Source of the DNA: an uncultured Spirochaetaceae bacterium
GTDB lineage: Bacteria > Spirochaetota > Spirochaetia > Sphaerochaetales > Sphaerochaetaceae
NCBI GenBank assembly: GCA_900315435.1
Contig: OMYY01000003.1
Span: forward strand, 45,382-109,381
Reading direction: 5' to 3'
Length of the DNA: 64,000 bases
In this document: positions 1 to 64,000 of the stretch, piece after piece
Position numbering within the stretch: the stretch's first letter is position 1
Layout of the letters: the number at the start of each line of letters is the position of its first letter
The notes under the pieces: model-generated
Told to the model about the DNA's origin: nothing
The model's input: only the letters and a program-made list of their open reading frames with translations
Database searches by the model: none
Program-made: the position numbers and the translations under genes

Positions 1-359
1 CTGCCTCGAAACATCCTCAGGCCACTGCGAGATTGCTGAACTGCCTAGTGAATGATTCTGATGCGCTTGTCGAACTTGGCCTTCAGAGATCGGTTCCTCC
101 GACTGAGTATGGTCAGAAAGTTTTGGCTGATCACGGAGCGTTGAAAGGATCCATATATGACGCCACATCGTACCTGCTGTCCAAAGCAGGGGCGCCATTC
201 TCTCCATTCCTCAACCTGCCTGAGATGAGCGACGTAATCAGGAATGCATATGCCAGTTTCATCACCGGCAAGGAAACGGCTGATGAGGTTGCAGACAAGA
301 TGATGTCTCGTTTCGAGGTCATTCTGTCCCAGATACGCAAAAAGAACGGCATCCAGTGA
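1..359 (+). CDS. ABC transporter sugar-binding protein, C-terminal part (partial)
   Basis: The reading frame is open from the left edge (codons in phase from base 3) to a TGA at 357-359, so this is the last ~119 residues of a longer protein. The helical, charged C-terminus with a TEYGQKVL stretch and an ending in SQIRKKNGIQ resembles the C-terminal lobe of family 1 extracellular solute-binding proteins. These lipid-anchored or periplasmic receptors deliver oligosaccharides to an ABC permease. It lies upstream of a row of glycoside hydrolase genes on the same strand, which fits a receptor for the locus's substrate. The ligand cannot be told from this fragment. Confidence 0.6.
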   Translation, partial: ASKHPQATARLLNCLVNDSDALVELGLQRSVPPTEYGQKVLADHGALKGSIYDATSYLLSKAGAPFSPFLNLPEMSDVIRNAYASFITGKETADEVADKMMSRFEVILSQIRKKNGIQ

Positions 360-368
360 GCAATAGGT

Positions 369-402
369 ATTGTTTCCGGGTTCTTTGGTGCCCGGAAGCA
401 AT
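369..402 (+). terminator. Hairpin after the binding-protein gene
   Basis: A 12-bp stem (369-380 with 391-402, one G-T pair, 10-nt loop) starts ten bases after the stop codon and is followed by only a short T-rich tail. It could be a weak terminator or an mRNA-stabilising hairpin that sets the binding protein apart from the downstream enzyme genes. Confidence 0.5.
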
Positions 403-488
403 TTGTAATAAGGAAAAGGCGCGATGGAAGAATGATTGGGCAACCGATGATTGCCCTATCGTGGATTTACCAACGCGGGGAGAGATAC

Positions 489-2417
489 ATGAGCTGGTGG
501 ACGGATCAGGTCCTAAGACTTATTCAGACCAATCTTACGGTGAAGGATATCGATTTGGACCGGAACCGTCTGATTGACAATTTGAAGCGATTTCATGCGA
601 ACACGTTGCTATTGAATGTTGGAGGGGTAGTGTCGTTTTTCCCATCAAGGCTTTCCTGCCAAAATCCTTTGGACAAGCATAAAGACCTTGTGGGAGAAAT
701 GGTGGAACTTTGCCACCAAAATGGCATCCGAGTGATTGGACGTTTCGATTTTTCCAAGGTGGCGAAACGCCTTGCCGATGCACACCCCGAGTGGACCTAT
801 CGGGACAGAGTGGGTGCAGCCATCAACTACAATGGGTTTGTGCATACTTGCCCGAGTGGGGAATACCAGCAGGTTCTAGCCCCTCAGATTGTGGACGAAG
901 CGTTGGGCCTCTATCCTCTTGACGGAGTGTTCTTCAACATGCCTGGATACCGGACGATGGACTACAGCCATGTCTATCATGGAATTTGTCAATGCGAGGC
1001 TTGCAAACGGCAGTTCCATGAAAGCACGGGCATGGAACTGCCAATTGAGGAGGATCTTGATAATCCGGCTTATCAGATGTATCTGGCTTTCCAGAAACGC
1101 ATGGTGCAAAAGATGCATCAGGCAATTCGGGAAGTGGTAAAGCGCCACAGTAATGAAATCGCCGTTGCCATGTATTCTCCGGATGGTTCGGACATTTTCA
1201 TGGCCGAGTCGAATACCGAACTGCACCGTCCATATCCTGTCTGGGAATATATGGCGAGCGAGAACGCCATGGTTCTGAATGGTTCCTGGCCTGAGAAGAT
1301 TCTTGGCAACATCATGATCAACGCTTCTAGCCTAGACAACCGATTCATGAGCGTTTCCCCTTGGCAGATGGACCTGCGCTGTCATGAGCTCATGGCCAAT
1401 GGCGCAGGACTAGCATTCTGCATTATCGGAGATTTTCCTGAATACCCTGACACTAAGAATTTCTCAGTTGTCCAAGAGAATTACGCATATCTGGAAGAGA
1501 ATGAGCGGTGGTATCAGGGTTTCCGTACTGTCACCGATATTGCTTTGATTAAACCCACCCATCCAAGCGCATGGCAGCAGGAAGCTTATCGAGGAGCGTT
1601 TAAGGCGCTCAAGCAGAACCATTACAGCTTTACCGTGGTGGACGAGTCGGCCGTCTCTTTCTCAATGCTCAACGACATCCCGCTTGTGCTTGTTCCCGGG
1701 CTTCAGCCGACCGAACACCTGCTCGAGGTGCTAGATGCGCTTCCTTGCAAAGTGGTCTACACGGGTGTCAGCGCCACAAACTCCACCTTCGAGCGGTGGT
1801 TCGGGCTCAGAGAAATAGATACAAAGCCTTTCCAGGTGCAAGGAGCGTACATCACAAATCCTCCTTCGTTTCAACAGACTCGTTGGACACTACTGCAGGG
1901 GCCTTGCTGTACCTTCAAAGGAAAGCAGGGAGATCTGGAATTGCGAGATGCCGGAATGTTCGGGCCACCGGAGATGTGCGGAGGAAATGTCCCGACCGGC
2001 AGAATGTTCCGCCACCAAGGACCGAAGGGGTTCTGTTATTCTTTCCAGCCTGATGCGCTTTTCAAAAAATACGGGTTTGATGAGCACAAGCTTCTGTTGC
2101 TCGATGGTGTGGATCGGTGTTTGTCTGAGCGGTCAATGGAAAGTGATGCGCCAGAGGCCGTGGAACTTGTCTATAATCGGTATAATGGTGGTGGTGCGAA
2201 TTTGCAATGTGTCAATCTATCAGGGTACGATGGCTCTTCGTTCCATCGTCCATTTGAGGCAGGACCATTTACGGTCAGACTCCGATACCCTCGCCAGCCA
2301 CATTCCGTCAATGATATTGTAGAAAAGAGATTGATTGCATGTTCTTGGAATAATGGAGTATTGGAACTTGTCATAGATCATCTCGGTAGTTATCGGATGA
2401 TCGTGATTGATAAATGA
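489..2417 (+). CDS. Putative glycoside hydrolase, GHL6-like, with beta-galactosidase-trimerisation-type C-terminus
   Basis: A 642-residue protein, probably cytoplasmic (no signal peptide). The first ~330 residues look like a TIM-barrel of the hypothetical glycosyl hydrolase 6 kind (related to the GH29/GH42 clans), with motifs such as NTLLLNVGG, GRFDFSK and GVFFNMPGY. A CQCEACKRQF cysteine cluster near residue 180 is also typical of these proteins. The rest resembles the trimerisation domain of GH42-type enzymes. The ATG at 489 is preferred over the in-frame one at 432 because GGGGAGAG lies just upstream. It opens the enzyme operon; its stop is 8 bases from the GntR start. The substrate is unknown. 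Confidence 0.6.
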   Translation: MSWWTDQVLRLIQTNLTVKDIDLDRNRLIDNLKRFHANTLLLNVGGVVSFFPSRLSCQNPLDKHKDLVGEMVELCHQNGIRVIGRFDFSKVAKRLADAHPEWTYRDRVGAAINYNGFVHTCPSGEYQQVLAPQIVDEALGLYPLDGVFFNMPGYRTMDYSHVYHGICQCEACKRQFHESTGMELPIEEDLDNPAYQMYLAFQKRMVQKMHQAIREVVKRHSNEIAVAMYSPDGSDIFMAESNTELHRPYPVWEYMASENAMVLNGSWPEKILGNIMINASSLDNRFMSVSPWQMDLRCHELMANGAGLAFCIIGDFPEYPDTKNFSVVQENYAYLEENERWYQGFRTVTDIALIKPTHPSAWQQEAYRGAFKALKQNHYSFTVVDESAVSFSMLNDIPLVLVPGLQPTEHLLEVLDALPCKVVYTGVSATNSTFERWFGLREIDTKPFQVQGAYITNPPSFQQTRWTLLQGPCCTFKGKQGDLELRDAGMFGPPEMCGGNVPTGRMFRHQGPKGFCYSFQPDALFKKYGFDEHKLLLLDGVDRCLSERSMESDAPEAVELVYNRYNGGGANLQCVNLSGYDGSSFHRPFEAGPFTVRLRYPRQPHSVNDIVEKRLIACSWNNGVLELVIDHLGSYRMIVIDK

Positions 2418-2424
2418 GGTTGAA

Positions 2425-3144
2425 ATGGACACGGGAAAAACTCAAAAAATTTATTCGATAATTATGACACGGCTGGACCAGCTAATCAAAGAACAGAATT
2501 TGCAGCCGGGTGATCGAATCCCATCAGAGAGAGATCTTGCCACTCAGTTGTCCGTCAGTAGAGCTTCAGTCCACCAGGCAATTGCCGCACAGGTTGCCAA
2601 GGGCCTTCTTGAGTCGCGGCAGGGAGATGGTACCTATATCAGACGGACGGAAGAGCCGGGCCGCACATTGCAGCAACTTGGCGAGTCCATCGCGCGTGAG
2701 CAGATTTCTCCCATCGATATCGATGAAGCTAGGCTCCTGATTGAGTGCGAGTCAGCTAGACTCTGCGCGCTCAAAGCAGATGCGAAAACCTGTGAAAAAC
2801 TCAAATCTCTGTTGGAGCGCCACCGAATTGCCACCGGCACGGATACTTCGCTGGAAGTGATGAATCATGACCTACACCAAGCAATTGCGGAGGGATCTGG
2901 CAATCGTGCGCTGGAAAAACTTCAAAATTGCATCTGGGAAATGCTTGCAGGAAACATGTGGCAGTACTTGAAGAAATCAGTGAACAACCGCATTGAGACG
3001 GTACGGCTCCACCTAGACCAGCATGAAGAAATTGTCGCAGCAATCTGCGAACATGACTCGGAAAAGGCTGCCAGAAAGATGCGAGAGCATTTGACCAATA
3101 TCAAAGAGAACATGTCGGAAGTGATGGATTCGTATCAAAAATGA
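2425..3144 (+). CDS. GntR-family transcriptional regulator (FadR/FCD type)
   Basis: A 239-residue regulator. The N-terminal winged helix (about residues 5-72) carries the signature LQPGDRIPSERDLATQLSVS followed by a wing with QGDGTYI. The C-terminal all-helical FCD ligand domain contains the metal/ligand-binding histidines expected in MNHDLH and in LHLDQHEEIV. The start at 2425 is preceded by GAGGT at 2416-2420. It sits between hydrolase genes, so it most likely controls this glycan locus in response to a sugar or sugar acid; that role is inferred from position. Confidence 0.9.
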   Translation: MDTGKTQKIYSIIMTRLDQLIKEQNLQPGDRIPSERDLATQLSVSRASVHQAIAAQVAKGLLESRQGDGTYIRRTEEPGRTLQQLGESIAREQISPIDIDEARLLIECESARLCALKADAKTCEKLKSLLERHRIATGTDTSLEVMNHDLHQAIAEGSGNRALEKLQNCIWEMLAGNMWQYLKKSVNNRIETVRLHLDQHEEIVAAICEHDSEKAARKMREHLTNIKENMSEVMDSYQK

Positions 3145-3157
3145 CGGGAGGCTCTTC

Positions 3158-5557
3158 ATGAGACATTGGACACGTTCGCTGTATCAGGTTCCCATTCCTC
3201 TTGGGGACGATGGCCGGAGGGTGACTGGTTCGCAGTACCACCTTCAAGTCGCTCGGAGGGCTGCTTTAGAGGGTGCCGTCCTGTTGAAGAACGAGGGTAA
3301 CATTCTCCCATTCGCCCGGGGGACCTGCGTAGCCCCGTTTGGGAAAGGCTGTGCCGACTATGTTGCCGGTGGCGGTGGAAGTGGGGAAGTGACTACGGAT
3401 CAAGTGTACAACCTAATCCAAGGTCTCAGCTTTGCAGAGTTGCAAGGGGAGATCACCTATGACCATGCGCTTGCCGACTACTATACGGAGTATGTGAAAA
3501 GACTCTATGCGAAGGGCATGAAGCCAGGCTTGATTCCAGAGGCTCCCTTTCCTTCTGAACTTGCGGCGAAAGCAAATACTCCTGGTATGGTAGCGGTTAT
3601 TGTCATCAGCAGATTCTCTGGAGAGGGGTGGGATCGCTGTTGCGGTAGTAAGCTTCATAGCGTTTTGAAGAATGACATTCTCAAACAAGAAGAAAAAATA
3701 TTTCCCCATGGCGATTTCTCATTGAGCGATGAAGAGAGGGAACTGGTGAGCCAGGTGACCAAACAGTTCTCCAAAGTGATTGTCGTTCTCAATGTGGGTG
3801 GTATGGTCGACACTGCATGGTTTAGCGACAATCCACATGTACAGGGGGCACTTTTGGTCCTGCAAGGTGGTTCCATGGGAGGAATCGCCATTGCAGACCT
3901 TTTGCTGGGGAAGGAGAATCCTTCAGGAAGATTAGTCGATACGTACGCACGATCGTTGGACGATTATCCCTCGACAGAGGGCTTTCATGCCACATCTAAT
4001 TCAGTCGCCTATACCGATGATATTTTTGTTGGGTACCGGTACTTTACGACTATTCCCGCTCAGAATAAGAACGTTGTCTATCCATTCGGCTATGGATTAT
4101 CGTATACCACGTTTGGGAAAAAGGTGCTCAATGCTGCGTTTGATGGCGCCGACATTTCTCTGACAGTACAGGTCACCAATACGGGAAAGTTCAGAGGAAA
4201 AAACGTAGTGGAGGTATATGTTACTCCTCCCCAAGGAATCCTTCGGAAAGCGCACGTAGTATTGGCAGCTTTTGGAAAGACACAAACATTGGCGCCTGAC
4301 GAATCGGTGGAACTAACGTTTCGTTTCCCCTTGGCGAGGGTAGCGAGTTATGATGAAAAGAGAGCAGAATGGATTCTCGAGAAAGGAGACTATGAGATTG
4401 CTCTTGGCGAGTCCTGTATGGACCTGCAACCCATAAAACTTCGTGTACAACTTGATGACGACGCAGTAGTCGAGCAATTGAAGAACCACCTCGTTCCGTC
4501 ACAGCTTTTCCAGCGCCTAAATGCTGACGGAACATATGAACAATGTGCTGTTCATGCTTATGAGAAAGATTCTTGTGTGCTTCACAGGCAATCAAGTTCC
4601 AAACTGGAAGGGATCGTTCCTGAGGTTGTAGCTCAGGGCTATGTTGATAGAACAATGGAGAGTACTTGGCTTTCTGAGGGTTTCCAAGAAGTTGCCAATG
4701 GAAAACAGGAACTTGAATCATTTATTGATTCAATCGATGACGATGCGCTCATAGGCATGTGCGGAGGACAGCCCAATACAGGCTTGGCAAACACGTACGG
4801 GTTCGGCAATCAGAAAAAATATGGAATACCGAATATGATGACCTGTGATGGGCCTGCAGGGGTGCGTATTTTGCCGGATTGTGGTGTTACGACAACTTGG
4901 TTTCCCTGTGCGACACTTCTTGCTTCTACGTGGAATGAGGAACTGCTACAAGAAGTCGGTCGAGTCGCTGCAAGTGAGGTCAAGGAAAACAATTTCGCCC
5001 TCTGGCTGGCACCTGCCGTCAATATCCACCGCAGTCCTCTATGTGGAAGAAACTTCGAATACTATTCGGAAGATCCTCTTCTCGCCGGGAAACTGGCCGC
5101 ATCGCTCATCCGAGGTGTCCAGTCAAATGGGGTCGGGGCATGTGTGAAACATTTTGCCTGCAACAATAAGGAGACTAATCGGAAGGAGAGTGACTCCATT
5201 GTATCCGAACAAGCACTGCGAGAAATCTACCTTAGACAGTTTGAAATCATTATCAAGGAATCCCAACCGGTAGCGGTTATGTCCTCATACAACAAGATTA
5301 ATGGGATTTATGCAGCGGAAAACAAGGAACTGTTGACTGACATTCTTAGGGGAGAGTGGAAATTCGAAGGTTTCGTTACCTCGGATTGGTGGAACCATGC
5401 GGAGCATTACCTTGAGTTGAAAGCCGGAGAAGATTTGAAGATGGGTTGTGGGTACCCGAAGAGGGTGAAAAAAGCGCTCAGGAAGGGTGCAATCACCATG
5501 GAAGATATCAAGGGAAATGTCCGTCATTTGCTTCAGGCAATGCTTCGTTTGGATTAA
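3158..5557 (+). CDS. GH3 beta-glucosidase with swapped domain order
   Basis: A 799-residue GH3 enzyme whose usual order is reversed. The alpha/beta sandwich domain comes first (residues ~25-320, with the acid/base-type motif SGEGWDR, E156). A fibronectin-III-like domain follows at about 335-430. The (beta/alpha)8 barrel comes last (~525-799) and holds the nucleophile motif GFVTSDWW (D743) and the KHFACNN substrate-binding motif. GH3 beta-glucosidases with this reversed order are known from Ruminococcus albus and Butyrivibrio. There is no signal peptide, so it probably trims imported oligosaccharides. The ATG follows GGGAGG; the next gene starts 3 bases after the stop. Confidence 0.92.
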   Translation: MRHWTRSLYQVPIPLGDDGRRVTGSQYHLQVARRAALEGAVLLKNEGNILPFARGTCVAPFGKGCADYVAGGGGSGEVTTDQVYNLIQGLSFAELQGEITYDHALADYYTEYVKRLYAKGMKPGLIPEAPFPSELAAKANTPGMVAVIVISRFSGEGWDRCCGSKLHSVLKNDILKQEEKIFPHGDFSLSDEERELVSQVTKQFSKVIVVLNVGGMVDTAWFSDNPHVQGALLVLQGGSMGGIAIADLLLGKENPSGRLVDTYARSLDDYPSTEGFHATSNSVAYTDDIFVGYRYFTTIPAQNKNVVYPFGYGLSYTTFGKKVLNAAFDGADISLTVQVTNTGKFRGKNVVEVYVTPPQGILRKAHVVLAAFGKTQTLAPDESVELTFRFPLARVASYDEKRAEWILEKGDYEIALGESCMDLQPIKLRVQLDDDAVVEQLKNHLVPSQLFQRLNADGTYEQCAVHAYEKDSCVLHRQSSSKLEGIVPEVVAQGYVDRTMESTWLSEGFQEVANGKQELESFIDSIDDDALIGMCGGQPNTGLANTYGFGNQKKYGIPNMMTCDGPAGVRILPDCGVTTTWFPCATLLASTWNEELLQEVGRVAASEVKENNFALWLAPAVNIHRSPLCGRNFEYYSEDPLLAGKLAASLIRGVQSNGVGACVKHFACNNKETNRKESDSIVSEQALREIYLRQFEIIIKESQPVAVMSSYNKINGIYAAENKELLTDILRGEWKFEGFVTSDWWNHAEHYLELKAGEDLKMGCGYPKRVKKALRKGAITMEDIKGNVRHLLQAMLRLD

Positions 5558-5560
5558 GCG

Positions 5561-7666
5561 ATGAAATTCCACGATGGTTTTTGGATGATGAAAGAAGGGG
5601 TGTCTGTTGCGCCTCATACGACGCTATGGGATGTGGAGAAACAAGGTGATTCGTTGATTCTTTATGAGGCGACCAAACCCATCAAAGGTCGGGGAGACAC
5701 GTTAAATTGCACCATGTTGACGACAGTCTTATCCTCTCCGATGAAAAATGTTGTCAAGGTCGATGTGTACCATCACCTAGGTTTGCCTAGGAAGAATGTG
5801 GAATTCACGCCAGAACAAAATGAATCGTTCCATCCATTGATCACCAAAAACACATTGACCACTGGGAATCTTTCAGTTTCTCGAGAACTGGTTTTTTCGT
5901 ACTGTGGTCGAACACTCACCCAAAGGAACAATGTGCTTTCGGGATATGTGACGATGCCTGAAGAAAAACGGATGGTTGAGTATCTGAACACCTCGGTTGG
6001 GGAGACGTTTTACGGTACAGGAGAACGGTTTACTGCCTTTGTGAAAAATGGACAATCAGTGGATATCGAGAATAAAGATGGCGGTACCTGTAGCGAACAG
6101 GCGTATAAGAACGTACCTCTTCTTTTGTCCAGTAAAGGATACGGCATTTTCGTAGCAAGCTATGATAAGGTTTCCTTTGAGATTGAGAGTGAAGTGGTCG
6201 ATGCCGTACAGTTCTCCGTCGTGGGAGAGAGACTTGTCTACTACCTTATCGCTGGCCATGACCTGAAGGAAGTGCTTTCTAATTATACTGCTCTTGCTGG
6301 GAGAGTTCCTCATGTACCTGCTTGGTCGTATGGGCTTTGGCTTTCGACTTCCTTTACTACCGATTACAACAGGGATATTGTCAATTCCTTCATTGACAAG
6401 ATGCATGCATATTCCATTCCTCTTTCGGTCATCCATTTTGATTGTTTTTGGATGAAGGGATTTGAGTGGGTCAACTTTGCATGGGATCTGAGCCGTTTCC
6501 CCGACCCTGAAGAGATGATTCGTGACATTCATGCGAAAGGACTAAAGGTATGTGTATGGATCAACAGTTACGTAGGGCAGAAATCTCCACTGTTCGTCGA
6601 AGGATTGAGAGGTGGTTTTTTCCTTCACCGGAGCGAAGGTTCCGTGTGGCAATGGGACAAATGGCAGGCAGGAATGGCGATTGTGGATTTCACAAATCCC
6701 GCTGCAGTTGATTGGTATTGTGGAAAGTTGAAGACTCTGCTTGACATGGGGGTCGATTGTTTTAAGACCGATTTTGGAGAACGAATACCCACAAGTGATG
6801 TTGTGTGGTACGATCATTCCGATCCCAACGCAATGCATAACCGCTACACGGACTTGTACAACCATACGGTCTTTTCTTTGCTGGAGAAGGAGAAAGGGAG
6901 GGGGAATGCCGTCCTCTTTGCACGTTCAGCAACGATTGGTGGAGAGAGATACCCGGTTCATTGGGGTGGAGATTGCTCGGCAACATATTCTTCCATGGCT
7001 CAGACACTTCGTGGAGGTCTCTCTCTTGGCCTCTGTGGTTTTGCCTATTGGAGCCACGATATTGGCGGGTTTGAACAAACGGCAAGTGCTGACATATACA
7101 AGCGATGGATCGCCTTTGGCCTTTTCTCTTCTCATTCCCGCTTACATGGTTCAGCGTCATATCGCGTTCCTTGGGTGTTTGATGAAGAAGCATGTCAAGT
7201 CCTTTCGTTCTTCGCCAAGTGGAAGGCAAAGCTTTTACCATATCTGCTTAAAACGGAAAATGAAGCAGTTGAGACAGGCCTACCTTTTATCCGGGCGATG
7301 GTTTTGATGTTTCCCAATGACCCTAACTGTCTGTATTTGGACAGACAATACTGCTTTGGAGACGATATCATCGTTGCTCCGGTAATGAACGCCGAAGGGA
7401 AAGGTTCATGCTACCTCCCGGAAGGTTCGTGGGTTCACTTGTTTGATGGGACACATGTGCAAGGTCCGTGCTGGGTGGAGGAATTGTATGACTATTTCTC
7501 ACTTCCTGTTTTTGTAAGAGAGGGGACGGTGTTGCTTTTGAAAGGGCAGGAAGAAAGGTATGAAGTTCATGTTTACGGAACAATCAAGGTGGCAGAAGTT
7601 TTGGAGAGGGTCCAGGTGGAATACAGGGTCAAACTGCCACCGCACGTATGCGTCATAGAGCATTGA
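5561..7666 (+). CDS. yicI: GH31 alpha-xylosidase
   Basis: A 701-residue GH31 enzyme very close in motif content to E. coli YicI. The nucleophile is D404 in DCFKTDFGERIP; the acid/base is D471 in VHWGGDCSAT; FAYWSHDIGGFE closes the active site. The N-terminus (MKFHDGFWMMKEG) matches the YicI start, supporting 5561 despite a weak ribosome site that lies within the end of the GH3 gene. It hydrolyses alpha-xylosides such as isoprimeverose from the non-reducing end, in the cytoplasm. With the GH3 beta-glucosidase upstream this suggests xyloglucan oligosaccharide use. Confidence 0.93.
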   Translation: MKFHDGFWMMKEGVSVAPHTTLWDVEKQGDSLILYEATKPIKGRGDTLNCTMLTTVLSSPMKNVVKVDVYHHLGLPRKNVEFTPEQNESFHPLITKNTLTTGNLSVSRELVFSYCGRTLTQRNNVLSGYVTMPEEKRMVEYLNTSVGETFYGTGERFTAFVKNGQSVDIENKDGGTCSEQAYKNVPLLLSSKGYGIFVASYDKVSFEIESEVVDAVQFSVVGERLVYYLIAGHDLKEVLSNYTALAGRVPHVPAWSYGLWLSTSFTTDYNRDIVNSFIDKMHAYSIPLSVIHFDCFWMKGFEWVNFAWDLSRFPDPEEMIRDIHAKGLKVCVWINSYVGQKSPLFVEGLRGGFFLHRSEGSVWQWDKWQAGMAIVDFTNPAAVDWYCGKLKTLLDMGVDCFKTDFGERIPTSDVVWYDHSDPNAMHNRYTDLYNHTVFSLLEKEKGRGNAVLFARSATIGGERYPVHWGGDCSATYSSMAQTLRGGLSLGLCGFAYWSHDIGGFEQTASADIYKRWIAFGLFSSHSRLHGSASYRVPWVFDEEACQVLSFFAKWKAKLLPYLLKTENEAVETGLPFIRAMVLMFPNDPNCLYLDRQYCFGDDIIVAPVMNAEGKGSCYLPEGSWVHLFDGTHVQGPCWVEELYDYFSLPVFVREGTVLLLKGQEERYEVHVYGTIKVAEVLERVQVEYRVKLPPHVCVIEH

Positions 7667-7687
7667 GCAGTATACGGAGAAATATGA

Positions 7688-10102
7688 ATGGTCAAACAAT
7701 TTTTGAATGGTAACTGGACGATGGTGCAAAAAGGAGCAGATGAGTCCATTGAAGGGACTATACCAGGCTCTGTCTATTCGTTTCTTCTCGAGGCAGGGAA
7801 AATGGGGGATCCATTTTATCGGGACAACGAGGAACGGGCACTTCGGCTTATGGAGCACGACTACGTATTTTCCCGAGACTTTGACCTTAGCGATGATTTT
7901 GCTTGTTGCAAAGAAATCTTCTTGCATTTCTCTGGAATTGACACACTTTCATACATCACACTCAATGGGCGGAGAATTGGAAGCACGGATAATATGTTTC
8001 GCTCTTGGGAATTCCCTGTAGGTAAGTATCTTAAAAAGCATAACCACCTTTCTGTGACGGTGCAATCTCCTCTGAAGTACATCAAGCAAGCCGACTCCAA
8101 ATTCCATGTCGGGGGGAGTTCGGACTGTAGTCGCGGCTATCCTCACCTCCGAAAGGCTCATTGCATGTTCGGGTGGGATTGGGGGGCACGGCTTCCAGAC
8201 GGTGGTATCTGGAAAGACGTGTGCCTCTTGGGAACCACTGGTTCTCGTATTTTGGATTGCCATATCGTCCAGAGACACCAGAGTGGGCAGGTATTTGTCA
8301 AGGTCGATGTACTGCAGAGTAAGCACGCTGATGTTGCTATCCAATTAATCAATCCTCATGGAAACCTGCAAATCATGGTGAATCACCAATTTGTCAAAGT
8401 TGATAACCCTGAGCTTTGGTGGCCGAATGGGCTTGGCGACCAGCCATTGTACTTGGTCTCAATCCGCCTGATAGAGCAGGGAGTTGAAATCGATTCTATG
8501 GTTAAGCGCATCGGCCTCCGAACTATGAAGCTTGACCGTAGGAAGGACAAGTGGGGAGAGCGCTTTGCCCATCGGGTCAACGATGTTGATTTCTTCGCAA
8601 TGGGCGCAGACTATATTCCGGAAGACAATCTGCTAAGCCGGATTACCCCCGAGCGTACCCAAAGGCTCCTTGAACAATGCAAAGCAGCCCATTTTAATTG
8701 CATTCGTGTTTGGGGTGGGGGGTTCTATCCCCAAGACTGGTTTTACGATATATGTGATGAGCTCGGACTCGTCGTTTGGCAAGATATGATGTTTGCATGC
8801 TCGAACTACGAGCTGAACGATAACTTTGAGCAGAATATTACTCAAGAAATTGATGAGAATGTGCGGCGTATCCGCCATCATGCTAGTCTTGGACTATGGT
8901 GCGGAAACAACGAGATCGAAGAATTTGAGATTACCGGTAAGTACGATAGTGATGACCACACCCGTGCCACCTATATTAAGATGTACGAATACCTGATTCC
9001 CCACATTCTGAAAGAAGCAGATCCAGATACCCCATATTGGCCGTCTTCGCCTTCCTCGGGAGGAAGTTTTGATAATCCGACTGATTCTTGCCGTGGGGAT
9101 GTACACTACTGGGAAGTCTGGCATGGAGGGGTTCCTTTTTCTGCATACCGAGAATTTCGTTTCCGCTATGTCTCCGAATTTGGTTTCCAGTCCTTTCCAG
9201 ATATGAGGACCATTGCTTCGTTCACCAAGCCGGAAGACCGCAATATTTTCTCTCGAATTATGGACAAGCATCAGCGAAACAGCAGTGCCAATGGACGGAT
9301 TATGATGTACATGGCACAAACTTTCCTGTATCCGACTAGTTTGGACATGCTGGTCTATGCTTCTCAACTGCTTCAGGCAGAAGCAATAAAATATGGGGTC
9401 GAACACTGGAGGAGAAACCGTGGGATTTGCATGGGCGCGATTTATTGGCAACTGGATGATATTTGGCCGGTAGCTTCCTGGTCCTCCATAGATTACTATG
9501 GACGCTGGAAAGCCTTGCATTATTTCGCCAAACGGTTCTTTGCTCCCGTGATAATCAGTTGCGAGGAAACGGGGGAACAGACCGTCCTTGCAAATGTGAA
9601 CCAAGAGCATGACGGTCCCATTCCCACAAAGGGAAAGCTTTGTGTGGCCAATGAGACCCGGATAGCAGTTACTGGAGTGGTGAAATGGGCTCTCTGCAAC
9701 GAGGCTTCCGTGATCATAGCTTCTGGAATGGAGATAGTAACCGTTCCTGCGCTTTCATCGCTTTGGTTGAAGGAGTTAGATTTCCACCATACCGATTTCC
9801 TTCACAACCATCTATCGTTTGCATTTGAAGTGAATGGCAAAATAGTTTCGTCGGGATCGATACTTTTTACTCAGCCGAAATATTATGGGTTCATCAATCC
9901 TCATCTTTCCTACGAAATTTCTGGGAACAAGATTCGAGTTCATGCGGATGCGTATGCAAAATATGTGGCAATCGACAGTCCCGATACAGATATCCTGCTT
10001 TCTGACAATTATTTTGATATGGAAAAAGGGGAGAGAGAAGTGCTCATTGAGTCGGGAAATCCCAAGGTCTTGAAGATTAGAAGTTGTTTTAATATAAAAT
10101 GA
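7688..10102 (+). CDS. GH2 beta-mannosidase
   Basis: An 804-residue cytoplasmic GH2 enzyme of the beta-mannosidase branch. It has an N-terminal jelly-roll (1-190, with FGWDWGARLPD), an immunoglobulin-like domain (190-290), then a TIM barrel with acid/base E409 in LWCGNNEIEEF and nucleophile E497 in RYVSEFGF, and C-terminal beta domains. It removes beta-mannose residues from oligosaccharide ends. The start follows CGGAGA by about eight bases. It is the last gene of the glycan operon before an AT-rich gap. A role on gluco- or galactomannan fragments is likely, although family members with other specificities exist. Confidence 0.92.
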   Translation: MVKQFLNGNWTMVQKGADESIEGTIPGSVYSFLLEAGKMGDPFYRDNEERALRLMEHDYVFSRDFDLSDDFACCKEIFLHFSGIDTLSYITLNGRRIGSTDNMFRSWEFPVGKYLKKHNHLSVTVQSPLKYIKQADSKFHVGGSSDCSRGYPHLRKAHCMFGWDWGARLPDGGIWKDVCLLGTTGSRILDCHIVQRHQSGQVFVKVDVLQSKHADVAIQLINPHGNLQIMVNHQFVKVDNPELWWPNGLGDQPLYLVSIRLIEQGVEIDSMVKRIGLRTMKLDRRKDKWGERFAHRVNDVDFFAMGADYIPEDNLLSRITPERTQRLLEQCKAAHFNCIRVWGGGFYPQDWFYDICDELGLVVWQDMMFACSNYELNDNFEQNITQEIDENVRRIRHHASLGLWCGNNEIEEFEITGKYDSDDHTRATYIKMYEYLIPHILKEADPDTPYWPSSPSSGGSFDNPTDSCRGDVHYWEVWHGGVPFSAYREFRFRYVSEFGFQSFPDMRTIASFTKPEDRNIFSRIMDKHQRNSSANGRIMMYMAQTFLYPTSLDMLVYASQLLQAEAIKYGVEHWRRNRGICMGAIYWQLDDIWPVASWSSIDYYGRWKALHYFAKRFFAPVIISCEETGEQTVLANVNQEHDGPIPTKGKLCVANETRIAVTGVVKWALCNEASVIIASGMEIVTVPALSSLWLKELDFHHTDFLHNHLSFAFEVNGKIVSSGSILFTQPKYYGFINPHLSYEISGNKIRVHADAYAKYVAIDSPDTDILLSDNYFDMEKGEREVLIESGNPKVLKIRSCFNIK

Positions 10103-10379
10103 TATGAGGCATGTAATCGGGCATAAACGAATATTACTTTAGAGGGCATGATTGCCATTTATTCAAGCTCTTTTTAGAGATTATTAATTAACAATCTTGT
10201 TGGTCATATATGCTTTGTCGCTTTGTATCTCAAAAATAAGTATTCTATATAGTATATTATATAATTGCTATTATTACTACGTATTAATTGTAATTTGTTA
10301 GGATAATTTAATAAAAAAGACATAATTGGATACTGTGAAATAATCAATTTAGAGACTACCTAGGCAAAAGGAGAAACTT
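10103..10379 (+). promoter_or_regulatory. AT-rich intergenic promoter region
   Basis: This 277-bp gap is strongly AT-rich, with runs such as TATATAGTATATTATATAAT around 10245-10265, and ends in a good ribosome site (AAAAGGAG, 10369-10376). A promoter for the dehydrogenase gene is almost certainly here, but several -10-like boxes compete and I cannot choose one. No coding frame was seen. Confidence 0.5.
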
Positions 10380-11378
10380 ATGAAAAAGGAAATCGCTTTG
10401 ATTTATACGAGTTATCCAGAAAAGTACCAGAAAAAACTAAATGCCGCATTTCAAAATGCAGATTTCCAGGTCTCTTGGGTTAATCCTCAGGGAGAAAACG
10501 CCAAACAAAAAGCGATGGACGATTTACATCATGCTACGGTTGCGATTCTTGGTAATGCACTTCCGATGACTGCTATTCTTGATGCACCTAAACTACGTTG
10601 GCTTCACTACGATTGGGTGGGAATTGAGAGTGGAATCTCTGTAAGGTTGTTTGAAAAAGGTGTGCAAGTTACCAATGGTTCTGGCAGAAATTCCATCTGT
10701 TTGGCAGAGCACGTATTTTATTTCATGTTTACGCTGGATTATGGAACACGGGAGATTTTCGCTGCACAGAACGTACACCATTGGGGGGTAAACCATTCAA
10801 ATCCCTACACGTCGCTCTATGGAAAAATGCTGTTGACCGTGGGTACGGGGAGTATCGCTCGCGAAGTGGCTAAAAGAGCAAAGGCTTTTGAAATGCAGAC
10901 GATTGGATTCTGCAGGTCGAAGAAATCGCTTGAAAATTATGATAAAGTCTATTCTGTGGAAGAGGGAGACTCACTTGATGACTTGTTGCCGCTTGCGGAC
11001 TATGTCGTACTTGCAGTTCCCTTGAATACGACAAGTTACCATCTGATAGACTACAACCGACTTCTGAAAATGAAGCCGACTGCATACCTGATTAATATCT
11101 GTCGCGGAGCTGTTGTTGATAATGGTGACCTATTCAGGGCTTTGCAAGAGCATGTGATTGCTGGTGCTGGGTGTGACACGTTTGAACAGGAACCGCTCCC
11201 CAAAGATAGTCCTTTGTGGAATCTAGAAAATTTGGTAATAACACCCCACAGCACCCCTCAGAGTCCATTAAAATTTGAGATTGGAATAACCAATATTATT
11301 TCAAATATTTCCAATTATCTGGAAGATCGGAAAATGGTGAACCAACAGACAATACAGGATGTATTATTTACCTCATAG
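10380..11378 (+). CDS. D-isomer 2-hydroxyacid dehydrogenase family protein
   Basis: A 332-residue NAD(P)-dependent oxidoreductase. The Rossmann motif is GTGSIAREVAKRAKAF (near 153-170). The catalytic set is recognisable: arginine in INICRGAVVDNGDL, glutamate in CDTFEQEPLP, and histidine in ITPHSTPQSP. The family interconverts 2-keto acids and D-2-hydroxyacids. Its own AT-rich promoter region and strong ribosome site precede it. It stands 22 bases before an IlvD/Edd dehydratase, suggesting a short pathway for a sugar acid or its keto derivative. The exact substrate is not visible. Confidence 0.9.
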   Translation: MKKEIALIYTSYPEKYQKKLNAAFQNADFQVSWVNPQGENAKQKAMDDLHHATVAILGNALPMTAILDAPKLRWLHYDWVGIESGISVRLFEKGVQVTNGSGRNSICLAEHVFYFMFTLDYGTREIFAAQNVHHWGVNHSNPYTSLYGKMLLTVGTGSIAREVAKRAKAFEMQTIGFCRSKKSLENYDKVYSVEEGDSLDDLLPLADYVVLAVPLNTTSYHLIDYNRLLKMKPTAYLINICRGAVVDNGDLFRALQEHVIAGAGCDTFEQEPLPKDSPLWNLENLVITPHSTPQSPLKFEIGITNIISNISNYLEDRKMVNQQTIQDVLFTS

Positions 11379-11400
11379 GGAATAAAAGGGAAAGTTGCCA

Positions 11401-13158
11401 ATGAAAAGGAATTTGCCAAGTCAGAACATGAGAACAATTGCCCCCGAGTGGGATCCGCTTCGTTTGGGTACGGGCTGGAAGAGAGAAGACCTCTCCAGGC
11501 CTCAGGTCATGATTGAGAGTACGTTCGGGGACAGCCACCCGGGTTCGGGCCATCTGGACAAGCTGGTTGATGCGGTACGGGATGGAATTCGTGAGGCGGG
11601 AGGTTTCGGAGCCCGGTATTTCTGCACCGATATCTGCGATGGGGAGAGCCAAGGAACCGATGGAATCAACTTCTCCCTGGCTAGCAGGGAAATGATTGCA
11701 AACATGATTGAGATTCATGCCAACGCCACGCCTTTTGACGCAGGGGTGTTTGTCGCTAGTTGCGACAAGGGGCTTCCTGGAAATCTGATCGGCCTGTCCC
11801 GGGTCGACATCCCATCGGTTGTCGTACCGGGAGGAACCATGCATGCTGGGCCGGACATGCTGACGCTGGAGCAACTTGGTTTCTATAGCGCACGCTACGA
11901 ACGTGGGGAGATTTCGCAAGAGGAGCTGGATTGGGCCAAGGAGAATGCTTGTCCGAGCTGTGGAGCGTGCTCCTTCATCGGCACCGCCAGCACCATGCAG
12001 ATTATGTCCGAGGCTTTGGGGCTTGCCCTGCCTGGTTCCGCGCTGATGCCGGCTACCAGTCTGGAACTCATCCGATATGCGAAAATGGCTGGGAGAAGAG
12101 CAGTGGAGATTGCAGGCAATGCCAGCATGAAACCATCAGCCATTGTCACCAAGGAAAGCTTTGAGAATGCGATTCTGGTCCATGCCGCCATTTCTGGTAG
12201 CACCAACGCGCTCCTTCATCTTCCTGCAATCGCCCATGAGTACGGCATCGAGATTACGGGGGCGGACTTCGACCGGCTCCATCGCCATGCCTTGTATCTG
12301 TTGGACATTCGTCCTGCAGGAAGATGGCCTGCGGAATGCTTTTATTACGCTGGTGGAGTGCCTCGGATCATGGAGCAGATTAAAGGTTCTCTCCATTTGG
12401 ATGCCATGACCGTCACAGGGAAAACCCTTAGAGAAAACCTTCAGAAGCTTGCGGAAGAAGGGTACTACGAGCGTTGCGAACAGGGGCTTGCCGGTTTTAA
12501 CCGCCGTTACCGTTCCGGTCTGATTTGGCAGGATATCATCCGGCCCTCCTCAAACCCACTCGGACATGACGGGAGTGTGGCCGTGTTGCATGGAAATCTC
12601 GCCCCTGAGGGTGCCGTCATCAAGCACACCGCCTGTCCGAAAGAGATGTTCAAGGCAGTGCTCAGGGCTCGTCCCTTCGACAGTGAGGAGGAGTGTCTTA
12701 ACGCCGTACTGCACCACAGGGTGCAGAAAGGTGATGCCGTGTTCATCCGCTATGAAGGGCCGAAAGGTTCCGGTATGCCCGAAATGTTCTATACCTCAGA
12801 GGCGATTTCCAGCGATAAGGAACTTGGCCGTTCGATTGCATTGATTACGGATGGCAGGTTCTCCGGGGCTTCTACGGGCCCGGTAATCGGCCATGTGAGC
12901 CCGGAAGCGACTTCGGGGGGCCCCATTGCTCTTGTCGAGGAGGGGGATCTGATTGAGATTGATGTCGAGAAACGGAAGCTAGACATCGTCGGCATTGCTG
13001 GGGTGAGGATGTCGCCGGAAGCAATCGTGAGCGTCCTTGCTGAACGGAAGAAACGCTGGCATAGGCCGAAACCCCGCTACGAAAAGGGCGTGCTGAGACT
13101 GTTCTCCGAACTTGCGGCAAGTCCAATGCAAGGAGCTTACCTGGAATACGGGAAATAA
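11401..13158 (+). CDS. IlvD/Edd-family dehydratase, probably sugar-acid dehydratase
   Basis: A 585-residue Fe-S dehydratase. The cluster cysteines are in ASCDKGLPG and CPSCGACSFIGTASTM; the C-terminal TDGRFSGAS loop is also present. Members dehydrate dihydroxy acids: DHAD in branched-chain synthesis, Edd on 6-phosphogluconate, and others on aldonic acids. The second motif departs from the DHAD form (GGMYTANTM) and is closer to that of aldonate dehydratases such as YjhG, and no ilv genes are nearby. I therefore infer an aldonic or uronic acid substrate. The ATG at 11401 is chosen over a TTG two codons upstream. Confidence 0.85.
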   Translation: MKRNLPSQNMRTIAPEWDPLRLGTGWKREDLSRPQVMIESTFGDSHPGSGHLDKLVDAVRDGIREAGGFGARYFCTDICDGESQGTDGINFSLASREMIANMIEIHANATPFDAGVFVASCDKGLPGNLIGLSRVDIPSVVVPGGTMHAGPDMLTLEQLGFYSARYERGEISQEELDWAKENACPSCGACSFIGTASTMQIMSEALGLALPGSALMPATSLELIRYAKMAGRRAVEIAGNASMKPSAIVTKESFENAILVHAAISGSTNALLHLPAIAHEYGIEITGADFDRLHRHALYLLDIRPAGRWPAECFYYAGGVPRIMEQIKGSLHLDAMTVTGKTLRENLQKLAEEGYYERCEQGLAGFNRRYRSGLIWQDIIRPSSNPLGHDGSVAVLHGNLAPEGAVIKHTACPKEMFKAVLRARPFDSEEECLNAVLHHRVQKGDAVFIRYEGPKGSGMPEMFYTSEAISSDKELGRSIALITDGRFSGASTGPVIGHVSPEATSGGPIALVEEGDLIEIDVEKRKLDIVGIAGVRMSPEAIVSVLAERKKRWHRPKPRYEKGVLRLFSELAASPMQGAYLEYGK

Positions 13159-13194
13159 TTGACAGACAAACCTGTTGGCCGCAGACTTTTGACC

Positions 13195-14100
13195 ATGGAA
13201 ACAATCATTGATGCGCATGCGCATGTCTTCGAGATGTTGCGCGGATTCGGGAGTGAGGGTGAGATGCGTCCTCAGGGGGACGGCATGGTCCGGTGGGCCG
13301 ATGGCACCACGCAACGGGTGATTCCCGAGGGAATGGGGGACCGGACGTTTCCGGCTGAGACCTACCTTGATGTCATGGACACCTACCATATCGAGCGGGC
13401 GGTCCTGCTACAGGGGGGCATGCTCGGATTCGAGAACGAGTATGTCGCCGAATGTGTCCAGAACTATCCGCTACGTTTCGCTGGAGCCGCAACCTTCGAT
13501 CCTTTTTGTCGTCAGGCCGACGCGATATGCGACCACTTGCTTGAGACGTTTCGCATCTTCAAGTTCGAGGTCTCCATGGGCAACGGACTGATGGGAATCC
13601 ACCATACCTTCCCGCTGGACGGGGAGATGATGATGCACTTTTACGAAAAGATTGCCCGTAAGGAACATCCCGTCATCGCCTTTGATATCGGTTGCATGGA
13701 AGAAGAGAGCAACCAGCCGGAAGCGCTCAGGCATATCGCCATGGCATTTCCCCATCTGACCATCGTCATCTGCCACCTTGCCGGTCCCCGGCAGACACAG
13801 GAAGAACTGATGGTCAGAAAACTGGACATCATGCGTATGTCGAACATCTACTTCGATCTTGCCGCGTTGTTCTGGAAAACAAGACCGGGTGAATATCCAT
13901 TCCCTGTGGCGCAGAAGTATGCGGCCATGGCGAAGGAGATTGTCGGGGCCGACCATCTGATGTGGGGTACCGACAGCCCGAGCACGCTTTGCAAGGTGCC
14001 GATGGCGCGGTTGATCGATTACCTGATGCCGGCCTTCACCCCTGAGGAGCAACAGCTGGTCTGGTATGAAACGGCCAAGAGGATTTACTTTCCAGAGTGA
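13195..14100 (+). CDS. Amidohydrolase family 2 (metal-dependent TIM-barrel hydrolase)
   Basis: A 301-residue barrel hydrolase beginning METIIDAHAHVFEM, whose HxH is the first metal ligand pair. Further ligands are expected at H in VICHLAGPR and D in MWGTDSP. The family includes lactonases, decarboxylases and hydrolases acting on small acids. Following a hydroxyacid dehydrogenase and an aldonate-type dehydratase, a sugar lactonase is a reasonable guess. A TTG directly after the upstream stop (13159) could be the start instead, adding 12 residues; neither has a strong ribosome site. The 3' end overlaps the convergent regulator gene by 16 bp. Confidence 0.82.
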   Translation: METIIDAHAHVFEMLRGFGSEGEMRPQGDGMVRWADGTTQRVIPEGMGDRTFPAETYLDVMDTYHIERAVLLQGGMLGFENEYVAECVQNYPLRFAGAATFDPFCRQADAICDHLLETFRIFKFEVSMGNGLMGIHHTFPLDGEMMMHFYEKIARKEHPVIAFDIGCMEEESNQPEALRHIAMAFPHLTIVICHLAGPRQTQEELMVRKLDIMRMSNIYFDLAALFWKTRPGEYPFPVAQKYAAMAKEIVGADHLMWGTDSPSTLCKVPMARLIDYLMPAFTPEEQQLVWYETAKRIYFPE

Positions 14101-14831
14101 ACGACCCGCTTCTTGAATTGTTGTGGCGTGGTGTTCCAGTAGCGGCGGAAGGTACGGCAGAAGTTCTGGGTATCCTGGTACCCAAGGGTGGTGGCGATGT
14201 CCTTGTTGGTGTATTTCTGCCCGCTTTTCAGCATGTCCGCCGCTTGTTGCATGCGGGTCTGAAGCAAGTAGTTCTGGAAGGTTTTTCCCATCGTTTCCTT
14301 GAAGAGGCGGGAGAGGTAGCTTTGGCTGATGGAAAGCTCTCCCGCTACCGATTGCAAGGTGCAGGTTCCCGTCTTGCGGTGGATGAGAGCGATGGCCTTG
14401 GAAATCAACGGGTTGTCCACCGAGGTTCCTGTTTCCTTGCTGGTTTCTGCCGGTGTTCCATCCAATTTTGCCCTGATTTTCTCCATGGTCGCCGCGATAT
14501 CGTCGAACGAGGCCGGTTTGACCAGATAGTCTTCGACTCCAAGACGAAGTGCCTGCTGGGCATACGTGAACTCGCTATAGGCGCTCATGATGCAGAAGAG
14601 GGGGTTCTTCCCTTGGTCTTTCAATGTCTGGATCAGGTCAAAACCCGATTGGAAGGGCATGCGGATATCGGAGAGGACCACGTCGACCGGGTGTTCCAGA
14701 CAGAATGCGACGGCAGAACGGCAATCGCCAAAGGTTCCTGCTACTACGAATCCATGTGCCTGCCAGGGAAAGCAGGAGGAGAGCCCCTCGCGGAGTTCCT
14801 CCTCGTCGTCGACGATGATCAATTGATACAT
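14085..14831 (-). CDS. Response regulator, CheY receiver plus AraC-type DNA-binding domain (YesN-like)
   Basis: A 248-residue regulator. The receiver (1-120) has the acidic pair in IIVDDEEEL, the phospho-acceptor aspartate in VVLSDIRMP, and the lysine in YLVKPAS. The AraC double helix-turn-helix (about 150-245) has SISQSYLSRLFKETMGKTF and ends in RYWNTTPQQFKK. Such regulators usually pair with a membrane sensor kinase controlling carbohydrate uptake, but none is encoded next to it here. It is divergent from the GH4 gene with 139 bp between, so it may control that gene. Confidence 0.92.
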   Translation of the reverse strand: MYQLIIVDDEEELREGLSSCFPWQAHGFVVAGTFGDCRSAVAFCLEHPVDVVLSDIRMPFQSGFDLIQTLKDQGKNPLFCIMSAYSEFTYAQQALRLGVEDYLVKPASFDDIAATMEKIRAKLDGTPAETSKETGTSVDNPLISKAIALIHRKTGTCTLQSVAGELSISQSYLSRLFKETMGKTFQNYLLQTRMQQAADMLKSGQKYTNKDIATTLGYQDTQNFCRTFRRYWNTTPQQFKKRVVHSGK

Positions 14832-14970
14832 GGCTCCGATTATACATCATCCTTCCAATCGAAGACATGGGAATTAGGACAAGAAAAGATACTGTTCTGC
14901 ATGAAAAGCGTGGTGGCGCTTCCCTAAGGAATTACGGATAATAGGGAGTGCTGAAAGGAGGGTCTACTCT

Positions 14971-16314
14971 GTGAAGAATGTGCGTATGTGTATAATCGGT
15001 GGGGGAAGCCGCATGTGGGCGATCGAGTTCATGCGGGACCTGACCATGCATGACGACATCACTGGAACCCTGGTGCTCTATGACCGGGATTACGATGCTG
15101 CCAAACGCAATGTCGGCGTTGCAGACCAGTGTTTCAAGGTGAACCACTGGGAAGGACACGTGAAGGTCGTCGCCGAAAAGGAAATCGGCAAAGCTCTGGA
15201 TGGCTGCAACCTGGTCATCATCTCCATTGAGCCGGGTCGTACGGAATGCCGCTGGGGAGACCTGGTCCTTCCCGAGCAGTATGGCATCCTCGAGACGGTT
15301 GGCGATACCACGGGTCCTGGCGGCATCATGAGAGCCCGTCGCTCGATTCCCCTGTTCACTGGGTTCGCCAAGGAAATCAAGGCTCACTGCCCGGACGCCT
15401 GGGTCATCAACTACACCAACCCGATGACACTGTGCACCGCTGCCCTGTACCGCGAATGGCCCGGTATCAAAGCCTTGGGGTGCTGCCACGAGGTTTTCCA
15501 TCTGGAGAACTTCATCGCCGACAAGGTCGCGCAGTGGTTCAAAGTGCCTCGTCCCGACCGGCGAGACATCGAGGTCGACATCACTGGCGTAAACCATTTC
15601 ACGTGGATTACCAAGGCAGCTTGGAATGGCAATAATTTGCTACCGAGACTTATGGAACTAGCCCATGACCCGAAGGCCTTCCCCGATGAGACCAAAATCG
15701 CGATGGAGAGGATTGAGGGAAAGAAATGGTTCGACTGCGACCACTTGGTCGCTCTTGCCCTGCTCAGGGATTTCGGCGCGCTTGGCGCTGCCGGCGACCG
15801 CCACCTGTCGGAGTTCATTCCCTGGATCCTTCGCGACGAGAAAGAACTGTGGCGCTATGGAGTGGTCCGCACCCCGTACGAATGGAGGCTTTCGGAACGT
15901 GACCGCAAGCTGCACAAGGTTTTTACCGACGAGGAACTGAAGAGCAAGCCGACAGACGAGGAAGGTGTCGATATCATGCGGTCCTTGATGGGAGATCGCA
16001 CGTTGTACACCAACATGAACCGTCCAAACGTCGGCCAGGTGTCGTTCCTGCCGCAGGGGAGAATCATCGAGACGATGAACTATCTGAGGAAGGACGAGAT
16101 TGTTCCATCGGTGGCAAGCGATCCTCCTCTTGCCGTCCGGCAGATGATCAGCCACGTCAGTGACGTGCAGCAGATGACATTGGACGCGATTTGCGAGCAC
16201 GATGACGAACTGCTTTTCCGGGCATTTGTCAACGACCCACTGGTCACTATTCCGCTTTCCCAGGCCCATGAGCTCTTTGAAAAGATGCTCGATGCCTGCA
16301 AACTGGAATACTAA
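14971..16314 (+). CDS. GH4 family glycosidase, LplD-like (candidate alpha-galacturonidase)
   Basis: A 447-residue NAD- and metal-dependent GH4 enzyme. The dinucleotide-binding motif is IIGGGSRMW; the family motifs VINYTNPMT, GCCHEVFH (metal-binding Cys and His) and GVNHFTW follow. The CCHEV form is the one I associate with the LplD group, described as alpha-galacturonidase, rather than with MelA or the phospho-glucosidases. That would fit the sugar-acid genes upstream. The start is GTG, set by the strong site AAAGGAGGG at 14955-14963. A hairpin terminator follows at once, so it is a single-gene transcript. Confidence 0.85.
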   Translation: MKNVRMCIIGGGSRMWAIEFMRDLTMHDDITGTLVLYDRDYDAAKRNVGVADQCFKVNHWEGHVKVVAEKEIGKALDGCNLVIISIEPGRTECRWGDLVLPEQYGILETVGDTTGPGGIMRARRSIPLFTGFAKEIKAHCPDAWVINYTNPMTLCTAALYREWPGIKALGCCHEVFHLENFIADKVAQWFKVPRPDRRDIEVDITGVNHFTWITKAAWNGNNLLPRLMELAHDPKAFPDETKIAMERIEGKKWFDCDHLVALALLRDFGALGAAGDRHLSEFIPWILRDEKELWRYGVVRTPYEWRLSERDRKLHKVFTDEELKSKPTDEEGVDIMRSLMGDRTLYTNMNRPNVGQVSFLPQGRIIETMNYLRKDEIVPSVASDPPLAVRQMISHVSDVQQMTLDAICEHDDELLFRAFVNDPLVTIPLSQAHELFEKMLDACKLEY

Positions 16315-16322
16315 GACCTGTC

Positions 16323-16353
16323 ATCCCCCGTACGGATATCCGCTACGGGGGAT
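16323..16353 (+). terminator. Perfect hairpin after the GH4 gene
   Basis: A perfect 10-bp stem (16323-16332 with 16344-16353) closes an 11-nt loop that is itself largely self-complementary. It starts eight bases after the stop codon. The T-run is poor, so termination may be incomplete. Confidence 0.7.
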
Positions 16354-19113
16354 TCCTGTATCTCGGACTGATTTCTCTTCCGGCACGCATGGTAATCATT
16401 CCTTCCTTTCCTTCAACTCGCGGAAATACCAAATGACGCCAGGCATGTTGCCGTTTCCTTGTCGACCCAATACATACGCTAAACTAACTAATTGTTTATT
16501 GCTTGCAAAATAACAAGAAAGGTGTTTGACGTCTCCAACGGCTAGAGACTGTCCGATCTATAAGGATGGATTCCTAACTTATCTCTTTTTTTGATCAACC
16601 CGGGAAGGGAATAGGTGAACACCGCATCCCCTATTGCAAAGAGACCCAATATCTGCGTGGCTTGCATGGTACTACCAAGCAGGAAAAGCGTATACGTATA
16701 CCTATCTCTTGGCCGACTGCATGCTGGTTCTATTGCGAACAGCTATGAGAAACGAGCGTTGGGAGAGCCACGCATATGGTGTCGCGGCCGAGCGGAAAGT
16801 CAACCAAAAGAAGTCGCCAGCCAGACAGAAAGCAAAGTTTCTTAATGTGAGACTAGCATGAATGTCATGTTCCTCCTGGACAGATAGTTGTCCCAATGTC
16901 AGTAAGGCGTACCGGGCAGAAAAGAAACCCAATGTGGGGTATAGGGAGTTTTTCCCTCATGTTTAGTGCATAGCAAGGCGAACTCGTGTCATTGCCTGTT
17001 TGAAACCGCAACACTGCCTTCGGGTCTTCAGCAGGGAGCCCAAACCACCATACGGAGGTCTTCCAGGATACCATATTCCGGATGGTCTCAATGGAAAAGG
17101 TGAATGCCTGCCCACCCATAAGCCGGGAAAACAGATGGGTACGGTGTACAAGGTTTGCTATGGATATTTGGGCATGGGCTTGGTGGAATTCCGACAGAGG
17201 TTACGAAGCAGATACCTTGCATGCAGTTGCTGAATCCCGTCCCTTTGTGAAAGGCGTCTGCCACCTCTCAAAACGACATGGATACTGGTTGGATAGTGTA
17301 TTGTTGAATGGTTGGTTCCTGAGCAATTTTATATCATGCGAACAAGATTGAAATACAGCCGGAAGAAAGAAATTCCTTCCTCCAAGGAAAACTGCCTGCA
17401 CGGGTTGGAGGAAAAAAGGAAGTGACGCAATGGCGGAAGCAATCCATTCGTCTGCTGGCGAGAATAAGCTTGTTCACCAGGTTCCCAGAAGGGCTTTTCT
17501 TGTGTGCCTTGACGGTCCAAGCCTCCCGCATGCATTGCTTGCGAATCACAGGACATTGTGCACAACAGCATGCCGAACTTGATTGCATGACCTGGCAGAA
17601 ATGATACCGAAGGGTGCTCATAGGATGGTGGACATTGCCTGAACGGTTGTAGTGGTCGCTCGCGCGCTCTCTGTTGAACAGGAGGCACAGGCTGGATGCG
17701 ATGAGGCAGGACATTGATTGCGCAGAAATTGTACCTGGTGTTCTATCGATGGAAAGGGGTTGCGGTATGCATGCATGTTCGCAATACAACAATCCTATAA
17801 AGGAATAGTATATTGGAAATGTGTTATTTTTTTAGATCTGCTTATCCGATGCGTTTTTGATGGAGGAAACAGGAATCCTTGCGTGCGTGGGTTGCAGGGG
17901 TGCGATGTCTGCGGAAAACCGACGACATCCGGCACAAGATGCTTGGACTTCGATAGAGGAATAATGCCACCATAATCCTCTGTCAGCAGCCCAATGAGCG
18001 ATGTGGTTGTGTGCGGATTGTAGGGTGTCATCAAACGTAAGTAGGAAGTACGCCATACTGCGTCGACTTTTCCGTGTACGTGCCAGTGTACGCCAATGCT
18101 GCATTGGTTCTCTCTGGTTCCTTCGGCATTTGTCGCCAGAACTGGATTCTCAACGAGAGCCATGCGTTTTGTTCTTGCGTGCATGTGTCCTGCCCGGCAA
18201 GACCGTTTGGAGTAACGGTATCCCGCACACCGCCGTACCTGTCTGGTGCCTTCCACTGCAAGATCGCTCCTTGAAGGCATACGTTGTGCGTGGTGGGGAA
18301 TTCGCGGGAGAAAAGAGTAGTGTGAGTGTATGCGCATACGGATGCGTGTCATACTGCGTGGACAAAAGATGCATCATGATCCGACTGACAGCATTATGAT
18401 GCATACGCATATGCGTACGTACATGCATGTTATGCATAACACGTTTTGTTGGAAGAAATTGGGTATCATTTACACAGTATACGCATGCGTATGCATGTGC
18501 TGATGTGTGATTTCCAATCATCGGAGGAAAGAGGATGAACCGCTTCCCTATGGCTTGTGTTTTTATGGTATGGAACCACACCGCTCTTCGTTCTCTGATA
18601 CCGATGCGTATACGTGGATGATGACTGACAGTTCCTATAGGGATGAGACGACGTATCATTATGCGTATGCGTATCTTTATGCACGGGTAACGATTCTGTC
18701 AACACATTGCCATCTCTCAGGCAATGTGCATACAGATATGTTGGCGTATACGTATGGGTATTATTTTATTAATCCGTTGTACCAGAATAACATACTTGCA
18801 GTATATAGGTAGGCGTATATGGATACGTATTGGAATGCGTCATTATGGAATAGAGCGTGATGCGTATACCACTGCGTATGCGTATCCGCATGTTTCTATT
18901 TCTCATGGTTTTGCCAGTTTGCGATAGTACCTCATCGTATTGGCGGATGGTATGGTGCTGCCGGTAGAGGATATGGCAAGGGCAATGTTTTGATAAGACG
19001 TTGTCCCGGAGGCAGACCTTTTCCTCCTCTCATGAACGCGCTGTTTTCTTGCCCCGTGTTGTGGAGGTTCTCTGATGCATAAAAACAAATCATATTATAA
19101 ATAATAAAAACAT
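16354..19113. other. 2.8-kb gene-poor region
   Basis: I found no reading frame with a recognisable product, good start site and normal composition. Frames here are short, cysteine-, arginine- and histidine-rich and overlap one another, as in non-coding DNA. On the minus strand at 17530-17566 a frame reads AQCPVIRKQC, recalling the cysteine motif of IS1182-type transposases, but no continuous alignment is possible. The second half (18.3-18.9 kb) is packed with GCGTAT-type words. The region may be decayed mobile DNA or a structured non-coding segment. Confidence 0.6.
18330..18895. repeat. Cluster of GCGTAT / ATACGC words, partly alternating purine-pyrimidine
   Basis: Roughly fifteen occurrences of GCGTAT or its complement crowd into about 570 bp, often as TGCGTATGCGTAT or GCGTATACGTAT. 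At 18399-18430 purines and pyrimidines alternate without a break for 32 bases, and inside it TACGCATATGCGTA is a perfect 14-bp palindrome. Such DNA can adopt cruciform or Z-form structures. Related words occur at 16690 and 19221, and inside the esterase gene near 20958. Confidence 0.75.
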
Positions 19114-19141
19114 TTTACAAAAAACAAAAACGATTTATGAT
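19114..19141 (+). promoter_or_regulatory. Sigma-70-type promoter of the esterase gene
   Basis: TTTACA at 19114-19119 and TATGAT at 19136-19141 are separated by 16 bp, inside a very AT-rich stretch. Transcription would begin near 19148, giving a leader of about 160 nt before the esterase start. Confidence 0.55.
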
Positions 19142-19162
19142 TTTTGTATTGAAGGAGGAGAA

Positions 19163-19183
19163 ATGCAACCTGATTGCCGTTGA
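19163..19183 (+). other. Possible six-codon leader ORF
   Basis: A strong ribosome site (GAAGGAGGAG, 19151-19160) precedes an ATG that opens only a six-residue frame, MQPDCR, before TGA. It lies in the predicted leader of the esterase mRNA. It may be a regulatory leader peptide or a relic of a lost start. Confidence 0.35.
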
Positions 19184-19270
19184 TTTCAAATCTTCTAGGC
19201 AAAAGGGGATGTGGCGACTGGTATGCGTATATATCTGTTTTGCCATCTGGTTATGAGGGGAATTCGGGAA

Positions 19271-19286
19271 AGGGTGATACCACCCT
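19271..19286 (+). promoter_or_regulatory. Leader hairpin just before the ribosome site
   Basis: AGGGTGATACCACCCT folds into a perfect 6-bp stem with a 4-nt loop. The ribosome site AAAGGAGGAG starts four bases later and the esterase ATG is at 19309. A 14-of-16 identical element sits in the same place before the exported protein at 45612. Confidence 0.5.
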
Positions 19287-19308
19287 GACGAAAGGAGGAG
19301 GTTTCCCT

Positions 19309-21195
19309 ATGCGTAAAACAATGCGACGAATTTGCATGAACATGATGCTGTGCACGTTGGCGTGCGCAACGATGTCTGCCCAAGGAATCAAGGAGCAGCC
19401 AGTGGAAAAGGCGGAAACCAGATTGTTGGAATCGGTAGTGCCAAAGGAACTTCCCAATGCGGAATCCATGGTCATCAACCGCGACGACTATTACGGACAA
19501 GTGATCGAGGGGTACTATCATTTTGATTGTGTGGTGTCGAAAGACCTCACGCGGAAGGCGAAATTCTACATTCCCCATGGAACGGTGTACAACCAGCCTA
19601 CCGTATTCGTAATGGTGCCATCCGGCGAGGATCCCTATCTGTTCTTGGTACAGAGCGGGTGGAAGGCTGTCTCCGATAAAGAGCTCCTTTCCATCGTCTT
19701 GATGGAAGATGACGGGAATGGATGGGGAGAAGATGACGTTTCGTACATCAACGAGTTGAACATTGATGTTTCCTATCGGCCGTTCTTCTGCGCGTTCTCT
19801 TCCAGCTTTTATGGAGTCGCCTATGGTCCGGACGCGTCATCCTCGTTGATGAAGCATGGGATGTTGAACCCGAAGAGCTGGGCCGGAATCGCGTTGGTCG
19901 GTACCGATGGTGTTGCCGCTGATCTTGTGCGGCAAGCGCAGAGCACTGATTCAAGGGTTCCCGGGATAAAGCAGAGCGAGGTGGAAATGCCGGTATGGAT
20001 TGTGTCTGAGTCCCGAAGCGAAGCTGTCGGCCGCCTCATCGATTTTTATCGTGCGGCAAATCACAGTATGTTGATTCCCGAACAGGTGGAGTTTGCCGAT
20101 GAGTTGTACCGGCCGCGCAGAGGAGGAACCGATGACAACCAATGGTGTGCCAATGTCTTGTACAGCGAGAAGGATTGGAAGACTTGCCTTGACGCCCAGT
20201 TCGCAGAGGACGTCTACCGAAAAGCGTTCCAAGGAGTGTATCGCTATCCGGGAGATGCGAATGGCGCGCTCCGGCGTAATGATGATATCTTTGTTCGCGG
20301 GTTCGAGAAGTTCGAGGAGAAGGTTCCGGGAGGAATGAAGGCCGATGGAAGCGATTTGTATACACGTGAGTGGTATGTGTATGTGGGCAAGCGTGTCGAT
20401 CGGACAAAAGCGGCACCGCTCGTGTTTGTGTTCCATGGAGCCGGAGGTTCTGGCAACGAGATCGCGGATCGGTCCGGATGGGCGCAAGTCGCGGATGACC
20501 GGGGCCTGATCATTGTCATGCCAACCGGGAGCCACATACGCAAGGTTCGGGAAGTGAGCAATATTCGTACCAATGAGTTGTTCCGTGCTATGTGGAATGT
20601 CTCGGGGGCGACGGAAGAACGTCCAAGCGATTTGTTGTTTGTCCGTTATCTGTACCAGTGGATGTGCGAACACTATCTCATCGACCAGAATAAGGTATAC
20701 GCAAGCGGCCAATCTTCCGGGGGAATGATGAGTTGGGCATGTGCGCGGGATCTCGGGGATATATTTGTTGCGGTAGCACCCATTTCCGCAAATGGCACTC
20801 TGACTGCAGTACCTGTACCGGATGAAGATGACCCGAAGGTCGCCATCATTGGATTCATCGGAGAACTGGATACTACGTTCAAGGGCGGATTCGGTGGAGA
20901 AGCGGCGCACGAGACGATAGACTACTGGACCAGGCGCAACGGATGTGTGCATGGTTGGGATGCGTATACGTATATGGATGGTGGGAAGAACTGCACATGC
21001 AAGAGTGACTTGTTTACCAACTATGTCTATGAAAACGCGCAAGGTGTTCCTATGGTCCGAGCCGTCGAGGTCGCGACGAAGACACACGCCATTTGGCCGA
21101 GTGAATGCTATGTGGCATGGGATGAATGCTTCTCTCATTTCACAAAGGACAAGGTGTCTGGAAAACTCTTCTTTGATGGCAAAGAGGTACAGTGA
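19309..21195 (+). CDS. Exported esterase, PHB-depolymerase / feruloyl-esterase-like
   Basis: A 628-residue protein with a signal peptide (MRKTMRRICMNMMLCTLACA, likely cleaved after ATMSA). About 300 residues of unassigned N-terminal region precede an alpha/beta-hydrolase of the LpqC/CE1 type. There VFVFHGAGGSGNE gives the oxyanion loop, YASGQSSGGMMSW the nucleophile serine, and a histidine near KTHAIWP may complete the triad. It probably removes acyl groups from polymers outside the cytoplasm, e.g. feruloyl or acetyl groups on plant polysaccharide. The ATG at 19309 has an excellent ribosome site. The word GATGCGTATACGTAT inside the gene encodes DAYTY. Confidence 0.75.
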   Translation: MRKTMRRICMNMMLCTLACATMSAQGIKEQPVEKAETRLLESVVPKELPNAESMVINRDDYYGQVIEGYYHFDCVVSKDLTRKAKFYIPHGTVYNQPTVFVMVPSGEDPYLFLVQSGWKAVSDKELLSIVLMEDDGNGWGEDDVSYINELNIDVSYRPFFCAFSSSFYGVAYGPDASSSLMKHGMLNPKSWAGIALVGTDGVAADLVRQAQSTDSRVPGIKQSEVEMPVWIVSESRSEAVGRLIDFYRAANHSMLIPEQVEFADELYRPRRGGTDDNQWCANVLYSEKDWKTCLDAQFAEDVYRKAFQGVYRYPGDANGALRRNDDIFVRGFEKFEEKVPGGMKADGSDLYTREWYVYVGKRVDRTKAAPLVFVFHGAGGSGNEIADRSGWAQVADDRGLIIVMPTGSHIRKVREVSNIRTNELFRAMWNVSGATEERPSDLLFVRYLYQWMCEHYLIDQNKVYASGQSSGGMMSWACARDLGDIFVAVAPISANGTLTAVPVPDEDDPKVAIIGFIGELDTTFKGGFGGEAAHETIDYWTRRNGCVHGWDAYTYMDGGKNCTCKSDLFTNYVYENAQGVPMVRAVEVATKTHAIWPSECYVAWDECFSHFTKDKVSGKLFFDGKEVQ

Positions 21196-21306
21196 GATGG
21201 AAAAGGAGGTGTCGACGGATCGTGGTTTGAATTTGACTGACACCTCCAATTTGGTTTCCCTTGGTTCCGCCTGGCGCTGACGGCGCAGAGGAAAACCGAT
21301 ATTTTT

Positions 21307-21336
21307 TTGGACTTGCGTTTCTCCTTGTCGTACAAT
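21307..21336 (+). promoter_or_regulatory. Promoter of the xylulokinase gene
   Basis: TTGGAC (21307-21312) and TACAAT (21331-21336) with an 18-bp spacer. Start of transcription near 21343 would leave a leader of only about 14 nt, just containing the ribosome site GGAAAGGAG. Confidence 0.55.
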
Positions 21337-21356
21337 GGTGCGGAAAGGAGAAATCC

Positions 21357-22856
21357 ATGAGTTTGTTTGCTGGTATTGATTGCGGAACCCAGAGCACCAA
21401 GGTGGTGGTGTACGACACGGAAACGAAGTCGATTGTCGCCCAAGGTTCCCATGCTTATCCCTTGGTCAGTCGGGATGACGGCTCGCGGGAACAGGAAGCT
21501 GCCTGGTTCACCGATGCTGTGGTCGACTGCTTCAACCAGATAGATCTGCCGGTCAGGCGGAAGGTGAAAGGGATTGGGGTTTCCGGCCAGCAACATGGGT
21601 TTGTTCCTTTGGACAAGGATGGCAACGTGATTGCGCCGGTCAAGCTCTGGTGCGATACTTCGACGGTTGCCGAATGCGACAGGCTGGCGGAAAAAGTCGG
21701 AGGGGCGGAGCAGGCCATAGCCCTGGTGGGCAATCAGTTCAAGACTGGTTTCACCGTCGGCAAGGTCTACGCCATGAAACTTCGGCATCCCGATCTCTGG
21801 GCACGGCTTGCCCATATCCTGTTGCCTCATGACTGGCTCAACTACTGGTTGACCGGCCGCTATGTGATGGAGCGGGGGGATGCGAGCGGTACGGCCATGT
21901 TCGATATCGTCCACCTTTGCTGGAGCCGGCCTGTCCTGGAGGCGATCGACCCTTCTGCGGATTGGGATTGCCTGCTTCCCGAATTGGTTTCCGACAACGA
22001 GGTGATAGGAACCGTTCGCCCGGATCTGGCGAGGGAACTCGGCCTTTCCTCTTCGGTGATTGTCTCTGCCGGTGGCGGAGACAACATGATGGCGGCCATC
22101 GGTACTGGTTGTGTGGAAAAGGGGGCCATGACGGTCAGCATGGGCACGAGCGGTACCGTCTTTGCCTATAGCGATGCACCAATTGCCGATGAGACGGGAG
22201 CCCTTTCCGGCTTTTGCAGTTCGAACAACGGGTACCTGCCGTTGATGTGCACGATGAACTGCACGATCGCCACCGAGCAGATCCGCTCCCTTTTCGGCAT
22301 GACGATTGCGGAGTTGAACAGCCTTGCCGGCAGTGAGGCTATCGGTAGTCAGGGAGTCTCGGTCCTTCCCTATTTCAATGGGGAACGGACTCCTGACTTC
22401 CCCTATGGCAAGGCGGTCTTTGCAGGCTTCGACACCACCAACTGCTCAAAGGCGACCCTTGCCCGCGCGGCCATGGAAAGCGCGGTCTTTTCCTTGATGG
22501 ACGGGGTGGACGCATTTCGGGCGAAAGCGATGGTTCCAAGCCGGATTCTGCTGACCGGTGGCGGTGCGAAGAGCCCGCTGTGGAGGCAGATGGTCAGTGA
22601 CGTGTTTGGTGTCCCGGTCTCGATCAGCACGATAGGGGAGAGCGCAGCCCTCGGTGGGGCGCTGCAGGCGCTATGGGCGAGCGGGGAAGAGGGGGACGAC
22701 CTGGCTGCCATCTGCAAGCGCCATGTTGCCTTGGACTCGGCATCGGGATGCGTGCCGGATCCGGACGCTGCCAAAGCGTACCAAGCGGCGTTGCAACGTT
22801 TCCGAAGCTATCAGACGGCTCTGGCGCCTCTGTTCCGTTACAAGGGAAAGCCCTGA
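21357..22856 (+). CDS. xylB: Xylulokinase
   Basis: A 499-residue FGGY-family sugar kinase. The N-terminal ATPase fold starts AGIDCGTQSTKVVVYD. The motif GVSGQQHGFVPLD is characteristic of xylulokinases, and MTVSMGTSGTVFAY and ILLTGGGAKSPLWRQM are the FGGY C-terminal signatures. It phosphorylates D-xylulose to enter the pentose phosphate pathway, and would handle xylose released by the GH31 enzyme 14 kb upstream. The start at 21357 is chosen from the ribosome site and homologous N-terminus. No xylA or transporter lies beside it; the next gene is convergent and overlaps by 19 bp. Confidence 0.93.
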   Translation: MSLFAGIDCGTQSTKVVVYDTETKSIVAQGSHAYPLVSRDDGSREQEAAWFTDAVVDCFNQIDLPVRRKVKGIGVSGQQHGFVPLDKDGNVIAPVKLWCDTSTVAECDRLAEKVGGAEQAIALVGNQFKTGFTVGKVYAMKLRHPDLWARLAHILLPHDWLNYWLTGRYVMERGDASGTAMFDIVHLCWSRPVLEAIDPSADWDCLLPELVSDNEVIGTVRPDLARELGLSSSVIVSAGGGDNMMAAIGTGCVEKGAMTVSMGTSGTVFAYSDAPIADETGALSGFCSSNNGYLPLMCTMNCTIATEQIRSLFGMTIAELNSLAGSEAIGSQGVSVLPYFNGERTPDFPYGKAVFAGFDTTNCSKATLARAAMESAVFSLMDGVDAFRAKAMVPSRILLTGGGAKSPLWRQMVSDVFGVPVSISTIGESAALGGALQALWASGEEGDDLAAICKRHVALDSASGCVPDPDAAKAYQAALQRFRSYQTALAPLFRYKGKP

Positions 22857-24460
22857 TACGTGTCCAGCCAGCTGAGGTCTTCCTTGGTGTGGGCGTCAAG
22901 CAGTTCGAGTTCGTCCTTTCTCCACGTGGAGAAGGATGCCTCGCATGCTTGGCGGATTTGGGTTTTGATGGTGTCCCTCTGTCCGATGAGCGTCTGGGTG
23001 TAGGTCTGGACCAGTTGGTCCTGCCTGCTTTGGCTGCGGAGCAGGTCGATGGTGGTTCCTGCCAGAGCTCCCAGCCCACCGAAGATCAGGTTGTCCAGTG
23101 GGCCGGGCAAGACGCCGATGAAAAACCCGCTGGTAGCTCCAAGGGCGGTACTGCCAACCAGAATCAAGCCATCTTTCCGGGTCTCTCCTGCAATGTTTCC
23201 CTTGGCCTCGGCCAAGGGAAAACTGGCAGTGAGCTCATGATCCAGCGCCGTAAGGTCGATTGATTCCAGGTTGGGACTTGCCGCATAGAGACTGGCAATC
23301 GTGCGATGGAAATCGGTGCGGTTCAGGTTGACCTGATAGCTGAAATTGGTAAACCGTTCCTGGAGGGCGCGCCGTAGCTGGTCGGGGGTGAAGACTTCTT
23401 CCTCGAATGCCGCCTGGATTTCCTCCGCCATCATCTCCTTTCCCTCCCTGTCGTAACTTTCCTGGCTCCTGCTTGGAACGAAAAGGCCTTTTGCCCGGCT
23501 TGCGATGCGCATCGCCTCCATCCGGAGTGTCCATGCCGACCGGTTCATGATGGAACGTGCCGTGTATAGCCGCTTTGCGAAGGCTGGCAACCTGAACAGA
23601 TAGCTTTCGTAAAGCCGGTCGATCTGCAAGAGCAAATCATCAAGGTCCGCAGAATCGTTCTGTCCCAGCACCTCGATCCGGCTGGCGGCACTTTGCTTCA
23701 CCAGGTCGGCCTCCTGTTTGGCGATGGTGGCATGGCTTGGAGCGCCCAGTTGCTCCAGCTTGTCCACGAGATGCGGATACCCGGCATGTTGGGCGTATTT
23801 GCTGGCGTCCCATCCATAGACATCCATCTCCCGGGGATCGATACCTCTTGCGACCAGCAAGGCGAGCACCTCGTCGCTTGCCCCTTTGTCCGCTGCCCAG
23901 TGCAGGGCGTTGCGGTTTTCCCTGTCGAGCACATGGACGTTCGCCCCAGCGTCAATCAGGGCATTGACCGTATCCGCAGACGCATGCCCCGCCATCGCCC
24001 TATGGAGCAACGAGGTTCCTGTTTCCGGGTCGAACGCCTCTGTATCCAGCCCATGGCCGGCCAGCAGGGCGACCATTCCGCTCTGGTCGTTGGCGACGGC
24101 CCATTCCAACAGGCTTTTCCCTTGGAAAAGGATATGCACGTCGGCGCCTTCCCTGATTGCGGATTCCACTGCTTTGGCATCCTCCTTGTGGAGTGCTTCG
24201 GCAAGCTCGGCATTCAGGTCTCTGGCTCGGGGCGGGGATGCAGGTTGCGTGGCTCTGGCGGCCTGTTCATGCGTGATTTGGACAGGTTCCTGTCCCGCCG
24301 GGGCCGGTTGCGTGTTGCTTACCACTAGCAGGGAGGCGGCGAAGCCCCCGAGGGCGCAGAGAATGCCGAAGGCGATTTTCTCCCTCAGTGGGAATGCATG
24401 CTTTCGGGGAAACTGAAGGATTTTCTCCTCTTCGTTTTTTCGTACGGTGTTGTCCTGCAT
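22838..24460 (-). CDS. Ankyrin-repeat membrane-anchored protein of unknown function
   Basis: A 540-residue protein. A short cytoplasmic N-terminus is followed by one membrane span (about 29-47, FGILCALGGFAASLLVV). After a proline/alanine linker come four or so ankyrin repeats (about 110-245; e.g. GTSLLHRAMAGHA and ENRNALHWAADKG). A charged helical region follows, and a glycine-rich hydrophobic stretch near 420-465 (ATSGFFIGVLPG) could insert in a membrane. Ankyrin repeats mediate protein contacts. No operon partner; its 3' end overlaps xylB convergently. The function is not known. Confidence 0.75.
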   Translation of the reverse strand: MQDNTVRKNEEEKILQFPRKHAFPLREKIAFGILCALGGFAASLLVVSNTQPAPAGQEPVQITHEQAARATQPASPPRARDLNAELAEALHKEDAKAVESAIREGADVHILFQGKSLLEWAVANDQSGMVALLAGHGLDTEAFDPETGTSLLHRAMAGHASADTVNALIDAGANVHVLDRENRNALHWAADKGASDEVLALLVARGIDPREMDVYGWDASKYAQHAGYPHLVDKLEQLGAPSHATIAKQEADLVKQSAASRIEVLGQNDSADLDDLLLQIDRLYESYLFRLPAFAKRLYTARSIMNRSAWTLRMEAMRIASRAKGLFVPSRSQESYDREGKEMMAEEIQAAFEEEVFTPDQLRRALQERFTNFSYQVNLNRTDFHRTIASLYAASPNLESIDLTALDHELTASFPLAEAKGNIAGETRKDGLILVGSTALGATSGFFIGVLPGPLDNLIFGGLGALAGTTIDLLRSQSRQDQLVQTYTQTLIGQRDTIKTQIRQACEASFSTWRKDELELLDAHTKEDLSWLDTYQGFPL

Positions 24461-24492
24461 GAAGGTAGTCTACCACTGGCAGGAGGAATACG

Positions 24493-24520
24493 AAAAGCGG
24501 GAAGCCGTCCGGCCTCCCGC
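24493..24520 (-). terminator. Intrinsic terminator of the efflux operon
   Basis: On the minus strand an 11-bp stem with one mismatch (24510-24520 with 24497-24507) and a two-base loop is followed by TTTT (24496-24493). It lies 21 bases past the stop of the last efflux gene. Confidence 0.75.
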
Positions 24521-24541
24521 CCGTGATGGAGAGAACCCTTT

Positions 24542-24829
24542 TCAGAGAGGTTCGCAGTCGGTGACGAACCCTGCGATGCCTTCGTCGGGGAACTGGGTGC
24601 GCAGGTATTCGACAATCTGCCTGATGGACTCGACCTCGTCGTCGTCCACGATCATCATGTAGTGGACGTTCTCCTGCGGCCAGGTGTCATCGGCCATCTT
24701 GGGAATGGTGTTTCCTTTTCCCATGACCCCGACGCTTTTGGTGAAATGCTGGCCAACCTCCCGGACTTCGCACAAACGGGAGAAATCCTCATCGATGGCT
24801 TGGCTCAGAATGATTTCCAATTTCTTCAT
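24542..24829 (-). CDS. PG0541-like transporter-associated small protein
   Basis: A 95-residue protein with a PII-like ferredoxin-fold pattern: an initial strand MKKLEIILSQAIDED, then a loop GVMGKGNTIPKMADDTWP, and an ending strand GIAGFVTDC. It matches the PG0541 type of small proteins repeatedly found encoded beside RND pumps. The gene overlaps the RND gene by 4 bp (start 24829, upstream stop 24826) and closes the operon. By analogy with PII proteins it could modulate the transporter, but no function has been shown that I know of. Confidence 0.75.
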   Translation of the reverse strand: MKKLEIILSQAIDEDFSRLCEVREVGQHFTKSVGVMGKGNTIPKMADDTWPQENVHYMMIVDDDEVESIRQIVEYLRTQFPDEGIAGFVTDCEPL

Positions 24830-27800
24830 TTGGTTTCCTCTCCTTTGGCGAGCATGCTCGCATTGGCGAAATCGGTTTCAAGTTGTTGCCTTTCCTTCTG
24901 CAGCCGCTTGTTCCGGCGCTTTTCCGCACCTTTGAAGAAGGTGTAGTAGAGGACCGGCATCAGCAGCAGGGTCATGGCGGAACCGAAGGTCATGCCGCCC
25001 AGGACCGTCTGTCCGATCGGCTGCATCTGGGCCGAGCCTTCGCCACTGTTGAACGCCATGGGAATCAGGGCGAGCACGGTGGTCAGGGTCGACATCAGGA
25101 TTGGGCGGAGTCTGCTCTTCGCGGCGCGCACACAGGCTTCCTCGATGTTGTAGCCACGCCGCTGCAGGAGTCCCGTGTAGTCTACCAGCACAATGCCGTT
25201 GTTGACGATGGTGCCGACAAGGACGAGCAGACCGACAACGGTGATGACGTTGAAGGTGCTCCCCATCAACAGGTAGATCCAGACGACGCCGATAAGGGCG
25301 AGCGGAATCGTGAAGAAGATGATGAACGGCTTCAGGAAGGACTCGAACTGGCTTGCCATGACCGCATAGACCAGGATGATGGCGACGGTGATGATCTTGA
25401 TGAAGACACTAATGGCTGTCATCATGTCGTCGTAGTCGCCACCTGCCTCGATCAGAAGGTCGTCGGTAAGCGGGATGTTCTCGTCGATCAGCTTGTCGAT
25501 CGCCCCTTGGGCGGTGCTGACCGCCACGCCAGGCTGCCACTGGCCGGTAATCGTCACGATGAAGGACTGGTCCTCGCGGGCGATGGAGAGCGGCGAACGG
25601 GTCTCCTCGTAATGGGCGAAGGAAGAAAGCGGGACCTTCGCGCCACTGGAAGTGGTCACTTCAAGGGAATCGAGGTCCATCAGCCGGGTGTTCTCGCTCT
25701 TCGGCGTGCTGACGACGATGTCGACATCGTCGCTGCCAAGGCTGATGCGCCCGAAGGTCGTGCCGTTGACCTGCGCACGCAGCTCCGCGTTGACACCGCT
25801 GACGGTCAGGCCGAGCATGTACATGCGTTCGCGGTCGTAGACGATCTGCGCCTCGGGCAGACCCTCCTTCAAGTCGCTCTCGATGTCGTAGATGTAGTCG
25901 CCTGCCTGCGCGTTGAGCACGTCGAGCACCTTCCGGCTGGTTTCGCGGGCCAGATCCAGGTTGCTGCTCTTGATCTTCAGCTTCATGCCGCTGGAGGAAG
26001 AACCCGCGGACTGGCTGTTGTTGACGGTGATCGTGGCCTGGGGGAACTGCTTTGCCAGCTCGGGAAGCTTGCGCTTGGTGGTCGTCACCGTATCGTCCCC
26101 TGGCTGTGCCTCCTTCGAGGAGGGGAACATCACATAGATCGAGCCGATGTAGGAACCACTGGAACCCATGGTCATCATGCCGCTGCCATCGGTGCCCATC
26201 ATGATCTTGGTGCCCTTGATGTTGTCGGCGAGCAGGTCCATGAATCCAGTGATCACCTTGTCGGTCTCCTCCAAGGCGGTACCCTGAGGCAGCTCGATGC
26301 TGATGGACATCTGGTTCTCGATTGATTCCGGCATGTAGTTGAAACCAACCTTGGTGCCTGCCTGGATGGTAACGAAGGCGAGGGCTGCCAGAATGCCGAG
26401 GAACAGGATCTTGTGGTGCAGGTTGAAGCGTACAATGGCGCCATAGGCGTTGTCCATCTTCTCCTGGAAGGCGTCGACACCCCTCTGCAGCAGGTTGCGC
26501 TTGCGCAGGTCTCCCAGCTTCAGGTACTTGCTGGTGAGTACCGGCACCAGCATCATGGCGACCAAGAGCGAGCAGGTCAGCGAGAAGCAGATGGTGAAGG
26601 CGAGTCCCTTGAAGACGTCACCGATCAGGCCGAGCTCCCTGCCGTACATCAGCATCGGCAGGTAGACGCAGATGGAAGTGAGGGTGGAGCCGATGATGGA
26701 CATGATCATCTCTTCACTGCCGAGAATCGAGGCGACGGTGATTTTCGTTCCCCGTTGCCGGTAGTTGAAGATGTTCTCCAAGACGACGATGGAGTTGTCC
26801 ACCAGCATGCCGACGCCGAGGGTCAGGCCTGCCAAGGTCATCAGATTCAGCGTCAGGCCGGAGAAGTACATGGCTCCCAGGGTGATGCAGAGCGAAGTGG
26901 GGATGGCCAGGGCGATGATCAGCGTGCTCTTGAAGTTCGCGAGGAACAGGAACAGGACGATGACCGCCAGCAGGATGCCTTCGTACAGCGACTCCGCGAC
27001 GCTGGCGATGGACTCCTCGATGGTATCGGAGGAGTTGTATGCCTCGCTGATCTTGACGGAATTGGGAATCATGCCCTCGATTTCAGGCAATGCGGCACGC
27101 ACGCTATGGACGACGCCGACGGTATTCGAACCGCTGGTCTTGGTCACCATCAGGGCGACGGAAGGCTTGCCGTTGACGTAGGCGTTGCTCGTCGGATCCT
27201 TGAAGGAGTCGGTGATGGTGGCGATGTCCTTCAACAGGACGCGGTGGACCGTGCCGGTGGCGTCGGGCTTGTATGCCACGACGACATCACCAATCTGGTC
27301 GATCGTATCGTAGGTGCCATCGGTGGTGATGGACCAGTCGAGGCCGTTCTCGACGATGGAACCGATTGCGGTGTTGACGTTCTGTGCGGCAATCATCTGG
27401 CCGACCGAGGTGATCGAGAGGTCCATGGCGGCGAGATTCTCTTTGGAGACCTCGACGCGTACCGCTCTCTCACGGCCACCCATGACGGAGACGGATGCGA
27501 CGCCATCGAGCTGCTGCAGGCGGGGCTTGACGGTGTCGTTGCCCAGCGTCCGCAGCTCTTCTGCGCTCATGTCGTCACTGCTCATGGCAAGCACGATGAT
27601 CGGCATCATGTTGAGGTCGATCTTCATGATCGTCGGGCTGTCCGCGTCATCGGGCAGGTAGCCGCGGACCATGTCGATGCGGTCCCTGATGGTACCGGTC
27701 GCCTCGCTCATGTTGGTGTCGGTGGTGAATTCCAGCATGATCATGCTCGAACCCTTGCTCGAGGTGCTGGTGATATGCTTCAGGCCGGAGATGCCGGACA

Positions 27801-28011
27801 AAGAACTTTCCAGAGTCTCGGTCACCTTTTCCTCAACCTCGCTCGGCGAGGCGTTGGTGTAGGTCGTGGAAACCAGGACGTAGGGAATGTTCATCTCGGG
27901 CATCAGGTCCAGCGGAAGGCTGGTTGCCGAATAGACACCCAAGGCCGTGAGGACCAGAAAGAGGATCAGCATCATGGTCGGGTGTTTGACTGAGTATTTG
28001 GATACAGACAT
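24826..28011 (-). CDS. RND-family efflux pump, inner-membrane transporter
   Basis: A 1061-residue AcrB/HAE1-like pump using the proton gradient. The first membrane helix is near residues 11-30 and large porter loops follow. The conserved helix GVGMLVDNSIVVLENIF, the duplicated second half with VGTIVNNGIVLVDYTG, and GLTLGV are all typical. It would form a tripartite pump with the adaptor and TolC encoded upstream in the same operon, spacing 18 bp. The substrate may be drugs, bile-like compounds or lipids. The start at 28011 follows AAGGAAGGAGC. Confidence 0.95.
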   Translation of the reverse strand: MSVSKYSVKHPTMMLILFLVLTALGVYSATSLPLDLMPEMNIPYVLVSTTYTNASPSEVEEKVTETLESSLSGISGLKHITSTSSKGSSMIMLEFTTDTNMSEATGTIRDRIDMVRGYLPDDADSPTIMKIDLNMMPIIVLAMSSDDMSAEELRTLGNDTVKPRLQQLDGVASVSVMGGRERAVRVEVSKENLAAMDLSITSVGQMIAAQNVNTAIGSIVENGLDWSITTDGTYDTIDQIGDVVVAYKPDATGTVHRVLLKDIATITDSFKDPTSNAYVNGKPSVALMVTKTSGSNTVGVVHSVRAALPEIEGMIPNSVKISEAYNSSDTIEESIASVAESLYEGILLAVIVLFLFLANFKSTLIIALAIPTSLCITLGAMYFSGLTLNLMTLAGLTLGVGMLVDNSIVVLENIFNYRQRGTKITVASILGSEEMIMSIIGSTLTSICVYLPMLMYGRELGLIGDVFKGLAFTICFSLTCSLLVAMMLVPVLTSKYLKLGDLRKRNLLQRGVDAFQEKMDNAYGAIVRFNLHHKILFLGILAALAFVTIQAGTKVGFNYMPESIENQMSISIELPQGTALEETDKVITGFMDLLADNIKGTKIMMGTDGSGMMTMGSSGSYIGSIYVMFPSSKEAQPGDDTVTTTKRKLPELAKQFPQATITVNNSQSAGSSSSGMKLKIKSSNLDLARETSRKVLDVLNAQAGDYIYDIESDLKEGLPEAQIVYDRERMYMLGLTVSGVNAELRAQVNGTTFGRISLGSDDVDIVVSTPKSENTRLMDLDSLEVTTSSGAKVPLSSFAHYEETRSPLSIAREDQSFIVTITGQWQPGVAVSTAQGAIDKLIDENIPLTDDLLIEAGGDYDDMMTAISVFIKIITVAIILVYAVMASQFESFLKPFIIFFTIPLALIGVVWIYLLMGSTFNVITVVGLLVLVGTIVNNGIVLVDYTGLLQRRGYNIEEACVRAAKSRLRPILMSTLTTVLALIPMAFNSGEGSAQMQPIGQTVLGGMTFGSAMTLLLMPVLYYTFFKGAEKRRNKRLQKERQQLETDFANASMLAKGEETK

Positions 28012-28029
28012 CTACAGCTCCTTCCTTGC

Positions 28030-28920
28030 TTAGAGCACGTTGACAGGGGTGCCGTCGGAAAGTTGCGAGATACCGGCGACCACCACCTGGTCTCCCGCGT
28101 CGACTCCCTCAAGAATCTGGACCTTGCCATCCGCCTCGATGCCGGTCTTGACCGGTACCTTGTGGGCGATTCCGTCTCTGGCGATGAAGACCGCACTGCC
28201 GCTTATGGCGTTGCTGGGCACCAGAATGGCGTCGTCAGCCTCGTCCAGCAGGACGTTGACGCGGGCGTACATGCCGCTGATTACCTGCCCGCCATCGTCA
28301 TCCAGCTTGATGGTCACCTCACGGGTACGGGTCGAGGTGTTCAATGTCGCCCCGAGCTTGACGATGGTGGCGCGGAAGACCTGCCCGGGGAACGCGTCGA
28401 AGGAAACGTCGACCTTGCCTCCGAGCTTGGCGGCGTAGAGCAACCGCTCTGCGACGTCGAACTTGATTTCCAGGTTGTCGGTGCTGATGACCGTGCCGAT
28501 CGGTTGTCCGATGGCAGCCTGGGCGCCCAGCTGGGTATTGACGACGCTGACCGTACCGTCGATCGGACTCTTGATTTCGGTCGGCTGGTAGCGCATGCCC
28601 GCCTTGGATTGGTCGATTCTCGCGACCACCTGGTCCTTCTTGACCACGTCGCCCTCCTCGATCAGCAGTTCCTTGACCTCTCCGCTGGTGGTGGGGATGA
28701 TGCTCTTGGTGTCATGGGGCACCACATCACCGCCGAAACTGCGGTAGGAGGCGATATGTCCCTGGGTGGCGGTGGCTACCTGGACGGTAACCGTTTTCGC
28801 CACTTCGGCCGCTGGAGTCTCGGCTTGGACCGTTTCTCCCTTCTGGGTGAGCTTGCTGCATCCAGCCATCGTCAGGGACAGCAAAGCGGCCCCCATGATC
28901 ATCATAGTCTTGTGTTTCAT
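28030..28920 (-). CDS. RND efflux periplasmic adaptor lipoprotein
   Basis: A 296-residue membrane-fusion protein. The signal peptide ends in a lipobox (SLTMAGC), so the mature protein is probably lipid-anchored. The biotinyl-lipoyl halves are recognisable around GEVKELLIEEGDVVKKDQV and IKSPIDGTVSVVNTQLG, followed by a beta-barrel and a membrane-proximal domain ending in GTPVNVL. It bridges the pump and TolC. The ATG at 28920 has the site TAAGGAGACG; an upstream in-frame extension is discarded for lack of a signal peptide. Confidence 0.94.
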   Translation of the reverse strand: MKHKTMMIMGAALLSLTMAGCSKLTQKGETVQAETPAAEVAKTVTVQVATATQGHIASYRSFGGDVVPHDTKSIIPTTSGEVKELLIEEGDVVKKDQVVARIDQSKAGMRYQPTEIKSPIDGTVSVVNTQLGAQAAIGQPIGTVISTDNLEIKFDVAERLLYAAKLGGKVDVSFDAFPGQVFRATIVKLGATLNTSTRTREVTIKLDDDGGQVISGMYARVNVLLDEADDAILVPSNAISGSAVFIARDGIAHKVPVKTGIEADGKVQILEGVDAGDQVVVAGISQLSDGTPVNVL

Positions 28921-28930
28921 ATACGTCTCC

Positions 28931-30238
28931 TTAGAGGTTGTCCTGCGTCGCGTACTCAAGGTCGAGCAATGCGCAGAGGTATGTGTACTGATCGCTCATC
29001 TTGCCAAGCTTTGCCTGGTTGAGTGCTTGCTGCGCGTCGTTGACGTCCAGCAGTTCCGAGAAACCGGTCTGATAGGCTTCGCTCGTCATATCGTAGGATT
29101 TCTGCGCGAGGGTGATGTTGCGCTCGGCGCTCCCGATTGCCTCGCGTGCCTGGTCGAGCTCATCCAGCAGGTTGGTGATTTCCAGGTGTGCGTTGGCGTT
29201 CAGGGTGTTGCGGGTCACCTGCATCTTCTCGATGTTCTGCTTCAACTGCCGGGCGCTCTGCCGGTTGCTCGACCAGGGGAGGGCGTTGGTGACGTTGAAG
29301 GAGAGGCCGAAGGAAAGGGAACCCTGGTCGGTCCAGTTGCCTGAATCCCGGTCGAACCACTTCTCCGAGATATCGGCGATCGTCGGGGTTCCCGATGCGC
29401 TTGCCACGAAAACCGGGTAGAAGGAGCTCTGGTCGAGCATCTTCAGCTGGGTGTCCAGCATGGCGGCCTGCTGTTCCAGGTTCCGGATATCGAAGCGGTA
29501 TCCGATGCGGCTGTAGGCACGGGCAGCGTCGACGTCGACGAACTCGGTCTCGATCGGAGTGGTCAGATGCAGCTCGACCGTCTCGTCCATGCCGAGCACG
29601 AAAGCAAGGTTGCGTTTCTGCTCGTTGACCGACTGGCGGGCCTTCTTGACGGTGGCAAGCTGGTTCTCGTAGGCGACCTGGGTCTGCAGGTAGGCGAGCT
29701 CGCTGGCATACCCGTCGTGGTACTGTTGTTCGGTCTGTTCCATCCGCTCCTTCTGGTTCGCCAACGTTTCTTCGCTGATCTCCAACGACTCCTGCTGGAG
29801 CAGGATGGCGTAGTAGAGCTTCTTGACGTTCACCTTGGTGTCGGCGACCGCCTGGTCCCAGGTCAGCTGTCCGTTCTCGTACTTTTGCCTGGTCAGTTCC
29901 ATCTGGGTCAGAAGGGCCGGGGTGAAGTTCCAGGAGAAGGAGAGGTTGGTCACCAGAGACCAATTCGGATCGGTAGTGGTATAACCGCTCGCCGTGTAGG
30001 ATCCCACTTCGTTCCTGCGTGACATCATCGTGTTGACCTGCATGGTCGGCAGCAGGCTGTTCCAGCTTGTCTTGTCGTCCTTCTCAAGGATTTCCAGGTC
30101 GATGCGGCTGGACTGGAGGGTACGGCTGTGCTGGAGCGCGTAGTCCACTGCTTGGTCGACGCTCAGGTCAAGGGCGGAGGCCGAGGCGGCAACCAACAGC
30201 ACTGCCGCCAATGTGGTAAAGGATTTCTTGTGCATCAT
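28931..30238 (-). CDS. TolC-family outer-membrane efflux channel
   Basis: A 435-residue protein with an export signal (MMHKKSFTTLAAVLLVAASA) and two outer-membrane-efflux-protein repeats rich in coiled coil, e.g. LANQKERMEQTEQQYHDGY and QTGFSELLDVNDAQQALNQA. It forms the trimeric exit duct of the tripartite pump. The start overlaps the stop of the TetR gene as ATGA (stop 30237-30235), with AAGGAGAT just upstream, indicating translational coupling to the regulator. Confidence 0.94.
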   Translation of the reverse strand: MMHKKSFTTLAAVLLVAASASALDLSVDQAVDYALQHSRTLQSSRIDLEILEKDDKTSWNSLLPTMQVNTMMSRRNEVGSYTASGYTTTDPNWSLVTNLSFSWNFTPALLTQMELTRQKYENGQLTWDQAVADTKVNVKKLYYAILLQQESLEISEETLANQKERMEQTEQQYHDGYASELAYLQTQVAYENQLATVKKARQSVNEQKRNLAFVLGMDETVELHLTTPIETEFVDVDAARAYSRIGYRFDIRNLEQQAAMLDTQLKMLDQSSFYPVFVASASGTPTIADISEKWFDRDSGNWTDQGSLSFGLSFNVTNALPWSSNRQSARQLKQNIEKMQVTRNTLNANAHLEITNLLDELDQAREAIGSAERNITLAQKSYDMTSEAYQTGFSELLDVNDAQQALNQAKLGKMSDQYTYLCALLDLEYATQDNL

Positions 30239-31311
30239 GCAATCTCCTTGTTGATACCGTGATAGAGGAAGTCGATCATCGCCTCCAGGGTGAGTCCTGA
30301 CGGGGTGTCTTCCAGGGCGATCGATAGACTTGCGGGAAGCGTGACCATGAAGATCCCGCTTCCTGCGCAAAGGGCTTCCAACGCGTCGTAGGCCCGGAGC
30401 ATATCGGGATACGCTTTGAAGACCGTGCGCTGGGAAAAGGCGACATACAACCCGTCGATGAACTTGGCCGTGTCTACCTGGCAGGACAGGTAGCTGTATA
30501 CGGTCCGGATGATGGTTTCGATCAGGACGGGAATCTCCATCTGCTCGTCCAAGTGGGATTCGACCACGCCAAGCATCCGGTTGATTTCTTCGGTGGCGAT
30601 ACTGGCCAGCATCTCGTCCTTGTCCTTGAAAGAAGAGTAGAGCGTGCTGGGCGCCACCCCGAGCGCTTGGGCGAAATTCGCCACGGAGACGCTCTGCATG
30701 CCACTTGCGTGGAGCACTGCATCCAGCGCCTTCAGGTACCGGCAATCCCCGATTTCCTCCGGTTTGACCACCGTCCGCTGGAAATCGACCGTCCCTCGCT
30801 CCATCTGCAACCCATTCTGGAAGAGGGCAAGCAACTGGTCTATCAGCGGCTCGACCTGTTTTTTCTTTTGCAGCTTGGCGCAGATGATCTGTGAGCCGAT
30901 CTGGCTGAGGTAGCACACCATGGCGAAGAACATCAACGGCGTCCCCTTGTGGGGGATCTGCTTGTCCTTGACCAGTGTTTTGGTGGAGAGCCTGCGGCTG
31001 ATGATCAGCTGCAGGTGAAAGGCGCACTCGTTGACATGGTCGAGCAGGAAGTTGCTTGCTGCAAGCATAGCCGCTTTCGAATCCATCGTCTCAAAGGTCG
31101 AAGCCAAGGCTTCCAGTTGGGCTTGCACATGGACGAAAGTCGCGTCGTCCAGCTCCTGCTTGTTGCGGAAGTAGTGGAAAAGGGCCGGTTTGGAGACCCC
31201 CAGCTCTTTGGCCACACGGGAAAGTGATACCTCGGACCAGGGAGACCAGGACAAAAGGGAGATATAGGTGGTGATAATTGTTTCTTGACTTAGTTTCATC
31301 ATTTTTGCCAT
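30235..31311 (-). CDS. TetR-type repressor with two DNA-binding domains
   Basis: At 358 residues it is far longer than the ~200 usual for TetR proteins. It contains two TetR-like helix-turn-helix units: residues ~9-56 (VAKELGVSKPALFHYFRNK) and ~192-236 (FAQALGVAPSTLYSSFKDK). Each is followed by a helical segment like a ligand domain, so the protein looks like two TetR proteins joined head to tail. It heads the efflux operon and is preceded by three palindromic operators overlapping the promoter, so autoregulation is expected. The ATG at 31311 has only a weak ribosome site; M4 (31302) is an alternative. Confidence 0.9.
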   Translation of the reverse strand: MAKMMKLSQETIITTYISLLSWSPWSEVSLSRVAKELGVSKPALFHYFRNKQELDDATFVHVQAQLEALASTFETMDSKAAMLAASNFLLDHVNECAFHLQLIISRRLSTKTLVKDKQIPHKGTPLMFFAMVCYLSQIGSQIICAKLQKKKQVEPLIDQLLALFQNGLQMERGTVDFQRTVVKPEEIGDCRYLKALDAVLHASGMQSVSVANFAQALGVAPSTLYSSFKDKDEMLASIATEEINRMLGVVESHLDEQMEIPVLIETIIRTVYSYLSCQVDTAKFIDGLYVAFSQRTVFKAYPDMLRAYDALEALCAGSGIFMVTLPASLSIALEDTPSGLTLEAMIDFLYHGINKEIA

Positions 31312-31312
31312 C

Positions 31313-31373
31313 TACCGAATAATCGGTAAATTTTTACCGAAAATTCGGTTCTATTGATACCGAAAATCCGGTA
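31313..31373. promoter_or_regulatory. Three palindromic operators of the efflux operon
   Basis: Three 16-bp inverted repeats, arms TACCGA/TCGGTA with a 4-nt centre: 31313-31328 (perfect), 31335-31350 (last base differs) and 31358-31373 (one arm mismatch). They begin 22 and 23 bp apart, about two helical turns. The distal site fills the spacer between the -35 and -10 boxes, the middle one lies at the expected transcription start, the proximal one ends at the start codon. This is a typical TetR repression layout, tripled. Confidence 0.88.
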
Positions 31374-31383
31374 ACAGTGTCAA
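31354..31383 (-). promoter_or_regulatory. Promoter of the efflux operon
   Basis: On the minus strand TTGACA (31383-31378) and TATCAA (31359-31354) are separated by 18 bp. Operator three occupies the spacer, so bound repressor would exclude RNA polymerase. Confidence 0.75.
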
Positions 31384-31470
31384 GGGCTGTCCAACAAAAA
31401 GCGAAATAAGCGGAACATGTTCAGAGAGATGCTTGGCAAGCAAAAAAACGCCGGGCAGGTGTGGGTCTTC

Positions 31471-33594
31471 TTACGCTTCTTCCGCCAGATGGAAGACCGA
31501 CAGCTGCTCCTTGACCTGTTGCAAGGTATAGTTCCCTGTGGTCTCGAAAACGACGCTCGCCTTGTCGAAAAGAGGAAACCAGTTCCTGCTGAAAGACCCC
31601 TTGAGCTCTCCTTGGTCCAGTCCCACCATCAACGCAGGGCGTTTGCTTGCGAGGGTAATCCCGATTCCCTTCGCCACCCTGCTGAACGTGCAGGCCACTT
31701 GGGTGGGAAGAAACCTGCACGCCTTGGGCTTGTCCAGCAGGATTCCGTCCTCGGCCGTCCCGTCCTTCCAGACAAGCGAAAGGGAAAGAAAATGGGTGGT
31801 CCGGTAGGGCGCAAGTTCCTCTGCGCTCCGGATGCCCACCTTTTTCACTCCCCCCGCGGGGACGCTGACCACGTATTTTTTCAGGATCGGGCGCGTGATG
31901 CCGTCGTAGGGGAGCAACGTGGCGGTGAACGTAGCGCTTTTGAGGGGACACACCCCGTCGTTGACCGCGAACAGGCTCACCGATCCATCCGCCTCCATCC
32001 GGGCAACCGGCCGTACCGGCTGGAAGAAAAGATCCCGTGCGGCGTACATGGCAAGCTTCCATTTGGAGTCCTGCCCGATGAGTGCGCTGCCCACCTCGCG
32101 GCGCTTTTCCGCCAGCTCGTCGATCAGGATCATACCCATCCGCTTGTCCTGTACCCTCCAGCCATCAACCGCCTGCTTCAGGACGAGCGCCTGCAGGCAT
32201 TGGGAAAGGTAGATGACCTGCCTCCGGTCGTCCGGCATGGCGAACATCGACGCCAAAGCCCCATAGATCCGTCCAATTTCTCCGTGATGTTCCTCAAGGG
32301 CCTCCACCTTGCTTCCGGTCAGGTTAGGATGCTCCTCTCCCGTGGCCCTCTGCAGTGCGGTCAGGCAGGGGTAGCTTCCCCAGCCAAAGCCGAGGACCAA
32401 GGAGGAGTGGGAGAAAACGGCTTCCTTTCCCATCTCGTTTCCGAGACTTTCCCCGATGGAGTCATCCAGATACCGAAAAAGCAACGGGTGCCTCCCATCG
32501 CAGACCCCTACGGTTTTGGCGATGTCCTGGGCCATCCGGTCCAAAGCGAGCAAAGCTTCTTTGCTTCCATCCTTGGGCAGGTCGGACAGGTACCACCCGA
32601 ACAGGGATGGGTGGCTGGCGATCCGTCGTACTTGCCAATCGAGTTCCGGGTCGCCAGACAGGTCCTGCAGGACCAGGATGCCCTCCTGGTCGCAGGTACG
32701 GTAGAATTCCTCGGACTCGAAACAGGTGACGCGCAGCAGCCGCATGTGGGCCGCTTTGGCGCTCTGTACCAGTCCCTGGATATCCTCGCTGGCATCACGC
32801 CCCCGCCAGAGCGCCCCGCGCAACTGCGTCCTCGTCCCGTTGACCATGGGCAGGGAGCCTTCCATGGCATAGCTGGAGAAGCCGATCTGCCGTTGCTCGC
32901 AACTGTCTCCGGCGACCATCACCAGGGTGGAAAGGACCGGTGATTCCGGCGTGTAGGACTCTGGATCCCTGACGGAAAGCGAGGCCTCGACTTCTTCCTC
33001 GCCCTCGGCAAGATTCCAGAAGCCAGCACTGCTCCGGCCATCCAAGGTGAGTTTCCAGCCTTGCCGCCCGGCTTTGAAACAATCCACCTTGGCGTGCCAG
33101 ACTACCTTCCAGGTTCTGCCACGCTGCTGCAGGCTGATCCAGCTCTGCTCGACCAGAAAACTGTCGGTCTCGACCAGACGGGGAGCCTCGTCAAGGTACA
33201 ACCCTTTTCCCGACAGGGTCAGGGTGTTGCGTCCGATTGCGGCAAGAGCAGTGATATCCAGGAAGAGGGGATTGGATCCCTTCGCCACATTGATTGGCTT
33301 TGCGTCCCCCAACGTCACGGCGATATCGTCTTTCCGCTGGGGAAGAGCCATCAGCAGGTGGTTCTTCCCCGGTTCCTCGGGAAGATGGAACGAGGTCTGC
33401 AGGTTCCAGGAAGCCTCGTCGGGCCAGGTGTCCGATTCCTTCGCCTCGCCTGAAGCCACCAATGCCTTCTTGGCCGTCAGGGGAAGCTCTACGGGGATAC
33501 CCGTCTTCCGGGTGAAAAGCCGGGTGTGCTGATGGATTTCCTGCTCGTGGGTGGGAGCCAGTGTCCAGCCATGTGCCAGTTCAGTTATGCGCAT
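31471..33594 (-). CDS. GH2-fold protein without catalytic residues (beta-mannosidase-like pseudoenzyme)
   Basis: A 707-residue cytoplasmic protein with GH2 architecture: N-terminal jelly-roll, immunoglobulin-like domain, and a barrel-like core (HMRLLRVTCFESEEFYRTCD, LVLQDL). Aligned by eye with the true beta-mannosidase at 7688, the acid/base segment LWCGNNE becomes GWYLSDL (Glu replaced by L339), and the nucleophile segment VSEFGFQSFP becomes VLGFGWGSYP (Glu replaced by G402). It should therefore not hydrolyse by the GH2 mechanism. It may bind a glycan or serve as a scaffold. It lies 55 bp after pyrG on the same strand. Confidence 0.75.
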   Translation of the reverse strand: MRITELAHGWTLAPTHEQEIHQHTRLFTRKTGIPVELPLTAKKALVASGEAKESDTWPDEASWNLQTSFHLPEEPGKNHLLMALPQRKDDIAVTLGDAKPINVAKGSNPLFLDITALAAIGRNTLTLSGKGLYLDEAPRLVETDSFLVEQSWISLQQRGRTWKVVWHAKVDCFKAGRQGWKLTLDGRSSAGFWNLAEGEEEVEASLSVRDPESYTPESPVLSTLVMVAGDSCEQRQIGFSSYAMEGSLPMVNGTRTQLRGALWRGRDASEDIQGLVQSAKAAHMRLLRVTCFESEEFYRTCDQEGILVLQDLSGDPELDWQVRRIASHPSLFGWYLSDLPKDGSKEALLALDRMAQDIAKTVGVCDGRHPLLFRYLDDSIGESLGNEMGKEAVFSHSSLVLGFGWGSYPCLTALQRATGEEHPNLTGSKVEALEEHHGEIGRIYGALASMFAMPDDRRQVIYLSQCLQALVLKQAVDGWRVQDKRMGMILIDELAEKRREVGSALIGQDSKWKLAMYAARDLFFQPVRPVARMEADGSVSLFAVNDGVCPLKSATFTATLLPYDGITRPILKKYVVSVPAGGVKKVGIRSAEELAPYRTTHFLSLSLVWKDGTAEDGILLDKPKACRFLPTQVACTFSRVAKGIGITLASKRPALMVGLDQGELKGSFSRNWFPLFDKASVVFETTGNYTLQQVKEQLSVFHLAEEA

Positions 33595-33602
33595 ACAGAA
33601 AT

Positions 33603-33631
33603 CCTCCCTTCTCCAGAGTAGGGAAGGGAGG
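33603..33631 (-). promoter_or_regulatory. Hairpin hiding the ribosome site of the GH2-like gene
   Basis: A perfect 9-bp stem (33623-33631 with 33603-33611) lies between pyrG and the GH2-like start. Its 3' arm on the minus strand contains GGGAGG (33608-33603), the only good ribosome site for the ATG at 33594. With no T-run behind it, it looks more like translational control than a terminator. Confidence 0.5.
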
Positions 33632-33649
33632 GAAAAAAGACAAGCCGCC

Positions 33650-35251
33650 TCAGTGCTTCAGGCTGGCGGCGATCAGGCCGCAGAAGAGCGGATGCGCCTT
33701 GTCCGGCCGGCTCTTGAACTCGGGATGGTACTGGACTCCGACGAAGAAGGGGTTCTCTTTTGGGGAGAGCTCGACAGCCTCGACCAGCCGGCCGTCCGGG
33801 CTGAGACCGGCAATGACCAGCCCCTTGTCCTGCATCTGCCCGCGGTAGTCGTTGTTGAACTCCCACCGGTGGCGGTGACGTTCCTCGATATGGGTGGTAC
33901 CGTAGCATTCCTCCAGGATTGTGCCTTTCCTGATCTCGCAAGGATAGGCGCCCAGCCGCATCGTTCCCCCTTTGGGAATGTTGCCCCTCTGGTCCGGCAT
34001 CAGGGCGATGACCGGATGGGTGGTATCCGGATTGAACTCGGTGGAGGTGGCGTCGTGGAAGCAGAGCACGTTCCTGGCGAACTCGATGACGGCGATCTGC
34101 ATGCCAAGGCAGATGCCCAGGTAGGGCTTGTGATGGGTCCTGGCATAGCGGCAGGCCTCGATCATTCCTTCGATGCCCCGTTCGCCAAAGCCACCGGGAA
34201 CCAGAATGCCGTCAGCCGATCCAAGCAGCTTGTCGGCACTCTTTTCGGTCACGTCCTCCGCCTCGACCCAGTTGATCGTCACGTTGGCGCCATTGTGCCA
34301 GGCGGCGTGCTTCAACGCCTCGTTGACGGAAAGGTAGGCGTCCTTCAGCTCCATGTACTTGCCCACCATGGCGATGGTGACCTGTTTTTTCGCCTCGTTG
34401 GCCCGGTCGATCATCGCCTGCCAGGCGGTCAGATCGATCGGTTTGGTCTCCATCCTCAGCTCGCGACAGACGATGTCGTCGAAATGCTGCTCGTGCAGCA
34501 TCAACGGCACCTCGTAAAGGATGTTGCAGTTGCGGTTCTCGATGACACAGTCCTGCTTGACGTTGCAGAAAAGGGCGATCTTGTCCTTGACCGACTGCTC
34601 GATCGGCATGTCGCTGCGGGTGACGATGATGTCGGGAAAGATGCCGCTGCTCATCAGCTCCTTGACGGAGTGCTGGGTCGGTTTGCTCTTGTGTTCTCCG
34701 CTGGAACGCAGGTAGGGGACCAGTGTCACGTGGATGAACAGGCAGTTGCCAGGGCCCAGCTCGTGGCTGATCTGTCTGATCGCCTCGAGGAAGGGCTGGC
34801 TCTCGATGTCGCCGATTGTGCCGCCGATTTCCGTGATGACCACGTCGGCCTTGGTGCTCTTGTCCAATGCGTAGATGAACTCCTTGATCGCATTGGTGAC
34901 ATGGGGAATGATCTGGACCGTCTTGCCCAGGTACTCGCCCCGGCGTTCCTTGTTCAAAACCGACCAGTAGGCCTTGCCGCTGGTCAGGTTGGCGTACTTG
35001 TTCAGATTCTCGTCGATGAAACGCTCATAGTGCCCAAGGTCCAGGTCGGTCTCCGCACCATCGTCGGTCACGTAGACCTCGCCATGCTGCAGGGGGCTCA
35101 TGGTGCCCGGGTCGACATTCATGTAGGGATCCAGCTTCTGGCTGGCTACCTTCAATCCGCGGCATTTCAACAGCCGTCCGAGAGAGGCAGCGGTGATGCC
35201 TTTCCCAAGGCCGGAAACCACTCCTCCCGTCACAAAAATATGTTTGGTCAT
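33650..35251 (-). CDS. pyrG: CTP synthase
   Basis: A 533-residue enzyme making CTP from UTP, ATP and glutamine. The synthetase domain starts [20 protein letters not shown] and has the family motifs [19 protein letters not shown] and [14 protein letters not shown]. The glutamine amidotransferase domain has the nucleophile cysteine in LGICLGMQ and the His/Glu pair in [10 protein letters not shown]. Full length and intact. The start overlaps the ANTAR gene stop by 4 bp, so it belongs to the nitrogen operon. That makes sense because it consumes glutamine. Confidence 0.97.
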
Positions 35252-35817
35252 TTCGCACCTCGATTGAGAATTTCATCGGCTATGGCGGCGCGGCTCAGAC
35301 GCCTGTCCATCGCCTGTCTTTCGATAAATTTATGGGCGCTCTCCTCGTCCATACCCCGGCGGATCAGGACCCATTTGGCCTTGTCGACCATCCGGATTTC
35401 CTCGATTTTCCGTTCCAGTGACCGGTTCCGTTCCTCCATTCCGTGCATGCGGGCCCGCATCGCCCGGGACAGGCTCAGCGCCTGCCAGAAAAGTTCCTTG
35501 ATCAGGGGTTTGGATACGACAAGGACTCCCTCCCGTTCCATTTCGTCCTTGATGGAACCGATGTAGATATCCCTGACCAGCATGATGACCGGAGCGGAGG
35601 ACTGTTCGGTAATCATGCGCACCAGGTCCTCGCCAAGGCCGTGCTCCATCGGGGTGTTGACCACCACGAGGTCCCAGTCCTCGTCAAGCACCTTGGTCCG
35701 GGCGTCGGAGGCGGAAGGACTGATGGTGAGCGAGACTGCCCCCTCATGCGTCTCGATGAGGGACTGGAGCGCCTTCGCTCCTTGCTCGCTGCGTGAAACC
35801 ACCAGTATCCGTTCCAT
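35248..35817 (-). CDS. ANTAR-domain response regulator (RNA-binding antiterminator type)
   Basis: A 189-residue protein. Residues 1-118 form a receiver-like domain ([22 protein letters not shown]) in which the usual acidic pair and phospho-aspartate are not clear, so it may not be phosphorylated in the standard way. A coiled stretch leads to an ANTAR domain (about 130-185) with [19 protein letters not shown] and the terminal helices [20 protein letters not shown] domains bind hexaloop RNA hairpins and prevent termination. It sits between glnA and pyrG, 24-bp or less from each neighbour, and is the obvious candidate to act on the glnN and glutamate synthase leaders at 40.4-40.6 kb. Confidence 0.92.
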
Positions 35818-35818
35818 G

Positions 35819-37051
35819 CTATGTCGTCAGGAAGTAGCGGCTGACACTGTCACCCGACTCCTGGTACGCCTCCCATTCGCTCTCCTTGGCCTTGAGATAT
35901 CCATCAAGCATCCTCTCGTTCATCGCGTCTCTGAGAAACACGCTCTTGCGGGCGATGGCAAGCGCCTCGCCCAGGTTGCCTGGCAGGTCGTTGCCTGCGT
36001 AAGCGGGCATGGCCATCTGATGTTCCAACCCTTCCACCGCCGCCCTGATAAGCAGTGCGTACGTCAGGTAGGGATTGCAGGAAGGGTCAGGGGAGCGCAC
36101 CTCGAAGCGGGTGTATGCCCCCTTGGCTGCAGGGACTCGGACAAGAAGGCTCCGGTTGGAGTCACCCCAGCCGATATGGATCGGCGCTTCCCAGCTGCCA
36201 AGCCGCTCATAGCTGTTTGCCAGAGGGTTGGCGAAGACGGTGATCTCCGAGATATGGCTGAGGATGCCGGCGATCATCTGCTCGTGCTTTGCCGTATCCG
36301 GCTCCCGGAGGGACATGTTCACATGCAGGCCGCTGCCGCTCTCGTCGGGAATCGGTTTGGGAAGAAAGGAGGCGAACATACCGCTACGGTCCGCCATCAT
36401 CCGCACCACGTTCTTGAAGAGAATCGTGTTGTCGGCAGCTTCCATCGGCTCGCCGTAGCGGAAATCGATCTCGTTCTGGCCTGGGCCGCTCTCGTGGTGG
36501 CTGCGTTCGGTGTAGAAGCCCATCTCCTCCAACGTCAGGCAGATGTTGCGCCTGACATCTTCGCCTCGGTCAAACGGAGCGGCATCAAAGTAGGTGCCGG
36601 TATCGATCGGGGTGCGGGTCGGATTGCCTTCCGGATCGCACTTGAAGAGATAGAACTCGCACTCCGGCCCGATGGAGAAATCGTAGCCTTTCCGATAGGC
36701 GCTCTCTACCGTGCGGGCAAGGTAGCCGCGGCTGTCACCTTCGAAAGGGGTGCCGTCCGGCTTGCGGATCGAGCAGAACATGCGGACTACCCGTCCTTGG
36801 GCCGGCCTCCAGGGAAGCAGGGAGAGGGTGGTGGTGTCAGGAAAGAGAAAGAGGTCGGACCTGTCCGAATAGAGGAAGCCACGGATCGACGAGGCATCGA
36901 AGCTGATGCCGCTTTCAAAGGCGCGGGGCAGCTCCTTGCTGGAGATGCTGATGTTCTGCAGGTTTCCGAAGATGTCGCAGAAGGACAACTTGACGAACCT
37001 GACATCCTGTTCCCTGACGAACTGCAGTACGGACTGTTCGGTCGTATTCAT
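35819..37051 (-). CDS. glnA: Glutamine synthetase, type I
   Basis: A 410-residue GSI enzyme making glutamine from glutamate, ammonia and ATP. Motifs: beta-grasp start (VRFVKLSFCDIFGNLQNIS), metal ligands in GPECEFYLF and GPGQNEIDFRYG, GSGLHVNMSL, and the C-terminal NPYLTYALLIRAA. It is shorter than enterobacterial GlnA and I see no adenylylation-site tyrosine motif, as in GSI-alpha forms. The start at 37051 follows AAGGAGGAAG. Lying beside glutamate synthase parts it completes a GS/GOGAT unit. A second, type III enzyme is encoded divergently. Confidence 0.94.
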   Translation of the reverse strand: MNTTEQSVLQFVREQDVRFVKLSFCDIFGNLQNISISSKELPRAFESGISFDASSIRGFLYSDRSDLFLFPDTTTLSLLPWRPAQGRVVRMFCSIRKPDGTPFEGDSRGYLARTVESAYRKGYDFSIGPECEFYLFKCDPEGNPTRTPIDTGTYFDAAPFDRGEDVRRNICLTLEEMGFYTERSHHESGPGQNEIDFRYGEPMEAADNTILFKNVVRMMADRSGMFASFLPKPIPDESGSGLHVNMSLREPDTAKHEQMIAGILSHISEITVFANPLANSYERLGSWEAPIHIGWGDSNRSLLVRVPAAKGAYTRFEVRSPDPSCNPYLTYALLIRAAVEGLEHQMAMPAYAGNDLPGNLGEALAIARKSVFLRDAMNERMLDGYLKAKESEWEAYQESGDSVSRYFLTT

Positions 37052-37061
37052 GACTTCCTCC

Positions 37062-37781
37062 TTACGCGTAGGTGTACAGTTGCCGGTACGGATTGGACGA
37101 GTTGGGTTCCAATACGGAAAAATGATGTGCAAGCAGGCTTTCTTTGTCTAGTCGGAAACGATGGCAATACGGCTCAATCAGGCGTGAGATATGTTCCATG
37201 TCCTCGCTGGTGGCATCCCGATGAAGTACCTTGTCGGGAAGATCCTCCGGCTTGTCTCCAGCAAGGAAGATGGTTCCGCCGTACATGCCACGGGCGCAGC
37301 AGGGACCCACAAGGGAACCGGAGACGTGCATGCCGAGGACGACGATCGTTCCTCCGGCCTGGTATTCCCCGAGGAAGGAGCCGGCCGAGCCGCCGATGAC
37401 AATCAGGGGCTGGCGTTCCTGATAGGCCTTCATGTGGATGCCGCAGCGGTATCCGACCGAGCCGCCAACCAGGATCTCGCCTCCGCGCATCGCGTAACCG
37501 AGGGCGTCACCGGCACTGCCGGTGACAATGATGCTGCCGCCGTTCATCGTATCTCCCGCCTGGTCCTGGACGTTCCCGTGTACGACAATCTCGCTGCCGT
37601 CGTTCAGGGCGCCGGTGGCGTTGCCCGCGGTGCCTTCGATGGTGATCGAGTAGCCTTTCAGGCCACAGCCGATATAGCGTTGCCCGTTGACCCCGCAGAG
37701 CAGGAACTTCCGCTCCTTGCTGGTCCGGATCATCTGGTTCAAGGCTTCCGCCTGCATTCCCTGTACATTGATTTGCTGCAT
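37062..37781 (-). CDS. Glutamate synthase GXGXG-domain protein (GltB C-terminal part)
   Basis: A 239-residue protein made almost entirely of the right-handed beta-helix seen at the C-terminus of large glutamate synthases. The repeated turns GTAGNATGALNDGSEI, GNVQDQAGDTMNGGSI and GSAGDALGYAMRGGEI show the GxxGxxxG periodicity. In split systems it is a separate subunit that structurally supports the synthase domain and ammonia tunnel. The stop of the FMN subunit gene is one base upstream, and glnA starts 10 bases beyond its stop. Confidence 0.93.
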   Translation of the reverse strand: MQQINVQGMQAEALNQMIRTSKERKFLLCGVNGQRYIGCGLKGYSITIEGTAGNATGALNDGSEIVVHGNVQDQAGDTMNGGSIIVTGSAGDALGYAMRGGEILVGGSVGYRCGIHMKAYQERQPLIVIGGSAGSFLGEYQAGGTIVVLGMHVSGSLVGPCCARGMYGGTIFLAGDKPEDLPDKVLHRDATSEDMEHISRLIEPYCHRFRLDKESLLAHHFSVLEPNSSNPYRQLYTYA

Positions 37782-37782
37782 A

Positions 37783-39282
37783 TCAAGCTCCTGCGTGGCT
37801 GATGCCGAGGATTTCCAGCTCGGGCTGGGTCAGACCAATGCCCCTGAGCATGGCGCGGTTGCCTCTGAGCGCCTCGATCGAGTTGATGCCCATGCCCCCC
37901 ATCATCTCCACCACCTCGCTCTTCCAGCCGGTGATCAGGTTGACCAGGTGCTGCGCTCCCGCCTCCGGGTCGAGCCTGGCTACCAGGTCGGGGCGTTGGG
38001 TTGCGATGCCCCAGTTGCAACGTCCGCTCTGGCAGGTGCGGCAGAGGTGGCAACCCAATGCGATCAATGCGCTGGTGGCGATCGATACGGCGTCCGCTCC
38101 CAAGGCGATTGCTTTGACCACGTCGGCGGAGCTGCGGATCGAGCCGCTGACGACGAGGCTGACCCGGTCGCGGATGCCCTCGCTGCGCAGCCTCCGGTCG
38201 ACCGCCGCCAAGGCAAGCTCGACCGGGATGCCGACGTTGTCCCGGATCCGTTTCGGGGCTGCCCCGGTACCGCCACGGAAGCCGTCGATGGTGATGATGT
38301 CGGCACCGCTGCGGGCGATGCCGCTGGCAATCGCGCTGATGTTGTGCACCGCTGCGACCTTGACGATCACCGGCTTGGTGTAGCCGGTCGCCTCTTTCAG
38401 GATCGAGACCAGCTGCCTGAGGTCCTCGATCGAGTAGATGTCGTGATGCGGGGCGGGGCTGATGGCGTCCGACCCTTCAGGCACCATGCGGGTGCGGGCG
38501 ATGTCGCCCACCATCTTGCTTCCCGGAAGATGCCCGCCGATGCCAGGCTTGGCTCCCTGTCCCATCTTGATTTCGATGGCCGCGCCGGCGTTCAGGTAGG
38601 CCGGCTCGACGCCGAAGCGTCCACTGGCGACCTGGACGATGGTGTGGGGTCCGTATGGGTAGAAATCCTTGTGCAGTCCGCCCTCTCCGGTGCCGTAGAA
38701 GGTGCCGAGCCGCTCGGCGGCCATGGCCAGCGCCTTGTGCGCGTTGTAGCTGATCGAGCCATAGCTCATGCCGCTGAAGAGGATTGGCAGGGAAAGCTCC
38801 AAGAGCGGATGGCTGTTGGGGACGATGCGTCCGTCCTTGTCCCGCTCGATCGGACAGTGCTTGTTGCCCAGGAAGGTCTTGGTCTCCATCGGTTCCCTGA
38901 GGGGGTCGATCGAGGGGTTGGTCACCTGGCTGGCCCCGATCAGGATCTTGTCCCAATAAATGGGGTAGGGCTTCGGACACCCCATGGAGGAGAGCAGTGC
39001 CCCTCCACTTTCCGCCTGCCGGTAAATGTCCTGGATGTTCTCCGCACGCCAGCCGGCGTTCTCCCGGAACGTCTGGGGATTCTTGACGATCCGGATCGCG
39101 TGGGTGGGGCAGAAGATGGTGCAGCGCATGCAGTCGACGCACTTGGTCTCGTCCGCCACCATCCGGTTCAGCTTGCTGTCGTAATGATGTACTCCGTTGG
39201 CGCATTGCCGTTCACACTGCCGGCAGACTGTACAGCGCTCCCGGTCCCGTTCCACGAGGAATTCCGTAATCTGATAGTCCAT
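37783..39282 (-). CDS. gltB: Glutamate synthase FMN/Fe-S synthase subunit with N-terminal ferredoxin domain
   Basis: A 499-residue protein. Residues ~12-65 carry two [4Fe-4S] motifs (CTVCRQCERQC and CVDCMRCTIFC). The rest is the FMN-binding barrel of glutamate synthase (GMSYGSISYNAHKAL, GAKPGIGGHLPGSK, TIDGFRGGTGAAPK). It makes glutamate from 2-oxoglutarate and ammonia. No NADPH-oxidising GltD is nearby, so electrons probably come from ferredoxin. The ATG at 39282 follows GGAGGG, one base after the preceding stop. Confidence 0.94.
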   Translation of the reverse strand: MDYQITEFLVERDRERCTVCRQCERQCANGVHHYDSKLNRMVADETKCVDCMRCTIFCPTHAIRIVKNPQTFRENAGWRAENIQDIYRQAESGGALLSSMGCPKPYPIYWDKILIGASQVTNPSIDPLREPMETKTFLGNKHCPIERDKDGRIVPNSHPLLELSLPILFSGMSYGSISYNAHKALAMAAERLGTFYGTGEGGLHKDFYPYGPHTIVQVASGRFGVEPAYLNAGAAIEIKMGQGAKPGIGGHLPGSKMVGDIARTRMVPEGSDAISPAPHHDIYSIEDLRQLVSILKEATGYTKPVIVKVAAVHNISAIASGIARSGADIITIDGFRGGTGAAPKRIRDNVGIPVELALAAVDRRLRSEGIRDRVSLVVSGSIRSSADVVKAIALGADAVSIATSALIALGCHLCRTCQSGRCNWGIATQRPDLVARLDPEAGAQHLVNLITGWKSEVVEMMGGMGINSIEALRGNRAMLRGIGLTQPELEILGISHAGA

Positions 39283-39283
39283 C

Positions 39284-40384
39284 TCACATACCCTCCACAT
39301 GCACGACGACCGGTTCTCCGCCACGCGGGGCGAACAGGTTTTCCACCTCGGGCTCGACGGCCCTGATGGCTGCTTCCTCGCTGGCGAAATAGGTCATGGA
39401 GCCCTTCGACCCGGATACCAGGCTGCGGAGTTTCAGGCGGTCGTTCAATGCCATCAACCCTCCCGTGAAGCCGATCAGGATACTGAACGGACCGGTGACG
39501 AGGAAACTGCTGTAGGTAGTCCTCAGATAGGTCGCCAGCTGTTTTTCCCTGTCATGCATGTGCTCGATCTCGAACCAGAAGGGAGCGGCGAGGATTTGCG
39601 CCGTTTCCCTGAAGGAAAGACCCTTTCGCCGGTGCAGGTAGTCGAGCATGTAGGTGATCACCTCGGTATCGGTCGAAAGCGTGCAACGGTAGCCGAACAT
39701 CTCGATCGCCCTCCGGTTGGCGTCGTAGCTGGAGATTTCTCCGTTGTGCACCACCGTGGTGTCCAACAGGGCGAACGGATGGGAGCCTCCCCACCAGCCA
39801 GGAGTGTTGGTCGGGTACCTTCCATGCGCGGTCCAGCAGTAGCCTTCATATTCGTCCAAGCGGTAGAAACGCCCGACGTCCTCGGGATAGCCGACGGCTT
39901 TGAAGACTCCCATGTTCTTGCCTGAGGAGAAGAGGTAGGCTCCCTTGATGGTCGAGTTGATATGGATGGCGCTGCGCACGACGAATTCCTGTTCGTCAAG
40001 CTGGCTTTCCGCCAGTTTGGTGGGGGATGGCGCGACGAAATAGCGCCAGATCAATGGCTCATCGGTGATTGCTTTGGTCCGGGTGACCGGAATCTTGGAG
40101 AGGTTGATCACGTCGTAGTACTCGTCCAGGTAGGCTTCGGTCTGCTTCTTTGCGTCGGTCGAGTAGAAGAAGAGATGGAATGCGTAGAAATCCTTGTACT
40201 CAGGGTAGATGCCATAACCGGCAAATCCACCTCCCAGACCATTTGACCGGTCATGCATGACACTGATGGACCTGATGGCGGCATCGCCACTGAAGCGTCT
40301 GCCAGTCCGGTCGATCAATCCGCAGATCGCGCACCCGCTGGGGATGTGTTCTCGTCCTTCCAGAAAACCTTCTTCGCCTGTCAT
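39284..40384 (-). CDS. Class II glutamine amidotransferase subunit of the split glutamate synthase
   Basis: A 366-residue Ntn-type amidotransferase that releases ammonia from glutamine. The likely nucleophile is C18 in [16 protein letters not shown], so a short N-terminal propeptide would need removal. Further motifs are [13 protein letters not shown] and [15 protein letters not shown], and [12 protein letters not shown] resembles the PurF/GltB glutaminase fold. It is the first gene of the nitrogen operon, with AGGAG upstream of the ATG at 40384, directly downstream of a leader with a terminator-type hairpin. Confidence 0.9.
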
Positions 40385-40406
40385 CCCGGCACTCCTCTCG
40401 GAATAT

Positions 40407-40464
40407 AAAAAAGGCGTCCGGTATCGACACCTTTCTTGGTGCAGGTACCGGACGCCTTTGTCCG
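40407..40464 (-). promoter_or_regulatory. Leader attenuator of the glutamate synthase operon
   Basis: On the minus strand two exclusive structures are visible. First: CGGAC (40464-40460), hexaloop AAAGGC (40459-40454), GTCCG (40453-40449), a 5-bp hairpin. Second: AAAGGCGTCCGGTA (40459-40446) pairs perfectly over 14 bp with its complement at 40423-40410, followed by six T (40412-40407), an intrinsic terminator. The loop plus 3' strand of the first is the 5' arm of the second. Inside the terminator loop a smaller hairpin (CACC/GGTG) can form. Confidence 0.85.
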
Positions 40465-40478
40465 TGTGTTGCGTGATG

Positions 40479-40507
40479 AGTGTACCGTGGGGATGGAAAA
40501 ATGTCCA
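40479..40507 (-). promoter_or_regulatory. Promoter of the glutamate synthase operon
   Basis: TGGACA (40507-40502) and TACACT (40484-40479) with a 17-bp spacer on the minus strand. Transcription would start near 40472, about eight bases before the leader hairpin. Confidence 0.7.
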
Positions 40508-40521
40508 GCGCAAAAGGGGAG

Positions 40522-40550
40522 TTGACACAAACCGCAAGAAAGGGTATTAC
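40522..40550 (+). promoter_or_regulatory. Promoter of glnN
   Basis: TTGACA (40522-40527) and TATTAC (40545-40550), 17-bp spacer. Transcription would begin near 40557, just before the leader hairpin at 40560. The divergent promoter lies only 14 bp away. Confidence 0.75.
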
Positions 40551-40559
40551 CATCGACAT

Positions 40560-40601
40560 ACAGCAAAGGCGCTGTGGTTTCGGCCACGGCGTCTTTTTTT
40601 T
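40560..40601 (+). promoter_or_regulatory. Leader attenuator of glnN
   Basis: Exclusive structures as in the opposite leader. ACAGC (40560-40564), hexaloop AAAGGC (40565-40570) and GCTGT (40571-40575) form a 5-bp hairpin. Alternatively 40565-40577 pairs over 13 bp (two G-T pairs) with 40584-40596 and runs into eight T (40594-40601), a strong intrinsic terminator 19 bases before the glnN start. The hexaloop is identical to that of the glutamate synthase leader although the stems differ. Confidence 0.85.
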
Positions 40602-40619
40602 GTACCCTGGAGGTGTCAG

Positions 40620-42707
40620 ATGGAAACTATTGCGGACTATTTTGGCGAGTATGTGTTTAACGATGCCGTCATGCAGAAGCGTCTTCCGAAAGAGACTTAC
40701 CGTCAGTTGAAGGAGACGATCAGCAAAGGCAAGGATCTCGATTTGAGTATCGCCAACGTCGTCGCCAGCGTCATGCGTGACTGGGCCTTGGAGAAGGGAG
40801 CCACCCATTTCACCCACTGGTTCCAGCCGATGACGGGCATCACCGCGGAGAAGCACGACGCCTTCATCGCCCCTGCCGGTGGCGGACGGGTGATCATGGA
40901 GTTCTCCGGCAAGGAGCTGGTCCAGGGCGAGCCTGACGCCTCTTCCTTCCCCTCGGGAGGGCTGCGGGCAACCTTCGAGGCCCGTGGCTACACTGCCTGG
41001 GATCCGACGAGTTACGCCTTCGTCAAGGGCACCACGCTGTATATTCCGACCGCCTTCTGCTCCTATTCCGGCGAGGCGTTGGACAAGAAGACCCCGCTAT
41101 TGCGCAGCATGGAGGCTCTGAACGAGCAGGCAAAGCGTATCCTGCACCTGTTCGGCCATGACGAGGTGGGCAGGGTGATGACCACCGTCGGCAGCGAGCA
41201 GGAGTACTTCCTGGTCGACAAGGAACAGTTCCGCAAGAGACCCGACCTGGTCTATACCGGCCGCACCCTGTTCGGTGCCCGTTCTCCGAAGGGGCAGGAA
41301 CTGAGCGACCACTATTTCGGTTCCCTCCGACCGCGGGTCATGAGCTACATGGAAGATCTGGACAAGGAACTGTGGAAGCTGGGTGTCTACGCCAAGACCC
41401 GCCACAACGAGGTCGCCCCGAGCCAGCATGAGCTTGCCCCGGTCTTTACCCAGAGCAACGTCGCCACCGACCAGAACCAGCTGACGATGGAGTTGATGCG
41501 CAAGATTGCCGACAAGCACGGTCTTGCCTGCCTTTTGCACGAGAAGCCGTTCGACGGGGTCAACGGAAGTGGCAAGCACAACAACTGGTCCATGTCCACC
41601 GATACCGGCATGAACCTGCTCAACCCTGGCGACAATGCCAGCGAGAATGCCCAGTTCCTGCTGTTCCTCTCGGCCGTCATCGCCGCTGTGGACGACTACC
41701 AGGAATTGCTCAGGGTCAGCGTCGCTTCGGCCGGCAACGACCACAGGCTCGGTGCCAACGAGGCTCCTCCTGCCATCATCAGCATGTATCTCGGAGACGA
41801 GCTTTCCGGCCTGCTGGAGTCAATTGCCGCCGACAAGCCGACCGGCAAGAAGAGCAGGGAACAGATGCTGCTTGGCGTCCACGTGCTTCCGAAGTTCCCC
41901 AAGGACTCGACGGACCGCAACCGTACCAGCCCCTTCGCATTCACGGGCAACAAGTTCGAGTTCCGCATGCTGGGTTCTTCCTTCTCGGTCGCAGGCCCCA
42001 ATATTGTCCTGAATACCATTGTCGCCGACGAACTGTCCCTTTTTGCCGATCGTCTGGAAAAGGCCGAGGATTTCCAAAGCGAGCTGACCAAGCTGGTCAA
42101 GGAGAACTATCTCGCCCATAAACGGATTATTTTCAACGGCAACAACTACAGTCCGGAGTGGGTCGATGAGGCTGCCCGTCGCGGTCTTTCCAACCTGAAG
42201 GATACTCCGGCCGCGTTGGCCCGTTTCCTGGATCCGAAGAATGTGGAGGCATTCAAGAAGTTCCACATCTTCACCGAGACCGAGCTGAAGAGCCGCCAGG
42301 AGATTCTGATCGAGAACTATGCCAAGACCATCCATATCGAGGCTTTGACGGCAATCGACATGGTCCGCCAGCAGATCCTGCCCGCCATCTCCCACTACGT
42401 GGGCGACTTGGCCCAAAGGGTGGTGGCGCGCCGTGGAGTGAGCCAGTCTCTTGCCTGCAAGGCGGACACCGCGCTGGTCGAGCAGCTTGGCGGCATCGAG
42501 GACAAGCTCTATGATGCTGTCGGGACGCTAAGCGACGAGACGGAGAAGGCGGAGAAGCGCGAGCGTTTCGAGGCTGCGGTCTATTACCGCGACAAGGTGA
42601 TTCCGGCCATGGTCGAGGCTCGCAAGTACGCCGACCAGGCAGAGTTGCTGGTGGCAAGCAGTTATTGGCCGATGCCGACGTACGGCCAGTTGCTCTATAC
42701 CGTATGA
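40620..42707 (+). CDS. glnN: Glutamine synthetase, type III
   Basis: A 695-residue GSIII enzyme, the large form found in Bacteroides, clostridia and cyanobacteria. Signatures: [43 protein letters not shown] and [14 protein letters not shown]. Full length. The ATG at 40620 follows CTGGAGGTG and the leader terminator. It makes glutamine like GlnA, and the two synthetase genes are transcribed divergently from one control region. A stable hairpin and then asnB follow on the same strand. Confidence 0.96.
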
Positions 42708-42718
42708 TTCGGACACGA

Positions 42719-42769
42719 GGCCGGGCTCCAAACATCAGGAACCAGGCACTCCTCTCCGGGAGCCCGGCC
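42719..42769 (+). promoter_or_regulatory. Long-stem hairpin between glnN and asnB
   Basis: A perfect 11-bp G+C-rich stem (42719-42729 with 42759-42769) encloses a 29-nt loop, 12 bases after the glnN stop. There is no T-run, so it may be a processing or stability element, or an inefficient terminator that lets asnB be partly co-transcribed. Confidence 0.5.
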
Positions 42770-42798
42770 GAGTGGTTTATATGAGGTAGAATGTTGTC

Positions 42799-44487
42799 AT
42801 GTGTGGTTTTGTAGGTCTTTTTGATGTAAAGAACGTAGATGGGTCCCTCCGTGCCAGCGTGCTGGAGGCGTCCAAGCGGATCCGCCATCGCGGCCCGGAT
42901 TGGTCCGGCGTCTTCACGGGCGAGCACTGCGTCATCAGCCATGAACGGTTGGCGATCGTCGACCCGCTTTCCGGGGGACAGCCCCTGAAGAGCAGGGATG
43001 GCAATCTGATCCTTGCGGTCAATGGCGAGATCTACAATCACCAGACGATCCGGAGCCGATATCCTGAAGGCACGTTCCTGACCAACAGCGACTGCGAGGT
43101 GATCCTTGCTCTCTACAAGGATATGGGCGACAGGCTTTTCGAGGAACTGAACGGCATCTTCGCCTTCTGCCTGTACGACAGGAAGGAGGACCGGTACCTG
43201 GTCGGTCGGGACCATTTCGGCATCATTCCCCTGTATCAGGGCTGGGACAAGGACGGCCACTACTGGGTAGCCAGCGAGATGAAGGCATTGGACGGGTTGT
43301 GCGACACAATCACCGAGTTCCCTGCCGGAAGCTACTACGATTCCCGCGAGGGAAAGGTGGTCCAGTGGTATCATCGCGACTGGATGGACAAGCCTGTCAT
43401 CGCCGATGATGGACGGACTCCCGAACAGTGTGCAGGAGATGTGCGTGTCGCACTTGAGGCTGCGGTCAAACGCCAGCTGATGAGCGATGTGCCTTACGGG
43501 GTGTTGCTCTCCGGGGGACTGGATTCCTCGGTCATCGCCGCCATCACCGCCCGCTACGCCAAGAAGCGCGTCGAGAGCCAGGACACTGAGGTCGCCTGGT
43601 GGCCGAGGCTGCACAGCTTCGCCGTCGGTCTTGCGGATTCTCCCGACCTGAAGGCGGCACGGCTTGCCGCCAAAGCCCTTGGTACAGTCCACCATGAAGT
43701 CCATTTCACTATCCAGGAGGCTCTGGATGCGGTGGATGATGTGATCTACCACCTGGAGACCTACGATATCACTACGGTCCGCGCCGCGACTCCCATGTAT
43801 TTGCTTGCCCGCTTCATCAAGAGCATGGGCATCAAGATGGTGCTGACCGGAGAGGGTAGCGACGAGCTTTTCGGGGGATATCTGTACTTCCACAAGGCTC
43901 CAAATGCCGAGGAGTTCCATCAGGAATCGGTCCGGAAGCTGGGCAAGCTTCACCTGTACGACCTGCTCAGGGCGAACAAGGCGTTGGCGGCCTGGGGTGT
44001 GGAGGGCAGGGTGCCTTTCCTCGACAAGGAGTTCATCGACGTGGCCATGCACCTTCCCACCAGCGTGAAGATGTGTTCCGGCGACAAAATCGAGAAGTGG
44101 GTGGTCCGCAAGGCCTTCGAGGACATGCTTCCTGCAGAGATCGTCTGGCGCCAGAAGGAGCAGTTCAGCGATGGTGTCGGTTACAGCTGGATTGATACTT
44201 TGAAGGAAAAGACCAGCCGCGAGGTGAGCGACGAGGAGTTCAGCCATGCGGCTGACCGTTTTCCGATCAATCCTCCCGCTACCAAGGAAGAGTACTACTA
44301 CCGTGTGCTTTTCACCCGCCATTTCCCGACTGCCAGCGAGGCCAAGTGCGTTCCCCACGAGGCGTCGGTTGCCTGCTCGACCGCAACGGCACTGAAATGG
44401 GACAAGATGTTCCAGAACATGGACGAGCCGAGCGGAAGAGCCATCTATGGAGTCCACGAGAAGGCGTACCGCCGGCCGAACGCATAG
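42799..44487 (+). CDS. asnB: Asparagine synthase (glutamine-hydrolysing)
   Basis: A 562-residue enzyme. Met-Cys at the N-terminus (MCGFVGLFDV) gives the amidotransferase nucleophile C2; RIRHRGPD, NGEIYNH and NSDCEVIL are glutaminase motifs. The synthetase domain has the ATP-binding loop LLSGGLDSSV and GEGSDELFGGY, with VEGRVPFLDKEF. It converts aspartate and glutamine to asparagine. A GAGGT site precedes the ATG. Its position after glnN ties it to glutamine supply. Confidence 0.96.
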   Translation: MCGFVGLFDVKNVDGSLRASVLEASKRIRHRGPDWSGVFTGEHCVISHERLAIVDPLSGGQPLKSRDGNLILAVNGEIYNHQTIRSRYPEGTFLTNSDCEVILALYKDMGDRLFEELNGIFAFCLYDRKEDRYLVGRDHFGIIPLYQGWDKDGHYWVASEMKALDGLCDTITEFPAGSYYDSREGKVVQWYHRDWMDKPVIADDGRTPEQCAGDVRVALEAAVKRQLMSDVPYGVLLSGGLDSSVIAAITARYAKKRVESQDTEVAWWPRLHSFAVGLADSPDLKAARLAAKALGTVHHEVHFTIQEALDAVDDVIYHLETYDITTVRAATPMYLLARFIKSMGIKMVLTGEGSDELFGGYLYFHKAPNAEEFHQESVRKLGKLHLYDLLRANKALAAWGVEGRVPFLDKEFIDVAMHLPTSVKMCSGDKIEKWVVRKAFEDMLPAEIVWRQKEQFSDGVGYSWIDTLKEKTSREVSDEEFSHAADRFPINPPATKEEYYYRVLFTRHFPTASEAKCVPHEASVACSTATALKWDKMFQNMDEPSGRAIYGVHEKAYRRPNA

Positions 44488-44515
44488 AATCATCAATCAA
44501 GACGATACAACGACA

Positions 44516-45516
44516 ATGGCAGGACGTCTGGAGGCCCCAGGCGTCCTGCTTCTATTCAACGAGGTGCAGCAATTTCCGCAGGCACGGGCTGCCATCAAAT
44601 ATCTGGTCGCCGATGGTCGCTATTTGTGTGTGGAGACAGGTTCTCTCGTTTCTACCCGTGAACATGTGAAAGATATCGTCATTCCGTCGGAAGAACGGCA
44701 CCTACGCATGTACCCCATGGATTTCGAAGAATTCATGTGGGCTATTGGCCAGGAGCTGCTGTACGATGAAATCGTCATGCACTTCCAGGAAGGAAGGCCG
44801 ATGGGGCAGGCGCTTCACCGGAAGGCTATGGACTGTTTCAGACAGTATCTGCTCGTGGGTGGAATGCCACAGGCTGTCCAAGAATACGTGGCATCGCATG
44901 ATTTTCCGGCTGTCGACGCAGTGAAACGAAGGATTCTGGACCTGTACCGTGGTGATATCCACAAGCACGCCGTGGACTATGAGCGGAAGGTCGAGGCAAT
45001 CTTTGACGAAATTCCTGAGCAACTGGGGCGCCATGAGAAAAGGTTCTTTCTCCCCTCTCTGGGCGGTGGAGCTCGTTTCCGAGAATATGAAAGTTCCTTT
45101 TTTTTGCTTGACGATTCCATGATCGTCACCATGCGTTTGACGAAGAGGTGATGGCCTCTGACTGTTGCTCGGAAAGCTGGAATGCAACGAAGGCATGGTT
45201 TTTGAGAATATGGTGGCACAGATGCTGACGGCATCAGGCCACAAACGTTACTTCTACGCAAACCCTGGAAAAAGAGAAGCGTCCGAACGGATGGAGATTG
45301 ATTTCCTGATTGCAAAGAACGCTATCACAAACCGGCACCACGTTTTTCCCCCCCCTCGATGTCAAGACCGGTTTCCTCCATACGCTCTCTTCGCTCAGGA
45401 AATTCATGGCCTTGTATCAAGAGCGGCTCCATATCCCGTATGTCATTCATGCAGGTGACTGGAACTGTGAGGACGGTATCATCTTCCTTCCCGCGTATAT
45501 GGCCGGACTCCTTTGA
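44516..45516 (+). pseudogene. Broken DUF4143-type AAA ATPase gene
   Basis: The translated pieces match the ATPase/DUF4143 family: LLLFNEVQQFPQARAAIKYL (Walker B region), YPMDFEEFMWAIGQE, LVGGMPQAVQEYV, then NEGMVFENMVAQML and MEIDFLI. The N-terminal Walker A part is missing. The first frame stops at 45151 after TMRLTKR. The rest continues in another frame from about 45165, with an internal loss of some tens of residues, and shifts again near 45345 at a run of C to reach DVKTGFLHTLSSLRKFMALY and the stop at 45516. At least two frameshifts, a 5' truncation and an internal deletion make it non-functional. It begins 29 bp after asnB. Confidence 0.88.
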
Positions 45517-45579
45517 AGTGCTGGAATGACTAGTTCTGCATGGGGATTGCATCCGGTTTCTTTACAGAGAACGCCAAAG

Positions 45580-45595
45580 AGGGTGATACTTCCCT
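45580..45595 (+). promoter_or_regulatory. Leader hairpin before an exported-protein gene
   Basis: AGGGTGATACTTCCCT folds as a 4-bp stem. It is 14/16 identical to the element before the esterase at 19309, and likewise followed within a few bases by AAGGAGGAG and the start codon (45612). Confidence 0.45.
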
Positions 45596-45611
45596 GTAAG
45601 GAGGAGTTCCT

Positions 45612-46361
45612 ATGAAGAAAATCGCTCTTGCTATGTGCGCGCTTTGCGCCTCGGTTTCGTTGTGTGCCGCATCTCCGTTCCAGAGCGCCATCGATCGCGC
45701 GCACCGCGATGGCCTGTACCACGTCTATGTGAAGCAACTTGCCGCCACCTCTACCAAAGTGGTTTCGTATGACGAGCTGGTAAAGGCGGTCCAAGGCTAT
45801 CAGGTGGTGGTCATCGGCGGCTATTCGGGTCTTGGGTACGCATATCCCGACAAGGTCAGGCAGGATCTCGAGATGCTTGTCAGGACAGTAGGAGACCATG
45901 CCTTGTATGTGCTGGGCGCGACGAGTGACGGTATCGGACAGGCGTACAAGGACATTCCCGCCATCGCCGACATGCTGGGATACCATGACATCAAGATGGC
46001 CGGCATCGTGAGCCGCAACGCCGCACAGTGGGGCATCGAGCCGCAGGACTACGTCGTGTTCGTCGATACCGCGGTGGACGACTGGGCCGTCGTGGTGGAT
46101 GGAAAAAGCCTGTACATCAAGATCGCGGCCGACACCAACGGCGTCGTCATCTATTTCCGGGGTGGCGGTACCAGCAAGGGCGAGCTGGAAGAGGCGCTTG
46201 CCGATGGTCTTCCGGTTTTTCTTGTGGTCGACAATACTACCATTCCCAACAAGGCCAATGTGGAGAAACGGCTTTCCCGCAACCCGAACTATGTGGTCGA
46301 TGGAACTGTTGACATCGTGAAGAACGCCAAGAAGTGGAAAAACCTCATCGTGATCCAGTGA
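45612..46361 (+). CDS. Small exported protein of unknown function
   Basis: A 249-residue protein with a clear signal peptide (MKKIALAMCALCASVSLCAA, cleaved near ASP). The mature part has alternating strands and helices with glycine turns (VVIGGYSGLGYAYPDKVR and YVLGATSDGIGQAY), suggesting a Rossmann-like fold with possible nucleotide or sugar binding. I do not recognise the family. The ribosome site AAGGAGGAG is strong, and a terminator follows 25 bases after the stop, so it is transcribed alone. It lies intact between two pseudogenes. Confidence 0.8.
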   Translation: MKKIALAMCALCASVSLCAASPFQSAIDRAHRDGLYHVYVKQLAATSTKVVSYDELVKAVQGYQVVVIGGYSGLGYAYPDKVRQDLEMLVRTVGDHALYVLGATSDGIGQAYKDIPAIADMLGYHDIKMAGIVSRNAAQWGIEPQDYVVFVDTAVDDWAVVVDGKSLYIKIAADTNGVVIYFRGGGTSKGELEEALADGLPVFLVVDNTTIPNKANVEKRLSRNPNYVVDGTVDIVKNAKKWKNLIVIQ

Positions 46362-46386
46362 TGGGAAATTCCTATTGAGTCCAACG

Positions 46387-46414
46387 GGCATCCGGATCCA
46401 ACCGGGTGCCTTTT
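46387..46414 (+). terminator. Intrinsic terminator
   Basis: A 9-bp stem with one G-T pair (46387-46395 with 46402-46410), six-base loop, then TTTT. It follows the exported-protein gene by 25 bases. Confidence 0.8.
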
Positions 46415-46424
46415 CTGTGGCTCT

Positions 46425-46800
46425 TCACGTTTTCTTGGGGGATAGGGAGCCGAGATCAGGGATGGGAATGGAACGGATTGTGGTGAAGAAGGAATCGTCG
46501 TCGCGGTATCCGTAGCCGATCCGCTTCGCCGCCTGTATCCGGTTGTTGAACCCCTCGAGCTTGCCGGTGCTGATGCTGTGCCGAGGACCTCTTTGCCGTA
46601 CTGGGTGCATGTGGTAATGGTGGTAACGCACCTCGAGGGTCTGGGTCGTGCCATACCGTCACGCCGTGGTCATGGACATGCACCTTGCCCTTGCAGTGGG
46701 GCATCCGGCCGTGCCTGTCTGCCTTGTGCTGGAGAACGGCAGAATCAGGCGCCTTCTCTGTTGGTCTAACCGCAAAGAGCCGCACCGGAAGTGCCGACAC
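46425..46800 (-). pseudogene. ISL3-family transposase remnant with internal deletion
   Basis: Two conserved ends of an ISL3 transposase lie next to each other in different frames. The N-terminal zinc-ribbon/HTH portion is seen at about 46704-46630 (HCKGKVHVHDHGVTVWHD). The C-terminal signature SISTGKLEGFNNRIQAAKRI, followed by GYGYRDDDSFFTTIRSI, is at 46631-46425. An intact protein has some 300 residues between them, including the catalytic core, all absent here. GGCTCTTCACGTTTTC at 46419-46434 resembles ISL3 terminal repeats and may mark the element's edge; a matching far end was not found. Confidence 0.85.
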
Positions 46801-46991
46801 GAAAGGTGGATCCGGGTATCTTGTGAAGCGGGCATGTTTGTCTGGTTTTCCTTTTGTGAGTGGTAACCAACATGGAACCAGACGGCATGCCCTTTGTGCA
46901 ACTATTGCGGTACCCTATGTTCCTCATCCCCCAACGTTCCGTGAAGAACCTCTTTTGGGGGTATGTTTGTTTGCTCATCAGGAATAAAGCA

Positions 46992-47014
46992 CCGCATTCC
47001 ACGAGGGGATGCGG
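46992..47014 (-). terminator. Hairpin after the phosphohexomutase gene
   Basis: A 9-bp stem with one G-T pair (46992-47000 with 47006-47014) and a 5-nt loop, 24 bases past the minus-strand stop at 47039. On that strand it is followed by GCTTTATT, a weak T-tract. Confidence 0.5.
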
Positions 47015-47038
47015 CAGAAATAAACTCAAATCCCTATG

Positions 47039-48373
47039 TCAGTCGTGGATGTACTTCTTGACTTCCTCGACCCGTCTCGCAACCTCTTCCGGGGTCTTGG
47101 CCTCGAGGACCAGGCGGAGATAGGGCTCGGTGTTGGACTTACGGACGTTGAACCACCAATCCTTGAAGTCGAAGCGGTAGCCATCGAAGTCCAGGACTTT
47201 GTCGGCCTTGGATGCGTAGGCATCGTACAGGGCTTTGATGACCTCGTCCTTTTTCTCAAGGCGGAAGTTGATTTCGCCGCTGGTCGCCCATTTGACGATT
47301 TCCTTCACCAGGTCGCTCGCGCTCTTTCCTTCCTTCTTTGCCTGGCTGAAGACCGGCAGCAGGTGCAGCGTGGCGAAGCCCGCGCTGTCGCAGTTGAAGA
47401 AGTCGCGGAAATAGTAATGCCCGGCAAGCTCACCGCCATACACAGCCCCGATTTCACGGATTTTTGCCTTGGCGTTGACGTGTCCTACCTTCCATAGGTA
47501 GACATCCCCGTGAAGGGTATTGGTGATATAGTCGACAGCGCTGCGGCTGGAACGGATGTCGGCGACAACCTTTCCGCCCTTGATACCCTTGAGCATCTCG
47601 ATGCCGAGGATGGCCATAGTGATGTCGGCGAAGATATAGTTGCCTTTCTCGTCGACCAGGTTGACACGGTCGGCATCCCCGTCATAGATGATGCCGAGGT
47701 CGCAATGGTTTTCGTGTACCACCCGCATCAAATGCTCGCAGTTCTTGATTTCCAGCGGGTTGGGCTGGTGGTCGGGGAAGCTGCCGTCCAGATGGTCGTT
47801 GATGTAGATGATGTTGTCATCGCCAAGCACCTTGTGGACCAAGATCGAACTCATGCCGTTGGAGCAGTCGACAGCCAGCTTCAGGTTGGAGAAATCGGTC
47901 ACATACTTCCGCTGGAACTCGACATACGGGGTCAACGCATCCTTCTCGATGATGGTGCCTTTTTTCCCGACTGGGGTGACGGGCAAGGTGGCGACCATCT
48001 TCTCGAGGTCCGCCAAACCGGTGTCGTACCCTACCGGTATCGCCATCGTCCTGCTGACTTTCAGGCCGTTGTATTCTTTCGGGTTGTGGCTCGCGGTAAT
48101 CTGGACCGAACCACCGACCTTGAAATAACAGGTGGCGAAATAGACCATCGGAGTGGTCGATTTGCCGATTGTCCAGACGTCGGCACCACTGTCGGTGATG
48201 CCCTTGGCGAGCGCCTCGAAAATGGTATCGGAGGAGAGGCGCATGTCACGCCCTACCAGGATCTCCTTGCAGTCAAGCAAGCGGGGGAGGAAGAAACCGA
48301 TCTTGTAGACCATCTCTTCGTTCATATCGGTGCCCCAGACACCACGAATATCATACGCTTTGAATGCACCCAT
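47039..48373 (-). CDS. manB: Phosphomannomutase / phosphoglucomutase
   Basis: A 444-residue alpha-D-phosphohexomutase. The phosphoserine loop is TASHNPKEYNGLK, the Mg2+ loop YDGDADRVNLVD, the sugar-binding loop GELAGHYYF, and the phosphate-binding loop RKSNTEPYLRL. It interconverts hexose 1- and 6-phosphates for nucleotide-sugar synthesis; which sugar is preferred cannot be told from motifs. The ATG at 48373 is the natural start (GAFKAYDIRGVWG). It lies 109 bp downstream of pfp and behind that gene's terminator. Confidence 0.93.
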   Translation of the reverse strand: MGAFKAYDIRGVWGTDMNEEMVYKIGFFLPRLLDCKEILVGRDMRLSSDTIFEALAKGITDSGADVWTIGKSTTPMVYFATCYFKVGGSVQITASHNPKEYNGLKVSRTMAIPVGYDTGLADLEKMVATLPVTPVGKKGTIIEKDALTPYVEFQRKYVTDFSNLKLAVDCSNGMSSILVHKVLGDDNIIYINDHLDGSFPDHQPNPLEIKNCEHLMRVVHENHCDLGIIYDGDADRVNLVDEKGNYIFADITMAILGIEMLKGIKGGKVVADIRSSRSAVDYITNTLHGDVYLWKVGHVNAKAKIREIGAVYGGELAGHYYFRDFFNCDSAGFATLHLLPVFSQAKKEGKSASDLVKEIVKWATSGEINFRLEKKDEVIKALYDAYASKADKVLDFDGYRFDFKDWWFNVRKSNTEPYLRLVLEAKTPEEVARRVEEVKKYIHD

Positions 48374-48445
48374 GTGTATGCTCCTTATCTGTATCCATCA
48401 TCCCATGAATCGAGCGAAATGTACAGAATCCGAACAGGAAGAACG

Positions 48446-48474
48446 AAAAGCGAGAACCTCGTGGCTCCCGCTTT
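48446..48474 (-). terminator. Intrinsic terminator of pfp
   Basis: On the minus strand a 12-bp stem with two G-T pairs (48474-48463 with 48458-48447), four-base loop, ending in TTTT. It follows the pfp stop by eight bases. Confidence 0.8.
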
Positions 48475-48482
48475 CCAAAACC

Positions 48483-50147
48483 TTATTCGTGATGCATCTG
48501 CTCGAGCCAGACCGTTTTGGTCGGACGGTCGGTGATGTTCTCCGGTCCCCAGTACTGGATGGGTCCCGGGTTGTTGTAGCAAGTCTCGATCTCCCATTGG
48601 TCGCGATGGGCCTTGAAGAACTGGAAGGGGATGCCGTTCAGGTCGACCAGCGCCTTGCGGATGACCGGCTTCATGACCCCCATGCGCTCCTCCATGTCCA
48701 TCATCATGGTCAGCGGAATCCCGCCCGGCTGCCAGTTGTCGACATAGTCGTGCAGGTTGCCGATGCTGGCCATGTATCCGGACAGGCCGTTTGCGATCAG
48801 CACGAAGCTGGTGTAGCCCAGACTGTAGCAGTAGTTCGCGTCGAAGTTCGAGGGGAAGGCGCACCGGCCCTCATACCCGAAGAAGTGGGTCTGGTAGTTG
48901 AAGGAACCGCGATAGCAGCCTGCCTTCTTGCGCTTGGCCATCTCGATGTCCACCATCTCGGCAATCAGCTTCTCGGTCTCGATCTTGGAGACCTGCACGT
49001 TGCCGTGCGGGTCACGGTCCATCACCAGCTCCTCCTGAACGAAGCCTGGCAGTTGGATGAAAACCTTGCAGTGCTCTGGCGTCAACAGTTTGGAAACAAA
49101 AGCGATGCGTTCCTTGCTGGAAGCCAGCTTGGAGATTTCCTGCTCTTTCTGGGCGATCCGCTCGTTCATCTCATTGATCAGGGATTGGAACTCGGGAATG
49201 AACTCAATCACGCCTTCAGGAATCAGGACGACACCAAAGTTGTTGCCACGCGCCGCACGGGTGGCGACCACGTCGGCGATATGCCTGACCACCATTTGGA
49301 AGGTCATCTTCTCCGCCTGGATTTCCTCGCCGATCAAGGCGATGTTGGGCTGGCACTCCAAGGCGCACTCCAAGGCGATATGGCTGGCCGAGCGGCCCAT
49401 CAGCTTGATGAAGTGCCAGTACTTCCGCGAGCTGTTGGCGTCACGCTCGATATTGCCCACCAGTTCCGAGTAGGTCTTGGTGGCGGTGTCGAAGCCGAAG
49501 GGAAGCTCCACCTTGTCGTTGCGGAGGTCGCCGTCGATGGTCTTCGGACAGCCGATGACCTGTACCGGGACTTTGTGTTCGGCAAACTGCTCGGCGAGCA
49601 CCGCCGCGTTGGTGTTGGAATCATCGCCACCAATAATCACCAGGGCGCTGATCTCGTGTTTCTGCAGCACCTTCTCGCATTGGGCAATCTGCGCCTCGGT
49701 CTCGATCTTGTCCCGTCCGCTGCCGATGATGTCGAAACCGCCGGTGTTCCGATAGTATTCGAGCAGCGGTTGGGTAATCTCCATCCAGCGGTCGTTCAGG
49801 AGACCGCTCGGGCCGCCTTTGAAGCCAATCAGGTGGCTGTCGATGTTGGACTTGTGCATGGCATCGTACAAGCCTGCGATCACGTTATGGCCGCCAGGGG
49901 CCTGGCCTCCAGAGAGAATCACGCCGATGTTGATTTCCTTGCCGGTCCCCGCGGACTTGCCTCTCCTGATGGTGACCTCGGACATGCCGTAGGTCCTGGG
50001 AAACAGTTTCTTGATTTGCGCCTGGTCGCCGATACTCTCGGTGGATTCCTCGTCGTAGGTCTTGATGCAAGCGATGTCGCTCAGAAGAATCTTGGGCATC
50101 TTCGGCTTATAGTCGTATCGGGCTTTCTGAAGCTTGGAAATATCCAT
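48483..50147 (-). CDS. pfp: Pyrophosphate-dependent phosphofructokinase, large type
   Basis: A 554-residue PFK of the long class found in plants and spirochaetes. The motif GGDDSNTNA has the second Asp that marks PPi rather than ATP use, and CPKTIDGDL is the catalytic loop. LMGRSASHIALECALE and FGYEGRCAFPSNFDANY are also family-typical. It phosphorylates fructose 6-phosphate reversibly with PPi. The ATG at 50147 follows GGAGGTCC; the 13-residue upstream extension is discarded. Confidence 0.93.
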   Translation of the reverse strand: MDISKLQKARYDYKPKMPKILLSDIACIKTYDEESTESIGDQAQIKKLFPRTYGMSEVTIRRGKSAGTGKEINIGVILSGGQAPGGHNVIAGLYDAMHKSNIDSHLIGFKGGPSGLLNDRWMEITQPLLEYYRNTGGFDIIGSGRDKIETEAQIAQCEKVLQKHEISALVIIGGDDSNTNAAVLAEQFAEHKVPVQVIGCPKTIDGDLRNDKVELPFGFDTATKTYSELVGNIERDANSSRKYWHFIKLMGRSASHIALECALECQPNIALIGEEIQAEKMTFQMVVRHIADVVATRAARGNNFGVVLIPEGVIEFIPEFQSLINEMNERIAQKEQEISKLASSKERIAFVSKLLTPEHCKVFIQLPGFVQEELVMDRDPHGNVQVSKIETEKLIAEMVDIEMAKRKKAGCYRGSFNYQTHFFGYEGRCAFPSNFDANYCYSLGYTSFVLIANGLSGYMASIGNLHDYVDNWQPGGIPLTMMMDMEERMGVMKPVIRKALVDLNGIPFQFFKAHRDQWEIETCYNNPGPIQYWGPENITDRPTKTVWLEQMHHE

Positions 50148-50267
50148 GGAAGGGGACCTCCTGTTCTTCTGTGGTACTTTAAGCATAGGGTCTCAATTCG
50201 AAAAATGCAACAATATTTCAAAAATGAAAAGTTGCGCAGATTTCCCGAATCGGATACCCTCTGATGC

Positions 50268-50813
50268 ATGGAAGGAAAGCTCTCGTTGTTCGTTGACGGG
50301 GATTCGGTCCCGACCGCCATCCGCGCGGTCATCCTTCGCCGTATTCTCAAGCAGCAGATCCCCACCATCTTCGCCGCAGACCGGAAGCTGAAGGATGTCC
50401 AGGTCGCCAGCGAGGAGGAGACGGCCCGTCTCCGCCGTGAGGCAAAAGCGGAGGGAATGGCAGACCCCAAGGAGCTGAAGAAGCTCAAGGGGTGTCTTTC
50501 CTACGTCGTCGTCCCGACCGGGGATGGCAGCGCAGACGACTGGCTGGTGGGGCATATGACCCTTCCCGCGCTGGCGGTCACCCACGACATTCCCCTTGCC
50601 GCCCGCCTGATCGAGAAAGGGGCTGTGGTGCTGGACGACCGTGGCAACATCTACGACGAGCACAATATCGCCCCACGCCTGTCGGAACGGGACATCAACA
50701 CCCAGCTTCGGGAGTGGGGAGTGCAGAGCGAGCACACCCAGCGGATGGACCAGCGGCAGCTGAAAGCCTTCAGCGACGCCTTTGACATGACCTTGCAGAA
50801 GCTCCAGCGATAA
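50268..50813 (+). CDS. DUF188 family protein (YaiI/YqxD-like)
   Basis: A 181-residue cytoplasmic protein of the YaiI/YqxD family, with a PIN-like/NYN-like fold. The acidic motif LFVDGDSVP opens it, and GDGSADDWLV and TVVLDDRGN-like segments (GAVVLDDRGNIYDEHNI) supply further acidic residues suited to metal binding. A nuclease role is suspected for the fold but not shown for the family. There is no ribosome site before the ATG, so a very short or absent leader is possible. It is divergent from pfp. Confidence 0.88.
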   Translation: MEGKLSLFVDGDSVPTAIRAVILRRILKQQIPTIFAADRKLKDVQVASEEETARLRREAKAEGMADPKELKKLKGCLSYVVVPTGDGSADDWLVGHMTLPALAVTHDIPLAARLIEKGAVVLDDRGNIYDEHNIAPRLSERDINTQLREWGVQSEHTQRMDQRQLKAFSDAFDMTLQKLQR

Positions 50814-50836
50814 GAAAGGGGAAAAAGGCGGTAATA

Positions 50837-51415
50837 ATGGGTATGAGATACCCTATTGCCTGTCTGTGTTTTGACGTGCGTGACGAGGAGGAGTCGAAAC
50901 GGCTCCTTCCCGAGTCGAGTGGCTTCGAGCCACGCTTCTGTTACTGGACGGCGCGGAAGCCTCCCGTCCTGGAAGACCAAGTGGCGTTGGTGGTGGTCCG
51001 CGACTACCTCACCCTGTTCCGCGAGGTGCCTGTCCTCTGTGAGCTCTACAAGGACAAGCAGATCCTGGTGCTGGTCAGCAACCTGCGCGAGAAAGTAGCC
51101 GCCTTGCCCGAAGGGGAGAACCTTTGGTACGCCGACCGGGCCGTCGACGTACCCCAACTCCATCAGACTCTGTACCACCTGCTGTTCGGTACGGCCCGCA
51201 AGGCCGAGTGCTCGGTTTCCCTGACCAGACGGGAGATGGAGGTCTTCCAGCTGGTGGCAGCCGGACTGACCACCCAGGAAATCTGCTCCAGCCTGTCGAT
51301 CTGCCGCTCGACCGTCAACACCCACAAGAAGCACCTGTTCATCAAGTTCAAGGTACGTTCCTCTGCACAGATGGTGGCGGCCAGCAGCAGCGCCCTGTAT
51401 CACGTCGACCTGTAA
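50837..51415 (+). CDS. LuxR-type regulator with degenerate receiver domain
   Basis: A 192-residue protein. Residues 1-115 have receiver-like alternation but no recognisable phospho-acceptor aspartate. Residues ~125-185 form a LuxR/GerE helix-turn-helix (SLTRREMEVFQLVAAGLTTQ, STVNTHKKHLFIKFKVRS). It therefore probably responds to a ligand or protein partner instead of phosphorylation. It lies 23 bp after the DUF188 gene and may be co-transcribed. Its 3' end overlaps the convergent DUF5131 gene by 16 bp. Targets unknown. Confidence 0.85.
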   Translation: MGMRYPIACLCFDVRDEEESKRLLPESSGFEPRFCYWTARKPPVLEDQVALVVVRDYLTLFREVPVLCELYKDKQILVLVSNLREKVAALPEGENLWYADRAVDVPQLHQTLYHLLFGTARKAECSVSLTRREMEVFQLVAAGLTTQEICSSLSICRSTVNTHKKHLFIKFKVRSSAQMVAASSSALYHVDL

Positions 51416-52122
51416 TCGATCGAAGCTTTGCGCGCCTGGCTTTGCTGCAGGCTTCGGTCGATCAGGTAGCCTTTGCCGTCCTTGATGAACCGGTAACCGG
51501 TCTGCTTGAAGAAGAAGGAGACGTTTTGGGAGATGCACTGCTCTCTGATGGAGAGCACCCAATCATAGTTGCAGGGGCGGGCCGCATCACCGCTTTCTCC
51601 TCCCACGGTCACCTGCTCGATGGGAAAAAGCGGAAGAGAGAAGCGGATCGGGCCGAGAATCGGCTCGCAGATGATTTCCTTATGCCGGAAGGGGAGGTCG
51701 AGGAGCAGTGGAAGGCGCCTGTCCGCCTCTCGCTGGTTCTCCATGGTGACGCAGAGGGTGACATGTTCCCACCCATCCCCCCAGTCAGGGGGCAGGCAGG
51801 AACGTACCCGTCCGGCACGTTTGGTGATGATGGTGATGGAAAGGTCGTTCCGCAGACGGATCATGTCCCAGACTTCCTTGCGCCACGGGTCGGCCTTGTC
51901 CAGGAAAAAGTCGCTGGTCATGCAACAATACAGATGGCTGCCGGCAGGAACCTTGCAATGATGCGACCTGTCCATTCGCATGGGCAGGTCGTAGTCCTTG
52001 GTCTTGGTGACCAGAGAGGCATCTTTGCCGATTCGCTGGTCCCTGCGGTAGACGTAGCAGTTTTGGCAACCTTCGCTGTATTTCGTGCAACCGTGCCAGG
52101 GATTCCAGATGATCCAGTCCAT
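51400..52122 (-). CDS. DUF5131 family protein (phage Gp37/Gp68-like)
   Basis: A 240-residue protein starting MDWIIWNPWHGCTKYSEGCQ, with a CxxCY-type cysteine arrangement (GCTKYSEGCQNCYVYR) at the N-terminus, then TITIITKRAG-like strands and VTVGGESGDAARPCNYDWV. This layout is that of DUF5131 proteins, seen in phages and bacterial genomes and suspected of being Fe-S/radical-type proteins. Its ATG overlaps the asnS stop by one base. No other phage genes are near. Confidence 0.85.
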   Translation of the reverse strand: MDWIIWNPWHGCTKYSEGCQNCYVYRRDQRIGKDASLVTKTKDYDLPMRMDRSHHCKVPAGSHLYCCMTSDFFLDKADPWRKEVWDMIRLRNDLSITIITKRAGRVRSCLPPDWGDGWEHVTLCVTMENQREADRRLPLLLDLPFRHKEIICEPILGPIRFSLPLFPIEQVTVGGESGDAARPCNYDWVLSIREQCISQNVSFFFKQTGYRFIKDGKGYLIDRSLQQSQARKASIDYRST

Positions 52123-53516
52123 CAGAACTCGATCTGGCCGACAGCCCTCGGATAAGGAATGACGTCGCGGATGTTCTGCATGCCGGTGACATACATGACC
52201 GCCCGCTCGAAGCCGAGGCCGAAACCACTGTGGGGGACCGAGCCGTACTTGCGCAGGTCGGTATACCACCAGTAGGCGTCGGTATTCATGCCGAGCTGGC
52301 GCATGCGGGCAAGCAGCTTGTCGTAATCGACCTCTCTCTCGCTTCCTCCAATGATTTCGCCCAGGCGCGGAACCAGCACGTCCATGCCCCGGACTGTCTT
52401 TCCATCCTCGTTCTGCTTCATGTAGAAGCTCTTGATGGCGGCCGGATAGTCGGTGACGATCACCGGGCTCTTGCAGACCTGTTCGGTCAGGTAGCGCTCA
52501 TGCTCGGTCTGGATATCGCTGCCCCAGTGTACCGGGAACTCGAACTCGCCGTTGTGTGGTTCGAGCACCTTGATCGCCTCGGTATAGGTCATGTGGGCGA
52601 ACGGAGTCTCGACGACGTGCCGAAGCGTCTCGATGATGCCAGGTTGGATGCGTTTCTCGAAGAACTCCAGGTCTTCTGGATTCTTCTCGAGGGCTGCCTT
52701 GAAGAGGAACTTCAGGTACTCTTCGGCCACGCCCATGTTGCCCTCGATATCGCAGAAGCTCATCTCCGGCTCGATCATCCAGAACTCTGCGAGATGCCGC
52801 TTGGTGACGCTGTTCTCCGAGCGGAAGGTGGGGCCGAAGGTGTAGATGTTCTTCATGGCGGTGGCGTACGTCTCGCCCTCAAGCTGTCCGCTGACGGTCA
52901 GCTTGCTCATCTTCCCGAAGAAATCCTTGCTCCAGTCCACCTTGCCATCCTGGGTCTTGGGGACATTGTCCAACGGAAGGGTGGTGACGGTGAACTGCTC
53001 GCCGGCACCCTCGGCGTCGCTTGCGCTGATGATCGGGGTATGGACGTAGATGAAGCCGTTTTGCTGGAAATACTGGTGGGTGGCGAACGCCAGTGTGTTG
53101 CGCACCCGCATGACCGCACCAAACGTGTTGGTCCGCGCCCTCAGGTGGGCGATCTCACGCAGGTATTCGACCGTCTGGAACTTTTTCTGCAGCGGGTAGT
53201 CGTTCGGACAAGGACCAACGAGCCTGACCTCCTCGGCCTGCATCTCGACAGCCTGGTTTCCTCCTTGGCTGGCGACAATCTTTCCTCGGCAGGACACCGC
53301 CGCGCCTGTGGTGATGGAGGCAAGAACCGCGTTATCGTTCAGCTTCGCCTTGTCGATGACCACCTGCAGGCCCTGCAGGCAGGAGCCGTCGTTGACCGAC
53401 AGGAAACAGACATTCTTGCTGTCCCGCTTGGTCCTGACCCATCCATCAGCCTGAACGATCTCGTCACCGCTCTGGCGGGCAAGCAATGCCTTGATACGAT
53501 GCTTCGTCAAATCCAT
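52122..53516 (-). CDS. asnS: Asparaginyl-tRNA synthetase
   Basis: A 464-residue class II synthetase. The OB-fold anticodon domain (1-105) is followed by the catalytic core: motif 2 in FRSENSVTKRHLAEFWMIEP, and motif 3 in GFGLGFERAVMYVTG. IEPEMSF and the AsnRS-type ending (IRDVIPYPRAVGQIEF) distinguish it from AspRS. It charges tRNA-Asn directly, consistent with an asparagine synthase in the same window. The start at 53516 follows GGAGACTG. Confidence 0.95.
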   Translation of the reverse strand: MDLTKHRIKALLARQSGDEIVQADGWVRTKRDSKNVCFLSVNDGSCLQGLQVVIDKAKLNDNAVLASITTGAAVSCRGKIVASQGGNQAVEMQAEEVRLVGPCPNDYPLQKKFQTVEYLREIAHLRARTNTFGAVMRVRNTLAFATHQYFQQNGFIYVHTPIISASDAEGAGEQFTVTTLPLDNVPKTQDGKVDWSKDFFGKMSKLTVSGQLEGETYATAMKNIYTFGPTFRSENSVTKRHLAEFWMIEPEMSFCDIEGNMGVAEEYLKFLFKAALEKNPEDLEFFEKRIQPGIIETLRHVVETPFAHMTYTEAIKVLEPHNGEFEFPVHWGSDIQTEHERYLTEQVCKSPVIVTDYPAAIKSFYMKQNEDGKTVRGMDVLVPRLGEIIGGSEREVDYDKLLARMRQLGMNTDAYWWYTDLRKYGSVPHSGFGLGFERAVMYVTGMQNIRDVIPYPRAVGQIEF

Positions 53517-53712
53517 CTTGCAGTCTCCTCGTGGAAAATTCCGTGAAAGGATGGTAGCACAAAGCCCCTTGCCCTGCAACGAGCGGGAAGGGAAAAGGCG
53601 AGTCTAGTGAATCTTGCCGGGGGATAGTGAGAATGCACCAGCGAAAGATAGGAACGGTTGCGGAACAGGAAACGCTTGAGCAAAATTCCAAGGTTTACTA
53701 CCTTATCCCTAT

Positions 53713-54480
53713 ATGGTCCATTATGCGGTGCTTGGTTCGGGATCGAACGGAAACAGTTATGCAATCAGTGACGGAACGCGGACGCTATTGGTCGACCAAG
53801 GTTTCAGCCTGGTCGAGCTGAAACGCCGGCTTTCCTTGTTCGATATTCCCTTCTCGAGCGTCGTGGGGTGTTGCGTCACCCATCTGCACCCCGACCATGT
53901 CCATGGGTTGGGCACCTTTGCCCGCAAGACGGGGCTTCCCGTCTGGCTCAACCACGCGATGGTGAAAAAGGAACCAGTGGTCTTCCAACGGCTCAACCTG
54001 CCAGAGAACACCATCCGCCTGGTTGCACCCGATAGCCCCTTTGACGAGGGGCCCTTCCACCTGACCTGCATGTCCACCAGCCATGACAGCGGTGGTTCGG
54101 TCTGTTGGGAGATCGGGGTAGCCGACCGCCGGCTGATGGTGCTGACCGATACCGGGGTGACGACCGAGGAGCAACTTGCCTGTGCCCGCACGGCGGACGT
54201 GCTGTTCCTCGAGGCGAATTATGATGAAGAGATGTTGGCCGAAGGACCATACCCCCTGGCTCTGAAACGCCGCATCGCCGGAAAATGGGGCCACCTTTCC
54301 AATACCGAGGCTCTCGCCTTCCTGTCGCACAGCGGCTTCCACGGGGAGCGTGTCTATTTCATCCATCTCTCTTCGACCAACAACAATCCCGGCCTGCTGG
54401 CCATGCAGGCCGGAGGGTTGTACCATGGCCCCTTCACCGTCTGCGAGAAGGGTAAGTGCTACGAAGGAAGGCTTGCATGA
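53713..54480 (+). CDS. Metallo-beta-lactamase-fold hydrolase, YycJ/WalJ-like
   Basis: A 255-residue MBL-fold protein beginning VHYAVLGSGSNGNSYAIS, the form typical of the YycJ group. The zinc motif is THLHPDHVHG; later ligands are expected in STSHDSGG, LTDTG and KWGHLSN. Group members are thought to be exonucleases linked to DNA replication or repair. The gene's last four bases overlap the acyl-CoA synthetase start (ATGA), so the two are translationally coupled. Confidence 0.88.
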   Translation: MVHYAVLGSGSNGNSYAISDGTRTLLVDQGFSLVELKRRLSLFDIPFSSVVGCCVTHLHPDHVHGLGTFARKTGLPVWLNHAMVKKEPVVFQRLNLPENTIRLVAPDSPFDEGPFHLTCMSTSHDSGGSVCWEIGVADRRLMVLTDTGVTTEEQLACARTADVLFLEANYDEEMLAEGPYPLALKRRIAGKWGHLSNTEALAFLSHSGFHGERVYFIHLSSTNNNPGLLAMQAGGLYHGPFTVCEKGKCYEGRLA

Positions 54481-56270
54481 AGAACAACAAGAAGAACGAC
54501 CTCTGGACCTTGAAACGGATCAAGCGTCTGCCCAAGAGGGCTGACGGGCTGAAGCCTTACATGGTCTATGCATATACATTCCGCTCTCTCCTGGAGTGCG
54601 CATCGAGCCGCTACCAGAACCGTCTCGCCCTTTCCGTCTGGCAGGACGAGGCGAGCGAGGTGAGCTACCGGGAGCTGGGCTACAAATGCAGGAATTTCGG
54701 CCTGTTCCTGCTTTCCCGCGGTTACCGGAAAGGGGACAAGGTGCTATTGATGGGCGAGTCGTGCCCCACCTGGATGGTCGCCTATCTCGGCTTGACCAGC
54801 GTCGGGTTGACCGCGGTTCCCGTCCTGCCCGAGTTCAGCACCAAGGATGTGCAGAACATCATCGATGAGAGCGGAGTGAAAGGGTGCATTGTCAACGTCA
54901 AGCACTTCGAGCAGTGCTATCAGGGACACGATCAGCTGGACTTCATCCGCCTGGAGGATCTGTTTTTGATCAAGCCGGAGAACCTGGACGGCACCCGCGA
55001 GGGTTTCCAGGAGGCTCCTGGCACCAGCCTGACCGAGGCAAAGCCGGAGAAGGGGTGGGAGAAAGTCTGGCAGGAATCCGCTCCGGACGAGGAGGACTTG
55101 GCAAGCCTGATTTTCACCAGTGGTACGACCGGCAAAAGCAAAGGGGTCATGCTGACCCACAAGAACCTGGTCTGGAACATCGACGTCTGCTGCGTCAACT
55201 TCTTCAAGACCAAACCAGGCATGAAGGCCCTTTCCATCCTGCCGATGAGCCATGTCTACGAGTTCACCACCCAGCAGATGCTGGGCATGCTCTGCGGCTT
55301 CAGCATCTTCTATCTGGGCAAGCCCCCCGCACCGACCATCCTGATGAAGGCGATGCAGGAAATCCACCCCAATGTCATCATGACCGTCCCGCTCCTGATC
55401 GAGAAGGTCTACCAATCCAGCGTCGGCCCGGTCCTGAAGAACCCGAAGCTCAAATTCTGGCTCCACTGGAAACCGAGCCGCCATTTCATCTGCCGGGCCG
55501 CCGGAAGGAAGATCAAGCTCGCCATGGGTGGCAAGATCAAGTTCTTCGGCATCGGCGGCAGTGCCCTCGACCCGACGGTCGAGCGCTTCCTCTACGACGC
55601 CAAGTTCCCCTATGCCCAAGGCTATGGCCTGACCGAGACCTGTCCGATGATCGCCGGGCATGGGCCTTACCCGAAGTGCCACCACCTCGGTTTCCTCGGT
55701 CCCGTGCTGGAACATGAGACGGTGAAGATCGACAATCCCGACAGCAAGGGAGTGGGCGAGATACTGGTCAAGGGGCCGAACGTCTTCAAGGGATACTTCC
55801 ACAACGAAGAGCTGACCCGGGAGAGCTTCACTCCCGACGGGTTTTTCCGCACCGGAGACCTAGGGGTCATGAAGCGGGGAAGACTGGGTATCCGCGGCAG
55901 GACCAAGACGATGATTCTCGGTTCCGGCGGAGAGAACATCTATCCGGAGGCGATCGAAAGCATGATCAACAACATTCCTTTCGTCAGCGAAAGCCTGGTG
56001 ATCGCCGAAGATGGAGGACTGCTCGCCCTGATCAAGCTGGACATGGAGTCTTACGCCCAAAGCATGCAGATTTCCCTTGACGAGGCCAAGATTTCGGCGA
56101 GGAAATACCTGGAGGGCCTGAAGAAGACGGTCAACAAGGACCTTGCCTCCTTCAGCAAGATCAGCGACGTCGAGCTCCAGGAAAAGCCTTTTGAGCGGAC
56201 TCCGACCATGAAGATCAAGCGTTTCCTCTACGAACGTACGGGCAAGAAGAAGGACGACCAGAGGAAATGA
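54477..56270 (+). CDS. AMP-forming acyl-CoA synthetase / long-chain fatty acid-CoA ligase
   Basis: A 597-residue adenylate-forming enzyme. The P-loop is LIFTSGTTGKSKGVMLTHKN, followed by MSHVYEFTTQQM, the adenylate-binding YGLTETCPMIAG, and the hinge FRTGDLG with GRTKTMIL. It activates a fatty acid with ATP and CoA, or could load an acyl carrier protein. There is no C-terminal transferase domain. A strong terminator follows 17 bases after the stop, ending a two-gene unit with the MBL-fold gene. Confidence 0.9.
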   Translation: MKNNKKNDLWTLKRIKRLPKRADGLKPYMVYAYTFRSLLECASSRYQNRLALSVWQDEASEVSYRELGYKCRNFGLFLLSRGYRKGDKVLLMGESCPTWMVAYLGLTSVGLTAVPVLPEFSTKDVQNIIDESGVKGCIVNVKHFEQCYQGHDQLDFIRLEDLFLIKPENLDGTREGFQEAPGTSLTEAKPEKGWEKVWQESAPDEEDLASLIFTSGTTGKSKGVMLTHKNLVWNIDVCCVNFFKTKPGMKALSILPMSHVYEFTTQQMLGMLCGFSIFYLGKPPAPTILMKAMQEIHPNVIMTVPLLIEKVYQSSVGPVLKNPKLKFWLHWKPSRHFICRAAGRKIKLAMGGKIKFFGIGGSALDPTVERFLYDAKFPYAQGYGLTETCPMIAGHGPYPKCHHLGFLGPVLEHETVKIDNPDSKGVGEILVKGPNVFKGYFHNEELTRESFTPDGFFRTGDLGVMKRGRLGIRGRTKTMILGSGGENIYPEAIESMINNIPFVSESLVIAEDGGLLALIKLDMESYAQSMQISLDEAKISARKYLEGLKKTVNKDLASFSKISDVELQEKPFERTPTMKIKRFLYERTGKKKDDQRK

Positions 56271-56287
56271 CTTTCCCCAAAACGAAT

Positions 56288-56327
56288 GGACGGCGTCTTC
56301 GCGGGTGCGGGACGCCGTCCTTTGTTT
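56288..56327 (+). terminator. Intrinsic terminator
   Basis: A perfect 10-bp stem (56288-56297 with 56311-56320), 13-nt loop, then TTTGTTTG, just after the acyl-CoA synthetase gene. Confidence 0.82.
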
Positions 56328-56395
56328 GTGCTCTTGTCGTTTCCTGAAACTCTGGCTATGATGATGGAAACAAAATATAAAGGAAAAGTTTCCAC

Positions 56396-56896
56396 ATGGA
56401 TACCGCACAGGCGATTGTCGAGGAATCGATCCACAGTTTGCAGGAGGAGGGACTCCGCTTCTCGGTGGATTCCCTAGCTGTCAGGATGGGCATGTCCAAG
56501 AAGACCATCTACAAGTATTTCCCCACCAAGGAAGCGCTCGCCAAGGCACTGTACCAGCAGTACTTCCACGAAGCGCGACAACATGCCGGGCACATATTGG
56601 CCGGACAACACGGACAATCGGCGCGGACACAGCTGCTCGTCCTTTATTACCAGGCTTACGCGATGGTCAACCCGGGGGTCTTCAACAAGTTCGCCCTGAA
56701 CGGGGAGCTGAGATGTTTTGCCGAGAAGGAAATGCATCAGCTCTATGCATTGATTGTTCCTGCGCTGACCACCAACCCGGATACGCTCCGCCCCATTCTC
56801 GATGGAACCTTCGAATACCTGTACACCCGTTCCCTGCCAGGGGACGAGGTGATCCGCACCTTGAGTGATTTCCTTTCTTCCGGGAAGGAGGCCTGA
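56396..56896 (+). CDS. TetR-family regulator
   Basis: A 166-residue regulator. The N-terminal helix-turn-helix (about 6-52) reads FSVDSLAVRMGMSKKTIYKY with FPTKEALAKAL after it. The short helical C-terminal domain would bind a ligand. Its stop is four bases before the MATE transporter start, so it very likely regulates that efflux gene. A single HTH distinguishes it from the double-HTH repressor at 30235. Confidence 0.92.
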   Translation: MDTAQAIVEESIHSLQEEGLRFSVDSLAVRMGMSKKTIYKYFPTKEALAKALYQQYFHEARQHAGHILAGQHGQSARTQLLVLYYQAYAMVNPGVFNKFALNGELRCFAEKEMHQLYALIVPALTTNPDTLRPILDGTFEYLYTRSLPGDEVIRTLSDFLSSGKEA

Positions 56897-56900
56897 ACCT

Positions 56901-58304
56901 ATGGCAAAATCAATCGTCAACGCGCAACTGCTCTCTGACGAGCAGCCTTCCAAGGCCATCATCAAACTGGCCATTCCCGCCACCATCGCCCTGTTGGCGA
57001 AGGCGGTCTACAACATCGTCGACACTGCCTATATCGGACTGTTGGGGAGCGATACCTCCCTGGCGGCGGTGGGCGTCACGCTTCCGATCCTGCTGATCAT
57101 GGTTTCGGTGGAGAACATTTTCGCCGCGGGAGCGGCGGTCATCGCCGGCCGCCAGCTGGGAGCCGGGGACCCGGAGGGAGCGAGCCGGACCACCAGCAGC
57201 ATCATCGCTCTTTCCCTCGGTATCGGTCTTCTGCTTTGTGTCGGGGGGATTGCCTTGATCGAACCGTTGCTCAGGGGCTTCGGTGCTTCGGACGCCGTCC
57301 TGCCGGAGGCGAAAGCCTATGCTTTCTGGATGTTCATCGCAGCGCTTTTCAATTTGCCGGCCCAGAGCATGAACTGTGCCGCCCGGGCTGAATCGGCGGT
57401 CAAGCCGGCATCCATCGCCGTCATCACGGGAGCCGCGCTCAATGTGGTCTTGGATCCGGTCTTCATGTTTTCCTGGGGCTTGGATTTGGGAGTAGGGGGA
57501 GCGTCGCTGGCGACCACCGTCTCCCAGTGTGTCACTTTCCTGATTCTTGCCGGCTTCTACGCCAGTGGCAGGACGTTGATCAAGGTGCGTCCCAAGTACC
57601 TGTCCCTCACCGGTAGAATGGTCAAGACAGTGGTCTCGATTGGCATCCCGACCGCCATCATCCAGATTTGTCTTGCCCTGGCAACCTCGATGACCAACAT
57701 CGCAGCCACGCGGCTTCCGGATGCGGACCTGGTCATCGCCGCCTACGGAGTGGTGCAGCGCCTGGTCCTGATTGGCTGCTATGTCATCATGGGTTTCATG
57801 CAGGGCTATCAGCCGGTGGCCGCCTACTCGTTCGGGGCGAGAAACGAGGAACGTTTCCACAGTTGCTGCCGCTTCGCCATCAAAGGCGTCCTGCTGCTGA
57901 CCGTGCTGGTCGCCGCGCTCTACATCGTCTTCGCCAGGCCCCTGATCCTGCTTTTCAACCGTACCCCCGCGGTGGTCGATTACGGCAAGCGGTTGTTGAT
58001 ATCCCAGGTGGCGCTGTATCCCGCCTTCGGGCTGTGCTATATGATGACGATCACCTTCCAGACCATCGGCGCTTCGCGTCTGGGACTCTTCCTTTCGATG
58101 ATCAGGCAGGGTGTCTGCTACATTCCTTTCATCTTGCTGCTTCCGGAAAGGTTCGGTGTCGAGGGCATCTATCTTTCCCAGCCGGCCGCCGACCTGCTGA
58201 CCTTCCTGGTCTGCGTGGCCTTGATCCGGCCGATGAAACGGATGGCGTCCCGGCGCATGTCCGGCCAGCTTCCGGAAGAGCAATTGGGAAAGCCTAGAAG
58301 GTGA
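56901..58304 (+). CDS. MATE-family efflux transporter
   Basis: A 467-residue membrane protein with about twelve hydrophobic helices in two similar halves (IKLAIPATIALLAKAVYNIV at the start of the first; VVSIGIPTAIIQICLALATS of the second). It would exchange Na+ or H+ for organic cations or drugs. The ATG at 56901 follows GGAAGGAGGCC, which lies inside the end of the TetR gene. The 3' end overlaps the convergent beta-barrel gene by 11 bp. Confidence 0.94.
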   Translation: MAKSIVNAQLLSDEQPSKAIIKLAIPATIALLAKAVYNIVDTAYIGLLGSDTSLAAVGVTLPILLIMVSVENIFAAGAAVIAGRQLGAGDPEGASRTTSSIIALSLGIGLLLCVGGIALIEPLLRGFGASDAVLPEAKAYAFWMFIAALFNLPAQSMNCAARAESAVKPASIAVITGAALNVVLDPVFMFSWGLDLGVGGASLATTVSQCVTFLILAGFYASGRTLIKVRPKYLSLTGRMVKTVVSIGIPTAIIQICLALATSMTNIAATRLPDADLVIAAYGVVQRLVLIGCYVIMGFMQGYQPVAAYSFGARNEERFHSCCRFAIKGVLLLTVLVAALYIVFARPLILLFNRTPAVVDYGKRLLISQVALYPAFGLCYMMTITFQTIGASRLGLFLSMIRQGVCYIPFILLLPERFGVEGIYLSQPAADLLTFLVCVALIRPMKRMASRRMSGQLPEEQLGKPRR

Positions 58305-58800
58305 AGCCGAGTCCGAGCTGCGGCATCAATATATGGGCCTTCCACTGCCAGTCGTCGTTCCGGTCCTCTGTCCAGGAGAGGGAAAGTCCACTGCCCATCC
58401 GGATGAAGAACCGGGAATTGACGTCGTAGGTCAGATACCCCATCAGGTCGGCGCCGTAGGAGGTGTCATCGCTGGTGATGGTGAAGGTCGGACCGGCAAG
58501 CATCATGATCCTCCAGCCCTTGTTTCCCAGGTTGGTGCCCATCGTGAAGGCGGGACGGAAGACATTCTCATCGGATCCCTTCCGGTAGGCGTACATGATG
58601 TTGAATCCCATGAACTGGTTGAAGGTCATGCCGAAGTCCGCGTTGAAGGCGAACTCGAATGCATGGGAATCCTTGTCGATGGTCCACAGCGCGTAGGAGT
58701 CGCCGGTGTTCAGCGTCGTGGCAAGCTGTGCCTGCCTGCTGGTGGCGAACAGGCTCCCCGTCAGCGCGAGGACCGCGAGAGTTGCAAGTACTTTCTTCAT
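58294..58800 (-). CDS. Small outer-membrane beta-barrel-like protein
   Basis: A 168-residue protein with a signal peptide (MKKVLATLAVLALTGSLFAT). The mature part alternates polar and aromatic/hydrophobic residues in strand-length units (HAFEFAFNADFGMTF, GWRIMMLAGPTFTI) and ends LGLGFTF; a terminal phenylalanine is the classic signal for outer-membrane insertion. An 8-stranded barrel would fit its length. Function unknown. The second barrel candidate is 69 bp upstream on the same strand. Confidence 0.75.
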   Translation of the reverse strand: MKKVLATLAVLALTGSLFATSRQAQLATTLNTGDSYALWTIDKDSHAFEFAFNADFGMTFNQFMGFNIMYAYRKGSDENVFRPAFTMGTNLGNKGWRIMMLAGPTFTITSDDTSYGADLMGYLTYDVNSRFFIRMGSGLSLSWTEDRNDDWQWKAHILMPQLGLGFTF

Positions 58801-58869
58801 AGCTGGTGTTTCCTCTTCTTTTCCCATCATAGGAGGAAGCGTCCGCTTCGGCAAGAAAGTCCAGGTCGG

Positions 58870-59667
58870 TCAGTAGTTGTAGACCACTCCGATGAAGGGC
58901 ATCAGGTTGTAGGCGATTGGTGCCGCGCCGGTGGTGCCCTCGGCGTAGATCTTGTTTCCCGTCACCGAGGCAACGCTGTTTGGCACGCCGCCGACATCCT
59001 TTGAGGAAAGGTCCATGTCGAGCTTGATGTTGTTGGAAAGCGGAATGTCCAGGCGGAAACCGGTTCGGATGCCGAAATGCTTGGTGAAGTTGTACAGCAG
59101 GGCGGCCTGCATCGAAGGGCCTGCGTAGAGGATCTTCATGTCGACGTTGTCATTCTCTGCGCTGATGTACTTGAAGAAGGCTCCACCGTCCAGCTCGATA
59201 CCGAGCTTCTGTCCTTCTCCAAAGAACCAGCGGTAGCTGAGCAACAGGCGCGCCTTGATGCCGAGCTTGTAGTCGCTTTCCTCCAGCCCGAGGTCTCCGC
59301 CGAGCAGCGAGTCGATTTCGTCGCTGTCGATGTCCTGCTTCAGCATCTTCTGCAAGGTCACTCCGTAGATCAGGCCGAAGCGGGCCTCTTCCTCGAAGTA
59401 GTTCGCCCCCTCGAAGTCCAGGGCGAGCAGCGTGTCATGGAGCTTGACGTTGTCGAAATGGTAAGGGTTCCCTGCCTTCATCGCACTGCCATAGGCCTCA
59501 TACCCCGTCCGGGTCGTCACCTTGTTGAGATACATGTCGGCGTCGATGCCGTAGGAATCCCACTCCGGGGCGATGGCGAAACTGACCCAATTGCGGGTAG
59601 AGGCGGAAAGCGGACAGGAAAGGATGAGGGCGATGGCGACTCCGAGGATGTTCTTGGTGATGTGCAT
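58870..59667 (-). CDS. Outer-membrane beta-barrel-like protein
   Basis: A 265-residue protein with a signal peptide (MHITKNILGVAIALILSC, cleaved near PLSA). Mature segments show amphipathic strand patterns (KLGIKARLLLSYRWFF, FGIRTGFRLDIPLS) and the end is LMPFIGVVYNY, a terminal aromatic. A 10-12-stranded barrel is plausible. GCAAGGAGC precedes the ATG. With the 58294 gene it may form a two-gene unit of surface proteins. No functional family is recognised. Confidence 0.72.
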   Translation of the reverse strand: MHITKNILGVAIALILSCPLSASTRNWVSFAIAPEWDSYGIDADMYLNKVTTRTGYEAYGSAMKAGNPYHFDNVKLHDTLLALDFEGANYFEEEARFGLIYGVTLQKMLKQDIDSDEIDSLLGGDLGLEESDYKLGIKARLLLSYRWFFGEGQKLGIELDGGAFFKYISAENDNVDMKILYAGPSMQAALLYNFTKHFGIRTGFRLDIPLSNNIKLDMDLSSKDVGGVPNSVASVTGNKIYAEGTTGAAPIAYNLMPFIGVVYNY

Positions 59668-59689
59668 AGTTGCTCCTTGCAATACAAAA

Positions 59690-59755
59690 CTGACAAAATT
59701 TTTATTAATGTCATTTTTGACAAAAATTAATAAAATGTCAATTTGTTATGACAAG
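59690..59755. promoter_or_regulatory. AT-rich divergent promoter region with TGACA repeats
   Basis: The space between the beta-barrel gene and aroF/G-type DAHP synthase has several TGACA words in both orientations and a long interrupted inverted repeat (TTTATTAATGTCA against TGACAAAAATTAATAAA). TTGACA boxes exist on both strands, but I cannot assign clear -10 partners. Confidence 0.4.
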
Positions 59756-59825
59756 AAAGAGATAAAGTGTGTTACAGGGACACAATTCCCAAATCCCGCC
59801 GCTTCGTGGTATACCTGTCACCAAT

Positions 59826-60884
59826 ATGGCGATAGATATCCGAATCAAGAAAGTCGAGCCGATTGCTTCTCCAGAGGAGATCGCTCGCAAGTATCCGTTG
59901 TCTCCTGCATCCCAGGAGTTCATCCTTTCCGCCCGCGAGACGGTCAACGACATCGTCAAGGGCAACGACCGCCGCCTGCTTGCTGTGGTCGGGCCCTGTT
60001 CGATCCATGATCCGCGTGCCGCGCTGGACTACGCGCGACGCCTGAAGGAACTTGCCGACAAGGTGGGTGACGTCATGTTCGTCGTCATGCGCACCTATTT
60101 CGAGAAGCCCCGTACCGTCGTCGGCTGGAAGGGCCTGATTCTGGATCCGGACATGGACGGCTCCTATAACATACAGAAGGGCATCGAGGTCGCCCGCGAG
60201 CTGCTGGTGAAGCTGACCGACCTGCGGCTTCCCCTTGGGTGCGAGGTCCTTGATCCCATCATCCCCCAGTACATCGACGAGCTGATGTGCTGGTCCTCCA
60301 TCGGGGCCCGCACCACGGCCAGCCAGACCCACCGCAACCTTGCCAGCGGCCTTTCCGTCGCGGTCGGCTTCAAGAACTCGACCGACGGGGATGTCGGAGT
60401 GGCGATCAACGCCATCAAGAGCGCCCGCAATCCTGCCGCCTTCATTGGTATCGACAAGAACGGCATGTCTGCGGTCTACCATACCACCGGCAACGATTGC
60501 GGCCATCTGATCCTGCGTGGTGGCGGCGGATCCCCGAACTACTATGAGGACGACGTCGAGGCTGCCCGCAAGGCTATGGCGGCCGCGGGATTGGTGCCTT
60601 CGATCGTCATCGACTGTTCCCACGCCAACAGCAACAAACAGTGGCAACGCCAAGCCCGCGTGCTGCGCAGCGTGATCGACCAGGTCTGCTGGGGCGAGAA
60701 GGCGATCCGCGGCTTCATGCTGGAGAGCTTCCTGCAGAGCGGGCGCCAGGATATCCCCTCCGACATCTCCCAGCTGGAGTATGGCAAGTCGGTCACCGAC
60801 GAGTGCGTCGGCTGGTCCGAGACCGAGCGTCTGGTCCTCCGGGCCGCCCAGTTGTTGCGCCAAGGTGAAGAGAAACCTCTCTAA
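59826..60884 (+). CDS. aroG: 3-deoxy-7-phosphoheptulonate (DAHP) synthase, class I
   Basis: A 352-residue AroF/G/H-type enzyme, first step of aromatic amino acid synthesis (PEP plus erythrose 4-phosphate). Signatures: VVGPCSIHDPRAALDYA, RTYFEKPRTVVGWKG, GARTTASQTHRNLASGL and VIDCSHANSNK. Which end-product inhibits it cannot be read here, so the symbol is approximate. The start at 59826 matches the family N-terminus but has a poor ribosome site. A DJ-1-like gene follows after 10 bp. Confidence 0.94.
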   Translation: MAIDIRIKKVEPIASPEEIARKYPLSPASQEFILSARETVNDIVKGNDRRLLAVVGPCSIHDPRAALDYARRLKELADKVGDVMFVVMRTYFEKPRTVVGWKGLILDPDMDGSYNIQKGIEVARELLVKLTDLRLPLGCEVLDPIIPQYIDELMCWSSIGARTTASQTHRNLASGLSVAVGFKNSTDGDVGVAINAIKSARNPAAFIGIDKNGMSAVYHTTGNDCGHLILRGGGGSPNYYEDDVEAARKAMAAAGLVPSIVIDCSHANSNKQWQRQARVLRSVIDQVCWGEKAIRGFMLESFLQSGRQDIPSDISQLEYGKSVTDECVGWSETERLVLRAAQLLRQGEEKPL

Positions 60885-60894
60885 GGAAAGCCAT

Positions 60895-61449
60895 ATGGAA
60901 GAGAAACAGATTGTTGTCGTGCTGGCTGACGGGTTTGAGGAAATCGAGGCTCTCAGCCCGATCGACATGCTTCGCCGTGCCGGCGCCCATGTGACCGTCG
61001 CCGGACTGGGAAAGAAGGTCATCGTCAGCAGCCATCGGGTCACCTTCGTCGCCGACGCCATATTCGAGCAGGTGGCGGGACAGGACTGGGATGGCATCAT
61101 TCTCCCCGGCGGGGGCAAGGGGGCCGAGCACCTTTCCCAAAGCGAGTCGGTGCTGACCACTTCCGTCCGCCTCTTCGCCGAGGGAAAGCTGGTGGCCGCC
61201 ATCTGTGCTGCACCGGCAGTGGTCTTGGGAGCCAGCGGCATCCTGGAGGGCAGACAGGTGACCTGCTTCCCCGGAGCGGACAAGGCGGCCCCTGCCATTG
61301 CCTTCGACCACTCCCGGCGGGTGATTGCCGACGGGAACCTGATTACCAGCCAGGGGGCGGGAACCGCCCTTGATTTCGCGATGGAGATCGTCGGATATTT
61401 GTATGGGCCTGAAGCGGAAAAGGCGCTCAAGGACCGAATCGTATATTGA
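60895..61449 (+). CDS. DJ-1/PfpI family protein
   Basis: A 184-residue protein of the DJ-1 superfamily. GFEEIEALSPIDMLRRAG is the family N-terminal motif with the conserved glutamate, and the nucleophile-elbow cysteine is in AAICAAPAVVLG. Members act as deglycases, chaperones or proteases of uncertain physiological role. AAGGAAAG precedes the ATG. It is probably co-transcribed with the DAHP synthase gene; the next gene follows after 18 bp. Confidence 0.9.
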   Translation: MEEKQIVVVLADGFEEIEALSPIDMLRRAGAHVTVAGLGKKVIVSSHRVTFVADAIFEQVAGQDWDGIILPGGGKGAEHLSQSESVLTTSVRLFAEGKLVAAICAAPAVVLGASGILEGRQVTCFPGADKAAPAIAFDHSRRVIADGNLITSQGAGTALDFAMEIVGYLYGPEAEKALKDRIVY

Positions 61450-61467
61450 CCGGAGGGGATGGGAACG

Positions 61468-62982
61468 ATGGCGATTGTCGGTTTTGACAGTGAGAAGTAT
61501 TTGGCGGAACAGACCCGTTACATCATGGAACGGGTGGGAAGAATCGATGGCAAGCTGTATCTGGAGTGCGGAGGGAAGCTGATGGGCGACTACCATGCTT
61601 CCCGCGTGCTTCCCGGTTTCGATCCGGACGTGAAGATGCGTGTCTTCCAATCCATGAAGGACAAGATCGACGTGATTGTCTGCATCTACGCCGGCGACAT
61701 CGAGCACCGCAAGATCCGCAGCGACTTCGGCATCACCTATGCCGACAACGTCCTGAAACTGATCGACGACTACAACAAGTGGGGCCTGCTTTGCGACAAG
61801 GTGGTCATCACCCGCTACGAGCACCAGGAGATGGCGGACAAGTTCAAGGAGCGGCTGGAGCACGACGGACTGCATGTCTACCTGCACCGGCCGACCAAGG
61901 GGTACCCGGCCGACGTGGAGCGCATCGTCAGCGACGAAGGCTATGGGGCCAACCCGTATGTCGAGACCGAGCGTCCGCTGGTCATCGTCACCGCTCCGGG
62001 GCCGGGCAGCGGCAAGCTGGGAACCTGTCTCGGGCAGATGTACCATGACTACAAGGCTGGACGGAAGAGCCGATATGCCAAGTTCGAGACCTTTCCGGTC
62101 TGGAACCTGCCGATCGACCATCCGGTCAATGTCGCCTACGAGAGCGCGACTGCCGATATCGGTGACAAGAACCGGATCGACCACTTCCATCTCGCAGCCT
62201 ATGGGGTTCCGACCGTCAACTATTCCCGTGATCTGGAGGCCTATCCTTTGCTGAAAAGGATCCTGGAGAAGATTACCGGAGAATGCGTCTACAAGAGCCC
62301 GACCGACATGGGCGTCAACCGGATCGCCTTCGGCATCGTCAACGACGACGTCTGCCGCCAGGCGGCCAACCAGGAGATCATCCGCCGCTTCCTGCATGCC
62401 CAGAGCGATTTCGCCGTCGGTCAGTGCACGGCCGAGACCGTGGAGCGTTGCCGGGAAATCATGCAGCGTTGCGGGCTGAACGAGATGGACCGCCCGGTCG
62501 TTTCCGCCGCCCGCGCCGCTCGTGAGCGGGGCATCGCCCGCAACAAGGGTTTCAACGGCATCGTCTGCGCCGCCGCGATCCAGTTGCCCGACGGCAGAAT
62601 CGCCACTGGCTGCAACACGCCCTTGATGCACGCTGCCTCCAGCGCCATGCTCAACGCATTGAAACTGCTTGGAAACGTGGACCATGACACCGACCTGATC
62701 AGCCCTGCGATCATCCGCAACATCACCGACCTGAAACGGACGACGCTCAGCGGACGAGGGGTCTCGATCAACTTGGACGAGATGCTGATCTGCCTTGCCA
62801 TGAGCGCTGCGGTCAACCGGTACGCCGAGAGGGCTGTGGGCCTGCTTCCCCAGCTGAGAGGCTGCGAGATGCACCTGACCCACATTCCTTCCAGCGGAGA
62901 CACGGCAGGCCTGCGCAAGCTCCGACTGCATGTGACCAGCGATCCGAAATTCCCAAGGACCAATTTTTATCACCCGCTTTGA
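61468..62982 (+). CDS. DUF1846 domain-containing protein
   Basis: A 504-residue protein matching the DUF1846 family along its length (AIVGFDSEKYLAEQT, DYHASRVLPGFDPDVKM, TAPGPGSGKLGTCLGQMYHD). The GPGSGKLG loop resembles a nucleotide- or phosphate-binding turn. The fold of solved members is known but no activity is established to my knowledge. The ATG at 61468 is preferred to that at 61459 because GGAGG (61452-61456) is too close to the latter. Last gene of the aroG group. Confidence 0.92.
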   Translation: MAIVGFDSEKYLAEQTRYIMERVGRIDGKLYLECGGKLMGDYHASRVLPGFDPDVKMRVFQSMKDKIDVIVCIYAGDIEHRKIRSDFGITYADNVLKLIDDYNKWGLLCDKVVITRYEHQEMADKFKERLEHDGLHVYLHRPTKGYPADVERIVSDEGYGANPYVETERPLVIVTAPGPGSGKLGTCLGQMYHDYKAGRKSRYAKFETFPVWNLPIDHPVNVAYESATADIGDKNRIDHFHLAAYGVPTVNYSRDLEAYPLLKRILEKITGECVYKSPTDMGVNRIAFGIVNDDVCRQAANQEIIRRFLHAQSDFAVGQCTAETVERCREIMQRCGLNEMDRPVVSAARAARERGIARNKGFNGIVCAAAIQLPDGRIATGCNTPLMHAASSAMLNALKLLGNVDHDTDLISPAIIRNITDLKRTTLSGRGVSINLDEMLICLAMSAAVNRYAERAVGLLPQLRGCEMHLTHIPSSGDTAGLRKLRLHVTSDPKFPRTNFYHPL

Positions 62983-63005
62983 GCTTTTTTTGGTACATTA
63001 AGGAC

Positions 63006-63410
63006 ATGACCCTCTCTACGAAAGGAAGATACAGTCTGGAAGCGCTCCTTTTCCTTGCCGTCAGCGGCAAGGAGGAAAGCGGCACGGCAATCAGCGACGC
63101 CACCGGCATCCCTCTGGGGTATCTTGCCCAGCTGATGATGCCGTTGCGTAAAGCCGGCATCGTCACCGCCCGGCGTGGTGCCGATGGTGGCTACCTGCTT
63201 GCCAACCCCGAGGTGACCCCGCGTGAGGTCCTGGAAGCGAGCGAGGGAGGATTGCATCTGCCCTGCAAGGAATGTACCTTCCAGAGCGAGTGTTCCACCG
63301 AAGGCTTCTGGGCGGAGGTGCAGAAGACGGTCGACTTGGTTACCGGCTCGGTCACCTTGCAGACCCTGGCGGAAGACCTGCGGACCATGACGGTGGGGAT
63401 GGGGCTATGA
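63006..63410 (+). CDS. Rrf2-family regulator with Fe-S-type cysteines
   Basis: A 134-residue winged-helix regulator. It starts MTLSTKGRYSLEALLFLAV, the usual Rrf2 opening, with a recognition helix around GIPLGYLAQLMMPLRKAGI. Three cysteines (CKECTFQSEC, near residue 90) occupy the place of the cluster ligands of IscR/NsrR-type sensors, though the C-x2-C-x5-C spacing differs from IscR. The stop overlaps the second Rrf2 gene by four bases. It probably senses iron-sulphur, redox or cysteine status. Confidence 0.92.
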   Translation: MTLSTKGRYSLEALLFLAVSGKEESGTAISDATGIPLGYLAQLMMPLRKAGIVTARRGADGGYLLANPEVTPREVLEASEGGLHLPCKECTFQSECSTEGFWAEVQKTVDLVTGSVTLQTLAEDLRTMTVGMGL

Positions 63411-63811
63411 TCATCACCACTCGTGCCCGTTATGGGCTGAGGCTCCTGGTCGATGTCGCACAGCATCCGGGTTCCTGCCAGCTCTCGCAGGTGGCCGAAC
63501 GGCAGCATGTGGGGCTTCCCTATCTGCGCCAGCTCTCCCTCCTGCTCTCCCGTGCCGGCTTCCTTTTCTCCAGCAAGGGAAGGGGAGGTGGCGTCCAGCT
63601 GGCCCGCCCCGCAGGAGAGATCACGATGAAGGAAGTCTTCACCGCCTTGGAAGGAGACATCTGCCTGACCCCGCCAAGCGACCACGAGAGTCCCTACGCC
63701 GCATGCCTGCGCATGTTCCTCTACGAGAAGGTCGACAAGCAACTGGGAGCGATGATGGAGCAAGTGACGTTGGCCGACCTGGTCTCTTCTTCGAAGAGTT
63801 TCGTCATCTGA
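63407..63811 (+). CDS. Second Rrf2-family regulator, without the cysteine triad
   Basis: A 134-residue protein, opening MIITTRARYGLRLLVDVAQH, with recognition region VGLPYLRQLSLLLSRAGF and wing SSKGRGGGVQLARP. It is clearly a paralogue of its neighbour, but the cluster-type cysteines are replaced by two widely spaced ones (DICLTP and AACLRMF). The ATGA overlap with the first gene implies equal production, so a heterodimer is possible. A promoter and a new gene start follow. Confidence 0.9.
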   Translation: MIITTRARYGLRLLVDVAQHPGSCQLSQVAERQHVGLPYLRQLSLLLSRAGFLFSSKGRGGGVQLARPAGEITMKEVFTALEGDICLTPPSDHESPYAACLRMFLYEKVDKQLGAMMEQVTLADLVSSSKSFVI

Positions 63812-63838
63812 GGGCAGTTCCTACATTCTTTCTTCCCC

Positions 63839-63867
63839 TTGACAACAAAAGTACCGCTTCATAGTAC
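63839..63867 (+). promoter_or_regulatory. Promoter downstream of the Rrf2 pair
   Basis: TTGACA (63839-63844) and TAGTAC (63862-63867) with a 17-bp spacer. GTACC words overlap the spacer and -10 region and could be operator half-sites for the Rrf2 proteins. Confidence 0.6.
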
Positions 63868-63973
63868 CTGTCTTTAGACTTTAGGTAGCAAAAGTTTGTG
63901 CGTAAGTATCACACGAAAGCATTGTATTAGTTAGGCCATGTATTTTCTACCATTTGCTCATAGGAGAAAAACC

Positions 63974-64000
63974 ATGAAGCATCAATGGCTGTCGGAGGAA
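63974..64000 (+). CDS. Start of a gene running off the window
   Basis: ATG at 63974 preceded by AGGAG (63962-63966) at good spacing opens MKHQWLSEE to the window edge. Too short to identify. Behind an Rrf2 pair, a cysteine or Fe-S assembly gene would be a usual neighbour, but that is a guess. Confidence 0.5.

Follow-up and report, generated by a model that had tools for sequence, protein, structure and literature searches.

The window, i.e., the whole stretch of 64,000 nucleotides that was analysed, comes from an assembly of 2.80 Mb in 85 contigs. By domain searches on the translations, it holds two divergent nitrogen units, one per strand. The minus unit comprises, in this order, a split glutamate synthase, a type I-like glutamine synthetase (GSI), a REC-like/ANTAR protein and a CTP synthase. 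The plus unit consists of a type III glutamine synthetase (GSIII) and an asparagine synthetase. Both units open alike: a predicted promoter is followed, after a few bases, by a hairpin with a hexaloop and by a terminator (Table 1). A model scan of the window found no such leader in the 91-nt gap before the asparagine synthetase gene. A scan of the genome contigs for the locus retrieved a near twin only (L043), whose ANTAR protein is 97% identical. In the neighbourhood, two adjoining open frames (44447-45458, plus strand) with pieces of AAA_14 and, below the cut-off, DUF4143 are probably the remains of one ATPase gene, and a protein of 358 residues with two TetR_N stretches (30235-31311, minus strand) is apparently a tandem TetR-like regulator.

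Table 1. Genes and leader elements of the two nitrogen units in the window
Feature	Position	Strand	Basis
Glutamate synthase, amidotransferase-domain protein; gene 1 of the minus unit	39284..40384	-	PF00310; start codon by reading
Glutamate synthase, central/FMN protein with 4Fe-4S ferredoxin domains	37783..39285	-	PF01645 and Fer4 families
Glutamate synthase, GXGXG-domain protein	37062..37781	-	PF01493
GSI, directly upstream of the ANTAR gene	35819..37060	-	PF00120, PF03951
REC-like/ANTAR protein, proposed antiterminator	35248..35817	-	PF03861, 46.1 bits (cut-off 27.3); PF00072, 26.1 bits (cut-off 30.2)
CTP synthase, 4-base overlap with the end of the ANTAR gene	33650..35251	-	PF06418, PF00117
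GSIII; gene 1 of the plus unit	40620..42707	+	PF12437, PF18318
Asparagine synthetase, downstream of GSIII	42799..44487	+	PF00733
Predicted promoter of the GSIII unit: TTGACA (40522-40527), 17 nt, TATTAC (40545-40550)	40522..40550	+	by-eye reading; script score 10/12
Hexaloop hairpin ACAGC-AAAGGC-GCTGT	40560..40575	+	sequence reading, folding; covariation in relatives
Intrinsic terminator, 5' arm = loop plus 3' arm of the hairpin; T run to 40601	40565..40596	+	consensus scan, folding; covariation in relatives
Predicted promoter of the glt unit: TGGACA (40507-40502), 17 nt, TACACT (40484-40479)	40479..40507	-	consensus scan
Hexaloop hairpin CGGAC-AAAGGC-GTCCG	40449..40464	-	sequence reading, folding; covariation in relatives
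Intrinsic terminator that overlaps the hairpin in its loop and 3' arm	40410..40459	-	folding

Of terminators, the consensus scan listed only the one on the plus strand, and of promoters only the one on the minus strand. The promoter of the GSIII unit, the -10 of which has a terminal C, is thus absent from that list, and so is the minus terminator. The original prediction had proposed a 5-bp hairpin with the loop AAAGGC in either leader, and both are present where it had placed them; on the plus strand, a U.G pair lengthens the stem to 40559-40576. It had put the hairpins about ten bases past the promoter, which fits the plus leader (9 nt from the -10 hexamer) and only loosely the minus leader (14 nt). 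Its idea that hairpin and terminator are mutually exclusive is borne out by predicted folds of both leaders, the 5' arm of the terminator starting in each with the first loop base. The full leaders fold as terminators, with -22 (plus) and -34 (minus) kcal/mol (z -5.9 and -6.8), and none of 200 shuffles was equally good for either leader. Cut before the 3' arm of the terminator, they adopt the hexaloop hairpin with -7.0 and -8.4 kcal/mol (z -2.4 and -2.2; 5 and 7 of 200 shuffles equally good). Both loops match, as claimed, the ANTAR-type hexaloop with A in position 1 and G in position 4 (A1/G4). Also the ANTAR gene lies inside the controlled operon, as had been stated: the one in the minus unit is the single ANTAR match in the genome of the window.

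The ANTAR gene is found in 87 and GSIII in 134 of 139 genomes of the family. For comparison, 80 loci were retrieved, which together with the window represent 79 of the 87 ANTAR-bearing genomes; L043, a duplicate of L070, was excluded from the strict and the relaxed scan. The strict scan covered 123 regions upstream of the window genes and of their orthologues in relatives and did not impose the class of the loop. It detected a hexaloop hairpin overlapping a terminator in 92 of these regions, as against 5 regions each for control loops of 5 and 7 bases. A1/G4 accounted for 92 of the 103 hexaloop matches, spread over 91 regions; upon base shuffling, the mean of ten rounds was 0.0 regions with A1/G4. 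Loops of 8 and 10 bases were seen in 38 and 22 regions; they are presumably the same hairpins with the inner pairs left open. Nine misses of the strict scan are operon-internal GSIII regions. A chance hairpin beside a terminator was rejected in view of the controls for loop length, loop class and shuffling and by the covariation reported below.

The relaxed scan required A1/G4 and overlap with a terminator and skipped most operon-internal GSIII regions. It called the element in 128 of 147 regions upstream of first genes (glt 55, GSIII 39, GSI 34), and these 128 leaders come from 73 of the 81 loci. As many of the rows stem from close relatives, the counts are those of sequences, not of events. 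Twelve of the 19 uncalled regions have the element when read. The uncalled GSIII region of L100 has a G1 loop, that of L114 is operon-internal, and the second GSIII copy in L147 has no element. In one ANTAR-bearing clade (L094, L095, L096 and L148), the glt regions have no leader, while GSIII keeps its element. The commonest loop of the 128 leaders is AAAGGC (72), followed by AAGGAC (24), AAGGGC (12) and AAAGAC (6); rarer ones are AAGGGT (5), AATGGC (4), AATGAC (3) and AACGGC (2). Position 2 is A and the loop-closing pair is C:G in all 128 leaders, neither being imposed by the search. The A/U base of the terminator also favours A at loop position 1.

Covariation was scored in an alignment of 45 rows, i.e., 46 non-redundant leaders minus the GltGAT leaders of L099 and L127, plus the plus leader of the window. 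The hexaloop stem reached 0.721 as compared to 0.281 ± 0.030 for shuffles and at most 0.153 for slid controls, a score that is biased upward since the rows had been preselected for at least three Watson-Crick pairs and A1/G4. In these 45 leaders, 91.1% of the stem cells are paired; the closing pair is C:G throughout (45/45), and the remaining four pairs each vary on both sides. The terminator scored 0.635 (shuffles 0.257 ± 0.015, slides at most 0.194). Because both scores exceed their controls, the shared 3' arm covaries with both its partners, which is what one would expect of a switch between two folds. A covarying stem around an invariant AAAGGC loop had been expected. The first half of this expectation stood; AAAGGC is not invariant, being found in 72 of 128 leaders, yet A1 and G4 recur. 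That the stems are under selection for structure is corroborated by the covariation above shuffles and slides and by the uniform C:G closing pair. Cleaner evidence comes from what was not imposed: the closing pair and loop position 2 of the 128 leaders, and the model matches outside the training loci. The model (R2), in which the terminator was scored as structure and the 5' arm as sequence only, still favours the first two pairs. In all 22 of its matches outside the training loci that were read, at least three Watson-Crick pairs adjoin the loop; the fourth position forms a Watson-Crick pair in 16 and a wobble pair in 3 of them, and is unpaired in the other 3.

Leaders of this kind have well-studied counterparts. 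In the eut leaders of Enterococcus faecalis, which are governed by EutV/EutW, an A1/G4 hexaloop likewise overlaps a terminator with its 3' part, the regulator is an ANTAR protein and the genes are nitrogen-related (PMC3369931, PMC8934654). NasR, which acts on the nasF leader of Klebsiella, selected in SELEX experiments A1 and G4 in a loop closed by a C:G pair, features that are common to the leaders described here (PMC7496416). In the predicted ANTAR regulons of Desulfotomaculum, targets precede genes of nitrogen assimilation, among them glutamate synthase, as here; they came, however, from a dual-hairpin model, whereas our leaders are single (PMC3369931). Spirochaetes are not mentioned in the main text of that paper.

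Very probably, then, the two leaders are single-hexaloop ANTAR attenuators, and the ANTAR protein encoded at the locus binds the hairpin and thereby causes readthrough of both units. The predicted folds, their covariation, the conservation of loop and closing pair, the co-occurrence with the ANTAR gene and the further sites at nitrogen genes support this reading. Binding of the ANTAR protein, antitermination by this binding and nitrogen status as the signal are steps that we infer. Close to where each transcript is predicted to begin, the protein would catch the hairpin with its C-AAAGGC-G hexaloop; the bound hairpin would keep its 3' arm out of the overlapping predicted terminator, and the unit of glutamate synthase, GSI, ANTAR and pyrG would be read through together with the GSIII unit. 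Since the ANTAR gene is itself preceded by one of these leaders, the circuit would be positively autoregulated.

The element and the ANTAR gene track each other. The control with ANTAR-less genomes comprised 28 of the 52 such genomes of the family and 30 of 37 GSIII places, the seven second copies having given no locus; such a leader is missing from 27 of these 30 GSIII loci. The contigs of the three exceptions (G134, G067 and G142) end before the position that the ANTAR gene occupies in relatives. Within the family, model R2 was run on 20 of the 87 ANTAR-bearing genomes, many of which had contributed training rows. It reached at least 35 bits in all 20 of them and, among the 28 ANTAR-less genomes, in G134, G067 and G142 only, with up to 150 candidates per genome being scored (up to 19 in the class-wide count), so that all match counts are lower bounds. 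The top score in the other 25 ANTAR-less genomes, again among up to 150 candidates of each, was 33.4 bits in G009, where reading of the site revealed no hexaloop stem.

Class-wide (297 genomes, E 5e-4), the model matched in at least 45 of 52 genomes with and in at least 5 of 245 without ANTAR; among up to 19 candidates per genome, matches were absent or weak in 7 of the 52. Outside the family, from where no training rows had been taken, at least 14 of 21 ANTAR-bearing genomes were matched, and all 5 ANTAR-less matches also belong there. With laxer filters, 20 of these 21 were matched at E 0.02, with scores of 35 bits or more in 15. The lone genome without a match, G183, encodes a protein resembling EutV, whose receiver has Asp residues and whose ANTAR domain has Tyr. 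On reading, 22 of 30 non-family sites proved to have an A1/G4 hexaloop stem where the model puts it, in some cases with three pairs only, and one of the 22 has an A1/G4 hexaloop also upstream; in the other 8 there is no hexaloop stem at that place.

An attenuator run by something other than ANTAR, be it another RNA-binding protein, a small RNA or the rate of folding, appears unlikely. It draws on the fact that the link to ANTAR is one of co-occurrence, and on the five ANTAR-less genomes of the class that were matched; of the six sites read in them, one (G223) has a hexaloop stem. The co-occurrence itself argues against it, as does the preference of ANTAR domains for precisely a C:G closing pair, A1 and G4 (PMC7496416). 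Control by a leader peptide would demand a longer leader and a hairpin less close to the predicted start, and a search of the whole window with Rfam yielded no family at the gathering score. CsrA, which requires GGA in the loop, was rejected as regulator, since AAAGGC does not contain it.

The published systems use two hexaloops. Antitermination by EutV requires both hairpins, P1 and P2, in published work (PMC3369931, PMC8934654); the linkers of the eut leaders measure 5-12 nt, and 14 nt already impaired induction (PMC3369931), whereas here one hexaloop lies near the predicted start. The nasF leader has a two-hairpin motif, too, unlike the single hairpin here, and NasR senses nitrate by a domain of its own (PMC7496416). 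An actinobacterial survey retained dual stem loops only, with linkers of 2-25 nt (PMC8164766). The study of the EutV-RNA structure recast the binding unit as one hexaloop, kept two for antitermination and regarded single sites as needing more work (PMC8934654).

A P1 hexaloop was sought upstream in both window leaders and is absent, also within the published linker range of about 2-25 nt (PMC8164766); the hairpin that is there holds the position of P2, overlapping the intrinsic terminator. Because the defining P1 is lacking, the window leaders are not classed here among the dual-hexaloop ANTAR RNAs. A strong promoter match is present in 86 leaders. The -10 hexamer precedes the 4-bp stem by no more than 18 nt in 83 of them (median 11 over the 86); in those 83, the first base of the stem lies between 1 base before and 12 bases past the predicted start, from which the end of the terminator is 28-74 nt (median 45) away. 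Promoters so placed would leave no space for a second hexaloop. The single hexaloop per leader, taken from the outset for a minimal variant, is indeed the rule: 7 of the 128 leaders have a second A1/G4 hexaloop within 60 nt upstream, and four genomes of one genus have a P1-like hairpin, before glt only.

It is very unlikely that the leaders are ordinary dual-hexaloop targets that start further upstream, with an unrecognised P1 preceding the visible hairpin. Of course, the start sites are predictions, and three of the seven cases are glt leaders of the genus g18 (L071, L072 and L073), a fourth genome of which (L313) has a P1-like hairpin, too. The stem of the latter is TGAC/GTCA, that of the others AGAC/GTCT; the loops are AAAGAA, AATGAA and AATGGT. 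These loops overlap no terminator; their A1/G4 therefore points to a protein that reads the RNA. They follow directly after a -10-like hexamer, and the GSIII leaders of the same four genomes have a single hairpin. The seven upstream A1/G4 loops, however, are no more frequent than those of other classes (AA 9, GA 7), though above the shuffle mean of 2.5. The g18 linkers of about 25-42 nt, counted by hand, also exceed the 5-12 nt of eut (PMC3369931), and the close spacing of promoter and stem in 83 of 86 leaders speaks against a hidden P1 as well. Probably, the single-hexaloop leaders work like the dual-hexaloop ANTAR RNAs, as a variant of them.

The ANTAR domain of the presumed antiterminator scores well above its cut-off, while the receiver is weak and remains below (Table 1). 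Nearest by sequence among the solved chains are Rv1626 (1s8n), AmiR (1qo0), EutV (6wsh/6ww6) and the NasR-like 4akk. Residues were compared by alignment with these chains in 57 relatives, many of them close, L047 being left out. The place of the phosphorylated Asp is taken by Asn in the window protein and by N in 31, D in 23, E in 2 and K in 1 of the relatives; the first place of the acidic pocket is Asp in 1 of 57. An intact phosphorylatable receiver of the EutV type is thus not found in the window protein. EutV also has Tyr164, which stacks on G4 (PMC8934654); its place is His in the window protein and in 55 of the 57 relatives. Of these relatives, 52 have Glu in the place of Arg168, and all have retained Met172.

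The exchange of the G4-contacting residues Tyr164 and Arg168, mostly by His and Glu, would argue against an ANTAR attenuator. So do the published requirement of EutV for two hairpins and the weak binding of a single one (P2) by NasR, at ~12 µM (PMC3369931, PMC8934654, PMC7496416), and also the ANTAR-bearing relatives that have no glt leader. AmiR, the ANTAR sequence of which is close to that of the window protein, has His at the place of Tyr164, too, and a receiver-like domain. It is controlled by a partner protein, AmiC, which is not a glutamine synthetase, and its target is the amidase operon. In the loci compared here, ANTAR has GSI as its immediate upstream neighbour in 55 of the 56 cases in which both genes could be located; L089 (G023) has no GSI there. 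Along its length, the GSI of the window can be aligned with type I enzymes of solved structure; its score of 331.5 is below the NCBI GlnA cut-off of 429.15. That it might be the sensor that gates the ANTAR protein is a guess. In Clostridium saccharobutylicum, which belongs to another phylum, the ANTAR-type gene of NitR is reportedly linked to glnA, a glutamine synthetase gene, and thus resembles the window locus.

Similar sites extend, as judged from their sequences, beyond the two arms of ammonia assimilation. The genome of the window has at least four model sites, the two of the window and two weaker ones of 29.5 and 28.7 bits, which precede an ilvE-like gene, resembling branched-chain aminotransferase (named by reading), and an ammonium transporter gene. 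In relatives, sites stand before asnB, pyrG, glutamate synthase and amtB genes (names by reading of the translations). The ammonium transporter of the window genome (L311:708-2447 on G000:C50) has a C-terminal PII domain, and its leader contains, by reading, two attenuator-like elements in tandem. Model matches were also seen upstream of transporter-like genes in L210, L211 (G123), L214 (G158) and L225 (G126), read as those of a BMP-like lipoprotein, an ABC permease, a solute-binding protein and an ABC ATPase; they are possible further targets.

The glutamine-consuming products of asnB and pyrG among the targets, together with the reported action of mycobacterial ANTAR targets on translation (PMC8164766), could suggest that ANTAR binds the hairpins to another end, acting in nitrogen excess or on translation or RNA stability. 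We regard this as extremely unlikely: the hairpin excludes a strong terminator that shows covariation of its own, with the proviso that the search had required the hairpin to overlap a terminator. The reading as ANTAR attenuators can, tentatively, be taken further. The spirochaetes might have a self-contained circuit, in which a receiver-degenerate ANTAR protein, gated by GSI as glutamine sensor, antiterminates a nitrogen regulon via a single, first-emerging hexaloop; it would need no recruitment hairpin, and the decision would fall within some 45 nt of the start. This extension is speculative, and we consider it rather doubtful.

Among open-licence papers, we found no control circuit for ammonia assimilation in spirochaetes; the present one is a concrete prediction of such a circuit. 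The leaders form a natural set from three families of one class, mostly with one hexaloop, while one genus keeps a P1-like hairpin on one arm. This single-hexaloop set beside the leaders of g18 makes the role of P1 directly testable.
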